From a virus, in IMG/VR virus record IMGVR_UViG_3300032299_001077, positions 1 to 49,854 of that record: 49,854 bases of DNA; one strand, 5' to 3'. Positions within the stretch are counted from its first letter, which is position 1. The number at the start of each line of letters is the position of its first letter. A program made the translations under genes and the position numbers. Below the pieces are notes generated by a model. That model made no database searches and was not told where the DNA came from. It saw nothing but the letters and a program-made list of their open reading frames with translations. Positions 1 to 49,854 of this stretch are shown piece after piece.

Positions 1-12
1 GATACATTTCAT
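1..12 (-). CDS. possible start of a gene running off the left edge
   Basis: An ATG lies one base beyond the stop codon of the lipoprotein gene, on the same strand, and the frame stays open to the window edge (M-K-C-I). The tight spacing fits the overlapping operon style, but four codons cannot identify a product. Confidence 0.25.
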
Positions 13-13
13 G

Positions 14-289
14 CTATTCCAAATCCCGCTCCTGAAGTTTCAGACGTTCAATCTCGTAGCCAAAGTCAGGTTCATAGCAACGAAGAATAGGATTCCAAAT
101 CTTTCCCTTGGGCTTGGTTAGGTTGCGATACGCATCCACAGCATTGACCCAACTTGTCTCCAATGGCTGATTCCATTCGCGAGCGGGTGGGAAGTTCCAA
201 GGGTACGGACGGGGTGGATAGGAAACACAACCACTTGTAATAAGTAGTGAGATTGCTATTCCTGAGACTCTTTGAAGTCGTAAAACCAT
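14..289 (-). CDS. small putative lipoprotein, possible outer spanin
   Basis: A 91-residue protein. The N-terminus has Arg residues, a hydrophobic stretch (residues about 10-18) and a cysteine at about residue 21 in the context TSGC, which resembles a lipobox although the -3 residue is Thr. The mature part begins Pro-rich (SYPPRPYPWNFPP), then turns charged and helical. Small Pro-rich lipoproteins in phages are often outer-membrane spanins of the Rz1 type. That role is inference here, because the lysis genes sit at the other end of the window and no Rz partner is adjacent. The start overlaps the end of the upstream gene by 34 bases, so it is translated from the same minus-strand operon. Confidence 0.65.
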   Translation of the reverse strand: MVLRLQRVSGIAISLLITSGCVSYPPRPYPWNFPPAREWNQPLETSWVNAVDAYRNLTKPKGKIWNPILRCYEPDFGYEIERLKLQERDLE

Positions 290-906
290 AGCTCCTCCTC
301 GCTTTCGCTAACCCATCGGCTTCCTGTGGATTCACAGCTAAACTCTTGGCTAAACACCTTCCAATCGGGTTTCGTTGGAAACTTCTTGGCGATAAATGAT
401 CCCCCATCCATCCATAGGACGCGATTGTTGGGCTGGATGAAGTATTGCCCATCACCCGCAAACACATGACCACACTTGTGGCCAGCCGCCATTTCACCAT
501 AGCCAGAGGTGTACTGCGGCCCCAAACACCAATCTAGCGTGAACATATACTGAGCCTTCTCAAATGTGCGGTCTTTAAGCATAATATTCGCCGCACGATT
601 CTTGCAGTAGTCCAAGATGTTGACCGAGCAGTAGTAGCTCATGGAGTCCCATAGCTGTATCCAGTCCAAGGGATAGAAAGTTCCACCTTTCTCATCGGTA
701 TGTATGTAATGAATCGGCACTCTGGCATGTTGACTTCCGTATTCCGTCATCACGCTGAATAGCCCGCATCTCTGAGGTATGGATGTATGGGCAAACACCT
801 CTACAAGCTGTCTTGGGCGAGAGACCTCTGGTTCCAGATCGTAGAAGAATCCCTCATCCACAAAGGCAAAGAATGTGGGGATGTTGACGTTGAGATAGTT
901 ACTCAT
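256..906 (-). CDS. conserved phage protein of unknown function
   Basis: A 216-residue soluble protein without membrane segments. It opens MSNYLNVNIPTFFAF and contains blocks such as LDWIQLWDSMSYYCSVN, MFTLDWCLG, HKCGHV and IQPNNRVLW. I recall this block order in proteins of many marine and freshwater phages, where no function is assigned. It has several aromatic and Cys/His residues but no catalytic motif I can name. Its ATG overlaps the upstream stop by 8 bases (ATGAGTAA). Its place between a secreted protein and a lipoprotein may mean it is virion- or envelope-related; this is weak inference. Confidence 0.75.
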   Translation of the reverse strand: MSNYLNVNIPTFFAFVDEGFFYDLEPEVSRPRQLVEVFAHTSIPQRCGLFSVMTEYGSQHARVPIHYIHTDEKGGTFYPLDWIQLWDSMSYYCSVNILDYCKNRAANIMLKDRTFEKAQYMFTLDWCLGPQYTSGYGEMAAGHKCGHVFAGDGQYFIQPNNRVLWMDGGSFIAKKFPTKPDWKVFSQEFSCESTGSRWVSESEEELWFYDFKESQE

Positions 907-1219
907 TGGAAATTTTACGAAGAAGTTGGGTTTGTTCGCGCAACTCGCGGGTTTGACGAGCCATCTCAGCCTCCATCCTCATGGTGGCAATAGACGCCTC
1001 CAGTTCCGCGTTCATTTGTCGATAACGCGATATACGTTCACGATGAGCTTGATTTGAATCCGTAGTTGAATCTATGGCTCCTTGAATAATCAAAAAATCC
1101 CCATTGTTCAAGTTGTATCCAGTTGCGCTGAATTGTTGGCCATAGCTTACGCTGGCCCCGATTACTAGCATTGTTAGGTATTTCATAAAGAGATTGGAAG
1201 CGGGGTGGCGTAACTTCAT
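899..1219 (-). CDS. putative exported coiled-coil protein
   Basis: I place the start at the ATG overlapping the upstream TGA (ATGA), giving 106 residues. A second ATG 33 bases downstream (at 1186) would start exactly at a signal-peptide-like segment, MKYLTMLVIGASVSYG, so either start is possible. The second half (INATMRMEAEMARQTRELREQ-type sequence) is strongly heptad-like and charged, a probable coiled coil. An exported coiled coil next to a lipoprotein would fit a spanin-like or tail-associated role, but nothing proves it. A longer upstream extension in this frame overlaps the preceding gene and is disfavoured. Confidence 0.55.
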   Translation of the reverse strand: MKLRHPASNLFMKYLTMLVIGASVSYGQQFSATGYNLNNGDFLIIQGAIDSTTDSNQAHRERISRYRQMNAELEASIATMRMEAEMARQTRELREQTQLLRKISNE

Positions 1220-1587
1220 TGACCCCCCGATCTTTGAAGCTCTTGCATTTTCATGCCGAGTCTCCCCGCCTCCAAAATTTGCGGAATGCAGACGCTGGGC
1301 CACGGCTGCATTCCTCGCATGAGCATCGGCATGACACCTTGTCCCATCCTGCTCCTGCTAAAAATAAAGTGCTGGGAACGAAGACGCGCCTTCTTTTCGA
1401 TGGCGGGTTTTCGGAGTAATACGGCCCGTAACGTGACCCCCGATCCGCCAGACAGGTAATCCCCGTCTGGAATGTTAGTCCACCGCCCAGCGTAACCAAT
1501 GGCAAGATTCAGGTCGCTATTTGCCTTTGGTAAACCTCTCAGTTTATCCGCAGTTGCAAACCCCTCAGTGATCCCGCCATTAGTCAT
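1216..1587 (-). CDS. hypothetical protein, first gene of the left minus-strand operon
   Basis: A 123-residue protein starting at the ATG nearest the divergent intergenic region, ending in an ATGA overlap with the next gene. It is not recognised. The N-terminal half (residues 1-55) is Gly-rich and looks globular. The C-terminal half is Met/Arg/Gln-rich (FIFSRSRMGQGVMPMLMRG) and probably helical or disordered. A 66- to 84-codon competing frame exists on both strands, so coding confidence is moderate. Confidence 0.5.
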   Translation of the reverse strand: MTNGGITEGFATADKLRGLPKANSDLNLAIGYAGRWTNIPDGDYLSGGSGVTLRAVLLRKPAIEKKARLRSQHFIFSRSRMGQGVMPMLMRGMQPWPSVCIPQILEAGRLGMKMQELQRSGGQ

Positions 1588-1841
1588 AGATCAATAGACA
1601 CTAGGTTTCGGGGTTTGTTCAATGTTTTTTGAGCGTTTTTCAACTTGCCCTGTCTGACCATTTGTGAGAAGTTACGCAAGTCTGATGTGAGAACCCAGAC
1701 GATTCAATATGGAACAAGCTTTAGCAAAAAATATTAATCTGCCGTTCAGATGGCGGGGTGAGGGAGTAACTTGCTTGTTTCATTGTCGGGTTCTCAATCA
1801 TCCCACGCCCCGTCATTTGAGCGGCAATTTTATTTATTGCT
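1588..1841. promoter_or_regulatory. divergent intergenic region with likely promoters
   Basis: These 254 bases separate the left minus operon from the large plus-strand early operon and contain no gene. On the minus strand, TTGAAC and a weak TCTATT box lie 18 bases apart just upstream of the first gene. One copy of the genome-wide AANCCCGAAAC motif (as GTTTCGGGGTTT near 1604) sits in that spacer. TTTGAGCG occurs twice (about 1625 and 1814). No strong sigma-70 pair is visible for the plus strand. Confidence 0.4.
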
Positions 1842-2336
1842 ATGAAGAATCAAACGATCTATAGGGTCATCAACGAGGTGGGTTTTTTCCAAACCCCGAA
1901 CGAGCTTCCGCGAGATCCGCGCTTATCCTTTGGCGCTAAAGGAGTTATGTCGCTCATTTTGAGCAATTGCAAGGAGTGGGAGGTTACCCGCAACTATTTG
2001 ATGCGCCACACCACCGAATCTCCTAATAGGGTAAAGAGATACATGAAGGAGCTAGAGGCTCTGGGTTACGCCCACCACAAAGTGGAGAGCAGCGGGCGGG
2101 GAGGCTTCCGAACAATCTGGAGCTTTTACACTGTTCCGCTACCCCCAGATAAGAGAAGCAATAAGACCAACTGGCGCGGAGTTATCGATCTCAAGGTTTT
2201 GGAAGATCGAAAGTCCGATGATCGTAAACCTTCAGATCTCCAGAAGACAATCTTACAGAATACAATCAATAAGAATACTATTGATAGTAGTGATGATGAG
2301 ATGTTGGGTAAGTTATTTGGAGGTATATTACGGTGA
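1842..2336 (+). CDS. winged-helix replication-type protein
   Basis: A 164-residue protein. Residues about 15-75 match the pattern of phage and plasmid helix-turn-helix replication proteins: NELPRDPRLSFGAKGVMSLIL, then a Trp-containing turn (EWEVTRNYL), then a recognition-helix region rich in Arg (PNRVKRYMKELEALGY) and a wing (GRGGFRTIWSF). The Asn/Lys/Asp-rich C-terminus is probably disordered. Family knowledge: such wHTH proteins bind origins or act as early regulators. As the first gene of the plus operon it fits an initiator or early DNA-binding protein. No ATPase domain is present. Confidence 0.7.
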   Translation: MKNQTIYRVINEVGFFQTPNELPRDPRLSFGAKGVMSLILSNCKEWEVTRNYLMRHTTESPNRVKRYMKELEALGYAHHKVESSGRGGFRTIWSFYTVPLPPDKRSNKTNWRGVIDLKVLEDRKSDDRKPSDLQKTILQNTINKNTIDSSDDEMLGKLFGGILR

Positions 2337-2415
2337 AATCCCGAAATGATTCATTTAACCAACCCTGTCTTTTTTCTGACGGGCAAAGCCCGAACCAGCC
2401 AGTTCCGCGCCGATA

Positions 2416-2952
2416 ATGGGATATCAATCTAGCTACCAAGACTATCTCCAGACTCCTTATTGGAAAGAAGTGAGTCGGGCGGTTAAAAAACGCTTCGGTT
2501 GGAGATGTGGAGTTTGCAATAGCCCTTTAGACCTCTGCGCCCACCACCGAACCTACGAGCATCGCGGCAAGGAACTAGACCACCTAGACGATCTGATCTG
2601 CCTGTGCAAAAAATGCCACCAAATTTTCCACGCTGTTGAGCGAGAGGAATCACAGAAGGTTAGGCGCAAGCTGGCCCGACCCAAGCCCGAACCCATAGAG
2701 GTGGAGCCAGTGGCCCCGTCTTACAAGGACAAGACAACAGGAACCAGAGTTTTGAATCCAGATCTCATCAAAAGCCTCAAGGTATATGGCGGGATGACCG
2801 CTGCCACACTTAAAGCTTTGGGACTTAGCTGGAATTTCACCAAGCAACCCAATTGGTTGTTTAAGCTTCGGGGCCGCGTCATTACCGAAGAAGCTTATCA
2901 GCAGGCATTGGCTGGAAAGAAAATCCGAGTCAGCAAGAAAAAGCGGCGTTGA
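2416..2952 (+). CDS. HNH nuclease family protein
   Basis: A 178-residue protein. Two CxxC pairs (CGVC at about 31-34, CKKC at about 64-67) flank the HNH core CAHHRTYEHRGKELDHLDDLI and end in CHQIFH, a zinc-stabilised HNH fold with a His-His metal-binding start. Residues about 80-105 are a Pro/basic linker. The C-terminal part (GMTAATLKALGLSWN to IRVSKKKRR) looks like a small DNA-binding helical domain with a basic tail. It could be a homing-type or packaging-associated endonuclease; position in the early operon favours a free-standing nuclease. Confidence 0.8.
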   Translation: MGYQSSYQDYLQTPYWKEVSRAVKKRFGWRCGVCNSPLDLCAHHRTYEHRGKELDHLDDLICLCKKCHQIFHAVEREESQKVRRKLARPKPEPIEVEPVAPSYKDKTTGTRVLNPDLIKSLKVYGGMTAATLKALGLSWNFTKQPNWLFKLRGRVITEEAYQQALAGKKIRVSKKKRR

Positions 2953-2995
2953 CGCACATTGAACGTCCGCTAACTTTAACAGTCTAACCAACTTT

Positions 2996-3469
2996 ATGGA
3001 AACACTATCTATCCCAATCAACGAGCTACTTGAAAAAGCTCCGTCTCACACAATCAACGAACTGGCCGAACGCTATTCCACCGACTATGGAACAGTCTAC
3101 CGTATCCTTGCGAGATATAAGGTGGGGGCGGCGAAAGCTTACGAACCCTTGACCAAAGAAGTAATGGAGGCAGTGTTTGATGAGCCCACCACGGTTGCCG
3201 AGGCCGCAGAGCAACTTCATCGTAGTGTTCCAACAGTTGTCACAGCTATTAAGAAGTTCGGGCTTTTTGGGGGCAATCGCAAGCCCACAGTTAAATCCAC
3301 GTTCAGTGGGACGCGGTCCTTCAAGGTGCTGGGGTATATCCTCAACCATCCCGAAGAAAACCTAGCCTCCATCGGACGCCACTTCAACTGCACCCGCGAA
3401 TATGTGAGGCAGATTAGGGAAGCTGGCATTGCGGAGGGAATCATCAAGGGGGAAATGACCAATGAGTGA
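2996..3469 (+). CDS. helix-turn-helix DNA-binding protein with repeated HTH units
   Basis: A 157-residue protein. At least three segments look like HTH units: HTINELAERYSTDYGTVYRIL (about 18-38), TTVAEAAEQLHRSVPTVVTAI (about 65-85) and NLASIGRHFNCTREYVRQIR (about 123-142). The last is sigma-70 region 4-like or antirepressor-like in its T-x-E-x-V-R-Q-I pattern. It is probably a transcription regulator. The next gene overlaps its stop by 8 bases. Confidence 0.7.
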   Translation: METLSIPINELLEKAPSHTINELAERYSTDYGTVYRILARYKVGAAKAYEPLTKEVMEAVFDEPTTVAEAAEQLHRSVPTVVTAIKKFGLFGGNRKPTVKSTFSGTRSFKVLGYILNHPEENLASIGRHFNCTREYVRQIREAGIAEGIIKGEMTNE

Positions 3470-3776
3470 TATGACTGTAGGTTGCGTACGAACGAATGTA
3501 ATGCCCAAGCAATCTGGGATATACGAGGCCTTGCTGGAGAAAGCAGAACGCGAGCGCGACGAGGCGCGAAAAGAAAGCGAGGAGCAAGCCAGATTGCTAG
3601 GCAAGGGAGGAGAGCGCGAAGCCCGACTCATAACAGAGCGTGACCACTACAAGCAAGCCATTGAGGAGATCTCAACTACTATTGACGATTGGCTCAACTC
3701 CCTCGTCCAAGAACCTAGCCTAGACTTCATCCACGCCATCAAGGCTTGGGCGGATAAAAAACTGAAAGAGCTATGA
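3462..3776 (+). CDS. coiled-coil protein, unknown function
   Basis: A 104-residue protein dominated by an alternating charged helix (EKAERERDEARKESEEQ, residues about 26-60), followed by a shorter helical C-terminus with Trp residues. It starts inside the end of the HTH gene (ATGAGTGA overlap) and ends in an ATGA overlap with the DnaB-N gene, so it is embedded in the replication cluster. It may be a partner of one of these proteins; no family recognised. Confidence 0.65.
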   Translation: MSDMTVGCVRTNVMPKQSGIYEALLEKAERERDEARKESEEQARLLGKGGEREARLITERDHYKQAIEEISTTIDDWLNSLVQEPSLDFIHAIKAWADKKLKEL

Positions 3777-4228
3777 CCAATCCACGCCGAAATAAAGAAA
3801 CTCCGCCACCAAAACCAGAGATGCGGATTCCTCAAAATCCCGCAGCAGAACAGGCCGCGCTGGCTTGTCTTATGGATCAAGCCGACCTGTCAGTCCCACT
3901 TACAAGTTCCCACTTCTTCACTCCAGCCAACAAGATTGTCTTTGAAGTGATCAAGGATCTCCATGAGAAGAACCAGCCCGTAAGCATAATGACTGTTAGG
4001 GTTATGCTGGAGGCCAAGGGCATGTTGGAGCAAGCAGGAGGAGACCCCTCCCGCTACTTCGACTTCGGAGGAGGAGGCAACGCCGTCCTTGACTACTACT
4101 ACCACCATCTGGAAGATACCCGCCGCAACCGCGATGCCCTCCTATTTATCAACTCTCATATGGAAGACCTGTCCAAATGCCGAATCAACGCCAAGGACTT
4201 CGTTGCCCAATTGCGGGAGATTGTATGA
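3773..4228 (+). CDS. orphan DnaB N-terminal domain protein
   Basis: A 151-residue protein. Residues about 20-75 match the replicative helicase N-terminal domain: RIPQNPAAEQAALACLMDQ, then HFFTPANKIVFEVIKDLHEKNQPVSIMTV and a Gly-containing turn near residue 90. In DnaB this domain mediates hexamer assembly and contacts primase or loader. The RecA-like ATPase domain with Walker A is absent, and the following genes do not supply it. It may be a free adaptor that joins or controls the host DnaB or a helicase encoded elsewhere in the phage. That is inference; degradation is less likely because the frame is intact and translationally coupled on both sides. Confidence 0.75.
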   Translation: MTNPRRNKETPPPKPEMRIPQNPAAEQAALACLMDQADLSVPLTSSHFFTPANKIVFEVIKDLHEKNQPVSIMTVRVMLEAKGMLEQAGGDPSRYFDFGGGGNAVLDYYYHHLEDTRRNRDALLFINSHMEDLSKCRINAKDFVAQLREIV

Positions 4229-4410
4229 GTGATGAAAAAACCAGACCAATATTTGTGGTTTGCCCACTTTGTGAAGGCGTTGGTTTTTATTTTTATGAAG
4301 GAATAATATCTATTTGTTTTGAAGACCCCGCTGGCCCCATGCGAATAGAATGTGAAAAGTGTAACGGGACAGGAGAAATAATTCAACCTCCCCCAAATCC
4401 CGAAACATGA
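4225..4410 (+). CDS. small DnaJ-type zinc-finger protein
   Basis: A 61-residue protein starting at the ATG that overlaps the previous stop (ATGA). It has two CxxCxGxG units, CPLCEGVG and CEKCNGTG, the signature of the DnaJ central cysteine-rich domain, here as a single zinc-binding pair. There is no J domain. Such mini zinc fingers in phages are of unknown role. The C-terminus encodes PPPNPET from a copy of the recurrent AANCCCGAAAC motif. Confidence 0.7.
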   Translation: MSDEKTRPIFVVCPLCEGVGFYFYEGIISICFEDPAGPMRIECEKCNGTGEIIQPPPNPET

Positions 4411-4414
4411 TCTT

Positions 4415-4795
4415 ATGGGAGTTGCTTTACCAAAGGGCTATGTGGAGGTAAGAAAAGGAGTCTATGAAAGAATCGACGTTGTCCAAAGAGCCTTTCTTGA
4501 TCGTAAGGGTTCCAGCCGTAACCCCAAGCCTAAACGCCCTGTTCGCAATGAACCACTGGCAAAGGGCGACTGCAAAAAAGAAAATACAGGCCGCGTTCAC
4601 ATCCGCCTTACGGCAAGAAGAAAACGACTTATTGACCCCGACAATCTCATTTTCAAATACCACATTGACTGCCTCCGTTATGCTGGAGCGATTCCAGATG
4701 ACCGTGAAGGCGATGTCACAATCGAAACGCGGCAGGAAAAAACTCGCGGGCAAGAGGAGACGCTGATAGAGTTGTTCCACCATGAATCAGCGTGA
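4415..4795 (+). CDS. RusA-like Holliday-junction resolvase family protein
   Basis: A 126-residue protein. The C-terminal half carries the RusA-type core: GRVHIRLTARRKRLIDPDN (about 67-85), with the D-x-D-N metal-binding motif, a Lys in FKYHID, then LRYAGAIPDDREGD with the second DD pair. The N-terminal 60 residues are basic and low complexity. A second frame (4464-4766) overlaps this region and reads like a RusA N-terminus (VRVPAVTPSLNALFAMNHWQ). The true product could therefore be this ORF alone or a frameshift fusion (see the slippery-site entry). RusA resolves recombination intermediates before packaging. The stop overlaps the next small gene. Confidence 0.65.
   Translation: MGVALPKGYVEVRKGVYERIDVVQRAFLDRKGSSRNPKPKRPVRNEPLAKGDCKKENTGRVHIRLTARRKRLIDPDNLIFKYHIDCLRYAGAIPDDREGDVTIETRQEKTRGQEETLIELFHHESA
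4574..4580 (+). other. candidate -1 frameshift site A_AAA_AAG in the RusA region
   Basis: In the frame beginning at ATG 4464 (AGGAG lies 3 bases upstream), codons read GCA AAA AAG AAA, forming an in-frame A_AAA_AAG heptamer, the dnaX-type slippery sequence. A -1 slip here leads directly into the frame that encodes the RusA catalytic core. The joined protein would have a RusA-like N-terminus and C-terminus but lack roughly 20 residues expected between them. Whether the slip happens cannot be told from sequence. Confidence 0.4.
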
Positions 4796-4946
4796 CCTCG
4801 ATAAAGAGCTAACTATCCGCTACGATGACACAGGAGCCCTGATGCCGTTTCCAGAGCAAGAAGAGGGGTTTGAGGATAACCCAATTAGACAATTGTTTGA
4901 ACAAGTGGAAGATTTAGATGTCGAACCTACTGATGAAGACTCCTGA
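4782..4946 (+). CDS. small acidic protein
   Basis: A 54-residue protein rich in Asp/Glu (for example QEEGFEDN, VEDLDVEPTDEDS). It starts inside the end of the resolvase gene and overlaps the start of the next gene by 29 bases. No family recognised. The tight overlaps on both sides are the main support for coding. Confidence 0.5.
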   Translation: MNQRDLDKELTIRYDDTGALMPFPEQEEGFEDNPIRQLFEQVEDLDVEPTDEDS

Positions 4947-5514
4947 TCAAAGTGTGGTTGATTTCTTGGGTCGGGCGATACTAAAGTATCGTAAGCACAA
5001 ATTTACCTTTGTGCCGCAAAAATATCTTATTACAGGCAAAGCCACTTCTGTGGGGTGGGCTGATGATAAAGAAGTTCGCATCGCCACCAATCGCCCTCTC
5101 TCAACGTGGATTGATGTGTTTGTCCATGAGACCTGCCATCTGGATCAGCAGATACAGAAGCCAAAATGGCACGGGATACGCGAAGATGCTCTGGGAAAGG
5201 TGGACGAATGGCTTGCTGGCAAGAACGTCCACAATATCAAAAAGTATATACTTCTTGTGACAGAACTTGAGTGGGATTGCGAACGCCGATCCATGGCGAA
5301 GATCAAGCGCAGCAAGCTGCCAACAGACCTTGTTGAGTATGCCCAGATGGCCAATGCCTATATCTTGGGATACCACTGGACACTAGCTAATCGCAAGTGG
5401 TGCAAGAAAAGTTACGAAACAACGCGGGTTTGGAGTCGAATGCCCAAAAAACTGATTTCCCACGAAACGGCATTAAATCCTCCTAGCCAACTCACCAATC
5501 TCTACTATGATTGA
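4918..5514 (+). CDS. HExxH metalloprotease-like protein
   Basis: A 198-residue protein. Residues 66-76 read DVFVHETCHLDQQ, a HExxH zinc-binding motif (H70, E71, H74) preceded by hydrophobic residues as in zincins. A helix about 40 residues later, LLVTELEWDCERRS, offers Glu residues (116, 118, 122) as third ligand. No signal peptide, so cytoplasmic. A small peptidase in an early operon could act on a host factor or, like some phage zincins, could have lost catalysis and bind DNA or proteins. Its start overlaps the acidic gene; its stop overlaps the next gene (ATGA). Confidence 0.6.
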   Translation: MSNLLMKTPDQSVVDFLGRAILKYRKHKFTFVPQKYLITGKATSVGWADDKEVRIATNRPLSTWIDVFVHETCHLDQQIQKPKWHGIREDALGKVDEWLAGKNVHNIKKYILLVTELEWDCERRSMAKIKRSKLPTDLVEYAQMANAYILGYHWTLANRKWCKKSYETTRVWSRMPKKLISHETALNPPSQLTNLYYD

Positions 5515-5788
5515 TTTGATGAACGGTATCAATGGGAGCAACGGCAAGAAAGACTATATCCCTTGTCCATCCTGCTCTGAACTGGCTTCAATCAAGGAAA
5601 TTATTGAAGGCTACTCTACCTTTGACAACGAATCTCCCGCCGTTACTATCGACCTTCTTGTCTCCGAAGTGAAGATGTGGCGCACCAAAGATTCTTACGA
5701 ACGAAAGTTAAAATCCACCCTTATTGCCTCAACAGTTAAAAAAATGCAGGCAGAAGGACTTCAAATTGATGGAAACCCCAATAATTAG
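5507..5788 (+). CDS. hypothetical protein with one CxxC
   Basis: A 93-residue protein. A CPSC motif lies near residue 20, but no second pair, so any zinc site would need a dimer or partner. The rest is helical and charged. It overlaps its neighbours by 8 and 20 bases, which supports coding. Not recognised. Confidence 0.55.
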   Translation: MIDLMNGINGSNGKKDYIPCPSCSELASIKEIIEGYSTFDNESPAVTIDLLVSEVKMWRTKDSYERKLKSTLIASTVKKMQAEGLQIDGNPNN

Positions 5789-6218
5789 CGGCAAGTGGCA
5801 GGCGAGGTTTATCAACCTAGCCAAAGAGATTGCAAGCTGGAGCAAGGACAGCGGCACCCAAGTGGGCTCCGTGATCGTCCGTCCAGACCGCACTATCTGT
5901 AGTGTGGGGTTCAATGGATTCCCACGCGGGGTAGAGGATAACCAAGATGCCATCGCAAATCGCGATACCAAGCTGCTTCGTACAATCCACGCCGAACTTA
6001 ATGCCATCCTTTCAGCCAAGGAGCCCCTGACTGGCTATTCCCTCTTTGTTTGGCCTTTCCAGCCTTGTTCTGCCTGTGCTGCTGCCATCATCCAGTCTGG
6101 TATCAAAGATGTGTATTGCCCATTCAACGAACACCTAACCCATGAACGCTGGAGCGAATCCTTCAAAGCCGCGTTGCAAATGTTTGATGAGGCGGAAGTT
6201 AGAGTAATTTATTCTTGA
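5769..6218 (+). CDS. dCMP deaminase family protein
   Basis: A 149-residue protein, taken from the ATG giving METPIISGKW, the expected N-terminus; a longer ORF upstream is ignored. Zinc cytidine deaminase signatures are complete: H74-A-E76 and P-C100-SAC103. GSVIVRPDRTICSVGFNGFPRG is typical of deoxycytidylate deaminases. It converts dCMP to dUMP and so feeds thymidylate synthesis. No thymidylate synthase is present in the window. Standard length for the family. Confidence 0.85.
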   Translation: METPIISGKWQARFINLAKEIASWSKDSGTQVGSVIVRPDRTICSVGFNGFPRGVEDNQDAIANRDTKLLRTIHAELNAILSAKEPLTGYSLFVWPFQPCSACAAAIIQSGIKDVYCPFNEHLTHERWSESFKAALQMFDEAEVRVIYS

Positions 6219-6220
6219 CA

Positions 6221-6469
6221 ATGAACATCCCAGCGCATTATGTGTCTAAAGCTAATATGAGCAATGCATTCACGAGAGTGTTTGAGTGGGTTAGCGGCTG
6301 GAGGGAATCCTCAGAGTTTGAGCATGACCACGAAGGCTACATAACCACAGAACGAGTCGGTGATGGATTGGCAATGTTTTTATGGCGAGTTGACAAAGAC
6401 CCCGTCCACCTCGACCATATGTACCTTGACGGGCAAACGTTGGTCAGATTTAGTGGAAACATCCACTAG
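6221..6469 (+). CDS. hypothetical protein
   Basis: An 82-residue protein from ATG 6221; an in-frame TTG six bases earlier is a weaker start. It is rich in aromatic and charged residues (FEWVSGWRESSEFEHDHEGY) and ends LVRFSGNIH, probably one compact globular domain. Not recognised. It directly follows the deaminase, so probably co-transcribed. Confidence 0.5.
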   Translation: MNIPAHYVSKANMSNAFTRVFEWVSGWRESSEFEHDHEGYITTERVGDGLAMFLWRVDKDPVHLDHMYLDGQTLVRFSGNIH

Positions 6470-6497
6470 TTTAGACTGGATACAACAAATCAACCTT

Positions 6498-6713
6498 ATG
6501 AGCGAACAACAACAATCAAACGAAACAAGCAGGCTGCAACTCGCGGCACAAATAACCCAAGGTCTCTTGGCTTCACAAAATCCCGAAAAAGGATGGAATC
6601 TAGATACGCTGGCCATCTTATCACTAAAGATTGCCGACAATCTGATCCACTTTAGTTCCATGGAAAAACTGCCCGAACTTATTTCGGCTGCCCCCCAAAA
6701 AGAAAATGAGTGA
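6498..6713 (+). CDS. small helical protein
   Basis: A 71-residue protein starting at MSEQQQSNETS; the 46 upstream codons in the same frame overlap the previous gene and are not used. It contains AAQITQGLLAS and an amphipathic helix ILSLKIADNLIHF. One copy of the CCCGAA motif encodes the NPEK turn. It overlaps the next gene by 8 bases. Not recognised. Confidence 0.5.
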   Translation: MSEQQQSNETSRLQLAAQITQGLLASQNPEKGWNLDTLAILSLKIADNLIHFSSMEKLPELISAAPQKENE

Positions 6714-6939
6714 AGAACAAATCAACGAAGCATTGTTTAACAATGAAGACAAAAGGCGGGTTGAAAACGCATTTTTTGCCAAATCCGTAAAGCCACTACC
6801 ACTGGGAGTTCTTATTAGGGCTGTAAACCTAGAAAAGGAAGAAGTTGATGTGGCAATCACCAACGAAGATATTGCCGACATCTACAACGCTATCAATGGA
6901 GAATCTCCCTATGGCAACGAAGATGAAACCAATGAATAA
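6706..6939 (+). CDS. small acidic protein
   Basis: A 77-residue protein with a net acidic composition, a PLPLGVLIRAVNLEKEEVDV segment and an acidic C-terminus. Both ends overlap neighbouring genes by 8 bases, giving it a clear place in the operon. No family recognised. Confidence 0.5.
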   Translation: MSEEQINEALFNNEDKRRVENAFFAKSVKPLPLGVLIRAVNLEKEEVDVAITNEDIADIYNAINGESPYGNEDETNE

Positions 6940-7225
6940 GGATGCCTATCGAGTCTACGAGGCACAGGTGGGAGCGTTGGGCAGGGTTACCTTTTTCAAA
7001 GATCCCGAATCCAAGACCTACTACTTCATGTTCTTTAATGGCGTAGATTACACGCCGTTAAGCATTAGCGAAACGGCAGCTTACTATGTGTGGGCGTTCA
7101 TCGGTTCCGAGCATCCCCATATCACCCCAACCATTTCGACTTTTACTCCTGCCAAGAAGGCTGGTAGGGGTAAACCTAAAAAGCAGCCTTCAAAACCAAT
7201 AAAAAAGAAAGCGAAAAGCAAATGA
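6932..7225 (+). CDS. small protein with basic tail
   Basis: A 97-residue protein from the ATG that overlaps the previous stop by 8 bases (ATGAATAA). The first 60 residues look like a beta-rich domain (VTFFKDPESKTYYFMFFNGV). The last 35 are Lys/Pro-rich (KPKKQPSKPIKKKAKSK), a nucleic-acid-binding type of tail. It could be a small DNA- or RNA-binding protein; this is inference from composition. Confidence 0.55.
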   Translation: MNKDAYRVYEAQVGALGRVTFFKDPESKTYYFMFFNGVDYTPLSISETAAYYVWAFIGSEHPHITPTISTFTPAKKAGRGKPKKQPSKPIKKKAKSK

Positions 7226-7446
7226 GCAAAGAAAAGAAAGACAACAGCGGAGCGGCGTTCGTCCGTAATTCCGACAATCCCAAAGCACCCAAGTATAGCG
7301 GGCCCGTAACTGTTGACGGGAAAGACTACGAGGTCTCCATCTGGCAGCAAGTCAGCCAGAAAGGTGACAAATACCTGAGTCTGAAATTCGGAGCGCCTTA
7401 CGTTCCAAAGGCCAAACCTCAGACCAACGAAGATCCCGACTGGTAG
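7222..7446 (+). CDS. small conserved phage protein
   Basis: A 74-residue protein with the block YSGPVTVDGKDYEVSIW followed by KGDKYLSLKFG. I recall this V-x-G-K-x-Y-x-V-S-x-W pattern from small proteins in many phages that are annotated only as hypothetical. The alternating beta pattern would suit an OB-like or SH3-like fold, unproven. ATGA overlap with the preceding gene. Confidence 0.6.
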   Translation: MSKEKKDNSGAAFVRNSDNPKAPKYSGPVTVDGKDYEVSIWQQVSQKGDKYLSLKFGAPYVPKAKPQTNEDPDW

Positions 7447-7453
7447 GATCTGA

Positions 7454-7600
7454 ATGGGCTTCATCGGCATAGCCATCTGCACGGTTTGCTATATTGCAAC
7501 CGCAGTTGATTTCTACATCAAGGGGAATGTCCCTATGGCTATTGCCTTTGGTGGCTACAGCATTGCGAATATAGGATTTCTTATTATCGCAAGGCAATGA
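7454..7600 (+). CDS. micro-membrane protein 1 (48 residues)
   Basis: A 48-residue ORF almost entirely made of two hydrophobic segments (GFIGIAICTVCYIATAV and MAIAFGGYSIANIGFLIIA) around a short polar loop, so probably a two-pass membrane protein. It ends in an ATGA overlap with another micro-membrane ORF. Role unknown; phage proteins of this size can affect membrane physiology, lysis timing or superinfection. Confidence 0.55.
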   Translation: MGFIGIAICTVCYIATAVDFYIKGNVPMAIAFGGYSIANIGFLIIARQ

Positions 7601-7689
7601 AACCGCTTCTTTTTGTTGTAGCACTAGTTGTCAGCATTGGCCTTTGGGCGCTGGCTCTTTACGGAGCTTGGAGAGCCATCCATGGTTGA
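7597..7689 (+). CDS. micro-membrane protein 2 (30 residues)
   Basis: A 30-residue ORF that is one hydrophobic helix (PLLFVVALVVSIGLWALALY) with a short polar C-terminus. ATGA start overlap and an 8-base overlap at its end with the next ORF are the evidence that it is translated. No family. Confidence 0.45.
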   Translation: MKPLLFVVALVVSIGLWALALYGAWRAIHG

Positions 7690-7768
7690 CTACGCTATAA
7701 CCTACATCTTCTGGATAACTATCGCAGTTGTTCTTCTGAAGATTCTAAAAGACTCCATCAATCGATGA
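7682..7768 (+). CDS. micro-membrane protein 3 (28 residues)
   Basis: A 28-residue ORF with one membrane helix (ITYIFWITIAVVLLKIL) and a charged tail, overlapping the previous ORF by 8 bases and the next by ATGA. It is the third consecutive membrane micro-ORF. Confidence 0.45.
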   Translation: MVDYAITYIFWITIAVVLLKILKDSINR

Positions 7769-7941
7769 AAAACCGACTTGAGAACTGGATCACCAATAGC
7801 GACTCAAATGAAGTAAAGGTAATGAACCTGCTTCAAGAGTACGGGATTGTTAGTGATACTATCATCTGGGCCAAGGACTGTGGCAACGACCTCAAGGCAA
7901 TTAGGTGGCTGGCGGTCAATATAAGTCTCCTGAATAAATAA
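7765..7941 (+). CDS. small soluble helical protein
   Basis: A 58-residue protein, MKNRLENWITNSDSNEVK at the N-terminus, with helical content and two Trp in the C-terminal half (CGNDLKAIRWLAVN). It starts by ATGA overlap with the last micro-membrane ORF. I cannot assign a family. Confidence 0.5.
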   Translation: MKNRLENWITNSDSNEVKVMNLLQEYGIVSDTIIWAKDCGNDLKAIRWLAVNISLLNK

Positions 7942-7978
7942 GTTTGAACGCCGCTTATCTAGGGCGGTCTAAATTGGT

Positions 7979-8443
7979 ATGTGGGACGATTACGTTGAAC
8001 GCGGAAAGACGGTAGAGCAACAGTTTGCCTCAATCCTCAGTGGGGCCGTCTTTGCTACTAAAGATCAAGACATCCATGAGCATTGGGATGTGATGGATGA
8101 GATGGCTGTTAAATACGATGTTAAGGGCATGAAGAAGTATCGGCGCAGCGACGATAAGCCTACTGATCGACTCCATTGGATCGAACTCCGCAACGTCAAC
8201 GGAAAGAACGGCTGGCTCTACGGAGAGGCTGATGTTATCGCCTTTGAGACCCGCAAGTGGTGGATACTAGTAGATCGTGGAGATCTTGCCCAGTTTGTTG
8301 AGGGCATACTTATTGGAAGTGATCCATGCGAGATGCCCGAACCCTACAGACTTTACCAACGTGAAGGCCGACAAGACCTTCTTACCATCTTACCTACAGT
8401 GGACTTGCTATCCATCGCCAGCCAAGTATTGGCAAAGGAATAA
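7979..8443 (+). CDS. PD-(D/E)XK-like nuclease candidate
   Basis: A 154-residue protein. The segment EMAVKYDVKGMKKYRR (about 37-52), then HWIELRNVNGKNGWLYGEADVIAFET (about 64-90) gives acidic residue, D-x-K and later E/D positions in beta strands, the pattern of small PD-(D/E)XK enzymes. A W-W-I-L-V-D strand follows. I would expect a structure-specific or restriction-like nuclease, but the assignment rests on motif spacing by eye. A 37-base gap precedes it, longer than between its neighbours. Confidence 0.5.
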   Translation: MWDDYVERGKTVEQQFASILSGAVFATKDQDIHEHWDVMDEMAVKYDVKGMKKYRRSDDKPTDRLHWIELRNVNGKNGWLYGEADVIAFETRKWWILVDRGDLAQFVEGILIGSDPCEMPEPYRLYQREGRQDLLTILPTVDLLSIASQVLAKE

Positions 8444-8447
8444 GACA

Positions 8448-8630
8448 ATGGCTAACGGCAAAGGAAGCAAACCAAGGAAAGTAAACGGCCCGAAGTATCG
8501 GGACAACTTTGATAGTATCAAATGGAACAATGAGAGCAAAACAAATAGGAACCAAGCAAGACCGCAATGTGGCCAAGCACACCCCCAAACCCCGAAACAA
8601 TATGCCAAAAATACAAAAGCTACTGGCTAA
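8448..8630 (+). CDS. small conserved phage peptide (PRKVNGPKYRDNFDSI type)
   Basis: A 60-residue basic protein starting MANGKGSKPRKVNGPKYRDNFDSI, a short block I recall as a very common conserved micro-protein of phages (usual form about 30-45 residues). The rest is Lys/Asn/Gln-rich and probably disordered. Function unknown. Its end overlaps the next gene. Confidence 0.6.
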   Translation: MANGKGSKPRKVNGPKYRDNFDSIKWNNESKTNRNQARPQCGQAHPQTPKQYAKNTKATG

Positions 8631-8787
8631 AGGCCATCTAGTCCCTATCTACAACGCCATAGAAGACACTTTGTGCCTCGTTGGCTATCGTCGCAAGCCC
8701 AGCAGCAGAAAGTCCCACCAGCGGCCCTTTATGCTCAACCAACCCATACCCTTGGGCCCGATTGACCCAAATCCCGAACCCAAATGA
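8602..8787 (+). CDS. small basic protein
   Basis: A 61-residue protein with start ATG 8602, nine bases after a CCCGAAAC motif; earlier in-frame ATGs (8509, 8533) overlap the previous gene. A compact block LAKGHLVPIYNAIEDTLCLVGYRRKP is followed by a Pro-rich tail ending DPNPEPK, which is again encoded by the CCCGAA motif. ATGA overlap with the next gene. Confidence 0.5.
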   Translation: MPKIQKLLAKGHLVPIYNAIEDTLCLVGYRRKPSSRKSHQRPFMLNQPIPLGPIDPNPEPK

Positions 8788-9056
8788 AACCCACAGGCAA
8801 CGAACTAATAGACCAATGCATCAAATCCCACATGGGAGATGACGAGAAGATCCTCCTAGCAGACGGCCTAGAGAACGCCTTCATGGGGATAGGAAGACAA
8901 TTCCACTACCCCATAGCCATCTACTCTTACAAGAAGACAATCAAAACCCTGATGCGTAGCGGCATGGACAGAGAAGAGGCTATCGAATACTTCGACTTCA
9001 ACATTGCTGGATCTTTCGTCGGAGACCAAACCCCCGTGTTCCTACAGGACGAGTAG
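8784..9056 (+). CDS. conserved hypothetical protein
   Basis: A 90-residue mainly helical protein (LIDQCIKSHMGDDEKILLADGLENAFMG, then YSYKKTIKTLMRSGMDREEAIEYFDFNI). The last part, with DFNIAGSFVG, resembles a small phage protein family that I recall only as hypothetical. Acts in the cytoplasm by composition. Its stop lies inside the first copy of the repeated GTAGA element that follows. Confidence 0.6.
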   Translation: MKPTGNELIDQCIKSHMGDDEKILLADGLENAFMGIGRQFHYPIAIYSYKKTIKTLMRSGMDREEAIEYFDFNIAGSFVGDQTPVFLQDE

Positions 9057-9120
9057 AAACGTGTCGAAATAACCCCGAAATCTCTACACATCAGTAGAGA
9101 CATGTTTACAACGTAGACAT
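9053..9120 (+). promoter_or_regulatory. operator-like cluster of GTAGA repeats
   Basis: Three similar boxes precede the gene at 9141: GTAGAAACGTGT (9053-9064), GTAGAGACATGT (9094-9105) and GTAGACAT (9113-9120). TCTCTAC (9081-9087) and GTAGAGA (9094-9100) form a perfect 7-bp inverted repeat. ATGTTTAC (9102-9109) and GTAGACAT (9113-9120) form another with one mismatch. Repeated half-sites in both orientations are typical of a repressor-binding region. Confidence 0.5.
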
Positions 9121-9140
9121 ATCTGTGGTATAGGAGGAAG

Positions 9141-9599
9141 ATGAGTTGGTTGACAAGAGCAACAGAAAGGCTGGCTTCGGCAATGAAGCCACTTCCGACT
9201 TCTTCCTTCGGATATCCAGTCAGAGAGCCAGTCCCATCTGAACAGGTCTTCTTCGCCCTCAATCCCAATGTGGGAGGGTATGCCGCAGAGGATGGGGCTA
9301 TTGTTCTCAACGAGGGGGCAAGAAATGAAGACAGATACCTGTCCAACAGAGAGCTAGGCGGGGTTGCGCGGAATGAGGCTTCCAGACTTTACATGCGGGA
9401 TAGGAATATCGTTCCAGACTTTAGCCTGACCAAGGATCAAGAGCTAAAGTTCCAAGGATCGGCCTACGGATCAAATCCCGAAGCATTGAAGCAGTCTATA
9501 GCGGCCAGAATCATTACGGGAGACCCATCGGCTGGCAAGACAACCAAAGAGCAAAAAGACTTCTCACAGCGCCTCCTAAAGCAAATGCAGGGGCAATAG
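9141..9599 (+). CDS. conserved phage protein, unknown function, with strong SD
   Basis: A 152-residue protein. It has a real Shine-Dalgarno (AGGAGG ending about 4 bases before ATG), rare in this window. The middle part (FFALNPNVGGYAAEDGAIVLNE, then NEASRLYMRDR, then AARIITGDPSAGKTTKEQKDF) follows a block order I recall from many phage hypothetical proteins. It is soluble. GDPSAGKTT looks like a P-loop at first sight but lacks the rest of an NTPase. Its own upstream repeat cluster and SD suggest separate, strong regulation. Confidence 0.7.
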   Translation: MSWLTRATERLASAMKPLPTSSFGYPVREPVPSEQVFFALNPNVGGYAAEDGAIVLNEGARNEDRYLSNRELGGVARNEASRLYMRDRNIVPDFSLTKDQELKFQGSAYGSNPEALKQSIAARIITGDPSAGKTTKEQKDFSQRLLKQMQGQ

Positions 9600-9628
9600 C
9601 AGGGCGGCTGCAACCAAGCCCGAACCAT

Positions 9629-9709
9629 ATGGCACTTTCTATTCCACTTGGCGGTAACGTGGCACAAAAGTGGCAAAAGCGTTCCACATGGGATTGTGGT
9701 GCAAAATAG
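9629..9709 (+). CDS. possible 26-residue peptide
   Basis: ATG 9629 lies five bases after a CCCGAA motif and opens a 26-codon frame (MALSIPLGGNVAQKWQKRST then four more). It is only weakly supported; the association of the motif with a start codon is why it is listed. Confidence 0.25.
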   Translation: MALSIPLGGNVAQKWQKRSTWDCGAK

Positions 9710-9742
9710 ACCCCTCCAAGCCCGAAACATAGAACCCAAAAA

Positions 9743-9768
9743 TATTTAAAGCAGGGCTTGTTTAAATA
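9743..9768. repeat. AT-rich perfect inverted repeat
   Basis: TATTTAAA and TTTAAATA are perfect 8-bp inverted arms separated by GCAGGGCTTG, at the border between the early operon and the G-rich noncoding region. Possible hairpin, protein-binding site or unwinding element. Confidence 0.5.
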
Positions 9769-10027
9769 AAGGGGGTAGGGGGTTCTCCAGAAAGAGAAGA
9801 GACGGGGGTGGGTAGCCTTGTGTAAACCCCGCTATACATAAAGCTGATAGCGCGTTCCCATAGTTTAGTTTTCCCCACAAAATTTTTGAGAGGGGGTATT
9901 TTCAGGAAAACGGTCTGTCGGCCAGCGGAAGGTGGGGTGGGAGACCCGTGTGGTGGGTGGCTGTGCGCTGATAGCTGAGTCTCTGGTAGCGGTGGGCTCC
10001 ACTGGCCTCGTGTCCCGCCCCGCCCCA

Positions 10028-10054
10028 TGCCATGCGTCCCGTGCCATGCGTCCC
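10028..10054 (+). repeat. 13-bp tandem direct repeat
   Basis: TGCCATGCGTCCC occurs twice (10028-10040 and 10042-10054) with a 14-bp period, within the C-rich half of the gene-free region. Candidate iteron pair or slippage product. Confidence 0.5.
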
Positions 10055-10128
10055 CGTCTCCCTTCCCCCTGTCCGCCTCTGTCCCGCCCTATGACCTGAT
10101 AGATGATTCGCAGCTTATACGGCCCGTG

Positions 10129-10188
10129 GTGGCGTTTTGATTAGGCGGGCGCTATGTTGGTATGGGGGAAGCTACAGAGTAACGCCAC
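10129..10188 (+). other. possible structured RNA
   Basis: GTGGCGTT (10129-10136) and AACGCCAC (10181-10188) are perfect 8-bp complementary arms around 44 bases, which themselves contain short pairings (TAG with CTA, GCT with AGC). It lies in the gene-free region just upstream of a leader-type hairpin, so may be part of an RNA or a protein-binding site. Confidence 0.35.
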
Positions 10189-10210
10189 AATGGCAAGGCA
10201 ACGCAATCCG

Positions 10211-10254
10211 CCCCCATCCAAGGGGGACAATGGGGAACGCTAGGAGGGAATCCC
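10211..10254 (+). promoter_or_regulatory. two-hairpin element, copy 1
   Basis: CCCCC-atccaa-GGGGG (10211-10226), then ACAAT and GGGGAA, then a weak GGG-aat-CCC hairpin. It shares the order C-run hairpin, GGGGG, 4-5 bases, GGGGAA with the copies at 10803, 12271 and 14053. This copy has no gene immediately downstream, and ends in an AATCCCGAAACAT motif. Confidence 0.4.
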
Positions 10255-10286
10255 GAAACATATTCCGCCACTATTAGCTACCTACT

Positions 10287-10312
10287 ACGGGGAGCAAACA
10301 AGCTTGCCCCGT
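10287..10312 (+). other. G/C-rich hairpin in the gene-free region
   Basis: ACGGGG AGC ... GCT (tg) CCCCGT can pair over 9 bp with a 2-base bulge. No U-tract follows, so not an intrinsic terminator. Probably part of a structured leader. Confidence 0.35.
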
Positions 10313-10519
10313 TCCCCTTGCCATAGGTTGGAGAGTGTAGCTTGTCCCCTTGTCCCCTTCCCATCCTAGCGGAGGAAATTGCCTTTCCCGCTTCCTCGCT
10401 TTGGGGGCATAGGACATTCCATGTCTCACCCCTTTCTCGCACTCGGCCAATGTCCCGCCTCAATTCTTAATTAGAACAATTCCAATTTGCCCCCGCTAAA
10501 ATTCAATTGAAAATTTCCC

Positions 10520-10548
10520 TTGCCAATATCCCGCCCCCCGTTTAGATT
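10520..10548 (+). promoter_or_regulatory. candidate sigma-70-type promoter
   Basis: TTGCCA (10520-10525), 17-base spacer, TAGATT (10543-10548), about 45 bases before the gene at 10595. A/T-rich sequence with repeated AATT lies upstream. This would drive the small-gene block. Confidence 0.5.
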
Positions 10549-10556
10549 GTCATCTG

Positions 10557-10576
10557 TCGGGGCAATCCCGCCCCGA
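10557..10576 (+). promoter_or_regulatory. leader hairpin before the gene at 10595
   Basis: TCGGGGC-aatccc-GCCCCGA is a perfect 7-bp hairpin placed just after the candidate promoter, so at the 5' end of the mRNA. It could stabilise the transcript. Confidence 0.5.
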
Positions 10577-10594
10577 TTAACTAAGGAAAAAACC

Positions 10595-10789
10595 ATGAAC
10601 GACCTACACGATTACATGACAGTTGAAGACGGAGACGTTGACTACCGCAAGTGGAACAATGCGGAATTACTGGAGCAATACGCAGAAACGGAGGACGATC
10701 AAATAGCGGAACATTTAAAGGATCGCGGGATTGATATACCTTCCGCCCGTTCTATTGCGGCAGTTTTTCGCAATTTTCCCCGCTCCTGA
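10595..10789 (+). CDS. small acidic protein
   Basis: A 64-residue protein from the ATG after AAGGAAAAAACC (a partial SD); upstream codons in frame lie in the promoter and are not used. Acidic N-terminal half (MTVEDGDVDYRKWNNAELLEQ), then helical. Not recognised. First gene after the promoter at 10520. Confidence 0.6.
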   Translation: MNDLHDYMTVEDGDVDYRKWNNAELLEQYAETEDDQIAEHLKDRGIDIPSARSIAAVFRNFPRS

Positions 10790-10802
10790 TTGATTCCCTA
10801 CA

Positions 10803-10843
10803 CTCTCCCCGATTCGTTCGGGGGGAGAAAGGGAACCATTCCC
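10803..10843 (+). promoter_or_regulatory. two-hairpin element, copy 2
   Basis: A 10-bp hairpin (arms 10803-10812 and 10818-10827, loop TTCGT) with arms CTCTCCCCGA and its complement, followed by AAA and a second hairpin GGGAA-cca-TTCCC (10831-10843). It ends 13 bases before the ATG at 10857, which has no SD. Confidence 0.55.
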
Positions 10844-10856
10844 GCATCAAATCACC

Positions 10857-11048
10857 ATGAAAAACACCAATCCATCAAATCGCATTGCGCTTCATGCGCG
10901 GTGCATCATTCGGAATCCGTCCCGCTTTGCCTTCTACGCTCACGGGATCATTCGGGAATTTAAAGAGGCTTCAGGCTTTGCCTTGTGCGTAGTCTTGAGT
11001 CTTTTTCTTTTCGGGCTCGGGCTCGTCAATTCGTTTTTTCAACACTAG
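10857..11048 (+). CDS. small membrane protein
   Basis: A 63-residue protein. The N-terminal 40 residues are basic (many Arg/His), followed by one clear membrane helix, FALCVVLSLFLFGLGLV, near the C-terminus. Positive-inside logic puts the N-terminus in the cytoplasm. ATG follows the two-hairpin leader and an AATCACC context. Confidence 0.5.
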   Translation: MKNTNPSNRIALHARCIIRNPSRFAFYAHGIIREFKEASGFALCVVLSLFLFGLGLVNSFFQH

Positions 11049-11056
11049 CGCCACCC

Positions 11057-11281
11057 ATGAAAATTGAAATCTATCCCGTTGGAGGGAACGCGGATGAATC
11101 TCCCCGCTTTGGCAAGGGGGACTGGGCAATCCATAGCCATGCATCCATCGATGGGCGCATTGCCTGCGGAATTAAGGGGCATTTCCTTTGCTGGGATACC
11201 TCTATTGAAGACCAAAGCGGACTGCCTACCTGCCCAAAATGCGCGGCCAAGGTTGCCAAGGTTAGAATGTCCTGCGATTGA
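11057..11281 (+). CDS. small putative zinc-binding protein
   Basis: A 74-residue protein from MKIEIYPVGG. C-terminal Cys and His residues (ACGIKGHFLCW, then CPKC, then a last Cys) could coordinate zinc. The pattern LCW-x(10)-PTCPKCAAKV resembles small zinc-finger proteins linked to gp88/DUF932 regions. Function not known. Confidence 0.55.
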   Translation: MKIEIYPVGGNADESPRFGKGDWAIHSHASIDGRIACGIKGHFLCWDTSIEDQSGLPTCPKCAAKVAKVRMSCD

Positions 11282-11316
11282 TTCCCGCCCGTGGTATCCT
11301 TAAAGACTAGAATCCC

Positions 11317-12255
11317 ATGAAAAAAACTACACGGAAGCGGAAATTCGCCGCTAAAAAAGCCTCCAAGGCTTTCATGCTCTCACTGTATGCGGGGGCAATG
11401 TCATGTGTTGCCCTTGGCAATGCGGAACCAATTAAGCCTATTCTCGCGGAACGGGCGCAATGGTGCGCGATTCATTCAAAGGCCAAGGATGGCGGGAAAG
11501 GATGGCGGGGAGCCTTGGAAAGGTTGGAATCGGGGAAACTCCCTGAGATTTTCGAGAATGGCAACGGAAAGCTTCCTTTCTATGCGTTTTCCTCCCTCGC
11601 GGGGATTGACTGTCCCCAAGCTGGATCATGCCTTTACGGGGCATCAGGAGACCTTCTAGGGGGATTCTGCTATTCCTTTAAATCTTGGAGATATCCCGCT
11701 GCTTTCATGCGTCAATTGATTAATTCAATCCGTCTTCGCACTAAGGCGGGGCGGGATGAGATAATTGCGGCTTGGATGGCACTCCCGCAAAATTCCATTG
11801 TCCGCTTGTATGTTGACGGAGACTTCGCGTCCCCTGAAATCCTCGCGTTTTGGATGCGCCTATGCTTTGCCCGTCCTGATCTTCAGGTTTACGGCTACAG
11901 TAAATCGTGGCGTTTGCTTCTGTCTTATGATTCTGCAACGGGCGGACGCTGGCCGAAAAACTACCTTCTGAACCTTTCAAGCGGGGGAAAGGGGACGGAG
12001 ACGGAAAAACAAGCTGTTTCCCGCCTTCCCATTGCGAGGGGCGAATTCATCGCGGTTAATACCGCCAAGGATCACGGGAGAGCCTACCAGAGCAAACGGA
12101 ATGCGGGATTCGCGGACTATGCGCGGGACGTTCGGGAAAGCGCGGGAAAGCGGGTTTTTGTCTGTTCGGGGAAATGCGGGGATTGCACACCCTCTGGCCA
12201 TGCCTGCGGATCTGAGAAGTTTCGGGGCGTCCCTATTGCTATTGGCGTCCACTGA
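11317..12255 (+). CDS. phage gene product 88-like protein
   Basis: A 312-residue protein. Residues about 90-240 follow the gp88-type pattern: FYAFSSLAGIDCPQAGSCLY, then FCYSFKSWRYPAAFMRQLINS, then VRLYVDGDFASPEILAFWMRL, then LQVYGYSKSW. The conserved cysteines and the GDF motif are present. The C-terminal CSGKCGDC...HAC adds a Cys cluster. The N-terminus is basic with a hydrophobic patch that mimics a signal peptide but is probably not one. Family knowledge: gp88-like genes are widespread in phages and mobile elements, function unproven; the cysteine pattern suggests a metal or Fe-S site. Confidence 0.75.
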   Translation: MKKTTRKRKFAAKKASKAFMLSLYAGAMSCVALGNAEPIKPILAERAQWCAIHSKAKDGGKGWRGALERLESGKLPEIFENGNGKLPFYAFSSLAGIDCPQAGSCLYGASGDLLGGFCYSFKSWRYPAAFMRQLINSIRLRTKAGRDEIIAAWMALPQNSIVRLYVDGDFASPEILAFWMRLCFARPDLQVYGYSKSWRLLLSYDSATGGRWPKNYLLNLSSGGKGTETEKQAVSRLPIARGEFIAVNTAKDHGRAYQSKRNAGFADYARDVRESAGKRVFVCSGKCGDCTPSGHACGSEKFRGVPIAIGVH

Positions 12256-12307
12256 GGCTTTTCCGCCTCTGCCCCTTTGGTGACAAGGGGGCAGCACGGG
12301 GAAACCC
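12254..12307 (+). promoter_or_regulatory. two-hairpin element, copy 3 (with extra hairpin)
   Basis: GAGGC-ttttcc-GCCTC (12254-12269) is followed by GCCCCTTTG-gtga-CAAGGGGGC (12271-12292, 9 bp with one G-U pair and a GNRA-type GTGA loop), then AGCA and CGGGGAAACCC (GGG/CCC). It lies between gp88 and the gene at 12329, whose start has no SD. Confidence 0.55.
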
Positions 12308-12328
12308 ACTAAACAACCAAAAAACCAT

Positions 12329-12661
12329 ATGATAACAAAAGATCAAGAGCTAAAAACCCTGAAAGAAACTGCCGCGAAGCTTGGCCCGAATTCCTACCTT
12401 GGCCCGTGGCTTGATTCGGTGGCCTTTGAACTGGAAGCAATGATGCGGGCGGATTCCTTCCCGTGCGTAAGCTTGGACGAATCCCGCCACTTTGCGGAAA
12501 AGATCGTCACGGAGGCGGAAAGGAAAGCGGAAACCATCATCGCCAACGCAAAACGGGACGCGAATGACCGCGAAGCAGCAGCAGAATCCCGCATTGATCG
12601 CGCAAGAATGCTCATTCGGGACGCATCGCAAAACCTCCTAGCGATTGAAGAAAGGCTCTAA
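12329..12661 (+). CDS. coiled-coil protein
   Basis: A 110-residue protein. N-terminal block LGPNSYLGPWLDSVAFELEAMM is recognisable from other phage hypothetical proteins. Residues about 50-105 form a long charged Ala-rich helix (EAERKAETIIANAKRDANDR). No SD; the ATG follows AAAAAACCAT. Confidence 0.6.
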   Translation: MITKDQELKTLKETAAKLGPNSYLGPWLDSVAFELEAMMRADSFPCVSLDESRHFAEKIVTEAERKAETIIANAKRDANDREAAAESRIDRARMLIRDASQNLLAIEERL

Positions 12662-12683
12662 GGCTAGTTTTTCCCGATATTCC

Positions 12684-12719
12684 CCCTTTAGTGACAGAGG
12701 GCGGGGTCCAATCCCCCGC
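12684..12719 (+). promoter_or_regulatory. two-hairpin element, copy 4, in a 333-base gap
   Basis: CCCTTT-agtgac-AGAGGG (12684-12701) resembles copy 3, including the GTGACA loop. It is followed by GCGGGG-tccaatc-CCCCGC (12701-12719), a perfect 6-bp hairpin. The gap 12662-12994 holds no gene. It also has GGTGACA-type repeats at about 12782 and 12812-12828 and the promoter at 12900. Confidence 0.45.
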
Positions 12720-12899
12720 TTTCCTGCCCGATTTTCGCGCTTTAAATGCCTCCACAATCAATTTTCTTTCCCGCCCCGCTATGGTGACACTCCCGAAAAT
12801 GCCGCCCCGTGACAAGGTGACAAGGTGCAAACCTCAACCTGTTTTTTCCCTTGGAATCATCGCCCGAAAACTTTCCTGAATTATTTTTAAAAAAACTAG

Positions 12900-12927
12900 T
12901 TGACAAACAACCTCCCCCTGCTACTTT
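12900..12927 (+). promoter_or_regulatory. promoter for the DUF932 gene
   Basis: A consensus -35 TTGACA (12900-12905), 16-base spacer, TACTTT (12922-12927). It lies after an A/T-rich run (ATTTTTAAAAAAAC) and about 70 bases upstream of the DUF932 start. It is the best sigma-70-like promoter I see in the plus strand. Confidence 0.6.
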
Positions 12928-12994
12928 TCATTTTATCGGAAGCAATTCCGCCTCCGACAAAAACCAAAAACCACAATAGAAAAAACGAAATACA

Positions 12995-14038
12995 ATGAGT
13001 CACAAAATTGAAAAACCGCATGACATGGTTCTCTCCATTCAGGGAACCGAATGGCATAAGCTTGCAACCCATCTTCCCGTTATCGGTGACGCTGAAGTTG
13101 CCCCTTTGCTGTTCCCCATTGTTGAGTCCCCTGCCTTTGTCACTATCGACGGGGTGCAAACCGCATTGGAAGACTACAAAGTCTTGGTCGCGGATCACCG
13201 CAAAGTTCGGCCCGATTTGATCGGATCGGATGCACTGGTTCCGCTTCACATTCCCAAGGCGGGATACAAAGTGATATCTAACCGCGAAATCTGGGAAGTG
13301 ATGCAAAAATCGCTTCGCGATCTGGATTGCAAAGTTACCAGTGTCTGCACACTTGAACGGGGCAAGAAATTCGCCATTTCCGCCGATATCGGATCTTCCA
13401 ATCTGGTTATCAATGGGGATAAATTCAAGGCAAACCTGAATTTTGTCACCTCGCATGACGGGACAATGGCACAAGAAACCTTCGACTCCGCCATTCGCGT
13501 TGTCTGCATGAACACCTTCCAGTGGTCACGGGATGCCGCGAAAGACAAATTCAAGGTTTACCATACCAAGAATGCGGAATTCGCGCTTGAAGGTTTGGGT
13601 GACCTCCTGAACGCTATCCTGAAGGGTCGCACTGAATTGGTCGAAGTGATGAAATACCTCGCAACCCATGCCTGTGATCCGAATGATGCGCTCGCAATGG
13701 CTTCGGGTTACTTCGCCATTACTACGGACGCGAAAGACAATAAACTGTCCACCCGTAGCCTTAACGCCGCGAAAGAGATTGCTCGCCTCGCCGCCAATGG
13801 TATCGGGAACCTCGGCAAGTCACTGTATGACCTTGCCAACGGCGCAACTGAATACTGGACCAGTGGCGAGGGAACGGGTCGCAATGCATCAATCGCTTCG
13901 CGAACCTATCGCTCGCAACTCGGATCGGCGGCAGACCATAAACGCCGCTTCATCGGAATGCTGGCGGATGAGGAGTCCCGCGATACCATGATGAATCGGG
14001 GCCGTGAGGCAGTCAGGCAAGCAGTCCTAGCTAACTAG
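12995..14038 (+). CDS. DUF932 phage/plasmid protein
   Basis: A 347-residue protein matching the DUF932 (phage/plasmid-like, TIGR03299-type) family. It shows the usual opening (WHKLATHLP), a YKVISNREIWEVMQ segment where the family has Y-x-V-v-p-n-x-e, the FAISADI strand, NFVTSHDGTMA and VVCMNTF. It extends to the C-terminal helix YDLANGATEYWTSGEGTGR, which carries the family's Y-n-x-v-T-e-y-x-d-h-like end. Found in phages and conjugative elements, function unknown, linked to DNA metabolism or anti-defence only by context. It has its own promoter and probably high expression. Confidence 0.8.
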   Translation: MSHKIEKPHDMVLSIQGTEWHKLATHLPVIGDAEVAPLLFPIVESPAFVTIDGVQTALEDYKVLVADHRKVRPDLIGSDALVPLHIPKAGYKVISNREIWEVMQKSLRDLDCKVTSVCTLERGKKFAISADIGSSNLVINGDKFKANLNFVTSHDGTMAQETFDSAIRVVCMNTFQWSRDAAKDKFKVYHTKNAEFALEGLGDLLNAILKGRTELVEVMKYLATHACDPNDALAMASGYFAITTDAKDNKLSTRSLNAAKEIARLAANGIGNLGKSLYDLANGATEYWTSGEGTGRNASIASRTYRSQLGSAADHKRRFIGMLADEESRDTMMNRGREAVRQAVLAN

Positions 14039-14052
14039 GGTTGTCCCGTCTG

Positions 14053-14098
14053 TCCCTCCGCCAATTCGGGCGGGGGGATAGCAGGGGGAACCTTCCCC
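14053..14098 (+). promoter_or_regulatory. two-hairpin element, copy 5
   Basis: TCCCTCCGCC (14053-14062) pairs with 14069-14078 through 10 bp (one G-U), loop aattcg. Then TAGCA and GGGGAA-cc-TTCCCC (14085-14098). The ATG of the next gene follows after AATAAACCACACC. This is the clearest copy. Confidence 0.6.
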
Positions 14099-14112
14099 GA
14101 ATAAACCACACC

Positions 14113-14334
14113 ATGAAAAAGATCCTGACAAACGAGGCAAGGAAATTGCGCGGCAACCTCCACCCTCTCCGCATCACGTTGCTGGAAGAGTATGGTGACA
14201 GGGTGCTGGCAATGTCCTTGGATGAGGCAGAGTCATTTGAGCAATCCTCTGGCTATACGCTGGAGGATATAGTCCCGAATTTCATGTTCGGGGAGATCCT
14301 GAACCACTTGAAGCACAAAGGAGCATTGGCATGA
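14113..14334 (+). CDS. small hypothetical protein
   Basis: A 73-residue helical protein: KILTNEARKLRGNLHPL, then a LAMSLDEAESFEQSSGYTLEDI block shared in style with the later protein at 17409 (LTLSVAECRKLERQ ... IEDIV). The two may be distant paralogues. It directly precedes and overlaps the glycosylase gene (ATGA). Confidence 0.55.
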   Translation: MKKILTNEARKLRGNLHPLRITLLEEYGDRVLAMSLDEAESFEQSSGYTLEDIVPNFMFGEILNHLKHKGALA

Positions 14335-14897
14335 AAAAGTTAATTGATCCCAAACAACTCACCAACTTCCATCGCACTGATGGCGAATTGGAGGCACTCG
14401 CAATCTTTTCGGTTGCGGTTGCCAGCAAAAACGCACTGACCACTGCCAACCTGATTGGCAACGTGTTGGGCGAGGCCAAGGAAAACGAATCCCCGTTTGA
14501 TTTCCTGTCCCGCATCCCGCTGGAAGATCACCTCCGCTTCTGGAGGGTTGGACAATACGGGAGGATTATCCCCGCCTTGCATGGAGTGATGAAGCTTAAC
14601 CTTCGCACCTGCACCATGGCGGATTTGCTTGCCATCCATGGCATCGGTCTGAAGACCGCGAATATGTTCCTCCTCCATTCCCGCCCCGATCACAAGGGGG
14701 CAGTGCTGGACGTTCACATTCTCCGCTGGATGAGGGAGGTTCACGGGGTCAAAACCCCGAAACAAACCCCGTCAGGCAAGCGGTATGAGGATCTGGAGCA
14801 GCAAGCCATTACCCTGATTGGGCAAAGCTATCCGAATCTGTCACTGGCGGATGCGGATCTCCTGATCTGGAAAATGATGAGTGGAAACAACCAATGA
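14331..14897 (+). CDS. HhH-GPD superfamily DNA glycosylase
   Basis: A 188-residue protein. The helix-hairpin-helix LLAIHGIGLKTANMFL (about 99-114) contains the Lys (K108) equivalent to the endonuclease III catalytic lysine. VLDVHILRW (about 125-133) has the conserved Asp (D127). It lacks a C-terminal 4Fe-4S cysteine cluster. The combination predicts a base-excision glycosylase with possible lyase activity. In a phage it could repair virion DNA, or recognise a modified or foreign base; substrate unknown. Confidence 0.8.
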   Translation: MKKLIDPKQLTNFHRTDGELEALAIFSVAVASKNALTTANLIGNVLGEAKENESPFDFLSRIPLEDHLRFWRVGQYGRIIPALHGVMKLNLRTCTMADLLAIHGIGLKTANMFLLHSRPDHKGAVLDVHILRWMREVHGVKTPKQTPSGKRYEDLEQQAITLIGQSYPNLSLADADLLIWKMMSGNNQ

Positions 14898-15070
14898 AAA
14901 ATCTTACACTCAGCATCGCGGGGGAACAAATTCCTGTTCTGTTCGACGGGAAGATGGTGACAACACCCGAATTCCCCACTATCCCTATGGATTTCACGGC
15001 ACGATGCGGTCATCGGATATCTCAGGAGAATCTGGTGGCGATCTGCCACAACAAAACAAAAACCAAATAG
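14894..15070 (+). CDS. small hypothetical protein
   Basis: A 58-residue protein starting in ATGA overlap with the glycosylase. Beta-like N-terminus (LTLSIAGEQIPVLFDGKMV) and one CGH/CH pair (ARCGHRIS, ICHN) that could bind metal. Not recognised. Confidence 0.5.
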   Translation: MKNLTLSIAGEQIPVLFDGKMVTTPEFPTIPMDFTARCGHRISQENLVAICHNKTKTK

Positions 15071-15082
15071 AAAAACCACACC

Positions 15083-15262
15083 ATGAACAGTCTGATCAAT
15101 AAATCCAAAGTCAAAAAATACATTCTGGAATTCGCCGCGACCAATCGCGCCCACAAGTTTTCCAGAGTCAGTCAGGAAACTATCGACAGAGTCGAGGCGG
15201 CGGCACGTTCCGCTTGCAAGGCTATTGTCACTCAAGCCCCATCGAAAGGAAAGACGCTCTAA
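15083..15262 (+). CDS. small basic helical protein
   Basis: A 59-residue protein beginning MNSLINKSKVKKYILEFAA. It contains RVSQETIDRVEAAARSACKAIV, which resembles a small histone-like DNA-binding segment. No SD; start context CCACACC. Its stop overlaps the next ATG (TAATG). Function unknown. Confidence 0.55.
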   Translation: MNSLINKSKVKKYILEFAATNRAHKFSRVSQETIDRVEAAARSACKAIVTQAPSKGKTL

Positions 15263-15585
15263 TGAAAAACAAAATCAAAAAACATAAAGGGATCATTCTG
15301 GAATACGGATTGATCAGCAACGTAGAGGAGTATGTTGACGTTGACATATGGATAGATCTCCCCACGGGAGAACAATATCTTGTGCGCGTTTACAAAGAGG
15401 TTGGAGAGCATGGGATCGTTGGACCAACCTATCGGTATGCCAAAAGCCCGAAACATGACTTCAAAGATGCAACCCCTCCTCTGGAAGTCCATGAGGCTAT
15501 GGACTCTATCATGGGAGATATCGCATCCATGATTTACGAAGAGGAGGGAACACGCGAGGAAGGAATTCAGGAGGCTTGGGTATGA
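15262..15585 (+). CDS. hypothetical protein
   Basis: A 107-residue acidic protein starting at TAATG overlap. Beta-rich region VDVDIWIDLPTGEQYLVRV, then an acidic helical C-terminus. A CCCGAAACAT motif copy lies inside (about 15447). Not recognised. Confidence 0.5.
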   Translation: MKNKIKKHKGIILEYGLISNVEEYVDVDIWIDLPTGEQYLVRVYKEVGEHGIVGPTYRYAKSPKHDFKDATPPLEVHEAMDSIMGDIASMIYEEEGTREEGIQEAWV

Positions 15586-15719
15586 AAACATCCATCAAGT
15601 ATGTCAATACCACTACCAGAGCGGGACTCAACCTTGCCAATCGCTTGATCTGGCAGGGGTGGAAAGTCGCCTCAACTGGAACCTACGGAGTAACCTTCTA
15701 CAAAATCTATTCCAAATGA
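15582..15719 (+). CDS. small phage protein
   Basis: A 45-residue protein, ATGA overlaps on both sides. The pattern RAGLNLANRLIWQGWKVAS followed by TFYKI resembles micro-proteins of phages with a helix then a beta hairpin; no function known. Confidence 0.5.
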   Translation: MKTSIKYVNTTTRAGLNLANRLIWQGWKVASTGTYGVTFYKIYSK

Positions 15720-15958
15720 AACAACTACACACCGATACCAATGTGACAAAGGCAATGGCTGATACCTCGCCTCAAATGCTCGACGCTCTCCTGCGCCTCA
15801 CCCATCCATGGGCGGATAACGAAGACGTTGAATACGCCCTGATGACCATCCGCAAGGCACGGGGATTCTCTCCGACTCGCTATGAGGATGTTCAGGAATC
15901 ATGCCGTGACAAGTGCGCGGCGGATGCCGTTAGCGGTCACTTCTGGAGCAATCGATGA
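15716..15958 (+). CDS. small hypothetical protein
   Basis: An 80-residue helical protein (MLDALLRLTHPWADNEDVEYALM) with two Cys near the C-terminus. Overlaps both neighbours by 4 bases (ATGA). Not recognised. Confidence 0.5.
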   Translation: MKQLHTDTNVTKAMADTSPQMLDALLRLTHPWADNEDVEYALMTIRKARGFSPTRYEDVQESCRDKCAADAVSGHFWSNR

Positions 15959-16224
15959 AGCGCACCTACACGATCACGATAGATGACAAAGTCCTCCTCC
16001 CCCGCAAGGGGGAGAGAGGGCCACTTGTCCACCCCCTTCCATTCATGCTTTCCAAGTTGGAGGTAGGGCAATCCTTTGCTTGGCCTGATACTGGATTAGA
16101 AACTGATTGGAATTTTCTGCGCTCGCTCGCCTCAAAACAGGGACGCCGCAACGGAAAGCGTTACCCAACGCGCATGGTGACAGAGAGCGGAAAGAAGAAA
16201 CTACGATTCTGGAGAACCGCATGA
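15955..16224 (+). CDS. small basic protein
   Basis: An 89-residue protein, ATGA overlap. Residues 35-60 (MLSKLEVGQSFAWPDTG) look like the GDSF-type block of phage proteins that pair a short beta domain with a helix and a basic end (RRNGKRYPTRMVTESGKKKLRFWR). It reads like a small nucleic-acid-binding protein; inference. Confidence 0.6.
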   Translation: MKRTYTITIDDKVLLPRKGERGPLVHPLPFMLSKLEVGQSFAWPDTGLETDWNFLRSLASKQGRRNGKRYPTRMVTESGKKKLRFWRTA

Positions 16225-16454
16225 AAACCTATTTGCCTTTTGTTGCCCACTTTAGTTCCCCCGCTCGCCGTCTGGCTCCCTTCCCCTTCCTGTCGGGGCG
16301 ATTGCGGATGGTGGCGAAGCGGATTGCTTCCTTTTCTTTCTTTGTCAGGGGCGGGGGGACAAAGGGTTTCTCCGCCACTGGAGCGGGAGCCTCGCCTTCT
16401 TCAGGCGGGAAATCGTGGATTGACCAACTACTTTTCATTGAACAAAACACCTAA
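16221..16454 (+). CDS. doubtful small ORF in a hairpin-rich segment
   Basis: A 77-codon frame with ATGA start overlap. The composition (Phe, Ser, Pro, Gly runs) and the underlying repeats (CCCC-ttcctgtc-GGGG; TTTGTC ... GACAAA) look more like a structured non-coding segment than a gene. Kept because the start overlap matches the operon pattern. Confidence 0.3.
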   Translation: MKTYLPFVAHFSSPARRLAPFPFLSGRLRMVAKRIASFSFFVRGGGTKGFSATGAGASPSSGGKSWIDQLLFIEQNT

Positions 16455-16482
16455 CACACTGTCAGAATAAATACAACCACCC

Positions 16483-16662
16483 ATGAAAACCATCGAAATA
16501 ACCTGTAGCGAGTTGACAACATTGCTGACCGCATTGCGAATCGTTAACTCGGAACGGAAGAAATATATCAAAAACCCCATGTTTCGGGCCGATATCAAGG
16601 ATCGTATCCGCCTATTCCGCAAATTGGTCAAGATGCAAAACGTCAGAGGCGAAATTTACTAA
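16483..16662 (+). CDS. small basic helical protein
   Basis: A 59-residue protein: MKTIEITCSELTTLLTALR, then NSERKKYIKNPMF and RIRLFRKLVKM. Basic two-helix layout. Start context ACAACCACCC with no SD. Not recognised. Confidence 0.55.
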   Translation: MKTIEITCSELTTLLTALRIVNSERKKYIKNPMFRADIKDRIRLFRKLVKMQNVRGEIY

Positions 16663-16665
16663 CCC

Positions 16666-16872
16666 ATGAAAACTAAAATCCAATCGTTTAAACCTAACTT
16701 CCAAAACCTCCTGATGATGGATGTCGTTCTTCGTCGCGCCGTCCGACAGGGGTTCAAGACACGCAACCAGAATCCCTTCCCCACTGTAAGGGGTTGGAGG
16801 CGGGATGATATCCGCGAAACCATCAAGGCTTATCGCATGATTCAAGCAACGGAGGTTTCCAATGTTCACTGA
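16666..16872 (+). CDS. small basic protein
   Basis: A 68-residue basic protein (MKTKIQSFKPNFQNLLMM, then VLRRAVRQGFKTRNQ). Its opening MKTKI-x-x-(F/Y)-K-P resembles that of the protein at 17257 (MKTKIGKYKPSIETML), so the two genes may share a duplicated N-terminus. Overlaps the next start by 11 bases. Confidence 0.5.
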   Translation: MKTKIQSFKPNFQNLLMMDVVLRRAVRQGFKTRNQNPFPTVRGWRRDDIRETIKAYRMIQATEVSNVH

Positions 16873-17080
16873 CGCTGTTGGGAAAACCCATTTTGAGTTT
16901 TGGGAAGGCGTACAACTCGACGGGAAGACCTTCAAGTCTCTCCCCCTGTTTAACGTCTGCCAAGAATTCGGAACCGCGCAAGTCAGGCAAGCTTGCATTG
17001 ATCTCGGATGCTATCCCTATACGGAGGATCTCAAATCAATCAGGTCTGAATGCCAACGTCAGGAGGATTCCTATGTCTAA
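16862..17080 (+). CDS. small hypothetical protein
   Basis: A 72-residue protein with aromatic-rich N-terminus (MFTDAVGKTHFEFWEG) and Cys residues at about 33, 45, 51 and 64 that might bind metal or be free thiols. Preceded by GGAGG about 6 bases before the ATG, one of the few SD-like sites. Overlaps the next gene by 8 bases. Confidence 0.5.
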   Translation: MFTDAVGKTHFEFWEGVQLDGKTFKSLPLFNVCQEFGTAQVRQACIDLGCYPYTEDLKSIRSECQRQEDSYV

Positions 17081-17267
17081 AAATCAAGTAAGATTTGTTT
17101 GTGACCTGTGGCATGACCTCATGCTGCTTATCCGAAAGCCCAAACAACCTTCGCTTCTGGCAGAGGGGATCTCATGGTGCAGCAATGTTCCTTGGGTTCC
17201 CCGTCTGGAAGCATACCAACAAACGGAGGATTGGATCTCCATCAAACACACAAACCATGAAAACTAA
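17073..17267 (+). CDS. small hypothetical protein
   Basis: A 64-residue protein, 8-base overlap at the start, with GGAGG about 5-6 bases upstream. Trp- and Cys-containing (FVCDLWHDLMLLIRKP, SWCSNVPWVP). Not recognised. Confidence 0.45.
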   Translation: MSKNQVRFVCDLWHDLMLLIRKPKQPSLLAEGISWCSNVPWVPRLEAYQQTEDWISIKHTNHEN

Positions 17268-17412
17268 AATCGGAAAGTATAAACCGTCAATCGAAACCAT
17301 GCTGGCTAAAGCCAATGCGCGTAGCTACGGATTCAAACGCCCGCAACGCAAATACCCAACCTACACCAAGCTGGAGGCGTGGCACATGGCCTGCAACCTC
17401 AAGAGCAAATGA
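17257..17412 (+). CDS. small basic protein
   Basis: A 51-residue very basic protein (SYGFKRPQRKYPTYTKLEAWHM). Its start resembles the protein at 16666. ATGA overlap with the next gene. Possibly nucleic-acid binding. Confidence 0.5.
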   Translation: MKTKIGKYKPSIETMLAKANARSYGFKRPQRKYPTYTKLEAWHMACNLKSK

Positions 17413-17654
17413 CACATCGTCACATAACTAAGGCTGGCCTCAATGCCGAAAAGCGTTGCAGGGGAAGGGTCACAATCTGGAATGACTCAAGTAACATTGA
17501 GCTAACCCTGAGTGTGGCAGAATGCAGAAAGCTGGAACGCCAACACTTCATCGACATTGAAGATATTGTCTCCAATGATTTGATGGGTAAGATCTTGGAG
17601 CATTTCCGCGATCTCGGTCAACTCTACGATCAGGAAGATCTCTGCCTCGTATGA
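17409..17654 (+). CDS. small hypothetical protein
   Basis: An 81-residue protein with GRVTIWNDSSNIELTLSVAECRKLERQ, then a helical C-terminus (DIEDIVSNDLMGKILEHFRDLG). The C-terminal part resembles that of the protein at 14113 (LEDIVPNFMFGEILNHLK). ATGA overlaps on both sides. Confidence 0.55.
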   Translation: MTHRHITKAGLNAEKRCRGRVTIWNDSSNIELTLSVAECRKLERQHFIDIEDIVSNDLMGKILEHFRDLGQLYDQEDLCLV

Positions 17655-17746
17655 TTGACGCATTCTTTATCACCATGTTTGTATGCGTCTTTGGATACAT
17701 CATCTACTACAACATCGATCAAATAACCAAATACAGAAAGAAATGA
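17651..17746 (+). CDS. micro-membrane protein (31 residues)
   Basis: One hydrophobic helix (AFFITMFVCVFGYIIYY) then a short basic tail (TKYRKK), so N-out or anchored with a cytoplasmic tail. ATGA overlaps on both sides. Confidence 0.5.
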   Translation: MIDAFFITMFVCVFGYIIYYNIDQITKYRKK

Positions 17747-17901
17747 ACTACTACAAATACACGGCAATGATGGTTGCGCTTTCGGTTTTTGTTGCCATCA
17801 TCTCGGCAGTCGAGGCTCCGCGCAAACCAAAGCAGGATAAGATCTACGTTCTCCCACTTGTGGAGGATATGGCATCTGTTCCAAACCCCTTGCAATTCTA
17901 A
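17743..17901 (+). CDS. small exported or membrane-anchored protein
   Basis: A 52-residue protein with an N-terminal hydrophobic segment (YTAMMVALSVFVAIISAVEA) that could be a signal peptide (cleavage near AVEA) or anchor, followed by a soluble tail. It is the last gene before the terminator at 17919. Confidence 0.5.
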   Translation: MNYYKYTAMMVALSVFVAIISAVEAPRKPKQDKIYVLPLVEDMASVPNPLQF

Positions 17902-17918
17902 GCAATAGGGGCTAAATC

Positions 17919-17954
17919 AGAGGGGGTGGGAGCAATCCTGCCTCCTCTTTTTTT
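17919..17954 (+). terminator. intrinsic terminator ending the small-gene block
   Basis: A G-rich arm AGAGGGGGTGGG (17919-17930) pairs imperfectly with CCTGCCTCCTCT (17937-17948) and is followed at once by seven T (17948-17954). The ATG of the next gene begins on the very next base, so that gene needs read-through or a leaderless or internal start. Confidence 0.7.
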
Positions 17955-18614
17955 ATGAAGCTCCTGTTAGCCATCCAATCCTATACCAAAGCAAACCCCA
18001 TAGTGGCACGGCATTGGCCCTACTATTTAAATGCAGGGGCAGATGAGATTCACGGAATCGGAACCACTGACGGGGGATGTGTGTGGCCAGAGGGAATAGT
18101 CAGTGTGGAAGTCGGAGCCAACCGATACATAAGTGGTAAACACCTGCCATCTAGGCTCTTAGACACAATCCAGTATTGCTTAACTACAGACTCTTCCCAC
18201 TTCTGTATCATCGAATACGATGTTTTGTTTTTCAGCAAAGTTCCAGAGTGGAGCGGAATAGCCGCCCACTTGGCTGGCTTTAAGTTGCCCAATAGCCAAG
18301 CTTCATTCTTTATACACAACCCGTGGCTCATTGACCGCCCCACTGCGGAGATATTGTTGGAGGTTGGCAGACGACTCATAGCTCAAGAGTGGCCCCATGG
18401 ATGCGTTGAGGGTTCTCCCGATTGCTTTTTGGCTTGGGTGTGTCAGGAGGCCAACGTTCCTGTCAAATTTGATTTGATGAAGGAGTTCAGCAGGAATAGT
18501 TTGGATCTGGCGGGGTCGCTTGAGGACGCTCGGAAGGCTCGGCTGGATGGGTGCGACATAATCCACGGGGTTAAGTCGCAAAAAGAATTGGATTATATTA
18601 TGTCTGCCCCATGA
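17955..18614 (+). CDS. glycosyltransferase-like protein (GT-A type)
   Basis: A 219-residue protein. MKLLLAIQSYTKANPIVARHW opens like a nucleotide-sugar binding fold. FCIIEYDVLFF (about 83-93) occupies the place of the DxD strand (E-x-D). ASFFIHNPWLI and GCVEGSPDCFLAWV follow. No signal peptide. First gene of a seven-gene coupled glycan module. The donor and acceptor are unknown. Confidence 0.6.
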   Translation: MKLLLAIQSYTKANPIVARHWPYYLNAGADEIHGIGTTDGGCVWPEGIVSVEVGANRYISGKHLPSRLLDTIQYCLTTDSSHFCIIEYDVLFFSKVPEWSGIAAHLAGFKLPNSQASFFIHNPWLIDRPTAEILLEVGRRLIAQEWPHGCVEGSPDCFLAWVCQEANVPVKFDLMKEFSRNSLDLAGSLEDARKARLDGCDIIHGVKSQKELDYIMSAP

Positions 18615-19246
18615 AGGTAATAGTAAATTCCAATATCAAAAACATCAAAACAACCCTTGAGAAGATCAATGAGGGCGGGATTTTGGATGATAATCCAGAT
18701 GTATTTTACTTCATTGTGGGGGGATCGGCGGAACCTGTTGACACTGGATACCGCAATGTTTCCTTCACGGACGTTAACTCATTTGATTTGACTGGTCTTA
18801 TCTACCTGATAGAGAACGACTACAATTTGTGCGGAGACGAATCATTTTTCTATACCCATGATACCTGTTTCTTCGGGGATAGATTCTTGGATCTTCTTAA
18901 CAACAGCAATTTAAAGGAGGCGCGGCTGTTTGAAGGGGCCAACTGTTCCATGCATATAGGAATTTATACCAGAAATATTATTGAGAAACATAGGGATGAT
19001 ATCCTGAAGTTCAGAAACACAAGCAACGACACGGCCATCCTGAATACCATCAAGGACAACCTGATACACAACGAATCTTTTGTTCTTAATGATTCGGGAT
19101 TTTTGACCAGACAAAGACTTCCACTTGAAACCAAATGTGTATACAACAATAATGTGCCAAGACTGATTGAGTATTTTCCAGAGTTGGACTTCTACAAGTT
19201 CAAGGCAAACTGGCACGCAAAACACAACTACGAAATAAATCTATGA
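18611..19246 (+). CDS. putative glycosyltransferase-like protein
   Basis: A 211-residue protein. IYLIENDYNLCGDESFFYTHDTCFFGDRF looks like the acceptor or metal-binding strand of a GT-A enzyme (HDT in the DxD place). ATGA overlaps with both neighbours. A/T-richer than its neighbours, possibly acquired separately. Assignment rests on context and one motif. Confidence 0.45.
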   Translation: MKVIVNSNIKNIKTTLEKINEGGILDDNPDVFYFIVGGSAEPVDTGYRNVSFTDVNSFDLTGLIYLIENDYNLCGDESFFYTHDTCFFGDRFLDLLNNSNLKEARLFEGANCSMHIGIYTRNIIEKHRDDILKFRNTSNDTAILNTIKDNLIHNESFVLNDSGFLTRQRLPLETKCVYNNNVPRLIEYFPELDFYKFKANWHAKHNYEINL

Positions 19247-19791
19247 CGCTACAAAAGATATACGAAAAGCACGGGCTTGAGGGGGATGTGGGTCACGCCG
19301 ATAAAGGCAACCTTCATTCATACATTCCAGTGTATGAGGAACTACTGAAACCATACAGAGAGTCTGGCACGATCTTGGAAATTGGTCTGGCTTTCGGCCA
19401 CTCGCTCCGAATGTGGGATGAGTATTTCGGGAACGAGGCCCGCATATACGGGGCTGATATCAAGGTGGTGTTTGATACATCGGACTTCAAAAGCCCGCGC
19501 ATCACAGTTCTGGAAGCTGATGCAACACAACAAGACTTGCTAGACAAGATTGGCGAAACAACTTTTGACGTTGTCATCGATGATGGGTCTCATGTCCCAT
19601 CGGATCAGATAGCAACCTTCAATTTGCTTCGGGATCGAATGAACAGTGGGGGAGTTTATATCGTGGAGGATATACTTGATGTGGGTGGCGTGTACACCTC
19701 ATTGAAATCAATCCATGGTGATTGTGATTTGATTGACTTGCGTAATGTGAAAAACAGGTTTGATGATGCTTTGATTGTGTTGAGGTTCTGA
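19243..19791 (+). CDS. class I SAM-dependent methyltransferase
   Basis: A 182-residue protein. Motif I TILEIGLAFGHSLRMW, acidic end of strand 2 IYGADIK, then ITVLEADATQ and motif IV FDVVIDDGSH. This series, with VIDDGSH, resembles sugar O-methyltransferases of surface polysaccharide clusters. Probably methylates a sugar or nucleotide-sugar, given the neighbours. Confidence 0.75.
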   Translation: MTLQKIYEKHGLEGDVGHADKGNLHSYIPVYEELLKPYRESGTILEIGLAFGHSLRMWDEYFGNEARIYGADIKVVFDTSDFKSPRITVLEADATQQDLLDKIGETTFDVVIDDGSHVPSDQIATFNLLRDRMNSGGVYIVEDILDVGGVYTSLKSIHGDCDLIDLRNVKNRFDDALIVLRF

Positions 19792-20339
19792 TGATTGTCC
19801 TTCCAACCAACCTTAAAGACGCACTACTACTCAAACCAAGGGTGTTTGAGGATGAGCGGGGGGCGTTCTTTGAGCCTTGGAACCAGAGAACCCTTGACGG
19901 GTTGGGTGTGCCGCTTACGTTTGTCCAAGACAATGTAAGCTATTCCAAAAAGAATGTGGTGCGCGGACTCCATTACCAGAGGCCCAACTCACAAGGAAAA
20001 CTTGTGTCTGTCCTGCATGGGAGCGTCTTTGACGTTATCGTGGACTTGCGCGAGTCTTCGGACACTTTCGGGGAGTGGCAGGGGCTTGAGTTGTCGGAAC
20101 AAAACAAACTCATGCTGTTTGTCCCAGAGGGATTTGCCCATGGGTTCCTAACCCTCAGTGACAATGTTATCTTCCACTACAAATGCACCAATTACTACGA
20201 TCCATTATCTGAACACACCCTGCTATGGAACGACAAGACACTAGCGATAGATTGGCCTCTGCCCATCGGGGTTGATCCGATTGTTTCTCCCAAGGACTCC
20301 ATAGGTTCCACATTTGAATCTTGTTTGAAATTCTTATGA
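19791..20339 (+). CDS. dTDP-4-dehydrorhamnose 3,5-epimerase family protein
   Basis: A 182-residue protein, full family length. It has VFEDERGAFFEPW, the catalytic His in VVRGLHYQ (H61), a Lys in QGKLV (K70), VIVDLRESS, FVPEGFAHGF, and the Tyr region KCTNYYDP. RmlC-type enzymes epimerise C3/C5 of 4-keto-6-deoxy sugars for dTDP-rhamnose or similar. RmlA, RmlB and RmlD are absent, so it must use a host intermediate or a related substrate. Specificity cannot be read from sequence. Confidence 0.85.
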   Translation: MIVLPTNLKDALLLKPRVFEDERGAFFEPWNQRTLDGLGVPLTFVQDNVSYSKKNVVRGLHYQRPNSQGKLVSVLHGSVFDVIVDLRESSDTFGEWQGLELSEQNKLMLFVPEGFAHGFLTLSDNVIFHYKCTNYYDPLSEHTLLWNDKTLAIDWPLPIGVDPIVSPKDSIGSTFESCLKFL

Positions 20340-20938
20340 ACAAAATAACAAATACCATCTACGAAAACTTCAATCCGCTTCCACCCGATATTACTGGCTG
20401 GCATGGGACTGGATCATTGTTTGGCAATCTGATTGACCAAGTAAAACCCAACCACATCATTGAGGTCGGGACTTGGAAGGGACAGAGTGCAATCACCATG
20501 GCCAAACACATCCAGTCCACGGGTCTTGATTGTAAGATTACCTGTGTTGACACATGGCTTGGTGCATTGGAATTTTGGAAGGATTTGAGGGAAACCCCAG
20601 AAAGAGACCTAATGTTGCGTCATGGATATCCTCAAGTTTACTATCAATTTTTGTCAAATGTAATTCATTCTGGTGTTCAGGATGTGATCCTGCCAATGCC
20701 CCTACCCTCTTCGATTGCTTGGAAGGCAATCGATAGGAAAGCACAGTTGATTTATATCGATGGCTCCCATGAATACGAGGATGTTAAGGCTGACTGTTTG
20801 AATTTCTGGAATCTGCTAGATGACGGGGGCGTCATGTTCGGTGATGATATCAATTGGTTGGGGGTGGAGAAAGCGGTCAAAGAAGTGTTTAATGATCTGG
20901 AAATAATTGAGGGAGTTTTTTGGGTGGCGAGAAAATGA
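20336..20938 (+). CDS. class I SAM-dependent methyltransferase, second copy
   Basis: A 200-residue protein from the ATGA-overlapping start. HIIEVGTWKGQSAITMA (motif I), ITCVDTWLGALEFW and LIYIDGSHEYEDVKADCLNFW place it with the macrocin/cephalosporin-hydroxylase-like or TylF-like methyltransferases often found in glycan loci. A different family branch from the one at 19243. Confidence 0.75.
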   Translation: MNKITNTIYENFNPLPPDITGWHGTGSLFGNLIDQVKPNHIIEVGTWKGQSAITMAKHIQSTGLDCKITCVDTWLGALEFWKDLRETPERDLMLRHGYPQVYYQFLSNVIHSGVQDVILPMPLPSSIAWKAIDRKAQLIYIDGSHEYEDVKADCLNFWNLLDDGGVMFGDDINWLGVEKAVKEVFNDLEIIEGVFWVARK

Positions 20939-22209
20939 AACAACCAGTTAGAATTGTTGTTTCCCACCACAGCAGTCTTGAATTCCGCTGCCTTTCTGGT
21001 GACCTGTGGGTCTACAACAAGTCAGGGAAGGCGATTTCTGGAGTAAGAGATATCCCAATTAAAAACGAAGGAAGGGAGGGGTTGGTTTACATCCGCCACA
21101 TCATAGAGAACTACGATCAACTGGCCCCAACAACTGTCTTTGTCCAAGATGATTTCTTGCAGCATCAACCATCGGTAGAAGGATTTTACGAACAGATTCA
21201 AAATAATGACGGGTTCTACCAATTTCCCTGCACTTGGAGGGCGGATGATCCCAACGGGATTCACAAACGGGAGGTGGTCAATGGGAAGGTGGATTGTTCT
21301 ACTATTGCCAATCTTGATGCTATTGCGGAATTTTGCCAAAGGTTTGACATCCTCATCCCCGAACGATACACCACTGAAACCTGTAACTTTTTCTTGGCAT
21401 CTGACAGGGTGTTGAGGTCGGTTCCCAAGGAGAAATATGAAGCAATCTATCAATGGCTCAAGGAGGACATCAACAATGAGTTTGTTTTTGAGCATTGTTA
21501 CAAGCTTCTGTTTATGAAAGAATTCAAACCCCATTATTTGATCCGCACCTACGAGAGGGATCGGGATTGGTTGATGTATTGCTTGGCCTCTATCCGTAAG
21601 TGGGAGCCCGATATCCCGATCACTGCTGTGGCTCCAGTCGGCAATGATGTTGGCTGTCCCGTGACCTATGTGGAACCCCGCAACCCAGACGGGTATATCG
21701 ACCAGCAGTATACCAAGCTCAACGCCGATCTCTATGTCCCGTCTACGGCCACCCATGTGATCCACATGGATTCGGATTGCATGATGACTGGGAGACTTTC
21801 AGGTATGATGGTGGATGGTAAACCCATGATGCTCAAAACCCCATATAGCGAGTTGGATGATCAAGCCAAGGTCTGGCAGGGAGTGACTGCCCACTACATT
21901 GGGTTTAATCCTGACTACGAATACATGAGGCGGATGCCACTTGTATATCCCATCGGGATATACGCCAAGGTTCGGGACTATCTTACGGAACGCCATGGCC
22001 CTTGGGAGGAGTGGTTTCCCAAGATTGAAGGACGGAAACTAAGTGAGTTTAATATCCTCGGAGCCTACGCCGAACGCTTTATGGCGGAAGAATTCCATTG
22101 GATCGATACCTCTAAGCAGGAACTACCTCCTCTGGTTGCCCGTCAGGGGTGGAGTTGGGGTGGATTGGATGCGGTCAGGGCGGAGTGGAAGGCCCTCATG
22201 GCACAATGA
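20935..22209 (+). CDS. DUF3431-like domain fused to a glycosyltransferase-like domain
   Basis: A 424-residue protein starting by ATGA overlap. Residues about 1-190 resemble the protein at 42644 and the DUF3431 pattern: VVSHHSSLEFRC, NKSGK, NEGREGLVYIRHIIENYDQL, VFVQDD. Residues about 195-424 contain a second domain, YLIRTYERDRDWLMYCLASIRKW, then HVIHMDSDCMM (DSD metal motif), typical of GT-A folds. It is likely a bifunctional transferase; each half could act on a different linkage. The last 60 residues (WGGLDAVRAEWKALMAQ) are helical. Confidence 0.65.
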   Translation: MKQPVRIVVSHHSSLEFRCLSGDLWVYNKSGKAISGVRDIPIKNEGREGLVYIRHIIENYDQLAPTTVFVQDDFLQHQPSVEGFYEQIQNNDGFYQFPCTWRADDPNGIHKREVVNGKVDCSTIANLDAIAEFCQRFDILIPERYTTETCNFFLASDRVLRSVPKEKYEAIYQWLKEDINNEFVFEHCYKLLFMKEFKPHYLIRTYERDRDWLMYCLASIRKWEPDIPITAVAPVGNDVGCPVTYVEPRNPDGYIDQQYTKLNADLYVPSTATHVIHMDSDCMMTGRLSGMMVDGKPMMLKTPYSELDDQAKVWQGVTAHYIGFNPDYEYMRRMPLVYPIGIYAKVRDYLTERHGPWEEWFPKIEGRKLSEFNILGAYAERFMAEEFHWIDTSKQELPPLVARQGWSWGGLDAVRAEWKALMAQ

Positions 22210-22991
22210 ATCCAGATTTATTGAGAGGTTCCCCCGTATGTCGGACTGAACCCCCAGAGGGTTACGAGTGGGAACTCCCACCATTCAATGTGGTGTTCCA
22301 GTTTTGCGCGAAGGACTACACTCAGGCTCTTCGGGTCATCAAGTGGAGTCGGGATTTGGCCCACCAACCCAACGAACTCCATCTGGTCACAGACGAGGGA
22401 TTCATGTGCGATAGTCTGATTGAGATTGCGGAGTCCTCTTGGGGCTCGGTTGTCCTACATCGAATCAAACCCTGTGGCTCGCCTTGGCCCGCCTGCAACA
22501 ACCATGTGTTTGCCGAAACCTGCAAGTTGATGAAGGGGACTGGCAAGCCATGGCTGCTCTGGGAGACCGACATGATCCCAGCTAGGCCAGACTGGCTTCA
22601 GGCGCTAGAAAACGAGTACAGCGAGGCTTCTCGGCCATTTATGGGGGCATGGGTGGAGGCTTATGATATCCTCAATGGAGGGGCGGTCTACCCATCGGAT
22701 GTTATGGCTTGGTGTCCTCAGTTCTTTGCGGGGTCGGCTATTATCCAACCCGCTTTTGATTGTGCCATAGCCCCTGATGTCATCTGGTTCACCCACCCCT
22801 GCAACCATCTGATGGCAAATGTGTTCTTTACAAGGCCCAACGGCAGACCATCTATCGCTACCCCAAATCTTCCCACTTGGAATAAACTTCTGTTCGACTG
22901 GACTGTTACCCACAACACCTGCTTGATCCATCGGGACAAGAAGGGGGAAACGATTAAGTTCCTGCGGGATAAATTCGCTATTCGCGAATAG
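22206..22991 (+). CDS. glycosyltransferase-like protein
   Basis: A 261-residue protein (ATG 22206, ATGA overlap). FNVVFQFCAKDYTQALRVIKWSRDL opens a GT-A-like fold, and LLWETDMIPARPDWLQ gives an E-T-D metal motif. AWCPQFFAGSAIIQP may be an acceptor loop. Last gene of the glycan module; its 3' end lies within the palindrome that ends both convergent transcripts. Confidence 0.6.
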   Translation: MNPDLLRGSPVCRTEPPEGYEWELPPFNVVFQFCAKDYTQALRVIKWSRDLAHQPNELHLVTDEGFMCDSLIEIAESSWGSVVLHRIKPCGSPWPACNNHVFAETCKLMKGTGKPWLLWETDMIPARPDWLQALENEYSEASRPFMGAWVEAYDILNGGAVYPSDVMAWCPQFFAGSAIIQPAFDCAIAPDVIWFTHPCNHLMANVFFTRPNGRPSIATPNLPTWNKLLFDWTVTHNTCLIHRDKKGETIKFLRDKFAIRE

Positions 22992-22995
22992 CGAA
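22974..22995. terminator. perfect 22-bp palindrome between convergent genes
   Basis: A perfect palindrome (arms TTCGCTATTCG/CGAATAGCGAA) overlaps the stop of the plus-strand module and ends one base before the stop of the minus-strand giant gene. As RNA it gives a 9-bp stem with CGCG loop on either strand. No U-tract follows, so a bidirectional terminator or 3' stabiliser is inferred from position. Confidence 0.55.
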
Positions 22996-25900
22996 CTAGC
23001 GTCCGCTGCGGATTCGTTTTATTTCTTTCTCGCGGTCTTTGGCCGCGCTCATCATGTCGCGGCGAGCCTTGCCAACGAGTCGGGCAAAGTCAGCATCGTT
23101 CAGACGCATCATGTAAAGCCACTCGGAGAGGGCGGAGAAGTAGAGAAGGCGCTGCTCTTCAGGCGTATACATCTCCATCTCTTCAGGGGTTGCCAGCATC
23201 TTGGTCTGCAAGGCAACCTGCTCGGCTTGGCCCAAACCAATCTCCAGCATCCCCAAACTCATGGCATTGTCGAAAGACTGGTAGCGGTAGAACGGGGAAC
23301 GCTCTTTAGAATACTGGTCATAGGACATGACCTCGCCCTCTTCATTTAGGATGGAGTCATTCTCAAGCTGGAGGGAAACCAGATACGAGGCGCGATTCAT
23401 GGCATCAATAAACTTAGATTCCACGATCTGCGGTGTGCCGCCAACCAGCAAGTTGCCAGTAATGTCCGCGAGAAACTGTCTCCAATTCTTGTTTGCTTCT
23501 TCCTTCTGTTTCTCTTCATCGGGCTCCTCCATATCCACACCCATGAGGCCGTAGAGAACACCAATACCAGCACCAGATATAGCAGGGATGACGTATCGCT
23601 TGGTTGTGTGGAAAAGAATAAGACCACCGATTGTTCCAGAAAGCCCGCCTACCCCACTCTTGCTCCCACTGATGGCATCACGCGCATCGGAGTAGAGCCT
23701 CATGCGTTGCTGGATGGCAAAGGAATTGAATGGAACAAAGATTGCTTTGACCAGATTCTCCCAACCAGTCTTTCCGCTTTGGGCAAACGTAGCCATGGAG
23801 GTCGGGTCGCTTGAACCCTGATAGATGTCGGTCATCTGCTCGGCAAACGCCGCCGCCTGACGCCTTGCTGGATCGGATTCAATTAGATCCGCTTCCTTAG
23901 ACCAGTCATCAATCTTGATGTCCTGCTTGTTTAGTTCACCCTCGTAGTAGGTCATCCATGCTGCGGAAGCTGCCAAGAAGTCGGAGGACTTGAGGGCAAT
24001 CATCCATACATCGGCAATCTTTCCAGCCTGCTCCTTGGCCTGATCCCACTTGCTCTCACTAAAGTAACGCTCAAGGCGGTTCTGATGGCCTTCCATCTGG
24101 TTGATGTATTTGTAACCAGCAGAGGCATCGCCACGGCGACCAATGGAAAATTTATTAAGGAGGGTTCTTGCCAGTTTTTGCGTCTTGGGTGCAATGTTCT
24201 TAGCAAGAAGATCTCCTCGGCCACCACTTCCCCATGCTGTGATAAGCTGGTCGGGTGGCTGTTTGATCCACTGGTAGATACCGCCAAGGGCAATACCAGT
24301 GCCAAGTTTGCGCGAAATAACACTGAGTGAATCCACAGCCTTCTCAATAGCCCCGCCACTCCCCATCGATCCACGGCGCATACGGGAAAGCCGCAAACGA
24401 TTGAGGCGTTCAATAAAGAAATCCTTGTTGGCTGCACCACCAAAGACAACCTCGGCTTCTGGGGTCTTCATAAAGGAAGCAATGCGCTGCCATCCACTGG
24501 ACGTATAAGCCTTGTTGATCTGGTCGGAGAGACCATTGAACACGTTGCGACGAAGATTGAATTCAATTTCCTTTGGTCTCTTGGTGGTGCGATCCTTGGG
24601 AATCTCCGTGTAGTCAACACGCTTGATGGTGTAAGCAGACTGCTTCGGGCGCAGGCTCACTTGGTCATAGAACAGGCTCTGCTCTTCGGGGGTGATGGCG
24701 AGTGACGGGCCAGCAGAGGTAAATCCAATTGTAAGATAGTTTGGATTCTCGTAGTTGTTGGCTTGGTCATTGAAGTTCTCGTCAAAGCTCTTCAGGAAAT
24801 CCTTGTATTGCGGAAGCAGGGTATCCTTATACCAGATCAGGGATTCATAGTTCGGGCGAAACTCGCGCTTCATGTTGTTGAGGATTGCCTCAACACTGTC
24901 CCCATCAATTTGATTTAGAATAGTTTCAATGCGATCCGCCATGGCAACACGATCTGGTTCTGTGGTTGACCTTCTGCGATTGGCTATATCCTGACGGATC
25001 AGGTCTCGGCGTTGATTGATGGAGGTGACCTCGTCCTTCTTGGGAACGGACTGAATCAGGAATCCAACCACACCCTCGGCCAAGAGACCATCTTGGTTTC
25101 GGGCTGCTGCCTTGTATTTCTTTTCAAGGTTGCGATGGAACTCCGCGATCTTCTCTTGGATCTCATCAATCGTATTGTTCGCCTTGGTGAATCCAAGGTT
25201 GAGGTCAAGCATACCCATGGCATCGTACATCTTTGCCATTGCTCCCTTGCCAAACGCATTGCGGAATGTGTCAGCAATAGATTGCAACTCAAGAGCCCAC
25301 CCACGTTGCATCCTCTCGGAGATGAAGCGTGGGAGAAGGTTAATCCAAGCGCGATTCTTGGCCACCATGGTGGGATCTTGCGCTGCCTCGCGGGCACTCT
25401 GCTGACCCTTGGCAACAGCGACAAAGTATTCCGCTCCATTGGTCTGGTTGTTGTAAATGATATTGTTTGTGATGCGAATGAAACGCTGGCGCTCTTCGGG
25501 GTCAAGCGCCTTGGGATCAACCTTCAGCATGGAAGAAACAATCGAACGCTGATCTGCTCGCAGGTTGTCTGTATCGTAACCACGCAATCCCTGCTGAGTC
25601 TCGACAGCCTTCTCGGTCAATAGGTTCTCCAGTGCATCTCTGTTTTCTTGGGCTTCGATTTGTTTGATGATGTCAATTGACTCCATCATTTGATCAACTT
25701 GGTCTGGTTCTATTCCGTATTTTTTGGCCAGACGCTCATTGGCCTCGCGGTCAAGATCCCGCTGGTTCCTTTGGGTCTCGGACTGGGCTCCCGAAAGATA
25801 GCTCTCCATCTCGGCATCAGGGATAACCACATAATCAGGTGACAGGACAGCCTTGAATCCACGCAAGTAGTAGTTCACAGCCTCGGCAAACATGCGGGGA

Positions 25901-28900
25901 TCATCCAGCTTGTTGACAGGGATCTTGCTAACGTCTTCAAGCACCTCGCGCTGCGGACCCATCGCCACCTTCTTCTGGGTGGAAAGTTGTTTGGCCCTCT
26001 TCTGTGCATCCTTGGCCTCGCGGAGATCGGCATCGTAGTTGGCGTTTTCCACAACTTTGGCTGCGTATTCAGAGAAAGCCTCAACACTCTTTTCGCTCGT
26101 CCAAATAACACGGGCCGCACGTTTGGCTAAAGCCTGAACCTGCTTCGGGCGCACGGGGCCAAGCAGTTCCATAGCTTTGATAATCTCAACCACCTCTTCT
26201 GCGGTGCGCTTCTGCTCTGCTTTAGCTGCTCGGTTGGCTGCGGCCTTGAGTCGGATCTGGTCTTTAAGCGCGGCCTTTTCATTGACCTGAATCTTGACAG
26301 GGGGAACCCGAACCCCCATGAACACATCAAAGAGGCGAGACATGACGGGCTTCGGACGATCAGGGTCAACCTCCTTGGGTAGAGTCACCCCTTCAGGTAG
26401 GGCTTCGACAGACAATCCCGTTTGGGTTTCAATGAATGCTGTAGCGATGGACTGCTGGATATCGTATTGCTTGGCAATGGCATTAGCCACCTTCGCTGCA
26501 TTAACTGGACTGAGATTGGTATTCTCCGTAATGGCATCCTGTAATGCGCGTTCGTCTCCACCTTGCTCCATCCAGTTTGCTGCGATCTCGCTCACCTTTT
26601 GGGTTGTGGGCTTTCCTCCTTTGGCTTCGGACGCCGCATCCACCTTGGCCATAGATGCCTTAAGATTAGAGAGAGTCTTTGCTTCGGGGCTGTCGATAAC
26701 GAATGAGGGTTTGGGTTCGGGCTCAAGACCCAAGGGATTGTATGCCTTGCCGTAGGTGATGCCTGTCGGCCTTGCTTCTAGCTTGGCGTTCTTAACAAAA
26801 ACGCGAGAGCCAACCATGATTGCTTCGGTTCCGCCAACCACGGCATCCTTGCTGCGGACATCCACAAAGTAGCTAGAACGGATCGGATTGTAACCAACTT
26901 CAGTCCAGACATTGGGATCGTTGATGTCTGTGGGAAGTTCGGTGATTGGTTCGTAGTTACCTTTGACTGTAGCCAGCGGGAACTTGCCAGCACCAGCGGC
27001 GATCTCAGCAGCAGAACCCTTGCCAGAAATCGCTCTGGTCATAAATGTTGGATTTGTAACTTTAGCTACACCGACATATGCATACGCCTCGCCAACACGC
27101 TTGCTCGTTTCTGGAACCGATTCATGGGCGGTAATGTTGTATACAGTATCACCAGCCGTTGTTGACCTATTATATGTATTAATATCTATTCTGAATTCAT
27201 ATTCAGAACCTTCCTGAAGACGGGGATTTCCTTTTTCATCAAGGAATCCCACCCTGCCAACTTTGTCACTCTGGATGTATTGTTTAATTTTGTCATCAGT
27301 TGGAATAGGATCTGCGCCCTTGGCCGTAAACGGATCGATGGCATCCACCAAGTCGGCATAGTCTCCAGCGGTGATCTGCCCGTTCTTTAGCCTTACTGCG
27401 GCTACTGCGAGTTGCGGGCTTCGCGCCAGAATTTTATTGGTTGATGCCTTGTCGAAAGCCTTGCGCTCCTCATCTGTATTCGGGGTGTATTCGCGATTAA
27501 TATCCTCCCTCTGCCGCATCGCATACCTAATCTGATCCGAAACATCTTCGGCGTAGTTGTAGTCCTGCGGTTGGTAAATCTGGAATGGTCGGGCAACACT
27601 GCCCATGCGTTGAAGATCAATCTTTTGATTGGGATCGGTAACTAGATTGTAGAAAGATTGGTAGGAATCTCGCCCAAGCTTGGCTTGGATCTGAGCCATA
27701 AATTCCTTAATGATCTTGGCCAACTTGCCCATGAATGTGTTGGGCACAGCCTGACGGCTTTCGACCAGATCGGTCATCTTCTCGGCAATCCACTCGTCCA
27801 ACATGATGTATCGATAGTTCTCCGCATCATATCTGATTTGGTATTTGACAACGTTTCCTTCAGAATCTTGAACGGGAACCAATTTGGTTTCTGCTTCTTC
27901 AGGATTGAAGATCTTGTATGCCTCGTATTGTTCTGGGGTGAGGCTATAGCGTCCAACAAAAGCAAGAAACCAAGGGTTGTTATCGATGTATTTCGTAAGT
28001 TCCCTCGTGTAGTCCTTGCTCATGCTTTCCAGTTCGGCCTTCGGCAAGAAGCGGGAAAGACCGTGCCAGAACTCATGGACACCAACCCTTGCCCCGACCT
28101 TGGGCTGGTCTTGAGTCAGGAAGAAGCTAACCAGACTTTGGCCAAAATCAAAGTTGCTCACGCCGCCCCCACCCTTGATTGAGATAGCTGTGTCTCCAAT
28201 GGCTTCCTCGCGGATGGAGTTGACGAAGTCAGTGAGGGCTCGCGCAGTTTCTTCTGAAAGCTTGCCACCACTACGCTCCCGTGCGATGCGCTCTAGGATG
28301 GCGGCTTTGCCTCTGGCGCGGGGGCGCTGCCTTCTTTCGGCCTCGGCCTTGACCCGATCCCGAAGCGCCGTAGCCTCTTTGACCACATTGTTAACAGCCT
28401 TTAATGGCCCATCAGTGCGACCAGCTTTGATGTCTTCGACTACTGTGGAGATATCATATCCCAACGGGTTAAGTCTTACGTCTTCCCTGCGGGATTCTCT
28501 TACTTCGGGGGCGGGCCTTTCTATTTTCTGAACTTCATTCGGTGCAAGCGTTTGGTATCCCCCGCGCTGTAGCCTTACTTCAACTTTGCCATCTGGCATT
28601 ATGCGAGTGACCGATCCCGCAACTAACTCATCTCTTCCGCCAACAACTCGACCACCCTCATAAGTGGGAACCCTATTAGTGACGCGAACCATTTCACCTT
28701 TTGCAAATGTTGTAGCTTCGGGTGCTACTTCCTGCGGTGCGGGCGGAACATAGATATCCTCTACCAGAGTCCAGCCTGCGGGCATACGCACACCTGTTCC
28801 AACCTGATCCACCCCGATACGAAGGCCCTTCGCGATGGCTTCGGCTACTACTTCGTTTGATCCTGTGTCGATTTGGATCTTTCGGGCTTCGGGCGTCAGC

Positions 28901-31770
28901 CTTGGGCGTTCTGCTTCGGGCAACTGGGCAATCCCTGTCTCCGTAAGCACTGGTTGATCTTTATACACCTCGACCAACCCCGCATCCACCAAGGAAGGAA
29001 CATCTTCTGGGGCTTGTTCTGCTCTTGCTACTCGGCGTAGAGGTTCAAGATTCGGGGTCGGGGCCACGGTAGTAGGTTCGGGCCTTTTTTCAACTTGTTG
29101 CACAATTCCTTCTTGAGATTTTGCCGCATCTTCGTTGATGACCAAGATGTGTTTAACGGGGCCAGCTTCGGTATCGTGCATCATTGCCACCGAATCATAG
29201 CCGCGACTCTTTAGCCATTGGGCGAAGAGAGATCCGCGAACATCATCTTTTCTCTGTTTGTTTATACCGCGAGCTACAAGATCCGCGCCAACAACGCTAG
29301 TGCTATTCCTGAAGTATTGCCAAGCGGGATCAGCACCACCCTCCCCATCCCCGCCGACAATTAAAAATCCGTAATCGTCTAGTTCCTTGTTTACTTCTGG
29401 GCGAACATCTTTCCATTTCCAGTTTTCTGGCAGCGGATACCCCATCTCTTTGGAGATAAGCTCGACCATCTTGAACTGGTCGGCCATCACACCCATCTCT
29501 GTCATGTCGAATGTCTTCTTCGGGCGGATCACCTTGGATATTACTTGTCCTTCAGTCCTTGGATCAAAGCCGTGAAGGGTTCTGAATGTTTTGAGACCCT
29601 CTTCTTCACCGAATCGGTCTTGGTATTCCTTGAGCATTCGGGCGTCTCGCTCCAGATACCCTCTGGCGTCCTGCTCGCTTGTGCTGTAGTAGGTAAATGG
29701 AGCAAGGACTCGGCTATCCTGTATTCCCATGATAGACCCTATATCTTGGATGTCTGCGAGTTGTCTTCCGCCTTCTATGGCTGGGAGTTCGCCGCGATAC
29801 ACCGTGATAGGCTCGCCACCTTCTTCTGGCTCCACCTCGGCGGGAGGAGCCACTGCGGGGGCAGTTAGCGTTACAGGGGCTGGTGCCTGCCTAGCTTCTA
29901 CGAGTCCATCGCTGGGTCTTTGTTCGGGATTTTGTGGGTTGACCATGCGGTTTTGTGCCGCATCCCACACCCATCCAGCATTCACAAGATCCTTGACGGC
30001 ATTGCCAGCCTCCAGTTCGGATCTTGTTCCAATAGCGGCAGACATCGCATCCTCATCTGTGCCAATGACACCAGACGCATTTACCTGTGATATTGTTTCG
30101 TCAAAAACAGTTGGCTGATACGGAGTTCCGTCATCATTGTGGGTTCGCCCGCCGCGACGATCTGTGCCATATTGTTCATCCCATGCATCTTTCCGATTGC
30201 GAAAGTCTCCAATAGGTTCGCCCTCTTGGCGGACTGGCCGTGCCTCCACTGCTGCTTCGGCGCGGGGCGCAAGATTTGGCGATGGCTGGTCTGCTGGCGC
30301 GACTTCTGCGGATGGCTGCGGCTCTGCTACTACTGGCTCGACTACTGGCTCTACAGGGGCTACAGCGGGTGTTATGGGGGCTTCTGCTGTGGTGGTGACG
30401 GGTTGAGGGGGTAACCCCGAAACAGGAACTTCTTCTTCTAATTCTATTCCTGCTGCTGCGGCAGCTTCTTTTTGGAGGCGAACCACTCGCTGTTCAGGGG
30501 TTTCGGCTTGTTCCTGAATAACACTTTCAGCCTGTCCCTCGACAAGTGCGGCAGTTTCTGGAGCCACATCTTTGTTCTGCCTTGCCACATCCTGAGTTTC
30601 GGACGCCGCCGCCAATGATTCTTCTTTTGTTGCTGGTTGTGTTCGCGGTTCGATGGCACCAGCGCCAGCACCAAGCCCAACACCAACAAGACCCTCAAGT
30701 GCGCCCTGAGAGAAAACCCCCTGAGTAAGCGAGACATTAACTCCCTCGCGCTGCAATGCCAAATTAGAAGCAAACTTTTCTTGTGCCGCCTGAATAAATT
30801 CTGGAGCGCCTTCAGAAATACCATTCTTAAGGATGTTGCCAACGCGACTGACATTCGGGGCAAGACCGCCCTTGGTCAGCACCTTGCTAATAATCTTTTC
30901 AGCACCAGTAAATGCGTCAATAGTTCCAAGCCCCGCGCCAATTAAAATCTGATCCAGATTCTTTCCGCCATAGGATTGGGCTTCCGTGGCAATCTGACGG
31001 GCCTCTTCTTCGGTTTTACCCTGTGCCAACATCTCATCTTTGACCGATTGGTAGATCTCGCCCTTAACAATACCAGCACCCATTCCAGCGCCAGTGGCAA
31101 GTTGAGTAGCCTGAACGCCGCGCTGAACAAACTGTGCAGCTTTTGCACCAGTCAAGCCTGCACGGGCCGCGCCAGCTAACGCCGCCGCTCTACCCGCAAC
31201 ACCAGTAGCCACAAACGTGGCGAGAGATCCAACTCCCGAAGCAACAAAATCTACGGGGGCTACAGAGAATGCTTCAAGACCAGCGCCAAGCTGATCCAAG
31301 ACTCCTTCGTTTTCAGCCTCTTGCAGAATGCGCCCAATCTCCTGCTCGTCTTCAATGGCTTGCGCCGAAAGAAGGGAGCGATACCAATCCGCATTCTGGG
31401 TGAGATTTTGGGAGATGGCATTATCCGCACCAAATAGATCAGTCAGAGCCCGAAGACTGGTATTGATACTCTCACCAATCTTGAGCGGAACATCAGCAGC
31501 CTGACGCAAGAACCCCTCTTCTCCAGTTACAGGAATGGGTTCAGTGGGCTCTGGCAATCCAAAAAACTCTTCTTCGGATATGGGAGTGAAGCGTGACTTG
31601 GGAGCCTCAACGGGCTCGGTGGTTTCTTGTGCAATTACAGGTTCGGGAGCCTCCTCTTCCCCACCAATGCCGAAAAACTCATCGTCCTCTATAGGAATGA
31701 ACCTAGGTTTTGCCTCTTCGGCCACAGGCTCATCGATGATTTCCTCTTCATCTATGGGTGTAAATGCCAT
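22996..31770 (-). CDS. giant polyvalent virion-type protein (2,924 residues) with ART and zincin domains
   Basis: Residues 1-71 repeat a short acidic motif F-x-P-I-x-(D/E)-(D/E)-E three times (3-13, 24-35, 61-71). About 160-390 is Gly/Ala-rich and hydrophobic with membrane-active helices. About 400-640 is Pro/Ala/Glu-rich linker. About 650-860 looks like an ADP-ribosyltransferase of polyvalent proteins (VYRGE, YYSTSEQDARGYL, GYDSVAMMHD). Residues 1232-1236 are HEFWH, a HExxH zinc motif, with DEW E1326 as a possible third ligand. About 1500-1680 has a VGYNPIRSSYFVDVR block seen in such proteins. About 1900-2900 is long helical sequence, with a hydrophobic segment near 2733. The design suits an internal virion protein ejected into the host, carrying enzymatic domains. 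It is the last gene of the structural operon. Confidence 0.8.
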   Translation of the reverse strand: MAFTPIDEEEIIDEPVAEEAKPRFIPIEDDEFFGIGGEEEAPEPVIAQETTEPVEAPKSRFTPISEEEFFGLPEPTEPIPVTGEEGFLRQAADVPLKIGESINTSLRALTDLFGADNAISQNLTQNADWYRSLLSAQAIEDEQEIGRILQEAENEGVLDQLGAGLEAFSVAPVDFVASGVGSLATFVATGVAGRAAALAGAARAGLTGAKAAQFVQRGVQATQLATGAGMGAGIVKGEIYQSVKDEMLAQGKTEEEARQIATEAQSYGGKNLDQILIGAGLGTIDAFTGAEKIISKVLTKGGLAPNVSRVGNILKNGISEGAPEFIQAAQEKFASNLALQREGVNVSLTQGVFSQGALEGLVGVGLGAGAGAIEPRTQPATKEESLAAASETQDVARQNKDVAPETAALVEGQAESVIQEQAETPEQRVVRLQKEAAAAAGIELEEEVPVSGLPPQPVTTTAEAPITPAVAPVEPVVEPVVAEPQPSAEVAPADQPSPNLAPRAEAAVEARPVRQEGEPIGDFRNRKDAWDEQYGTDRRGGRTHNDDGTPYQPTVFDETISQVNASGVIGTDEDAMSAAIGTRSELEAGNAVKDLVNAGWVWDAAQNRMVNPQNPEQRPSDGLVEARQAPAPVTLTAPAVAPPAEVEPEEGGEPITVYRGELPAIEGGRQLADIQDIGSIMGIQDSRVLAPFTYYSTSEQDARGYLERDARMLKEYQDRFGEEEGLKTFRTLHGFDPRTEGQVISKVIRPKKTFDMTEMGVMADQFKMVELISKEMGYPLPENWKWKDVRPEVNKELDDYGFLIVGGDGEGGADPAWQYFRNSTSVVGADLVARGINKQRKDDVRGSLFAQWLKSRGYDSVAMMHDTEAGPVKHILVINEDAAKSQEGIVQQVEKRPEPTTVAPTPNLEPLRRVARAEQAPEDVPSLVDAGLVEVYKDQPVLTETGIAQLPEAERPRLTPEARKIQIDTGSNEVVAEAIAKGLRIGVDQVGTGVRMPAGWTLVEDIYVPPAPQEVAPEATTFAKGEMVRVTNRVPTYEGGRVVGGRDELVAGSVTRIMPDGKVEVRLQRGGYQTLAPNEVQKIERPAPEVRESRREDVRLNPLGYDISTVVEDIKAGRTDGPLKAVNNVVKEATALRDRVKAEAERRQRPRARGKAAILERIARERSGGKLSEETARALTDFVNSIREEAIGDTAISIKGGGGVSNFDFGQSLVSFFLTQDQPKVGARVGVHEFWHGLSRFLPKAELESMSKDYTRELTKYIDNNPWFLAFVGRYSLTPEQYEAYKIFNPEEAETKLVPVQDSEGNVVKYQIRYDAENYRYIMLDEWIAEKMTDLVESRQAVPNTFMGKLAKIIKEFMAQIQAKLGRDSYQSFYNLVTDPNQKIDLQRMGSVARPFQIYQPQDYNYAEDVSDQIRYAMRQREDINREYTPNTDEERKAFDKASTNKILARSPQLAVAAVRLKNGQITAGDYADLVDAIDPFTAKGADPIPTDDKIKQYIQSDKVGRVGFLDEKGNPRLQEGSEYEFRIDINTYNRSTTAGDTVYNITAHESVPETSKRVGEAYAYVGVAKVTNPTFMTRAISGKGSAAEIAAGAGKFPLATVKGNYEPITELPTDINDPNVWTEVGYNPIRSSYFVDVRSKDAVVGGTEAIMVGSRVFVKNAKLEARPTGITYGKAYNPLGLEPEPKPSFVIDSPEAKTLSNLKASMAKVDAASEAKGGKPTTQKVSEIAANWMEQGGDERALQDAITENTNLSPVNAAKVANAIAKQYDIQQSIATAFIETQTGLSVEALPEGVTLPKEVDPDRPKPVMSRLFDVFMGVRVPPVKIQVNEKAALKDQIRLKAAANRAAKAEQKRTAEEVVEIIKAMELLGPVRPKQVQALAKRAARVIWTSEKSVEAFSEYAAKVVENANYDADLREAKDAQKRAKQLSTQKKVAMGPQREVLEDVSKIPVNKLDDPRMFAEAVNYYLRGFKAVLSPDYVVIPDAEMESYLSGAQSETQRNQRDLDREANERLAKKYGIEPDQVDQMMESIDIIKQIEAQENRDALENLLTEKAVETQQGLRGYDTDNLRADQRSIVSSMLKVDPKALDPEERQRFIRITNNIIYNNQTNGAEYFVAVAKGQQSAREAAQDPTMVAKNRAWINLLPRFISERMQRGWALELQSIADTFRNAFGKGAMAKMYDAMGMLDLNLGFTKANNTIDEIQEKIAEFHRNLEKKYKAAARNQDGLLAEGVVGFLIQSVPKKDEVTSINQRRDLIRQDIANRRRSTTEPDRVAMADRIETILNQIDGDSVEAILNNMKREFRPNYESLIWYKDTLLPQYKDFLKSFDENFNDQANNYENPNYLTIGFTSAGPSLAITPEEQSLFYDQVSLRPKQSAYTIKRVDYTEIPKDRTTKRPKEIEFNLRRNVFNGLSDQINKAYTSSGWQRIASFMKTPEAEVVFGGAANKDFFIERLNRLRLSRMRRGSMGSGGAIEKAVDSLSVISRKLGTGIALGGIYQWIKQPPDQLITAWGSGGRGDLLAKNIAPKTQKLARTLLNKFSIGRRGDASAGYKYINQMEGHQNRLERYFSESKWDQAKEQAGKIADVWMIALKSSDFLAASAAWMTYYEGELNKQDIKIDDWSKEADLIESDPARRQAAAFAEQMTDIYQGSSDPTSMATFAQSGKTGWENLVKAIFVPFNSFAIQQRMRLYSDARDAISGSKSGVGGLSGTIGGLILFHTTKRYVIPAISGAGIGVLYGLMGVDMEEPDEEKQKEEANKNWRQFLADITGNLLVGGTPQIVESKFIDAMNRASYLVSLQLENDSILNEEGEVMSYDQYSKERSPFYRYQSFDNAMSLGMLEIGLGQAEQVALQTKMLATPEEMEMYTPEEQRLLYFSALSEWLYMMRLNDADFARLVGKARRDMMSAAKDREKEIKRIRSGR

Positions 31771-32729
31771 TAAGGAACTTTAAAGGGTTTTCTTCCAATG
31801 TAAATAGTAGAACCGCTAGGCGGATTGGCCGCGTTAGCCTCTTCTTCTGTTTCAAAAACAAGGCCACGCAGCGCCGAACGCTCAATGCGAAGATCCAAAA
31901 GCTTATTGCGGGCCTCAGTTGACGCCCTTTCAAGGGTTCTGGTTGGTTTTTGCCCCTGAAGACCAGCCAAAACCTGACGCTGTGCGCGAATCTGTTTATC
32001 AATCTCGCGCTCTTGAGAGACGATTCCGCGTTCCTCTTGTGCAACCCTTTCCTCTTCCCTGATTCCCACCTGTCTTTCTGCGGCCCTTTCTTCTGCGGCA
32101 ACTTGTCTTTCAATAATTCTTCCAGAGCTTTCCTCCTGTGCCTTCAACTGCTGGCTGAAATTCACTGTATCGAAAAAGGATTTGTCGGTTGTGGCAATGG
32201 CGGTCTTAAACGCATCGTCCTTCAATGCTTTCGGGTAGCGTTTGATGATGTCGTTACGGCGCTGCATATAATCAGGGGCATCAGGGTCCAACCCCGAAAC
32301 AGGATTGCCTGTAGGATCAAATCCACCCAACACCTCATTCAGGGCAAAGTCTGCTTGCTCGCTGATTTTGAGATCCTCGTCTTGGCGCTTGGCTTCCGCT
32401 GCTTGAAGTCGAGCCTCTTGTCTTTCTTGGAGTACTTGGTTTCTCTCGCTTAAGGCAAACCTTCTTTGCTCAATGTCCATCTGCTGCATGGCCCGTTGCT
32501 CTTCAAGTTGCTGGCCTCTTTGCTTGTCCCATTCAGCCTGCATACGAATAGCCCTGCGAGAAGTTCCTGTGGGGCGTCCACCCCATTCTTCTGGCAACTC
32601 CATTGGTGCCATGGTGGGTTTGGTTGCAGCAACGGGTTCGTATCGTCCCATAGACCCGCGAACAAATTGCATACCCTGCATTGCTCCAGCAATTCCAGAA
32701 GGGAGAGTATTTGTATTTTCTTCAGCCAT
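31770..32729 (-). CDS. coiled-coil virion-type protein
   Basis: A 319-residue protein. After a flexible N-terminus (residues 1-55), two long Gln/Glu/Arg-rich helices (about 60-125 and 190-290, for example LEEQRAMQQMDIEQRR and EERAAERQVGIREEER) dominate. The end (STIYIGRKPFKVP) is a beta hairpin. Such helical proteins next to a giant ejected protein are usually internal core proteins in podoviruses. Its stop shares a base with the start of the giant gene, consistent with co-translation. Confidence 0.6.
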   Translation of the reverse strand: MAEENTNTLPSGIAGAMQGMQFVRGSMGRYEPVAATKPTMAPMELPEEWGGRPTGTSRRAIRMQAEWDKQRGQQLEEQRAMQQMDIEQRRFALSERNQVLQERQEARLQAAEAKRQDEDLKISEQADFALNEVLGGFDPTGNPVSGLDPDAPDYMQRRNDIIKRYPKALKDDAFKTAIATTDKSFFDTVNFSQQLKAQEESSGRIIERQVAAEERAAERQVGIREEERVAQEERGIVSQEREIDKQIRAQRQVLAGLQGQKPTRTLERASTEARNKLLDLRIERSALRGLVFETEEEANAANPPSGSTIYIGRKPFKVP

Positions 32730-32732
32730 TAA

Positions 32733-33518
32733 TCAAGCCCTCAAATAGGGAAATCTCGGAATACCAAAAGGAGATCTAATTGATGATGCAATATTTTCTG
32801 GAAGCGGAGATCTGACGGCTGGAGGAATTTCGGGAGTTCTAAACGGAGCATCTCCAATGGTTCTCCCAAATGGTGTAAATGCAAGTGGGCTTTCCGCCGT
32901 CAAGCCCAATGATCTTTGTGGAATTACTGGAGCAAAATTTGCGGTTGGAGCGGTTCTCGCTGGTGTTGCCATGCTTTGTTGGGGTTGTGGCCCGCCCATT
33001 CCACCAAAAACAAGGGGCTCCCGACTCATGGGGGCTCTTCCAGCTTGCGCCTGCTTCCAACGCTCCGCCTCGGCCAAAGCTTGTGCCCCGCGCATTGCCC
33101 CTCCCCGCGTAACAGTCGTTCCAAACGCTGGATTAAGGGCCCGCTGTGCCTCAGTCTCGGCAAGCCCTTGTCTGAAAGCGTACCCTCTTTGTGTTGACTG
33201 ATCTTGAAGTCGTTGACCAATCAGAAATCCAGCTTCTGACGCCCTAGCCAATGCCATTTGGCGATCCTCTTCTGATTTTTGTTGTAACGCAGGAATTGGA
33301 TTCAGCGGAACCTGCCTTGCCCTCTCCGCCCATGTACCCCCAGCACGAAACGCATCTCTTGCTGCTGCTGTGGCTTTTTCAATTTCAGAAATATTTCCAG
33401 TCTTCATTGCTGCCGCAACTGCGGGATTTTGAGACCAATCGCGAACAGATGCCATCTGTCCTTCTGGAAATTTAGGAACGGCACTAGAGGCCATTCTCCT
33501 GCGTTCTTCTTCAGTCAT
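32733..33518 (-). CDS. Ala/Pro-rich virion-type protein
   Basis: A 261-residue protein. N-terminal half helical (about 20-140, Ala/Glu/Gln-rich, including AAARDAFRAGG and AQRALNPAFG). C-terminal half Pro/Arg/Phe-rich and low complexity (APTANFAPVIPQRSLG, SPFGIPRFPYLRA), probably disordered. No family; by position an internal or tail protein. Confidence 0.55.
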   Translation of the reverse strand: MTEEERRRMASSAVPKFPEGQMASVRDWSQNPAVAAAMKTGNISEIEKATAAARDAFRAGGTWAERARQVPLNPIPALQQKSEEDRQMALARASEAGFLIGQRLQDQSTQRGYAFRQGLAETEAQRALNPAFGTTVTRGGAMRGAQALAEAERWKQAQAGRAPMSREPLVFGGMGGPQPQQSMATPARTAPTANFAPVIPQRSLGLTAESPLAFTPFGRTIGDAPFRTPEIPPAVRSPLPENIASSIRSPFGIPRFPYLRA

Positions 33519-33522
33519 AAAA

Positions 33523-34524
33523 TTAAGTCATGTTAATAAGTCGGCGCGAAAGCCAAGGGGCAATTTGCATAACCCCTTCTTGGCCTGAGTTATACTCTTT
33601 TAGTTCGGCGTTGAGAAGGAGAATCGCACGATCCATGTAGTATTGGCCGCGTTCGACATCAGCCTTCTCTTCGGCATTGATTGCCATGAGGCCAAGCTTG
33701 ATGGCCTCTAAAGAGTCAGGGTAGAGGGGATCATTGTCGGAGATGGCCCAGCAATGACGGCGCTTGAAGACGCCCTGAACGGCGTCCCAGTTCTTATCCA
33801 CGATATAGCGACGATAGCTTATCGCCCGCTCCCCAGCCTCGTATTTGGCCAAGGTTATGGCCCCAGCCGCAAGGGTAATAATGCCCGTGGTAGGGGTTTT
33901 CTCGACAGAATAGATCTCTGCAAATGTCTGGGCTGTGGTTTGGGGGGAGGTTGACGCTCCAAGGTCGAGGCGAATGCCCTCCACCCTGTCTCCATCCACA
34001 TCAGAAAAGATTTTATTCCCATTGTTGTCCTTGCCGCGAATCCAGATGTAGCTTCCAGCACACTCTGTTTCGCTGCTACTAAGGGTCAGGGTTGAGGCGG
34101 TCTCAATATCCCTGAATGTAACATAGCCTTCCCCGATATCCTGCAATGGGCCGTAGTAGGGTTGGTCTGACTTGCGGATTCCGCGTCCTTGGGGAAGATA
34201 TTGATACCACTCGCTCTGGACTGCGGAGGTTTTGTAGCCTGCCTTACCGCCCCTCAAACAGGTCTCCAGATGGCGGGGGAGAGTAATGAACTTGTTGTCG
34301 TTGGCGTCCTCGTAGGCCGTGATTGTTGCCTGTTGGATAGTGCCAACGAACTTGCCCTCCGCGAAAAAGCGTTCCAGAACGCGATTGATATTGTTTTTTA
34401 GCTCCTCAATCTGATTGAATCCCTCTAAGTCGGGAGGGTCGGGCTGGGGTCGGACTGAGGCAGGTAGGCGTTCAATCGCCATCTGCAACGAAAGGCTAGA
34501 CATAATTGCATTGGATACTAGCAC
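33523..34524 (-). CDS. phage virion structural protein
   Basis: A 333-residue protein. An N-terminal helix with LPASVRP and LKNNINRVLERFF precedes the block KFITLPRHLETCLRGGKAG, then VQSEWYQYLPQGRG, YVTFRDIETASTL, ISYRRYIVDKNW and FKRRHCWAISDNDPLYPDSLEAIK. I recall this block order from a widespread phage structural protein of unknown exact place, possibly a tail tube or adaptor. The C-terminal helix (INAEEKADVERGQYYMDRAILLLNAELKEY) fits an oligomeric ring. Confidence 0.65.
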   Translation of the reverse strand: MLVSNAIMSSLSLQMAIERLPASVRPQPDPPDLEGFNQIEELKNNINRVLERFFAEGKFVGTIQQATITAYEDANDNKFITLPRHLETCLRGGKAGYKTSAVQSEWYQYLPQGRGIRKSDQPYYGPLQDIGEGYVTFRDIETASTLTLSSSETECAGSYIWIRGKDNNGNKIFSDVDGDRVEGIRLDLGASTSPQTTAQTFAEIYSVEKTPTTGIITLAAGAITLAKYEAGERAISYRRYIVDKNWDAVQGVFKRRHCWAISDNDPLYPDSLEAIKLGLMAINAEEKADVERGQYYMDRAILLLNAELKEYNSGQEGVMQIAPWLSRRLINMT

Positions 34525-35378
34525 CCAGACCGCGTAGAGTCAAAGGCAATATTTTTATGGCAGCGCCAATCCAATCGATCTCTTTTTTCCATGTTTTCTT
34601 CTGGTGTCAATGGCTGTAAATTTGTCCAGTGAAATGCCGTCCTCAATTGCTCTGGATCAGTTAGGTCAAAAGAAGAAAGTGGACGAATATGGTCAATGTG
34701 AAAGCTTCCCAACTTATCCCAAGCCATTCCATCGCGAAATTGTTTTTCTATATGCTCTTTAAGAAAAGCATAAGAGCAACCAACAAGATCAACCGTTCTG
34801 GTTGATTTTGAAATGTTTTTTCTGTGGAGAGCCTTATAGATTCTACACCGCGTTCTTTTCTTTAGCAAAAAAGCTGGATCATTTAACCGTTTAAGATTTT
34901 CATTTCTTCTTCGGCGTTCTGATATTCTTTTTTTTACTTCTGGATTCGCATAATATTGAGCAAGGTACGCTTTCTTTTTTGCCGCTGCTTCTGGATCTCT
35001 TTTGTGCCTGCTTCTCCAGTATGCAAATTTTTCCTTGTTGGCTGGATTTTTGCGATATTCAGCGTGATATTTTCTGTTTCTCTCTTTGATTTCGGGCCTT
35101 TGCTTGTATGCGGCTTTAACTTTGGCGATTCTTTCTTTGTGCTTCTTGGCCCACCCTGAATAATATTTATTTTGTTTGGCCCTATTCTCTGGCTTGATTC
35201 TGTGGTTTTCTTGATTCTTGTCTAAACTTTTGAATCTTTCTGGGGTTACCCAATATTCATAAACGGTTTTTCTTCCATCTGGCCATTTTTTTCTTTGGTA
35301 TGCCCAAAACAGTTTGCCATCGGATTGGCGCATATCGCCCTTGTGATATTGATTGTCGGGATTGAATAATATTCCCAA
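34518..35378 (-). CDS. HNH endonuclease with N-terminal recognition domain (paralogue 1)
   Basis: A 286-residue protein with a TTG start; no upstream in-frame ATG fits. Residues about 14-50 (GDMRQSDGKLFWAYQRK, then YEYWVTPERF) match the N-terminus of the paralogue at 37103. Residues about 55-185 are highly basic helical repeats rich in Tyr/Lys/Arg. Residues about 205-270 hold the nuclease: SYAFLKEHIEKQFRDGMAW, FHIDHIRPLSSFDL and HWTNLQPL (H-x-x-H plus N). It looks like a free-standing homing endonuclease, inserted just before a virion gene, whose end it overlaps. Confidence 0.8.
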   Translation of the reverse strand: MGILFNPDNQYHKGDMRQSDGKLFWAYQRKKWPDGRKTVYEYWVTPERFKSLDKNQENHRIKPENRAKQNKYYSGWAKKHKERIAKVKAAYKQRPEIKERNRKYHAEYRKNPANKEKFAYWRSRHKRDPEAAAKKKAYLAQYYANPEVKKRISERRRRNENLKRLNDPAFLLKKRTRCRIYKALHRKNISKSTRTVDLVGCSYAFLKEHIEKQFRDGMAWDKLGSFHIDHIRPLSSFDLTDPEQLRTAFHWTNLQPLTPEENMEKRDRLDWRCHKNIAFDSTRSGC

Positions 35379-35413
35379 GGTTAAATCATAACCATTGGAC
35401 TGTCAATCAATAA

Positions 35414-36196
35414 TTAATCTTTAAATAGAAGATCCGCCGAACCGCCATTTCCAACCCAAGGCAGGAACGTCTTCAGATCTTTGACGGGCCACTCGGTGTT
35501 TGCTTGCAGGGCCTCCCACTGCTCACACGCCCCCTCGTATCCACCCCTGTATATACGTTGCTTATACGCCACTTGCTGTGGGGTGACCCATGCCATGTGG
35601 AGGATTGGGCCAAGGATGGATTCCGATTCGTCTCGTTCGCAAACTTTCCCTCTATTGCCGTTGAATACGGGTGGTTCGTGGCACTCCATCCAGAGACCCG
35701 CGCTATAGCGCCAAGCCCGAACCCACTCATTGCTTCTGTTTCCATAGCCATTAGATGAGGTTGAAATTACATTGGGGCCAAGCATGTAGTCCATCTTGAC
35801 CTTAACAGTGTTGTATTCGGGATTTGCGGAGAATATTGAGTTTAATCGCCGCAACTGATCAGCCGTCCAGATTTCATCACTGTCCATCTGGAGGAGGATT
35901 CCATCTTTCTTGAAGGCGGTTAGGGCAGCATTAATCATCTCGGTCTTTCCACCCCACTCTGGTTTGCTATTTACGGTGATTCTTGGATGGGGGGCCAAGG
36001 CCGAAAGCAATTGATTGGTTCCATCATGGCTAACCCTACCCTGTTGATTGCCCATCCACGCCGTATCCTTAACAGCCATGGAGGCCCCCTCTACTATCGA
36101 CCAATGCCAGTCATGGCGCAATCTGGTAAGCTCGGCAAACTGAGCCCCGATCCATGGAGCCCCATCAAGGACAATCGTGAAGATGTTAATCCTCAC
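35414..36196 (-). CDS. glycosyltransferase family 2-like protein
   Basis: A 260-residue protein with GTG start in GTGA overlap with the previous gene. INIFTIVLDGAPWIGAQ and WHWSIVEGAS resemble the donor-binding strand. ILLQMDSDEIW has the DSD metal motif. WMECHEPPVF and LHMAWVTPQQVAYK follow. It lies between the two HNH paralogues, far from the main glycan module, so may modify a virion component or have moved with the endonucleases. Confidence 0.7.
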   Translation of the reverse strand: MRINIFTIVLDGAPWIGAQFAELTRLRHDWHWSIVEGASMAVKDTAWMGNQQGRVSHDGTNQLLSALAPHPRITVNSKPEWGGKTEMINAALTAFKKDGILLQMDSDEIWTADQLRRLNSIFSANPEYNTVKVKMDYMLGPNVISTSSNGYGNRSNEWVRAWRYSAGLWMECHEPPVFNGNRGKVCERDESESILGPILHMAWVTPQQVAYKQRIYRGGYEGACEQWEALQANTEWPVKDLKTFLPWVGNGGSADLLFKD

Positions 36197-36414
36197 AGAC
36201 CTTCCCAGAGTTCGCCACGCCCAAGCTTATCCAGATACTCCCCGAAAGTAACGGGCTCTGTCTCGTTGTAGACGTAATCAAAAAGGTAGTCTTCGACTTG
36301 CTTGTCCAGCTTCAGGTGTTCGGACAAGCCCGAAAAATAAACATCTTGAACCTTGGACAGTTCGTTGATGAAGTCCTTGACTTTGAAAATTTGATCATCT
36401 GGATGCGGATTCAT
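36193..36414 (-). CDS. small acidic protein
   Basis: A 73-residue helical acidic protein (VKDFINELSKVQDVYFSG, FDYVYNETEPVTFGEYLDKLGRGE). Overlaps the glycosyltransferase gene by 4 bases. Not recognised. Confidence 0.5.
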   Translation of the reverse strand: MNPHPDDQIFKVKDFINELSKVQDVYFSGLSEHLKLDKQVEDYLFDYVYNETEPVTFGEYLDKLGRGELWEGL

Positions 36415-36416
36415 GG

Positions 36417-36647
36417 TTAGCGATACTTTGAGGTTTTATTCGCGATCTTCTTGGGCTGTTTGACAAATTGCTTTCCAGCTTTGTTGCCCTTGGCTTTGGC
36501 GCGATTGGTCGCGGCCTTCTCGGCTGGAGACAACGCGCTCCACGCAGCATCAGGAAGGTAACGCTTCTTCCCCTTGGACGGAGAATTGTCCGAAGTGCGC
36601 CACTTCTGCTCTGTCCATTTCTTGAGTGATTCCTGTGACTTCTTCAT
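36417..36647 (-). CDS. DUF5872-like small basic protein
   Basis: A 76-residue protein from ATG 36647; upstream in-frame codons overlap the previous gene. SLKKWTEQKWRTSDN, then RYLPDAAWSALSPAEKAATNRAKAKGNKAG and the end KQPKKIANKTSKYR match the DUF5872-type family known from phages and large viruses. Strongly basic; probably DNA-associated or packaged, function unknown. Confidence 0.75.
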   Translation of the reverse strand: MKKSQESLKKWTEQKWRTSDNSPSKGKKRYLPDAAWSALSPAEKAATNRAKAKGNKAGKQFVKQPKKIANKTSKYR

Positions 36648-36651
36648 ATTA

Positions 36652-36837
36652 TTAGTTTTTATAGCTGCCGCCATTGGCCTTGTATTCTCTAGCCAATAGC
36701 TGGGCTTTTCTCCCACTCCACTCGCCCTTGTCTCCACCTTTAGTACCAGCTTTGATCTTTTGGTAGAGGCGCTTACGCATTGCTGGCTTGGTATAGTTGC
36801 CAGCGGCATTGACCGTTGATTTAGATTTCTTTTTCAT
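36652..36837 (-). CDS. small basic conserved phage protein
   Basis: A 61-residue protein matching a common phage pattern: STVNAAGNYTKPAMRKRLYQK, then IKAGTKGGDKGEWSGRKAQL and AREYKANGGSY. Very basic, with a conserved Gly-rich middle. Role unknown, always near genes of similar style. Confidence 0.75.
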   Translation of the reverse strand: MKKKSKSTVNAAGNYTKPAMRKRLYQKIKAGTKGGDKGEWSGRKAQLLAREYKANGGSYKN

Positions 36838-36840
36838 GGA

Positions 36841-37098
36841 TTAGCAATCCCACTTTTTCCTCGACCAGTAGTTGGCAGAGAGTTTGTTTCCTGTTCCCTT
36901 GATCCCTCCAGAACGAGCGCAATAACTTTTCTTTCGGGCTGGCTGATCCTTCTTAATTGACATATTAGGATCACCAAATCTGACGAGTTTTACTTCGTCG
37001 CCCTGCTTGGCCAAGACCGCAAACTTCTTAGGCCCGCCAGATGTGCGCTTCGGCTTATTGTAGCCACTAAATTTTTCTCCTCTGTATTCGATGCTCAT
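36841..37098 (-). CDS. small basic conserved phage protein
   Basis: An 85-residue protein containing KLVRFGDPNMSIKKDQPARKKSYCARSG, then a tail ending NYWSRKKWDC. I recall FGDPNM-x-I-x-x-x-P-x-R-+-K-S-F-R-A-R-H proteins from many marine phages. Here the usual RARHNC end is replaced by CARSGG, so it is a variant. Basic, with Cys residues at about 65 and 85. Confidence 0.75.
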   Translation of the reverse strand: MSIEYRGEKFSGYNKPKRTSGGPKKFAVLAKQGDEVKLVRFGDPNMSIKKDQPARKKSYCARSGGIKGTGNKLSANYWSRKKWDC

Positions 37099-37102
37099 AG
37101 TT

Positions 37103-37852
37103 TTATTTGGTTGTTAGAATTTTGGTTCCCTTGCGAAGGTTTTCTTCGGGATAAAGTGGCTGAAGATTAGTCCAATGGCAAGCGGCTTTTAACTGATCTG
37201 AGTCATTTAAATCAAAAGATGATATTGGGCGGACATGATCAATGTGGAAGCTGTATGGCCGATCCCAAGCCATTCCGTCCCTGAATTGATTCTCCAAATG
37301 CTCTTTAAGAAAAGAATAAGAACACCCTATTAAATCAATTGTTTTCTGGGATTTGCTAGTTCGGGCACTTTTTAAGGCTATTCTTATTCTAGATCGCACC
37401 CTTTCTTTAAGGGCATATTGTGGATCTGTGTCTCTGCGATGTTTCCTTCTTTTGTTAAGTCTTTCTTTTACGGACGGCTCGCGATTGTATTTGAACATTC
37501 TTTTTTTGATGCGATCTTGAACGTCTGACCTGCTTAAATACTCCCTTCTCCATTCATCAACTTTTATTTTTGTTTCTGGTTTGTTGCGCCAGTTCTTTTT
37601 GATTTTGCGGTGAAGGGCCGCATACTGTGGATCTTTGCATCTTTCTTTAAAAATAGACTGTCTTTTATTTTTTATGTCTGGTCTGTTGTTATAAACTCGC
37701 CCTCTATGGCGTCTTTTCTCAAAAGATTCTGGCGTAAGCCATATCTCATATACAAAGGGCGTTCCGTCTTTTCTTTTTCTATTGCTATAACTTACAAATA
37801 TTTTTCCATCAGAATGCCTGATGTCTCCAAAATGATGTTTATGCGTTACCAT
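37103..37852 (-). CDS. HNH endonuclease with N-terminal recognition domain (paralogue 2)
   Basis: A 249-residue protein with ATG start. Residues about 8-45 (FGDIRHSDGKIFVSYSN, VYEIWLTPESFEK) and 170-240 (SYSFLKEHLENQFRDGMAW, FHIDHVRPISSFDL, HWTNLQPLYPEENL) align closely with the endonuclease at 34518. The central basic repeat region is shorter and diverged. Both copies keep the H and N residues, so both may be active. Its start overlaps the end of the RecB-like nuclease gene. Confidence 0.8.
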   Translation of the reverse strand: MVTHKHHFGDIRHSDGKIFVSYSNRKRKDGTPFVYEIWLTPESFEKRRHRGRVYNNRPDIKNKRQSIFKERCKDPQYAALHRKIKKNWRNKPETKIKVDEWRREYLSRSDVQDRIKKRMFKYNREPSVKERLNKRRKHRRDTDPQYALKERVRSRIRIALKSARTSKSQKTIDLIGCSYSFLKEHLENQFRDGMAWDRPYSFHIDHVRPISSFDLNDSDQLKAACHWTNLQPLYPEENLRKGTKILTTK

Positions 37853-38720
37853 TTGACTTCAAACTTCTTCCGTAATGGCACCAATTTTTAACCTGACAGA
37901 AGTGGAGGCAACGCGTATCCTCCCCGTCCCTTCTCTCGACGGCACCACCGATTCTTTTGGCGTGTGCAAGAGCCTCATGTTCTGATTGATATAAGCCATT
38001 AGCAACGGCACGTTTCGCTCCTTTTTCTTTGAGGACTGCCCATGTTGTAGGTTTGCTCCAGCGTTCTTCCTCGGTGCAGACGGGGATGTCATCCTCTTTT
38101 TCTACCAGCTTTGCAGCGTTGTGCAAGGCGATACGGGAGCGGATGTATGCCATTGTCTCGGCCTCATGCCAGATCTGTAGCGGGATTTCTTGGATGGCGC
38201 ACTTGGGATAGTCGGCCTTGAATTCGGAGTCCTTGCGCTTCCAGTCCTTACACACAAGCAGGATGGCTAGTTTCTTGGGGTGGATTCCGTTGTGTTCGCA
38301 CAGAAGCTTGTTGACGTTGGCTTGCTTTATCCACTCAAGCCGATCATCGCTCATAGCCTTGTACACGCTGGATACCTTGTAGTCCCATAGTGTTTCGGTC
38401 TCGCGGTCATAGAGGTCGATCTGTCCACCTAGCTTGACGCCGTCTACATCGATATAAAAACGTTGCTCGCAAACATAGCGTTGCGGATTGCGCTTCGCTA
38501 TTTGCTCCAGAACATAGTGGTTGGCCGTCCCCAGCATCGTCCACACCTTCTCGGAACAGTCCATAGTAATCTCGTTGCCATGGCGTTTCCACAGTTCGGA
38601 GATCTTGGGAGGTTGAGCCAACCCTGTAGTGGTGATGTCGGACTCGCCCTTACTGTAAGTGTCCTCGCTGACCAAGTCCACAAAAGGCTGGGGCAGGTTG
38701 AATTTGTTTGTGATGTTCAT
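37839..38720 (-). CDS. RecB-like PD-(D/E)XK exonuclease
   Basis: A 293-residue protein. GGQIDLYDRETETLWDYKVSS (about 96-116) gives the D...D-x-K core of Cas4/RecB-type nucleases, and the upstream MLGTANHYVLEQI (H on a helix) matches the family's H motif. Cys residues near the C-terminus (CTEEER, DTRCLHFCQVKNWC) could hold an Fe-S cluster as in Cas4. Likely acts in recombination or end-processing. ATGA overlap with the previous gene. Confidence 0.75.
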   Translation of the reverse strand: MNITNKFNLPQPFVDLVSEDTYSKGESDITTTGLAQPPKISELWKRHGNEITMDCSEKVWTMLGTANHYVLEQIAKRNPQRYVCEQRFYIDVDGVKLGGQIDLYDRETETLWDYKVSSVYKAMSDDRLEWIKQANVNKLLCEHNGIHPKKLAILLVCKDWKRKDSEFKADYPKCAIQEIPLQIWHEAETMAYIRSRIALHNAAKLVEKEDDIPVCTEEERWSKPTTWAVLKEKGAKRAVANGLYQSEHEALAHAKRIGGAVERRDGEDTRCLHFCQVKNWCHYGRSLKSNGNA

Positions 38721-39088
38721 TTTGTAAATAGTTGCCCAACTTGTTTGATTGCCCAGTATTCGGGGTTAACGAGCGCCGTTGTGATCTCGGTCAGCCCGCA
38801 CAAAAACATCATGGCCCACATGCAGGCACCAACAACCCCAAATAATCGAACCATCATAATTCCAAAAGTTTTGTCACCGCCGCGATCCTCTTGTGGATCT
38901 TCAGGCAGGCGAATGCTCCACACATAGCGGTTCCAAGCAAACACAAAAAGCCCAGCCATTACAAATGCGAGAATCTGACTAATGCCAACCACATATGCTT
39001 GCCTTACCATAATGCCCCACAGGAACTCAGTTGTGGTTCCAAACTTTTCTGCTAAGACGCGGAGAATCTCCATGATTTGATCGGTCAT
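38717..39088 (-). CDS. two-pass membrane protein
   Basis: A 123-residue protein with hydrophobic segments at about 33-51 (VVGISQILAFVMAGLFVF) and 77-97 (MVRLFGVVGACMWAMMFLCG), separated by an acidic loop. Two-helix topology resembles holins, but the gene lies in a DNA-metabolism operon away from the endolysin. It may instead be a membrane anchor or exclusion protein. Confidence 0.6.
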   Translation of the reverse strand: MTDQIMEILRVLAEKFGTTTEFLWGIMVRQAYVVGISQILAFVMAGLFVFAWNRYVWSIRLPEDPQEDRGGDKTFGIMMVRLFGVVGACMWAMMFLCGLTEITTALVNPEYWAIKQVGQLFTK

Positions 39089-39121
39089 TGTGGTTTAGGC
39101 TGTGGTTTTGTTTTGGCGTTC

Positions 39122-39195
39122 AAAAAAGTAGCGGGGCACGGAGCAACTCCATTTTAAGCGCAACTACGTCCTTGCGAACAGTAGCGCACCCCGCC
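39122..39195 (-). terminator. branched RNA structure followed by U6
   Basis: Reading the minus strand just after the DUF6496 stop: GCGGGGTGC pairs with GTGCCCCGC (9 bp, two G-U pairs), enclosing GCGCTAC/GTA-GCGC and GGAG-ttg-CTCC hairpins, then TAC and TTTTTT. The G-U pairs are possible only on the minus strand. It may be an unusual terminator or regulatory RNA upstream of the membrane protein gene. It also contains a 10-codon frame, MELLRAPLLF (39120-39152). Confidence 0.5.
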
Positions 39196-39201
39196 AAAGG
39201 A

Positions 39202-39357
39202 TTACTTGCCCTTTTTCTTTTTGCTCATGCCAGCTTCGCTAAGAGCGATTGCGATGGCTTGTTTGGGGTTCTTGACCTTCTGGCCAGAGCTACTTTTAAG
39301 TTTGCCCTTGCCGTATTCTTTCATGACTTTGGCGACTTTCTTTTTACCGTTTTTCAT
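39202..39357 (-). CDS. DUF6496-like small basic protein
   Basis: A 51-residue protein MKNGKKKVAKVMKEYGKGKL ... KNPKQAIAIALSEAG then KKKKGK. The KxVMxEYxxGKLKS and KQAIAIALSEA blocks match the DUF6496 pattern. Extremely basic, likely DNA-binding. TAATG overlap with the SWIM gene. Confidence 0.75.
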   Translation of the reverse strand: MKNGKKKVAKVMKEYGKGKLKSSSGQKVKNPKQAIAIALSEAGMSKKKKGK

Positions 39358-39596
39358 TATGCTGCTTTTTCTAGTTGTTGGTTGTTGTTTGACTTCGGCG
39401 TTTTGACGCCCAAGAGTTTACAGATGTATCGGATGTGGAAGCACTCCTTGCGGAATTGATAGCTTGGACAAGTGCAGGTAACTGGGTCTTCGGTGAGGTC
39501 AACGAGGTAGTAGTCTTCTCGGTTGGTTCGTGACTGGACAAGAAATGTGAGCGGATCATGCGGCAGAATTTCAATGCCCTTTCCATAGCTAGTCAT
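39357..39596 (-). CDS. SWIM zinc-finger protein
   Basis: A 79-residue protein from the ATG overlapping the previous stop (ATGACTAG). CTCPSYQFRKECFHIRYI has the C-x-C-x(n)-C-x-H SWIM signature. SWIM domains bind DNA or mediate protein contacts in recombination factors and transposases. It is free-standing here, next to an SSB-like gene and a RecB-like nuclease. Confidence 0.75.
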   Translation of the reverse strand: MTSYGKGIEILPHDPLTFLVQSRTNREDYYLVDLTEDPVTCTCPSYQFRKECFHIRYICKLLGVKTPKSNNNQQLEKAA

Positions 39597-40287
39597 TGGC
39601 CTCCTCTGGTTGCGGGGTTTTAAGGGACTCCCCCTTGCTTGCCCCATAGCCCAAATCTTGGGGAGTGTAGGGCTGGATTGGCATCTTGAAGGTGTGGCCA
39701 GAGCGGTCTGCTTGGATGAAAAGGCTCGTGGCTATGCCCTGACGATGCTCATTCGGAAGGTCTAGCTCGACAGCAATGTCATTGGCCTTCTTGACACACA
39801 ACCTCATCAGGTTTGCCGCCTGACAGAGGAAGACTTTGACTTCGCGGTCTTTGGGTTCGGGGTTCTTGATGGCCTCTCCTGCGGGCTTCTGGGGCGGTTG
39901 CGAGGTATTCACGGTCTGCCATTGAGCGGGCTTGGACGCCGCAACATCAATAACTGGTTGAGTCAACGCCGAACCCTTGACCATGGCAGCTTGGATCTCC
40001 ATGGTGGCGGTTCCTTGTTTGTCGTTGCCCGAAGCAATAAGAACTACGCTTTTTCCAACGTGTTCCTTAAGGGCGTCTTCAATTTCCTTGTTCGGAATAA
40101 AGTAGGTATGGTCTGCCCCATTGACCTCAATGGTAACCATGTGGAATCTTTTCTGGTCGGACTTGCGGGTAATTACCTTCGGCACCGTTTTGATGGTGAC
40201 GAGTTTTACTCCGTTTCTAACCAGATCACCGTGGTTAAGGATTGGGTCTTTTTTGTGCTGTTGCTGATTGGGTTTTTGGAATGACAT
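39589..40287 (-). CDS. putative ssDNA-binding protein-like
   Basis: A 232-residue protein from MSFQKPNQQQ; a TTG start 42 bases upstream would lie within the -35 box and is rejected. Residues about 15-95 (GDLVRNGVKLVTIKTVP, KRFHMVTIEVNG, VGKSVVLIASGND) look like a beta-barrel OB domain. The middle is a disordered Pro/Gln linker. The C-terminal domain (FLCQAANLMRLCVKKAND ... ATSLFIQADRSGHTFKMP) follows a pattern seen in phage single-strand binding-like proteins. First gene of this minus operon. Confidence 0.6.
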   Translation of the reverse strand: MSFQKPNQQQHKKDPILNHGDLVRNGVKLVTIKTVPKVITRKSDQKRFHMVTIEVNGADHTYFIPNKEIEDALKEHVGKSVVLIASGNDKQGTATMEIQAAMVKGSALTQPVIDVAASKPAQWQTVNTSQPPQKPAGEAIKNPEPKDREVKVFLCQAANLMRLCVKKANDIAVELDLPNEHRQGIATSLFIQADRSGHTFKMPIQPYTPQDLGYGASKGESLKTPQPEEAND

Positions 40288-40302
40288 ATGGTTTTGGTAT
40301 TC

Positions 40303-40329
40303 TCTATATCCGACACTCGGCTTTGTCAA
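40303..40329 (-). promoter_or_regulatory. promoter of the SSB-like operon
   Basis: On the minus strand TTGACA (40329-40324) and TATAGA (40308-40303) are 15 bases apart, giving transcription close to 40296 and a very short leader before ATG 40287. The near-consensus boxes support this start. Confidence 0.55.
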
Positions 40330-40353
40330 ACGTTCAAAGTATTTTCAATAAAA

Positions 40354-40391
40354 TGTCGGGGGCGGGAAAAACCACTAACCCACCCCCGACA
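40354..40391. promoter_or_regulatory. strong hairpin between divergent promoters
   Basis: TGTCGGGGG (40354-40362) pairs perfectly with CCCCCGACA (40383-40391), continued by GGG/CCC (40364-40366 with 40379-40381) around a 12-base A-rich loop. It lies just upstream of the minus-strand promoter. It could be an operator or a leader for the plus-strand appendage gene. Confidence 0.5.
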
Positions 40392-40457
40392 AACTCACAC
40401 ACATGATAACGAGGGACAACATACCCTCAGACCCCGAACCTACCACATTCGTTCAAT

Positions 40458-40496
40458 CTTGCAAAGGGAAAATGGCCTTGCAAGGATCGGTTTTTT
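40458..40496 (+). terminator. attenuator-like hairpin before the Ser/Thr-rich gene
   Basis: CTTGCAAaGG (40458-40467) pairs with CCTTGCAAG (40476-40484) leaving one bulged A, followed after six bases by TTTTTT (40491-40496). The second arm is itself part of the palindrome CCTTGCAAGG. It sits 22 bases before ATG 40519, so could attenuate or be a protein-binding site. Confidence 0.45.
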
Positions 40497-40518
40497 AGAG
40501 TAGGTTCACCCGCAATCC

Positions 40519-42642
40519 ATGGCCACTGAATATCCCCCTTTAGGAAAACCATTTGTTGCTGAATACCGCTACGGCAATCGGGATTTTCCAGTAATTCACA
40601 TCAAAAAAGATCCAAGGGTTGATAATTACAGGGCCCCCGAAGTTGGTGATCCATGTCCTGATAAACGCTTCCCAAGTCATACTTTTATTCAGGCATTACC
40701 CACCAACTCTGATGAGAGGGTATTGTGGGTCTACGAAAAGCTGGACGGGCCCGTTATTACTGGTCGGATTTTGGACAATGACGGCAACTACGCCACACTT
40801 TCTCGTCAACCCGTAGCCGCTGGGGCAGAAGCTGATGCTGGATATGGAGTAATTTCCAGCGCAATCACTCCAGAAAATCAGGCGTTTGGAGTTAAGCAAA
40901 CTGTTCGTGTTGATGAGTTTGCGCCACTTACGGGATTTCAAATCGATCCTCGCTATGGCGTGACCCTTGAATACAGCAAGCAACTGGTAGATGCGGCTAC
41001 TGCTGTTGGAGGTGTAGACGGGCTTGAATCGGTAGAAATTGAGCCCAAAAACCAATTTCATAGTTGGAGGCTATCTACAAAATTAGCACAGCTTCCTGCT
41101 GATCAAGTTTGGTATGGCTACCGCAAAGAGTCATTTCCTGATGTTTTGACTGATCTTCAAATTGTTGGCACTGAAAACTTTCAACCCATTCCAGCTTGGA
41201 GAGTGGCTCCCGACATGCCCCTTCGGGCTAAGTTCACTCGAAAGTTTAGCCTTGGGGCACCACCTGAACCAGCACCACAACTTTCTCCGCGCTATTGGGC
41301 TGAACCGTTTTATATCGCCATTGAATATTTAAGGGTGTCTGAAAGCCAATCAGAAACCACATCTTCCTCTACATCTTCTGGAACCACATCTTCAACCAAT
41401 TCTTCGACACAAAGCTCCACCTCCAGTGGCACACAATCCTCAACAAATAGCTCAACTCAAAGCTCTACCAACTCCTCCGCTCAAAGCTCCACCAATTCGG
41501 GCACACAATCTTCAACCTCAAGCGGAACCAGTAGCGGAACTTCTAGTGGGACAAATAGCTCTACTAATAGCGGAACCCAGTCTTCGACAAGTTCCTCAAC
41601 CAGCAGCGGGACAAGTTCTTCCACTTCTTCTTCGACTAATAGCGGAACCCAATCATCAACAAATTCTGGCACATCAAGCTCGACCAATAGCGGGACGCAG
41701 TCTTCGACCAACAGTGGAACAAGTTCCTCTACAAGTTCAGGAACATCAAGCTCAACTAACAGTGGTACGCAATCTGGAACACAGAGCGGAACCCAATCTT
41801 CAACTTCTTCAGGAACACAAAGCGGAACGTCTTATTCTGAAGGAGATGGATCAAGCTCTACGGCAGAGTCGCAGTCTGGAGCAGTTCTGGTTTCTAACAC
41901 ACCGACAAACCGAGTTTCTTCGGGCCAACAATCTGGCACTTCAAGCGGCACTAACTCATCCACTAACAGTGGAACATCTTCCTCTACAACAAGTGGAACC
42001 AATTCCTCTACATCTTCTGGTACACAATCTTCAACCACTAGCGGGACATCTAGTTCTACTTCGTCTGGTACAGCCTCATCAACCAATTCTGGAACAACCA
42101 GTTCAACCAATTCTGGAACCTCCAGTTCCACCAACAGTGGGACTCAGTCAGGAACATCTTCTGGAACCACATCCTCGACAAGTAGTTCAACTTCCAGTTC
42201 TACAAACTCTGGAACTTCCAGCGGAACAACCTCTTCAACACAATCCTCCACCAACTCCTCCACCTCGTCTTCTACCAATAGTGGAACGAGTTCCTCTACA
42301 AGTTCAGGAACCACATCATCTACCTCAAGCGGAACCAGTAGTTCTACAAATTCTGGAACCTCCAGTTCTACCTCCTCTGGAACCAACTCTTCTACAAACA
42401 GTGGAACGTCCGAAAATTCAACAATATCTCGCGGAAAATCCATATTCAATTTGACAATACCCAAATGCCTTCGTAGTGATATTCCTGTGACCTTGCCCAG
42501 TGGAGAAACCTTTATCATTCCCGCCACTAAACAAGCCGACCTTAACTGGGGAAGTTATGTTGAAGTTGCCCGCCAAAGCGAACACTGGAAACAGGGCATT
42601 TGGATTACCGAAATAACCGAGGTTTACTTACCAGAACTTTAA
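40519..42642 (+). CDS. tail/appendage-type protein with long Ser/Thr/Gly repeat domain
   Basis: A 707-residue protein. Residues 1-275 form a beta-rich globular domain (FVAEYRYGNRDFPVIHIKKD, RVLWVYEKLDGPVITG, WYGYRKESFPDVLTDLQIVG). Residues about 280-630 are almost only Ser, Thr, Gly, Asn and Gln in 4-residue units of type x-S-(S/G)-T, broken once near 440-470 by YSEGDGSSSTAES and VLVSNTPTNRVSSGQQ. Residues about 630-707 are a C-terminal beta domain (IPVTLPSGETFIIPATK, WITEITEVYLPEL). It resembles a virion protein interrupted by a mucin-like linker that could be flexible or O-glycosylated. First gene of a four-gene plus-strand tail block. Confidence 0.65.
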   Translation: MATEYPPLGKPFVAEYRYGNRDFPVIHIKKDPRVDNYRAPEVGDPCPDKRFPSHTFIQALPTNSDERVLWVYEKLDGPVITGRILDNDGNYATLSRQPVAAGAEADAGYGVISSAITPENQAFGVKQTVRVDEFAPLTGFQIDPRYGVTLEYSKQLVDAATAVGGVDGLESVEIEPKNQFHSWRLSTKLAQLPADQVWYGYRKESFPDVLTDLQIVGTENFQPIPAWRVAPDMPLRAKFTRKFSLGAPPEPAPQLSPRYWAEPFYIAIEYLRVSESQSETTSSSTSSGTTSSTNSSTQSSTSSGTQSSTNSSTQSSTNSSAQSSTNSGTQSSTSSGTSSGTSSGTNSSTNSGTQSSTSSSTSSGTSSSTSSSTNSGTQSSTNSGTSSSTNSGTQSSTNSGTSSSTSSGTSSSTNSGTQSGTQSGTQSSTSSGTQSGTSYSEGDGSSSTAESQSGAVLVSNTPTNRVSSGQQSGTSSGTNSSTNSGTSSSTTSGTNSSTSSGTQSSTTSGTSSSTSSGTASSTNSGTTSSTNSGTSSSTNSGTQSGTSSGTTSSTSSSTSSSTNSGTSSGTTSSTQSSTNSSTSSSTNSGTSSSTSSGTTSSTSSGTSSSTNSGTSSSTSSGTNSSTNSGTSENSTISRGKSIFNLTIPKCLRSDIPVTLPSGETFIIPATKQADLNWGSYVEVARQSEHWKQGIWITEITEVYLPEL
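41359..42410 (+). repeat. codon-shuffled 12-bp coding repeat array
   Basis: About 1.05 kb encodes roughly 85 tetrapeptides (S-S-G-T, N-S-S-T, Q-S-S-T). The protein repeats are regular, but Ser, Thr and Gly codons vary freely (AGC, TCT, TCC, TCA, AGT), so the DNA repeats are imperfect. Antisense frames in this stretch are artefacts of the repeats. Confidence 0.85.
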
Positions 42643-42643
42643 T

Positions 42644-43327
42644 ATGGAAAATAAAAACACCTCTAAAGAGATCTTAACAAAAGAATCTAAACAGGAAAAA
42701 AAATACAACGTACTTCTCGCAACACACTCAGAAGATCTTGATTGGTTGAGATACATTCCACAGCAAAGAGACTACAACATTATCGTCTCCAACAGCAATG
42801 GAGTGAAGGATGTGTTTAATGCAGATCTTGTTTTAAACAGAGAAAACTACGGACGCGAGGCTGGCCACTACTTCCATTACATGGTTGAGTTCTATAATAA
42901 TTTGCCAGAAATAACCGTGTTTGTGCAGGGTGATCCTTGGCCTCATGCTGCTGCTGGAAATTACACAATCTCACTAATGGAGGTTCTTTTCGGAACACCC
43001 GAATTTGTGTGGCCAATCACCTATCTCGGAAAACAGTATTCACCAAGCAAGCTCCTCTCTGGGGAGGATTCAAAACAAGCAAAAGCCATTAGGGCAGGAA
43101 TCGGGGATCTCCCCATAGGACAGGGAATACCGATCAGCATTGGTGCCAACTTTTATGCGAGGAAAGATATTATCCTTTCCCGCCCAAAAGAAGTTTATCA
43201 AAACTTTTTGAAGTACGCGGCAAACAAAACTATATACCCAGATGATCCTTACTACACGTTGGCTCACGATCTGGAAGGTGTTTGGGGCGGCGTATTCCAA
43301 CATTCATCTGGAAAACGGGCCATCTAA
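42644..43327 (+). CDS. DUF3431-like glycan-related protein
   Basis: A 227-residue protein starting two bases after the previous stop. YNVLLATHSEDLDWLRYIP, VNRENYGREAGHYFHYMVEFYNNLP and TVFVQGDPWPHA match the same pattern as residues 1-190 of the protein at 20935 and the DUF3431 family, which is thought to be glycosyltransferase-related. Its place next to the Ser/Thr-rich protein suggests it acts on that protein; this is inference. Confidence 0.6.
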   Translation: MENKNTSKEILTKESKQEKKYNVLLATHSEDLDWLRYIPQQRDYNIIVSNSNGVKDVFNADLVLNRENYGREAGHYFHYMVEFYNNLPEITVFVQGDPWPHAAAGNYTISLMEVLFGTPEFVWPITYLGKQYSPSKLLSGEDSKQAKAIRAGIGDLPIGQGIPISIGANFYARKDIILSRPKEVYQNFLKYAANKTIYPDDPYYTLAHDLEGVWGGVFQHSSGKRAI

Positions 43328-44700
43328 TGAGCGATGACATTCTTTCTGGTGGGGCGATAGATCCGTCAACTTCTGGGCCAATACCGCCCAGCAAGGATGA
43401 TAGAGGTCGCGACATCCTTTCAGAACAGAAAGGAAGGCAAGATCAAGATGCTATCGGTGGAACCCAGCTACCACCAGAGCCACTGCCATCTCCAGAAATT
43501 CAAGAAATAGCTCCACCACTCCCGCCTATTGATTTTAATATTGCTGGATTAGATCTTGAAAGCACCAAAGAAATCGCCCGACAGACGATGGTGGACATTA
43601 TCAAAAACGTCACCATCAACGGTCAGGGCCCATCTGTTGATGGATCTTCAATTACTTTCAACATATCGCAAGAACAATCCGCCAGCGAATCTTTTGGCAA
43701 TGCCGCACAAGCGGCAAGGAATGCGGCAAGGCAGAATGGATCAGATGTTGGATTTGATGACGCACAAACAGCAAGAGATGCTGCAAGGCAAGAGGGAGCA
43801 GATATTAGCTTTAATGACGCGCAAGCGGCAAGAGATGACGCAAGGAAAAGGGGAGCGGACATTGATTCTGATGACGCGCAAGTGGCAAGAGATGAGGCCC
43901 GTGAAGGGAGATCTTCAGCAAGAGCCTATAAATCCGCCGAAGAAGAACGCGAAGCAAGAAAAGAGTCAGATCCCAACTTTGACCGCGAATCACATATTCG
44001 CCAAAAAGGGGAAACACCCACAGAGTTCCGCGAGAGACAAGAACAATTAAAACAAGAGAGAGCCGAAAAAGCCCAACGAGAAGAGCAATTAAGTCGCGTT
44101 CGGACTGGAGATTTCACGGAAATGCCCAGTGGCATAATTCCAGTAAGACTCACAAGGGCTGATGGGGAGAAAAAGATACTTGCCCTTGTAGCAACCGATT
44201 TTGTTGGAGTTGTTGATGGGGCGACTTTAGGAGACAGGACAGCCACACTTCCATCAGAAGACTCTTATTATGAGGCTGGCGGTGGTGGTGGTGCCCCAAA
44301 TCATCCTTGGGCTGTAACGATTCGTAAAGATACAGAATCTGAAACCTATCAATACAAGGTTGACTACAACAGCACCCTGTACAAGGGTCTTGGCTCTTTT
44401 GATAATATCGCGGTTACGGGACTTGATTCTTGGGCTACAGCCAGCGTTGGCTACCTTTATCTTTTCGGGGTTGTGAACTTCGGCATTTGCACCGCCGCAT
44501 CCATCCAAGGGCCAGAAGAAATTCCTTCAAATCGCATTGATTTTACTGATGATAATCAAACCAGCTTTTCAGCCCTTATTGCTTATCTCTACGATGATGG
44601 TAACGGAGGTATCGCTGTACAGCAAAGAGCCTTCCATGACTTTACACTTGTTGATTTGTGTGTTAATGGGGGGCCCACAATCTATCCAATAGCTACTTAA
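43327..44700 (+). CDS. virion-type protein with 19-residue helical repeats
   Basis: A 457-residue protein from the TAATGA-overlapping ATG. Residues about 1-110 are Pro/Gly/Ser-rich. About 125-200 holds four 19-residue repeats of type D-D-A-Q-x-A-R-D-x-A-R-x-x-G-A-D-I. About 200-270 is a charged helix. The C-terminal 200 residues form a beta-rich domain (IPVRLTRADGEKKILALVATDFVG, SFDNIAVTGLDSWATASVGYLYLFG) ending with FSALIAYLYDDGNGGIAV. That last block is shared with the next protein (FLTYLYRVENGGIVV). Probably tail or baseplate fibre. Confidence 0.65.
   Translation: MSDDILSGGAIDPSTSGPIPPSKDDRGRDILSEQKGRQDQDAIGGTQLPPEPLPSPEIQEIAPPLPPIDFNIAGLDLESTKEIARQTMVDIIKNVTINGQGPSVDGSSITFNISQEQSASESFGNAAQAARNAARQNGSDVGFDDAQTARDAARQEGADISFNDAQAARDDARKRGADIDSDDAQVARDEAREGRSSARAYKSAEEEREARKESDPNFDRESHIRQKGETPTEFRERQEQLKQERAEKAQREEQLSRVRTGDFTEMPSGIIPVRLTRADGEKKILALVATDFVGVVDGATLGDRTATLPSEDSYYEAGGGGGAPNHPWAVTIRKDTESETYQYKVDYNSTLYKGLGSFDNIAVTGLDSWATASVGYLYLFGVVNFGICTAASIQGPEEIPSNRIDFTDDNQTSFSALIAYLYDDGNGGIAVQQRAFHDFTLVDLCVNGGPTIYPIAT
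43699..43920 (+). repeat. 57-bp coding tandem repeat, about four units
   Basis: Units beginning GATGACGCACAAACAG-type sequence start at 43756, 43813 and 43870, exactly 57 bases apart, with one degenerate unit before. They encode 19-residue amphipathic repeats. Confidence 0.75.
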
Positions 44701-44766
44701 AACTATGGCCAGTGCTTCACATTTGGGGCTGTTCGCCCTTCCGAAACTTTCCCAGCGCAAAAAAGT

Positions 44767-45306
44767 ATGTCTGCCGTAAGTTCACTTTACCCGCTGCCTC
44801 GCGATGTTCGTGTGCTTGATCTTGATATTTTTACTCAAACTCAGTCTGTTGTAGATACATATTTTACAAGCAATCAACACACTTTTGCAGAGCTAGTGGA
44901 GGTTTATTGGCGCGTAAAAAGTTGGGCTTTTGACGCAGGAACTTTTACCCGCATACGGCAATTTGAAGACGAGAAAAAACTTGTTTGCACCTTTAACTGG
45001 GGAGCATACGGCCAAGATCTCCCTACAAACGGTTCTTGGGTTAGTTTAAGAATTTTCGTGCCATATTTTTTTGTATTTAAAAGGGCAGACAAATACGCCC
45101 CCGTTTTTCAGCCACAAGCCAGCTTTAGCTCGCCTGCGCGATTAGTAACCAAGACGGGTCGCCTTCAATACAGCTTCTTAACTTATTTGTATCGCGTGGA
45201 AAATGGTGGAATTGTCGTTGACCCATATAATGAGGACAACCCTTCACCTGTAGACTTCACGGTGAACATGGCCCCAGCAGAATACTGGCCCTACGATCAC
45301 CAATGA
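44767..45306 (+). CDS. virion-type protein
   Basis: A 179-residue beta-rich protein: VSSLYPLPRDVRVLDLDIF, FAELVEVYWRVKSWAFDAGTF, LQYSFLTYLYRVENGGIVVDP. Its last part resembles the C-terminus of the previous protein, so the two may share a fold. A 24-codon frame (44705-44779) lies between them and is not believed. Likely part of the tail assembly; exact role unknown. Confidence 0.6.
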   Translation: MSAVSSLYPLPRDVRVLDLDIFTQTQSVVDTYFTSNQHTFAELVEVYWRVKSWAFDAGTFTRIRQFEDEKKLVCTFNWGAYGQDLPTNGSWVSLRIFVPYFFVFKRADKYAPVFQPQASFSSPARLVTKTGRLQYSFLTYLYRVENGGIVVDPYNEDNPSPVDFTVNMAPAEYWPYDHQ

Positions 45307-45347
45307 TGGTGGTGGGCCGATTTACGATTCCACTACTGGAGCAAGAA

Positions 45348-45647
45348 TTAGGGATGATATTTAATCGGCCTGACAAACACCATCTCTCTGGTTTTGCCAG
45401 AATGAAGTACCTTCTTTTTCACAGACTCAAACTCACCTTCTCTAATCAAATTATGAACACGGGGGCTTGATAGCTGTGTTTTTTGGGCCACCTGATCAAT
45501 AGTCCTCCAGCCATCGGCGTTCATTGCCTCGACTGTAGTCTTGGTATTTCGGCTATCAAACGACTCCCAGACGCTGTCCCAAGATGGGACTACAATTTGA
45601 GCATCGGGGCTTTTTGTTCTTTTAGTTGTGCTATTATGGGTTGCCAT
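45348..45647 (-). CDS. winged-helix DNA-binding protein
   Basis: A 99-residue protein. WRTIDQVAQKTQLSSPRVHNLIREGEFESVKKKVLHSGKTREMVFV (about 46-92) is a winged HTH with recognition helix SSPRVHNLI. Disordered Ser/Thr/Lys N-terminus. Last gene of the right minus operon, convergent with the tail genes, possibly a late regulator. Overlaps the metallophosphoesterase gene. Confidence 0.65.
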   Translation of the reverse strand: MATHNSTTKRTKSPDAQIVVPSWDSVWESFDSRNTKTTVEAMNADGWRTIDQVAQKTQLSSPRVHNLIREGEFESVKKKVLHSGKTREMVFVRPIKYHP

Positions 45648-46375
45648 GTGTAGGTTCCTTTATTGACTGTAAAGATGACGAATCCGTAGTCCACGATCCC
45701 CGTGCATCGGCGGGCTCCGTAGCGGCTACCGAATCCCTGAAGGGCAGGCGTGGTCATGGCAAGCCAGTCGGGACCACCTGAATAGTTGTGATAATGCACA
45801 TGGCTGCGGATGAAGATATCCGCCCTTGGCTGCATCTCTCGTTCTGCCCACATGATATTCCAAAGGCGGTCTCTGGCTACGGCGGCATGGCGTCCATGGG
45901 GAATGCTGCTAGATCCTGCTGGATGGTGTTTAAGATCAAAGACAACACCTTCAACGTCCACCCATTCATGCTCTCCGATTTTTGCGTCCACCCTCTGGGC
46001 GATATTATTCTCCCAGTCCTCGTCATTTCCAGTGTGGTATGGGGTGCCCCTTGTAATAACAATCTTGCAATTCTTTGCTTTCGGGATTTCTCGGATCAAC
46101 TTTACCGCCATATCACACTGCTCCTCCATGTCGGTGGTTATAAGCTCCGTTCCGCCGCTTTTCTGCCCCTTGCCATCCACCAGATCCCCATTGATGAAAA
46201 TGATATCGTAAGGGCCATTACGCGCAATCTGGAGACTATACCAGTTGTAGTAGGCTCGATTGGCTGTCACCCATTCGGCCCGCTCCTTGACTGGTTGTTC
46301 TGGGAGATAGCCTTTCGGGGTTAATCCTACTTTGTGGCCACAATGGAAGTCCGATAGGACTGCTATTTTTTTCAT
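45590..46375 (-). CDS. calcineurin-like metallophosphoesterase
   Basis: A 261-residue protein with all main metal motifs: AVLSDFHCGH (D9, H11), FINGDLVDG, VITRGTPYHTGND (in place of GNH), a His in FDLKHHPAG and the final RSHVHYHN. A GTP in place of GNH is unusual. Substrate may be a nucleic acid or phosphoprotein; phage homologues are uncharacterised. It sits between lysis genes and an HTH gene. Confidence 0.8.
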   Translation of the reverse strand: MKKIAVLSDFHCGHKVGLTPKGYLPEQPVKERAEWVTANRAYYNWYSLQIARNGPYDIIFINGDLVDGKGQKSGGTELITTDMEEQCDMAVKLIREIPKAKNCKIVITRGTPYHTGNDEDWENNIAQRVDAKIGEHEWVDVEGVVFDLKHHPAGSSSIPHGRHAAVARDRLWNIMWAEREMQPRADIFIRSHVHYHNYSGGPDWLAMTTPALQGFGSRYGARRCTGIVDYGFVIFTVNKGTYTWQPIIAQLKEQKAPMLKL

Positions 46376-46406
46376 AAAGAGGTTAGTTGAAGATGCGATT
46401 TCGGGG

Positions 46407-46667
46407 TTAGCCGCCTTTGAGAATCTTCTTTAAATCTCCGTCATCCAAATCGTCATCGTCCTCATCCTCGTCCTGCCCATAGAGAATGTCATGGATGTTG
46501 GACACAATACCCTCAATAGCATAGTCATTGCCAAACTTAAGGAAAGCATTCTTGGTTTCGGTGCCGTCTTGGAACGTGGCAACCACAAAGCCAGAGTCAA
46601 AGTATTCGACAAGTTCTGAACAAAGCTTGTCCAGCACCTCTCGCAACCGCTTGTCATGGACGGTCAT
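46407..46667 (-). CDS. small protein with acidic tail
   Basis: An 86-residue protein: helical N-terminus, beta block GFVVATFQDGTETKNAFLKFGNDYAIEG, and a C-terminal run of Asp/Glu (GQDEDEDDDDLDDGDLKK). The acidic tail suggests a DNA mimic or a partner of basic proteins. Not recognised. Confidence 0.5.
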   Translation of the reverse strand: MTVHDKRLREVLDKLCSELVEYFDSGFVVATFQDGTETKNAFLKFGNDYAIEGIVSNIHDILYGQDEDEDDDDLDDGDLKKILKGG

Positions 46668-46668
46668 A

Positions 46669-46812
46669 CTATTCGATTTGTTCTCGGCAGTTCTTGCATG
46701 TCTTGATTACTCCGACATGGTGAACTTGGATTCGTTCAATCTTTTCTGATCCGCAATATGGACAGGTCTTGGGTTCGGGCCTTTTGTAGACCTTCTTCTT
46801 TTTATCTTTCAT
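46669..46812 (-). CDS. small zinc-ribbon protein
   Basis: A 47-residue protein: basic start MKDKKKKVYKRPEPK, then TCPYCGSEKIERIQ and TCKNCREQIE. The two CxxC pairs form one zinc ribbon. Start overlaps the endolysin stop by ATGA. DNA- or RNA-binding is likely from charge and fold. Confidence 0.65.
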   Translation of the reverse strand: MKDKKKKVYKRPEPKTCPYCGSEKIERIQVHHVGVIKTCKNCREQIE

Positions 46813-47345
46813 GCCCTTGTTGATGGATTGATTCTGATGTAATTCCTTACCAATGAGGGTGTTCTAGTCTTGAGCCACACCCCATCACCAGAGGCTGAAT
46901 CCCGCGTTCCACGCCCATTGGTGTTGCCTTCAACGCATTGAAAATTCTTTTCACCAACCTTAACTACAATGCCGATATGGGAGAAGTCAAACACTACCAG
47001 ATCCCCAACTTGAGGCTTGGCCTTGCGAGATAGAATCTTGGTTGTTGCGGGGCGGTCTTGGGCCCATGAGATGTATCCAAACGCAGCCGCAGTCTTTGGC
47101 CTCCATTGTTCGGGTGTGAGGGTCTTGAGTCCCAACCATCCCGTGGTTTCCTTGTCCTTTAACCACTCCCGAATTACCCATGAAGTTAGGGCGGCACACC
47201 ATGGCCAAGAAGCGGGCTTTAATTCTGTTGCTGTTTGATATTTCCTAATTTCAGGCCCGTTGTTATTGCCGCCAGACTCTTTGACCCCCACCTGACTCAG
47301 GGCGATCTTAGCCAAGTTTTCCAAGGCTTTATTCTTGTTTGGCAT
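46809..47345 (-). CDS. CHAP-type endolysin or cell-wall amidase
   Basis: A 178-residue protein from MPNKNKALEN (ATG 47345, one base beyond the previous stop). It has the CHAP signature: PWCAALTSWVI (C50), VGDLVVFDFSHIGIVVKV (H123) and CVEGNTNG (E139/N141). The N-terminus KIALSQVGVKESGGNNNGPEI is typical of CHAP lysins that cut the peptidoglycan peptide. No signal peptide or separate cell-wall-binding domain, so it would need a holin. Confidence 0.8.
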   Translation of the reverse strand: MPNKNKALENLAKIALSQVGVKESGGNNNGPEIRKYQTATELKPASWPWCAALTSWVIREWLKDKETTGWLGLKTLTPEQWRPKTAAAFGYISWAQDRPATTKILSRKAKPQVGDLVVFDFSHIGIVVKVGEKNFQCVEGNTNGRGTRDSASGDGVWLKTRTPSLVRNYIRINPSTRA

Positions 47346-47346
47346 G

Positions 47347-47547
47347 TTACCACCCACACATACGCCTACCGATATCCCAGTTCCTAAAAATCCGCTCCTC
47401 CTCTGACTCCGAAGTTGACGGAAGTCTTTCCTTCATTGCTCCGCTTGACTTTGGCTGTGAATTTGAGGGAACCGAATAAACGGACAAGGAAACCTCTGCG
47501 ATCTTCTTGGGGCGAGGTTGGGACGAGGATTGCTTTGAGTACTTCAT
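47347..47547 (-). CDS. small disordered protein
   Basis: A 66-residue Ser/Pro/Lys-rich protein (SKQSSSQPRPKKIAEVSLS, PSTSESEEERIFRNWDIG) with a basic-acidic pattern. Between the holin-like gene and the endolysin. Not recognised; coding supported by the close spacing only. Confidence 0.4.
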   Translation of the reverse strand: MKYSKQSSSQPRPKKIAEVSLSVYSVPSNSQPKSSGAMKERLPSTSESEEERIFRNWDIGRRMCGW

Positions 47548-47556
47548 GGGAAAGTC

Positions 47557-47919
47557 TTAACGTCTTTTCTTGCGGCTTGCACATGCGGGTCTGCGGGATT
47601 TAGCCGCCCTCTTTTTGACCGCAATGGCCCTGCGGACTTCGGTATAGGTAAGCGGTCCAGCCACCCCGTCCTCATCCGTATTGACCAAGGCTTGGATTTG
47701 TTTGACCCCCCTCACGTTCACTTCGTTGGTAACGTAGTTAACGACAGAGATCAGCAAGGCCACAATGAAGCCAGTAAGGCTAACCTGATCGACGGACTCG
47801 GCCAACTTGGGGTCAACCATGGCGAGGCGGGATACGATAGTCGCTACAGCCACGGCAATGAGGGGGGTGAGAATACCACCCATCTTGGAGACCAGAAATG
47901 CTAGGATCTTGTCTCTCAT
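47557..47919 (-). CDS. holin-like membrane protein
   Basis: A 120-residue protein. Two hydrophobic segments at about 15-32 (GILTPLIAVAVATIVSRL) and 48-62 (LTGFIVALLISVVNYV) are followed by a charged Arg/Lys-rich C-terminus (KKRAAKSRRPACASRKKRR). Small size, two membrane helices, a basic tail and position two genes upstream of the endolysin suit a holin. Confidence 0.6.
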   Translation of the reverse strand: MRDKILAFLVSKMGGILTPLIAVAVATIVSRLAMVDPKLAESVDQVSLTGFIVALLISVVNYVTNEVNVRGVKQIQALVNTDEDGVAGPLTYTEVRRAIAVKKRAAKSRRPACASRKKRR

Positions 47920-48203
47920 TACAGGGAAAGTTTATACCGCTGGACGGCAGATTCAACCGTAAAACGAATCAGGGATTCGGAGGCGGCGTACCCCATCTTT
48001 TTAGCTTCGGTGGTCAGCCTTCTGACAGCAGCCTCGCGCTTTTGGGGGCTGGTTTTGCCAGAGAATGCCAAGTCCTCGACAATCTCAAGGGCAATTGGAA
48101 GGAGCGCCGAAACCGAAGAGGTTAGAAGTTCTTTGAGGATCGGGGCATAGAAGTTCCAGATTTTGGCAGGAACACCAGCCAGTTTTGCGAAGAATGATTT
48201 CAT
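47919..48203 (-). CDS. small protein of the lysis block
   Basis: A 94-residue helical protein (IWNFYAPILKELLTSSVSALLPIALEIVEDL) with an amphipathic rather than clearly transmembrane helix, then a basic C-terminal half. It may be a holin accessory or antiholin, or a small tail protein. Overlaps the holin-like gene by one base. Confidence 0.5.
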   Translation of the reverse strand: MKSFFAKLAGVPAKIWNFYAPILKELLTSSVSALLPIALEIVEDLAFSGKTSPQKREAAVRRLTTEAKKMGYAASESLIRFTVESAVQRYKLSL

Positions 48204-48218
48204 AGGAATAAAGCTAGA

Positions 48219-48503
48219 TCAGTAACCCTTGGATTGCAAGAAATCTTCGATTCTTTTTGTACGCTCGTCAATTCGGGCCAAGGTCTCGCTACGGATCTGA
48301 TTTTCTTGATTCATCAAGTCAATCCGCGCATCCTGCTTGGCATCATTGGTTTGAATGTGGCGCATCTGCTCTGGGAGAACGATCCATCCATTGAGCGCCG
48401 AAAACAAAGTGACCATCAAGGCAACGCCAGCAATCAACTCGCTCATAGTGAGTTTGACTCCGCGCTCCATCCCCCTGCCTCTTGGAATATCTTCAATACT
48501 CAT
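48219..48503 (-). CDS. membrane-anchored coiled-coil protein, spanin- or holin-like
   Basis: A 94-residue protein with one membrane helix (MSELIAGVALMVTLFSALNGWIV, about 20-42) and a coiled C-terminus (ENQIRSETLARIDERTKRIEDFL). A single anchor plus periplasmic-type helix is the plan of inner spanins (Rz). Overlaps the gene at 48500 by ATGA. Confidence 0.55.
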   Translation of the reverse strand: MSIEDIPRGRGMERGVKLTMSELIAGVALMVTLFSALNGWIVLPEQMRHIQTNDAKQDARIDLMNQENQIRSETLARIDERTKRIEDFLQSKGY

Positions 48504-48796
48504 GGCCTGTAAAACGGTGGAGGCATATTTCGCAACGCTGTTTCAATTCCTTCTGAAGGCCATTCTATTTCACTTTTTATGTCTGGGCCATAATTTTTAA
48601 CACGCATGACGAAAGCCCCGTCTTCTCGTTTTATAAAACAAAGAACACGAAACCCCGATCCCCTCATTGACACATAAGAGTCTGTCCGAATCGTAACGTT
48701 TGGTGCTATAACTTGAGGTCTGACACGTTGACCACCATTGGCAAGCGCGTCAACGTAAGCTGCCTCGATAGCTGAATTGATTGCTGCGATGTCCAT
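48500..48796 (-). CDS. small hypothetical protein
   Basis: A 98-residue protein: helical start (INSAIEAAYVDALANGG), then beta strands (VTIRTDSYVSMRGSGFRVLCFIKRE). Located right after the LamG tail protein, perhaps a tail chaperone or baseplate part. No family. Confidence 0.5.
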   Translation of the reverse strand: MDIAAINSAIEAAYVDALANGGQRVRPQVIAPNVTIRTDSYVSMRGSGFRVLCFIKREDGAFVMRVKNYGPDIKSEIEWPSEGIETALRNMPPPFYRP

Positions 48797-48801
48797 AGTG
48801 A

Positions 48802-49800
48802 CTACGACTCTAGTCCGTTTCCATTGTTGTAAAGTTGTGCAATTTCCCCGCTTGTAAGGGCGCGGTTCCAGAGACCCGTAGCATCCATCAGAAGATCACC
48901 TTGCTGGTCTCCAAAAGCCGACTGCAACCTTACGTCAGGCGAATTAGCATATCCGTCCCATGTTCCGCTATCGGCCAGCACTCCATTTACATATAGTGAA
49001 ACCGCACCAGCCTCATTGGTAGCAACACAATGAGTCCAAACGTCACGGACAAATCCTGCAACTTCCAAGTTTGCATCGGAAGCATTGTTAAAAGCCAAAA
49101 TATTATCATGCGTGACATTAAATGCCCACGCTCCAGCAGTTGCTGTCCCAAGAAAAACAGTGTTGTCTTCATTAGGCTGGATGTTGACCCATGTTGAAAT
49201 AGAGAAATCCGTGTTCCATGTGTTAAATACAACATCTGAACTCAAATAACTCATATTAGCTTTGGATAAGCTCGCAGCGTTGCCCCGAATTCCCGCGACA
49301 AAAGTCACGCCGTTGTTATTCGTTAGCGTGTTTCCGTTGCCGCTGGAATCTGTTTCATCGTCCAGTTTCCAAAAGGCCAGAAGACCATTGCTGGGAAATG
49401 TCGCGCCAATTACCCCAATAATGGAAGCAACTTGATAGCGCCAAGGCCAATCAATATAGGTGGCTAGATTTGCGGGGTTTGCTGTGTCTCCGCGATAGGC
49501 GGCGGCAATATGTCCCAACGCTTGTTTTTCTACCCAGTCGATTGTGCCAAGGCTTGACCCCGAAACCGCATCATAAATCGCCTTCCATACATATTGTTTA
49601 GGAAGGGAGATGTAGTTGGCCTCTGGAAGCGTTGCGCCAGCAGCTACGGCAATCTTAGCCCACAGATAGCGTTCTGGTAGGGTGACGTAATCAGCAATAG
49701 ATCCAGAACCCAACTCCCCCACAAGCCATCGGGCAAGCATGTACTTTCGGGGCAAATCTGCCGCCGAAGCAAAGGTAGCATCTAGAGTTGGAAGGGCCAT
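48802..49800 (-). CDS. LamG-like tail/receptor-binding protein
   Basis: A 332-residue protein. Residues about 145-330 match the LamG/concanavalin A-like jelly roll: GLLAFWKLDDETDSSGNGNTLTNNN, FSISTWVNIQ, VSLYVNGVLADSG, LMDATGLWNRALTSGEIAQLY. Residues 1-140 carry three to four repeats of a helix-type unit (DYVTLPERYLWAKIAVAAG, NYISLPKQYVWKAIYDAV, TYIDWPWRYQVASIIGV), likely the attachment part. Such proteins often bind host glycans. First complete gene of the right minus operon; a further gene runs in from the right edge. Confidence 0.75.
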   Translation of the reverse strand: MALPTLDATFASAADLPRKYMLARWLVGELGSGSIADYVTLPERYLWAKIAVAAGATLPEANYISLPKQYVWKAIYDAVSGSSLGTIDWVEKQALGHIAAAYRGDTANPANLATYIDWPWRYQVASIIGVIGATFPSNGLLAFWKLDDETDSSGNGNTLTNNNGVTFVAGIRGNAASLSKANMSYLSSDVVFNTWNTDFSISTWVNIQPNEDNTVFLGTATAGAWAFNVTHDNILAFNNASDANLEVAGFVRDVWTHCVATNEAGAVSLYVNGVLADSGTWDGYANSPDVRLQSAFGDQQGDLLMDATGLWNRALTSGEIAQLYNNGNGLES

Positions 49801-49821
49801 AGTCTATGGAACCCTAACAGC

Positions 49822-49854
49822 TTAAGCCATGCCCATGAGTCGCTCGCCCATTCC
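49822..49854 (-). CDS. C-terminal fragment of a gene cut by the window edge
   Basis: A frame on the minus strand (GMGERLMGMA) ends at 49822, 21 bases before the LamG start. Too short to identify. The spacing suggests that it is the upstream gene of the operon. Confidence 0.35.
   Translation of the reverse strand, partial: GMGERLMGMA

Follow-up and report, generated by a model that had tools for sequence, protein, structure and literature searches.

The window, meaning the whole stretch of DNA that was analysed, is a 49.9 kb IMG/VR virus record (49,854 nt). Small genes, a GP88-family gene, a 110-aa gene and a DUF932-family gene follow one another on its plus strand, with more small genes after 14038 (Table 1). 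Three of the junctions between these genes hold copies of one RNA element, at 10787-10843 (site C), 12253-12310 (site B) and 14036-14098 (site A). Junctions 11048/11057 and 11281/11317 lack it, although the latter retains a remnant, just the beginning of an element (TGATTCCCGCC, 11279-11316); relatives L005, L010 and L016 carry a complete one there. The early gene cluster is followed by the strongest intrinsic-terminator-like hairpin of the 8-18 kb region (17919-17948; 13 bp, then TTTTTT). Further along, the minus strand holds a single open frame of 2924 codons (22996-31770), two tested parts of which (22999-25200 and 25201-27999) had no PHROGs match, and a predicted protein at 40519-42642 contains a long Ser/Thr-rich repeat (SSGTSSSTNSGTQ...).

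Table 1. Genes and element parts in the early gene cluster, in order of position.
Feature	Position	Strand	Sequence	Basis or remark
Small gene	10595-10789	+		Upstream of site C
Site C, stop codon of the 10595-10789 gene, pre-arm and arm 1	10787..10802	+	TGATTGATTCCCTACA	MFE fold; scan match 10794
Site C, hairpin 1	10803..10827	+	CTCTCCCCGA TTCGT TCGGGGGGAG	Scan, folding, covariation
Site C, arm 2, loop 2 and arm 3 (hairpin 2)	10828..10843	+	AAAGGGAACCATTCCC	Scan, strand-exchange test
Site C, G-poor leader	10844..10856	+	GCATCAAATCACC	Precedes ATG 10857
Small gene, 63 aa	10857-11048	+		Downstream of site C, ATG 10857
Small gene	11057-11281	+		
GP88-family gene	11317-12255	+		Pfam GP88 match; upstream of site B
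Site B, stop codon of the GP88-family gene, pre-arm and arm 1	12253..12268	+	TGAGGCTTTTCCGCCT	Pfam GP88 match, lower stem
Site B, hairpin 1, GUGA tetraloop	12269..12294	+	CTGCCCCTTTG GTGA CAAGGGGGCAG	Anchored covariation test
Site B, arm 2 and weak arm 3	12295..12310	+	CACGGGGAAACCC	Hairpin 2 just 3 bp in this site B subtype
Site B, A/C-rich leader	12311..12328	+		Precedes ATG 12329; read from sequence
110-aa gene	12329-12661	+		Downstream of site B
DUF932-family gene	12995-14038	+		Upstream of site A
Site A, stop codon of the DUF932 gene, pre-arm and arm 1	14036..14049	+	TAGGGTTGTCCCGT	Folding, strand-exchange test
Site A, hairpin 1, 13 bp	14050..14081	+		Alignment, covariation
Site A, arm 2, loop 2 and arm 3 (hairpin 2)	14082..14098	+	CAGGGGGAACCTTCCCC	Folding, strand-exchange test
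Site A, A/C-rich leader	14099..14112	+	GAATAAACCACACC	Precedes ATG 14113

Each element is read in the same order from the stop codon of the upstream gene. A pre-arm is followed by arm 1, frequently TTCCC, and by hairpin 1; after 2-4 nt come arm 2, frequently GGGGAA, then a short loop and arm 3, frequently TTCCCC; a leader then runs to the ATG of the next gene. Nearly all of 43 strict matches place arm 1 at 0-12 nt from the upstream stop, those without a nearby stop including weak or off-junction ones; in site B orthologues the gap reaches 15 nt. Arm 3 is separated from the ATG by an 8-29 nt leader that is nearly free of G. The initial annotation had described a two-hairpin leader in five copies, of which those at 10803, 12271 and 14053 prove to be homologous members of one RNA family, each followed by the A/C-rich leader and ATG that it had noted in three cases. 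The name leader fits in so far as an ATG does follow, but the anchor is the upstream stop codon, which makes the element intercistronic. A covariance model built solely from site B (12253) and its orthologues finds site A at an E value of 8e-4 and 10794-10835 at 0.03 within the window. In related phages, where such a search had been proposed, it matches dozens of copies. Rfam gave no hit in the window at the gathering score, and chance matches alone at E up to 10.

The two other proposed copies, at 10211 and 12684, do not belong to the family; both were missed by the architecture scan and the covariance model, and folding gives no such structure. Position 12684 falls in a different non-coding block (12662-12994), conserved among relatives, on the 5' side of the DUF932 gene. 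This block contains a AAGGTGACAAGGKGC motif that is invariant in relatives, a small covarying hairpin (GCGGGG..CCCCGC / GCGGAG..CTCCGC) and a promoter-like pair, TTGACA-N16-TACTTT, at 12900-12927. The GTGACA loop reported for two copies is for the most part a GUGA (GNRA-type) tetraloop closed by G-C, and does not hold as a conserved sequence signal; GUGA is one among several stable loops in the family, as is UUCG, and no loop or bulge sequence is common to all copies. In relative L004 (5439-5953), GGTGACA occurs six times against 1.2 expected in the locus, mostly 5' of the DUF932 gene and outside hairpins, and may in addition act as a signal of its own, at the DNA or the RNA level.

Across 198 kb, the architecture scan returned 31 matches at a score of at least 50, against a mean of 0.2 (maximum 1) in dinucleotide shuffles and none on the reverse strand. 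Since the scan itself selects for pairing, covariation was tested separately. At site B, anchors placed outside the helix were used to read it inward in 12 unique orthologues. All 108 cells of hairpin 1 were paired, and compensatory comparisons numbered 173, compared with 33.8 once columns were shuffled; sliding the helix by 1-2 bases lowered pairing to 49-60%. Over 35 distinct sequences, 314 of 315 hairpin 1 cells were paired. These included 42 G-U pairs against one A-C, an imbalance that marks the gene-sense RNA, as judged from the sequences, as the molecule under selection. In a model-fitted alignment of 36 distinct copies, which leans towards the structure, 98.9% of cells were paired (51-61% in slid versions) and 126 cells were doubly changed, compared with 30.4 in shuffles. 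When strands were exchanged among unrelated copies, pairing as good was reached in one of 2000 derangements for the lower stem and in none of 2000 for hairpin 2; this test covers only seven site groups of hand-split sequences, with L008_B off by one base, and its hairpin 2 part left out the weak site B copies. At the level of sequence, then, hairpin 1 is proven by covariation, and the two mutually exclusive pairings both covary, each matched to its own element. The compensating arms noted earlier are confirmed by homologues. At the orthologous site in relatives, site C hairpin 1 reads CTCCCCGTGG...CGCGGGGAG. The proposal of a cis-acting RNA element family is thus strongly supported, and the result named as refuting it, a lack of covariation in homologues, was looked for and the opposite found. 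The initial observation is partly confirmed: it was largely right, and the case is stronger than it stated, but it had missed the stop-codon start, arm 1 and the mutually exclusive pairing.

Arm 2 has two possible partners. In the long form given by folding, the pre-arm together with arm 1 forms base pairs with arm 2, loop 2 and a portion of arm 3. The product is a single imperfect hairpin, 20-25 bp long and interrupted by a small internal loop, with a lower stem of 7-15 bp and an upper stem of 9-13 bp capped by a short loop, often UUCG or GUGA. At site C, 10787..10802 pairs with 10830-10843 in the MFE fold, and at site A AGGGUU pairs with AACCUU of loop 2 and arm 3. In the alternative form, arm 2 pairs with arm 3, so that hairpins 1 and 2 stand directly before the unstructured leader and ATG; the leader is unpaired in both states. 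RNAalifold picks the long form at site B and hairpin 1 with hairpin 2 at site A. The lower stem was found in every copy examined and takes in the stop codon itself in the L010, L009 and L123 copies (UAAAGCA:UGCUUUA, UGAAGCA:UGCUUCA), whereas little is left of hairpin 2 in L010 site C and in six or more orthologues of site B, the window's own site B belonging to the weak subtype. Because the lower stem is universal and hairpin 2 is nearly lost in the site B subtype, the long hairpin is favoured as the primary function; it is the predicted default fold, with arm 2:arm 3 as the alternative. Internal loops vary among copies (GU/CA, CCU/CA, bulged A).

Members of the family occupy intergenic positions in about 20 related IMG/VR contigs. 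The DUF932 protein is encoded in 12 viral contigs at 80-84% identity and the GP88 protein in nine, and alignment searches added more distant ones. Distant DUF932 and GP88 relatives are without the element. No family match occurs in the whole records of DUF932 relatives L124 and L125, and in distant relatives L125-L129 the same gene is followed by a typical U-tailed terminator. The whole records of 13 phages hold one to five matches each, a few being the same hairpin on the opposite strand, and the several copies per genome lie in one early gene cluster. The genes around the element are exchanged. In all close relatives, site A lies directly 3' of the DUF932 stop, with at least eight gene families downstream; site C always precedes one small gene family and follows at least six others; site B follows GP88 or another gene family, with at least six families downstream; and some genes stand behind different elements. 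A broad pattern search of viral contigs gave mostly chance matches outside this phage group, and narrower patterns added one contig, L168. Isolated phages (INPHARED) had no DNA match, and two genome scans for prophage relatives that would place the host found none.

It had also been suggested that the element controls initiation independent of a Shine-Dalgarno (SD) sequence. This role is not specifically supported, since most gene starts in the window are without an SD sequence whether or not an element precedes them; the lack is genome-wide and points to an SD-poor host. Translational bypass of the T4 gene 60 type was rejected as well, as the stop-to-ATG distances (77, 76 and 70 nt) do not share a reading phase and each downstream gene starts at an ATG of its own.

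RNA stability or processing is our best guess for the role: at the gene joints of a shared messenger, the RNA is probably cut or shielded by the element. We tentatively favour an intercistronic processing signal like T7 R1.1, in which arm 2 refolds after cleavage into a protective 5' hairpin, a reading that is plausible while falling short of an even chance. At the gene junctions of a polycistronic early-region transcript, the long hairpin would serve as the signal for a double-strand-specific RNase (RNase III), and the cut may fall on the 3' side close to the internal loop, following the pattern of T7 R1.1. Hairpin 1 would then cap the 3' end of the upstream mRNA, and the freed arm 2 could pair anew with arm 3, forming a 5'-terminal hairpin that shields the downstream mRNA while its leader stays accessible to ribosomes. 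Such processing and refolding would account for the retention of both exclusive pairings, for the start of hairpin 2 at 3-4 nt after hairpin 1, and for a lower stem that is universal beside a hairpin 2 that is occasionally lost. Like T7-type RNase III signals, the element is intercistronic and forms an imperfect hairpin, roughly two helical turns long and broken by an internal loop. However, cleavage is a guess and the internal loops differ among copies, while junctions 11048/11057 and 11281/11317 evidently work without the element, which counts against processing. The near absence of hairpin 2 in some copies also means that 5' protection would not be essential everywhere.

The stop-codon start and the two partners of arm 2 are also accounted for by a switch gated by the terminating ribosome, the main rival. 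A ribosome terminating at the upstream stop would cover the pre-arm and arm 1 and allow arm 2:arm 3 to form, the long hairpin forming otherwise, and the two states would set ribosome access to the leader, making expression of the next gene dependent on translation of its predecessor. A lower stem that starts at the stop codon, or includes it, suits this arrangement, as do the conservation of both pairings and the placement of arm 3 within reach of the initiation complex (8-29 nt from the ATG). The variable distance from stop to arm 1, the unpaired leader in either state and the loss of hairpin 2 from several orthologues speak against it, and we consider it unlikely, if the first alternative to keep in mind. 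Rather unlikely, too, is the broader claim of a new class, a bistable switch anchored at the stop codon that senses termination of the previous gene and resets the next leader in an SD-free translation system. The hairpin could instead act uncut, as a passive insulator or as a 3'/5' stability hairpin, a barrier to exonucleases and drifting ribosomes that also keeps upstream structure away from the next leader; its great stability, its tetraloops, the freely varying loop sequences and a leader unstructured in all folds agree with this. A passive role gives no account of arm 2 matching both arm 1 and arm 3, and we likewise hold it to be rather unlikely.

The variety of neighbours (at least eight downstream families at site A, at least six upstream at site C, genes behind different elements) would be expected of a conserved linker for the exchange of gene cassettes between phages, comparable with the PeSL cassettes of T4-like phages, the subject of Comeau et al. 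(2014), listed in the references of PMC5931544. The G-U bias and tetraloops show selection at the RNA level, and copies within one genome are too different for exchange between sites, leaving this as a quite improbable main function; modular exchange can be a further effect, but did not give rise to the covariation. An operator for a phage or host RNA-binding protein would fit the clustering of several copies in each genome, but no loop or bulge sequence is conserved across them, and this reading is very improbable. The U-tailed terminator after the DUF932 gene of L125-L129 invites comparison with a transcription terminator. An intrinsic one is ruled out, as no U run follows either hairpin, and even a degenerate or factor-assisted terminator is most improbable, with an open reading frame beginning 8-29 nt downstream and no room for a promoter. 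A promoter inside the element was rejected for the same lack of room.

The element is a previously unlisted RNA family, clearly real, with unusually dense covariation, and fixed at gene junctions of uncultured phages. Its conserved alternative folds offer a testable model of how neighbouring genes are controlled in an operon without Shine-Dalgarno signals while the genes themselves are exchanged. By processing or coupling, it would offer a portable means of separating operon genes in SD-poor hosts.

Several known systems share parts of this design. Ribosome-controlled attenuators of the erm/trp type have mutually exclusive arms 1:2 and 2:3, and here too exclusive helices are conserved, although some orthologues have a weak hairpin 2 or have lost it. 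In contrast to those attenuators, the element has no leader peptide, sequestered SD or U-tailed terminator, and any ribosome involved would be one terminating on a full gene. The PeSL promoter-stem-loop cassettes of T4-like phages reportedly place stem-loops at gene joints whose neighbouring genes are shuffled. The element is likewise a joint where neighbouring genes are exchanged; it differs in having two exclusive folds and neither promoter nor terminator tail, a scan for an early promoter at these junctions having found none, with 8-29 nt to the ATG leaving no room. T7 R1.1, which lies between genes 1.0 and 1.1, is a 60 nt signal that has a 4/5 internal loop and is cut to 47+13 nt (PMC6121014). 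Both are hairpins of about 60 nt between early genes, built of a lower stem, an internal loop and an upper stem, but the element's stem starts at a stop codon, a third arm is a rival partner for arm 2 and gives a second hairpin, an SD-less leader follows, and cleavage is presumed. In E. coli, 5'-terminal stem-loops stabilise mRNA (Emory et al., 1992; Bouvet and Belasco, 1992, as cited in PMC3997798). Unlike these ompA-type structures, hairpin 2 would become 5'-terminal solely after the presumed cleavage; like them, it is followed by a single-stranded leader.
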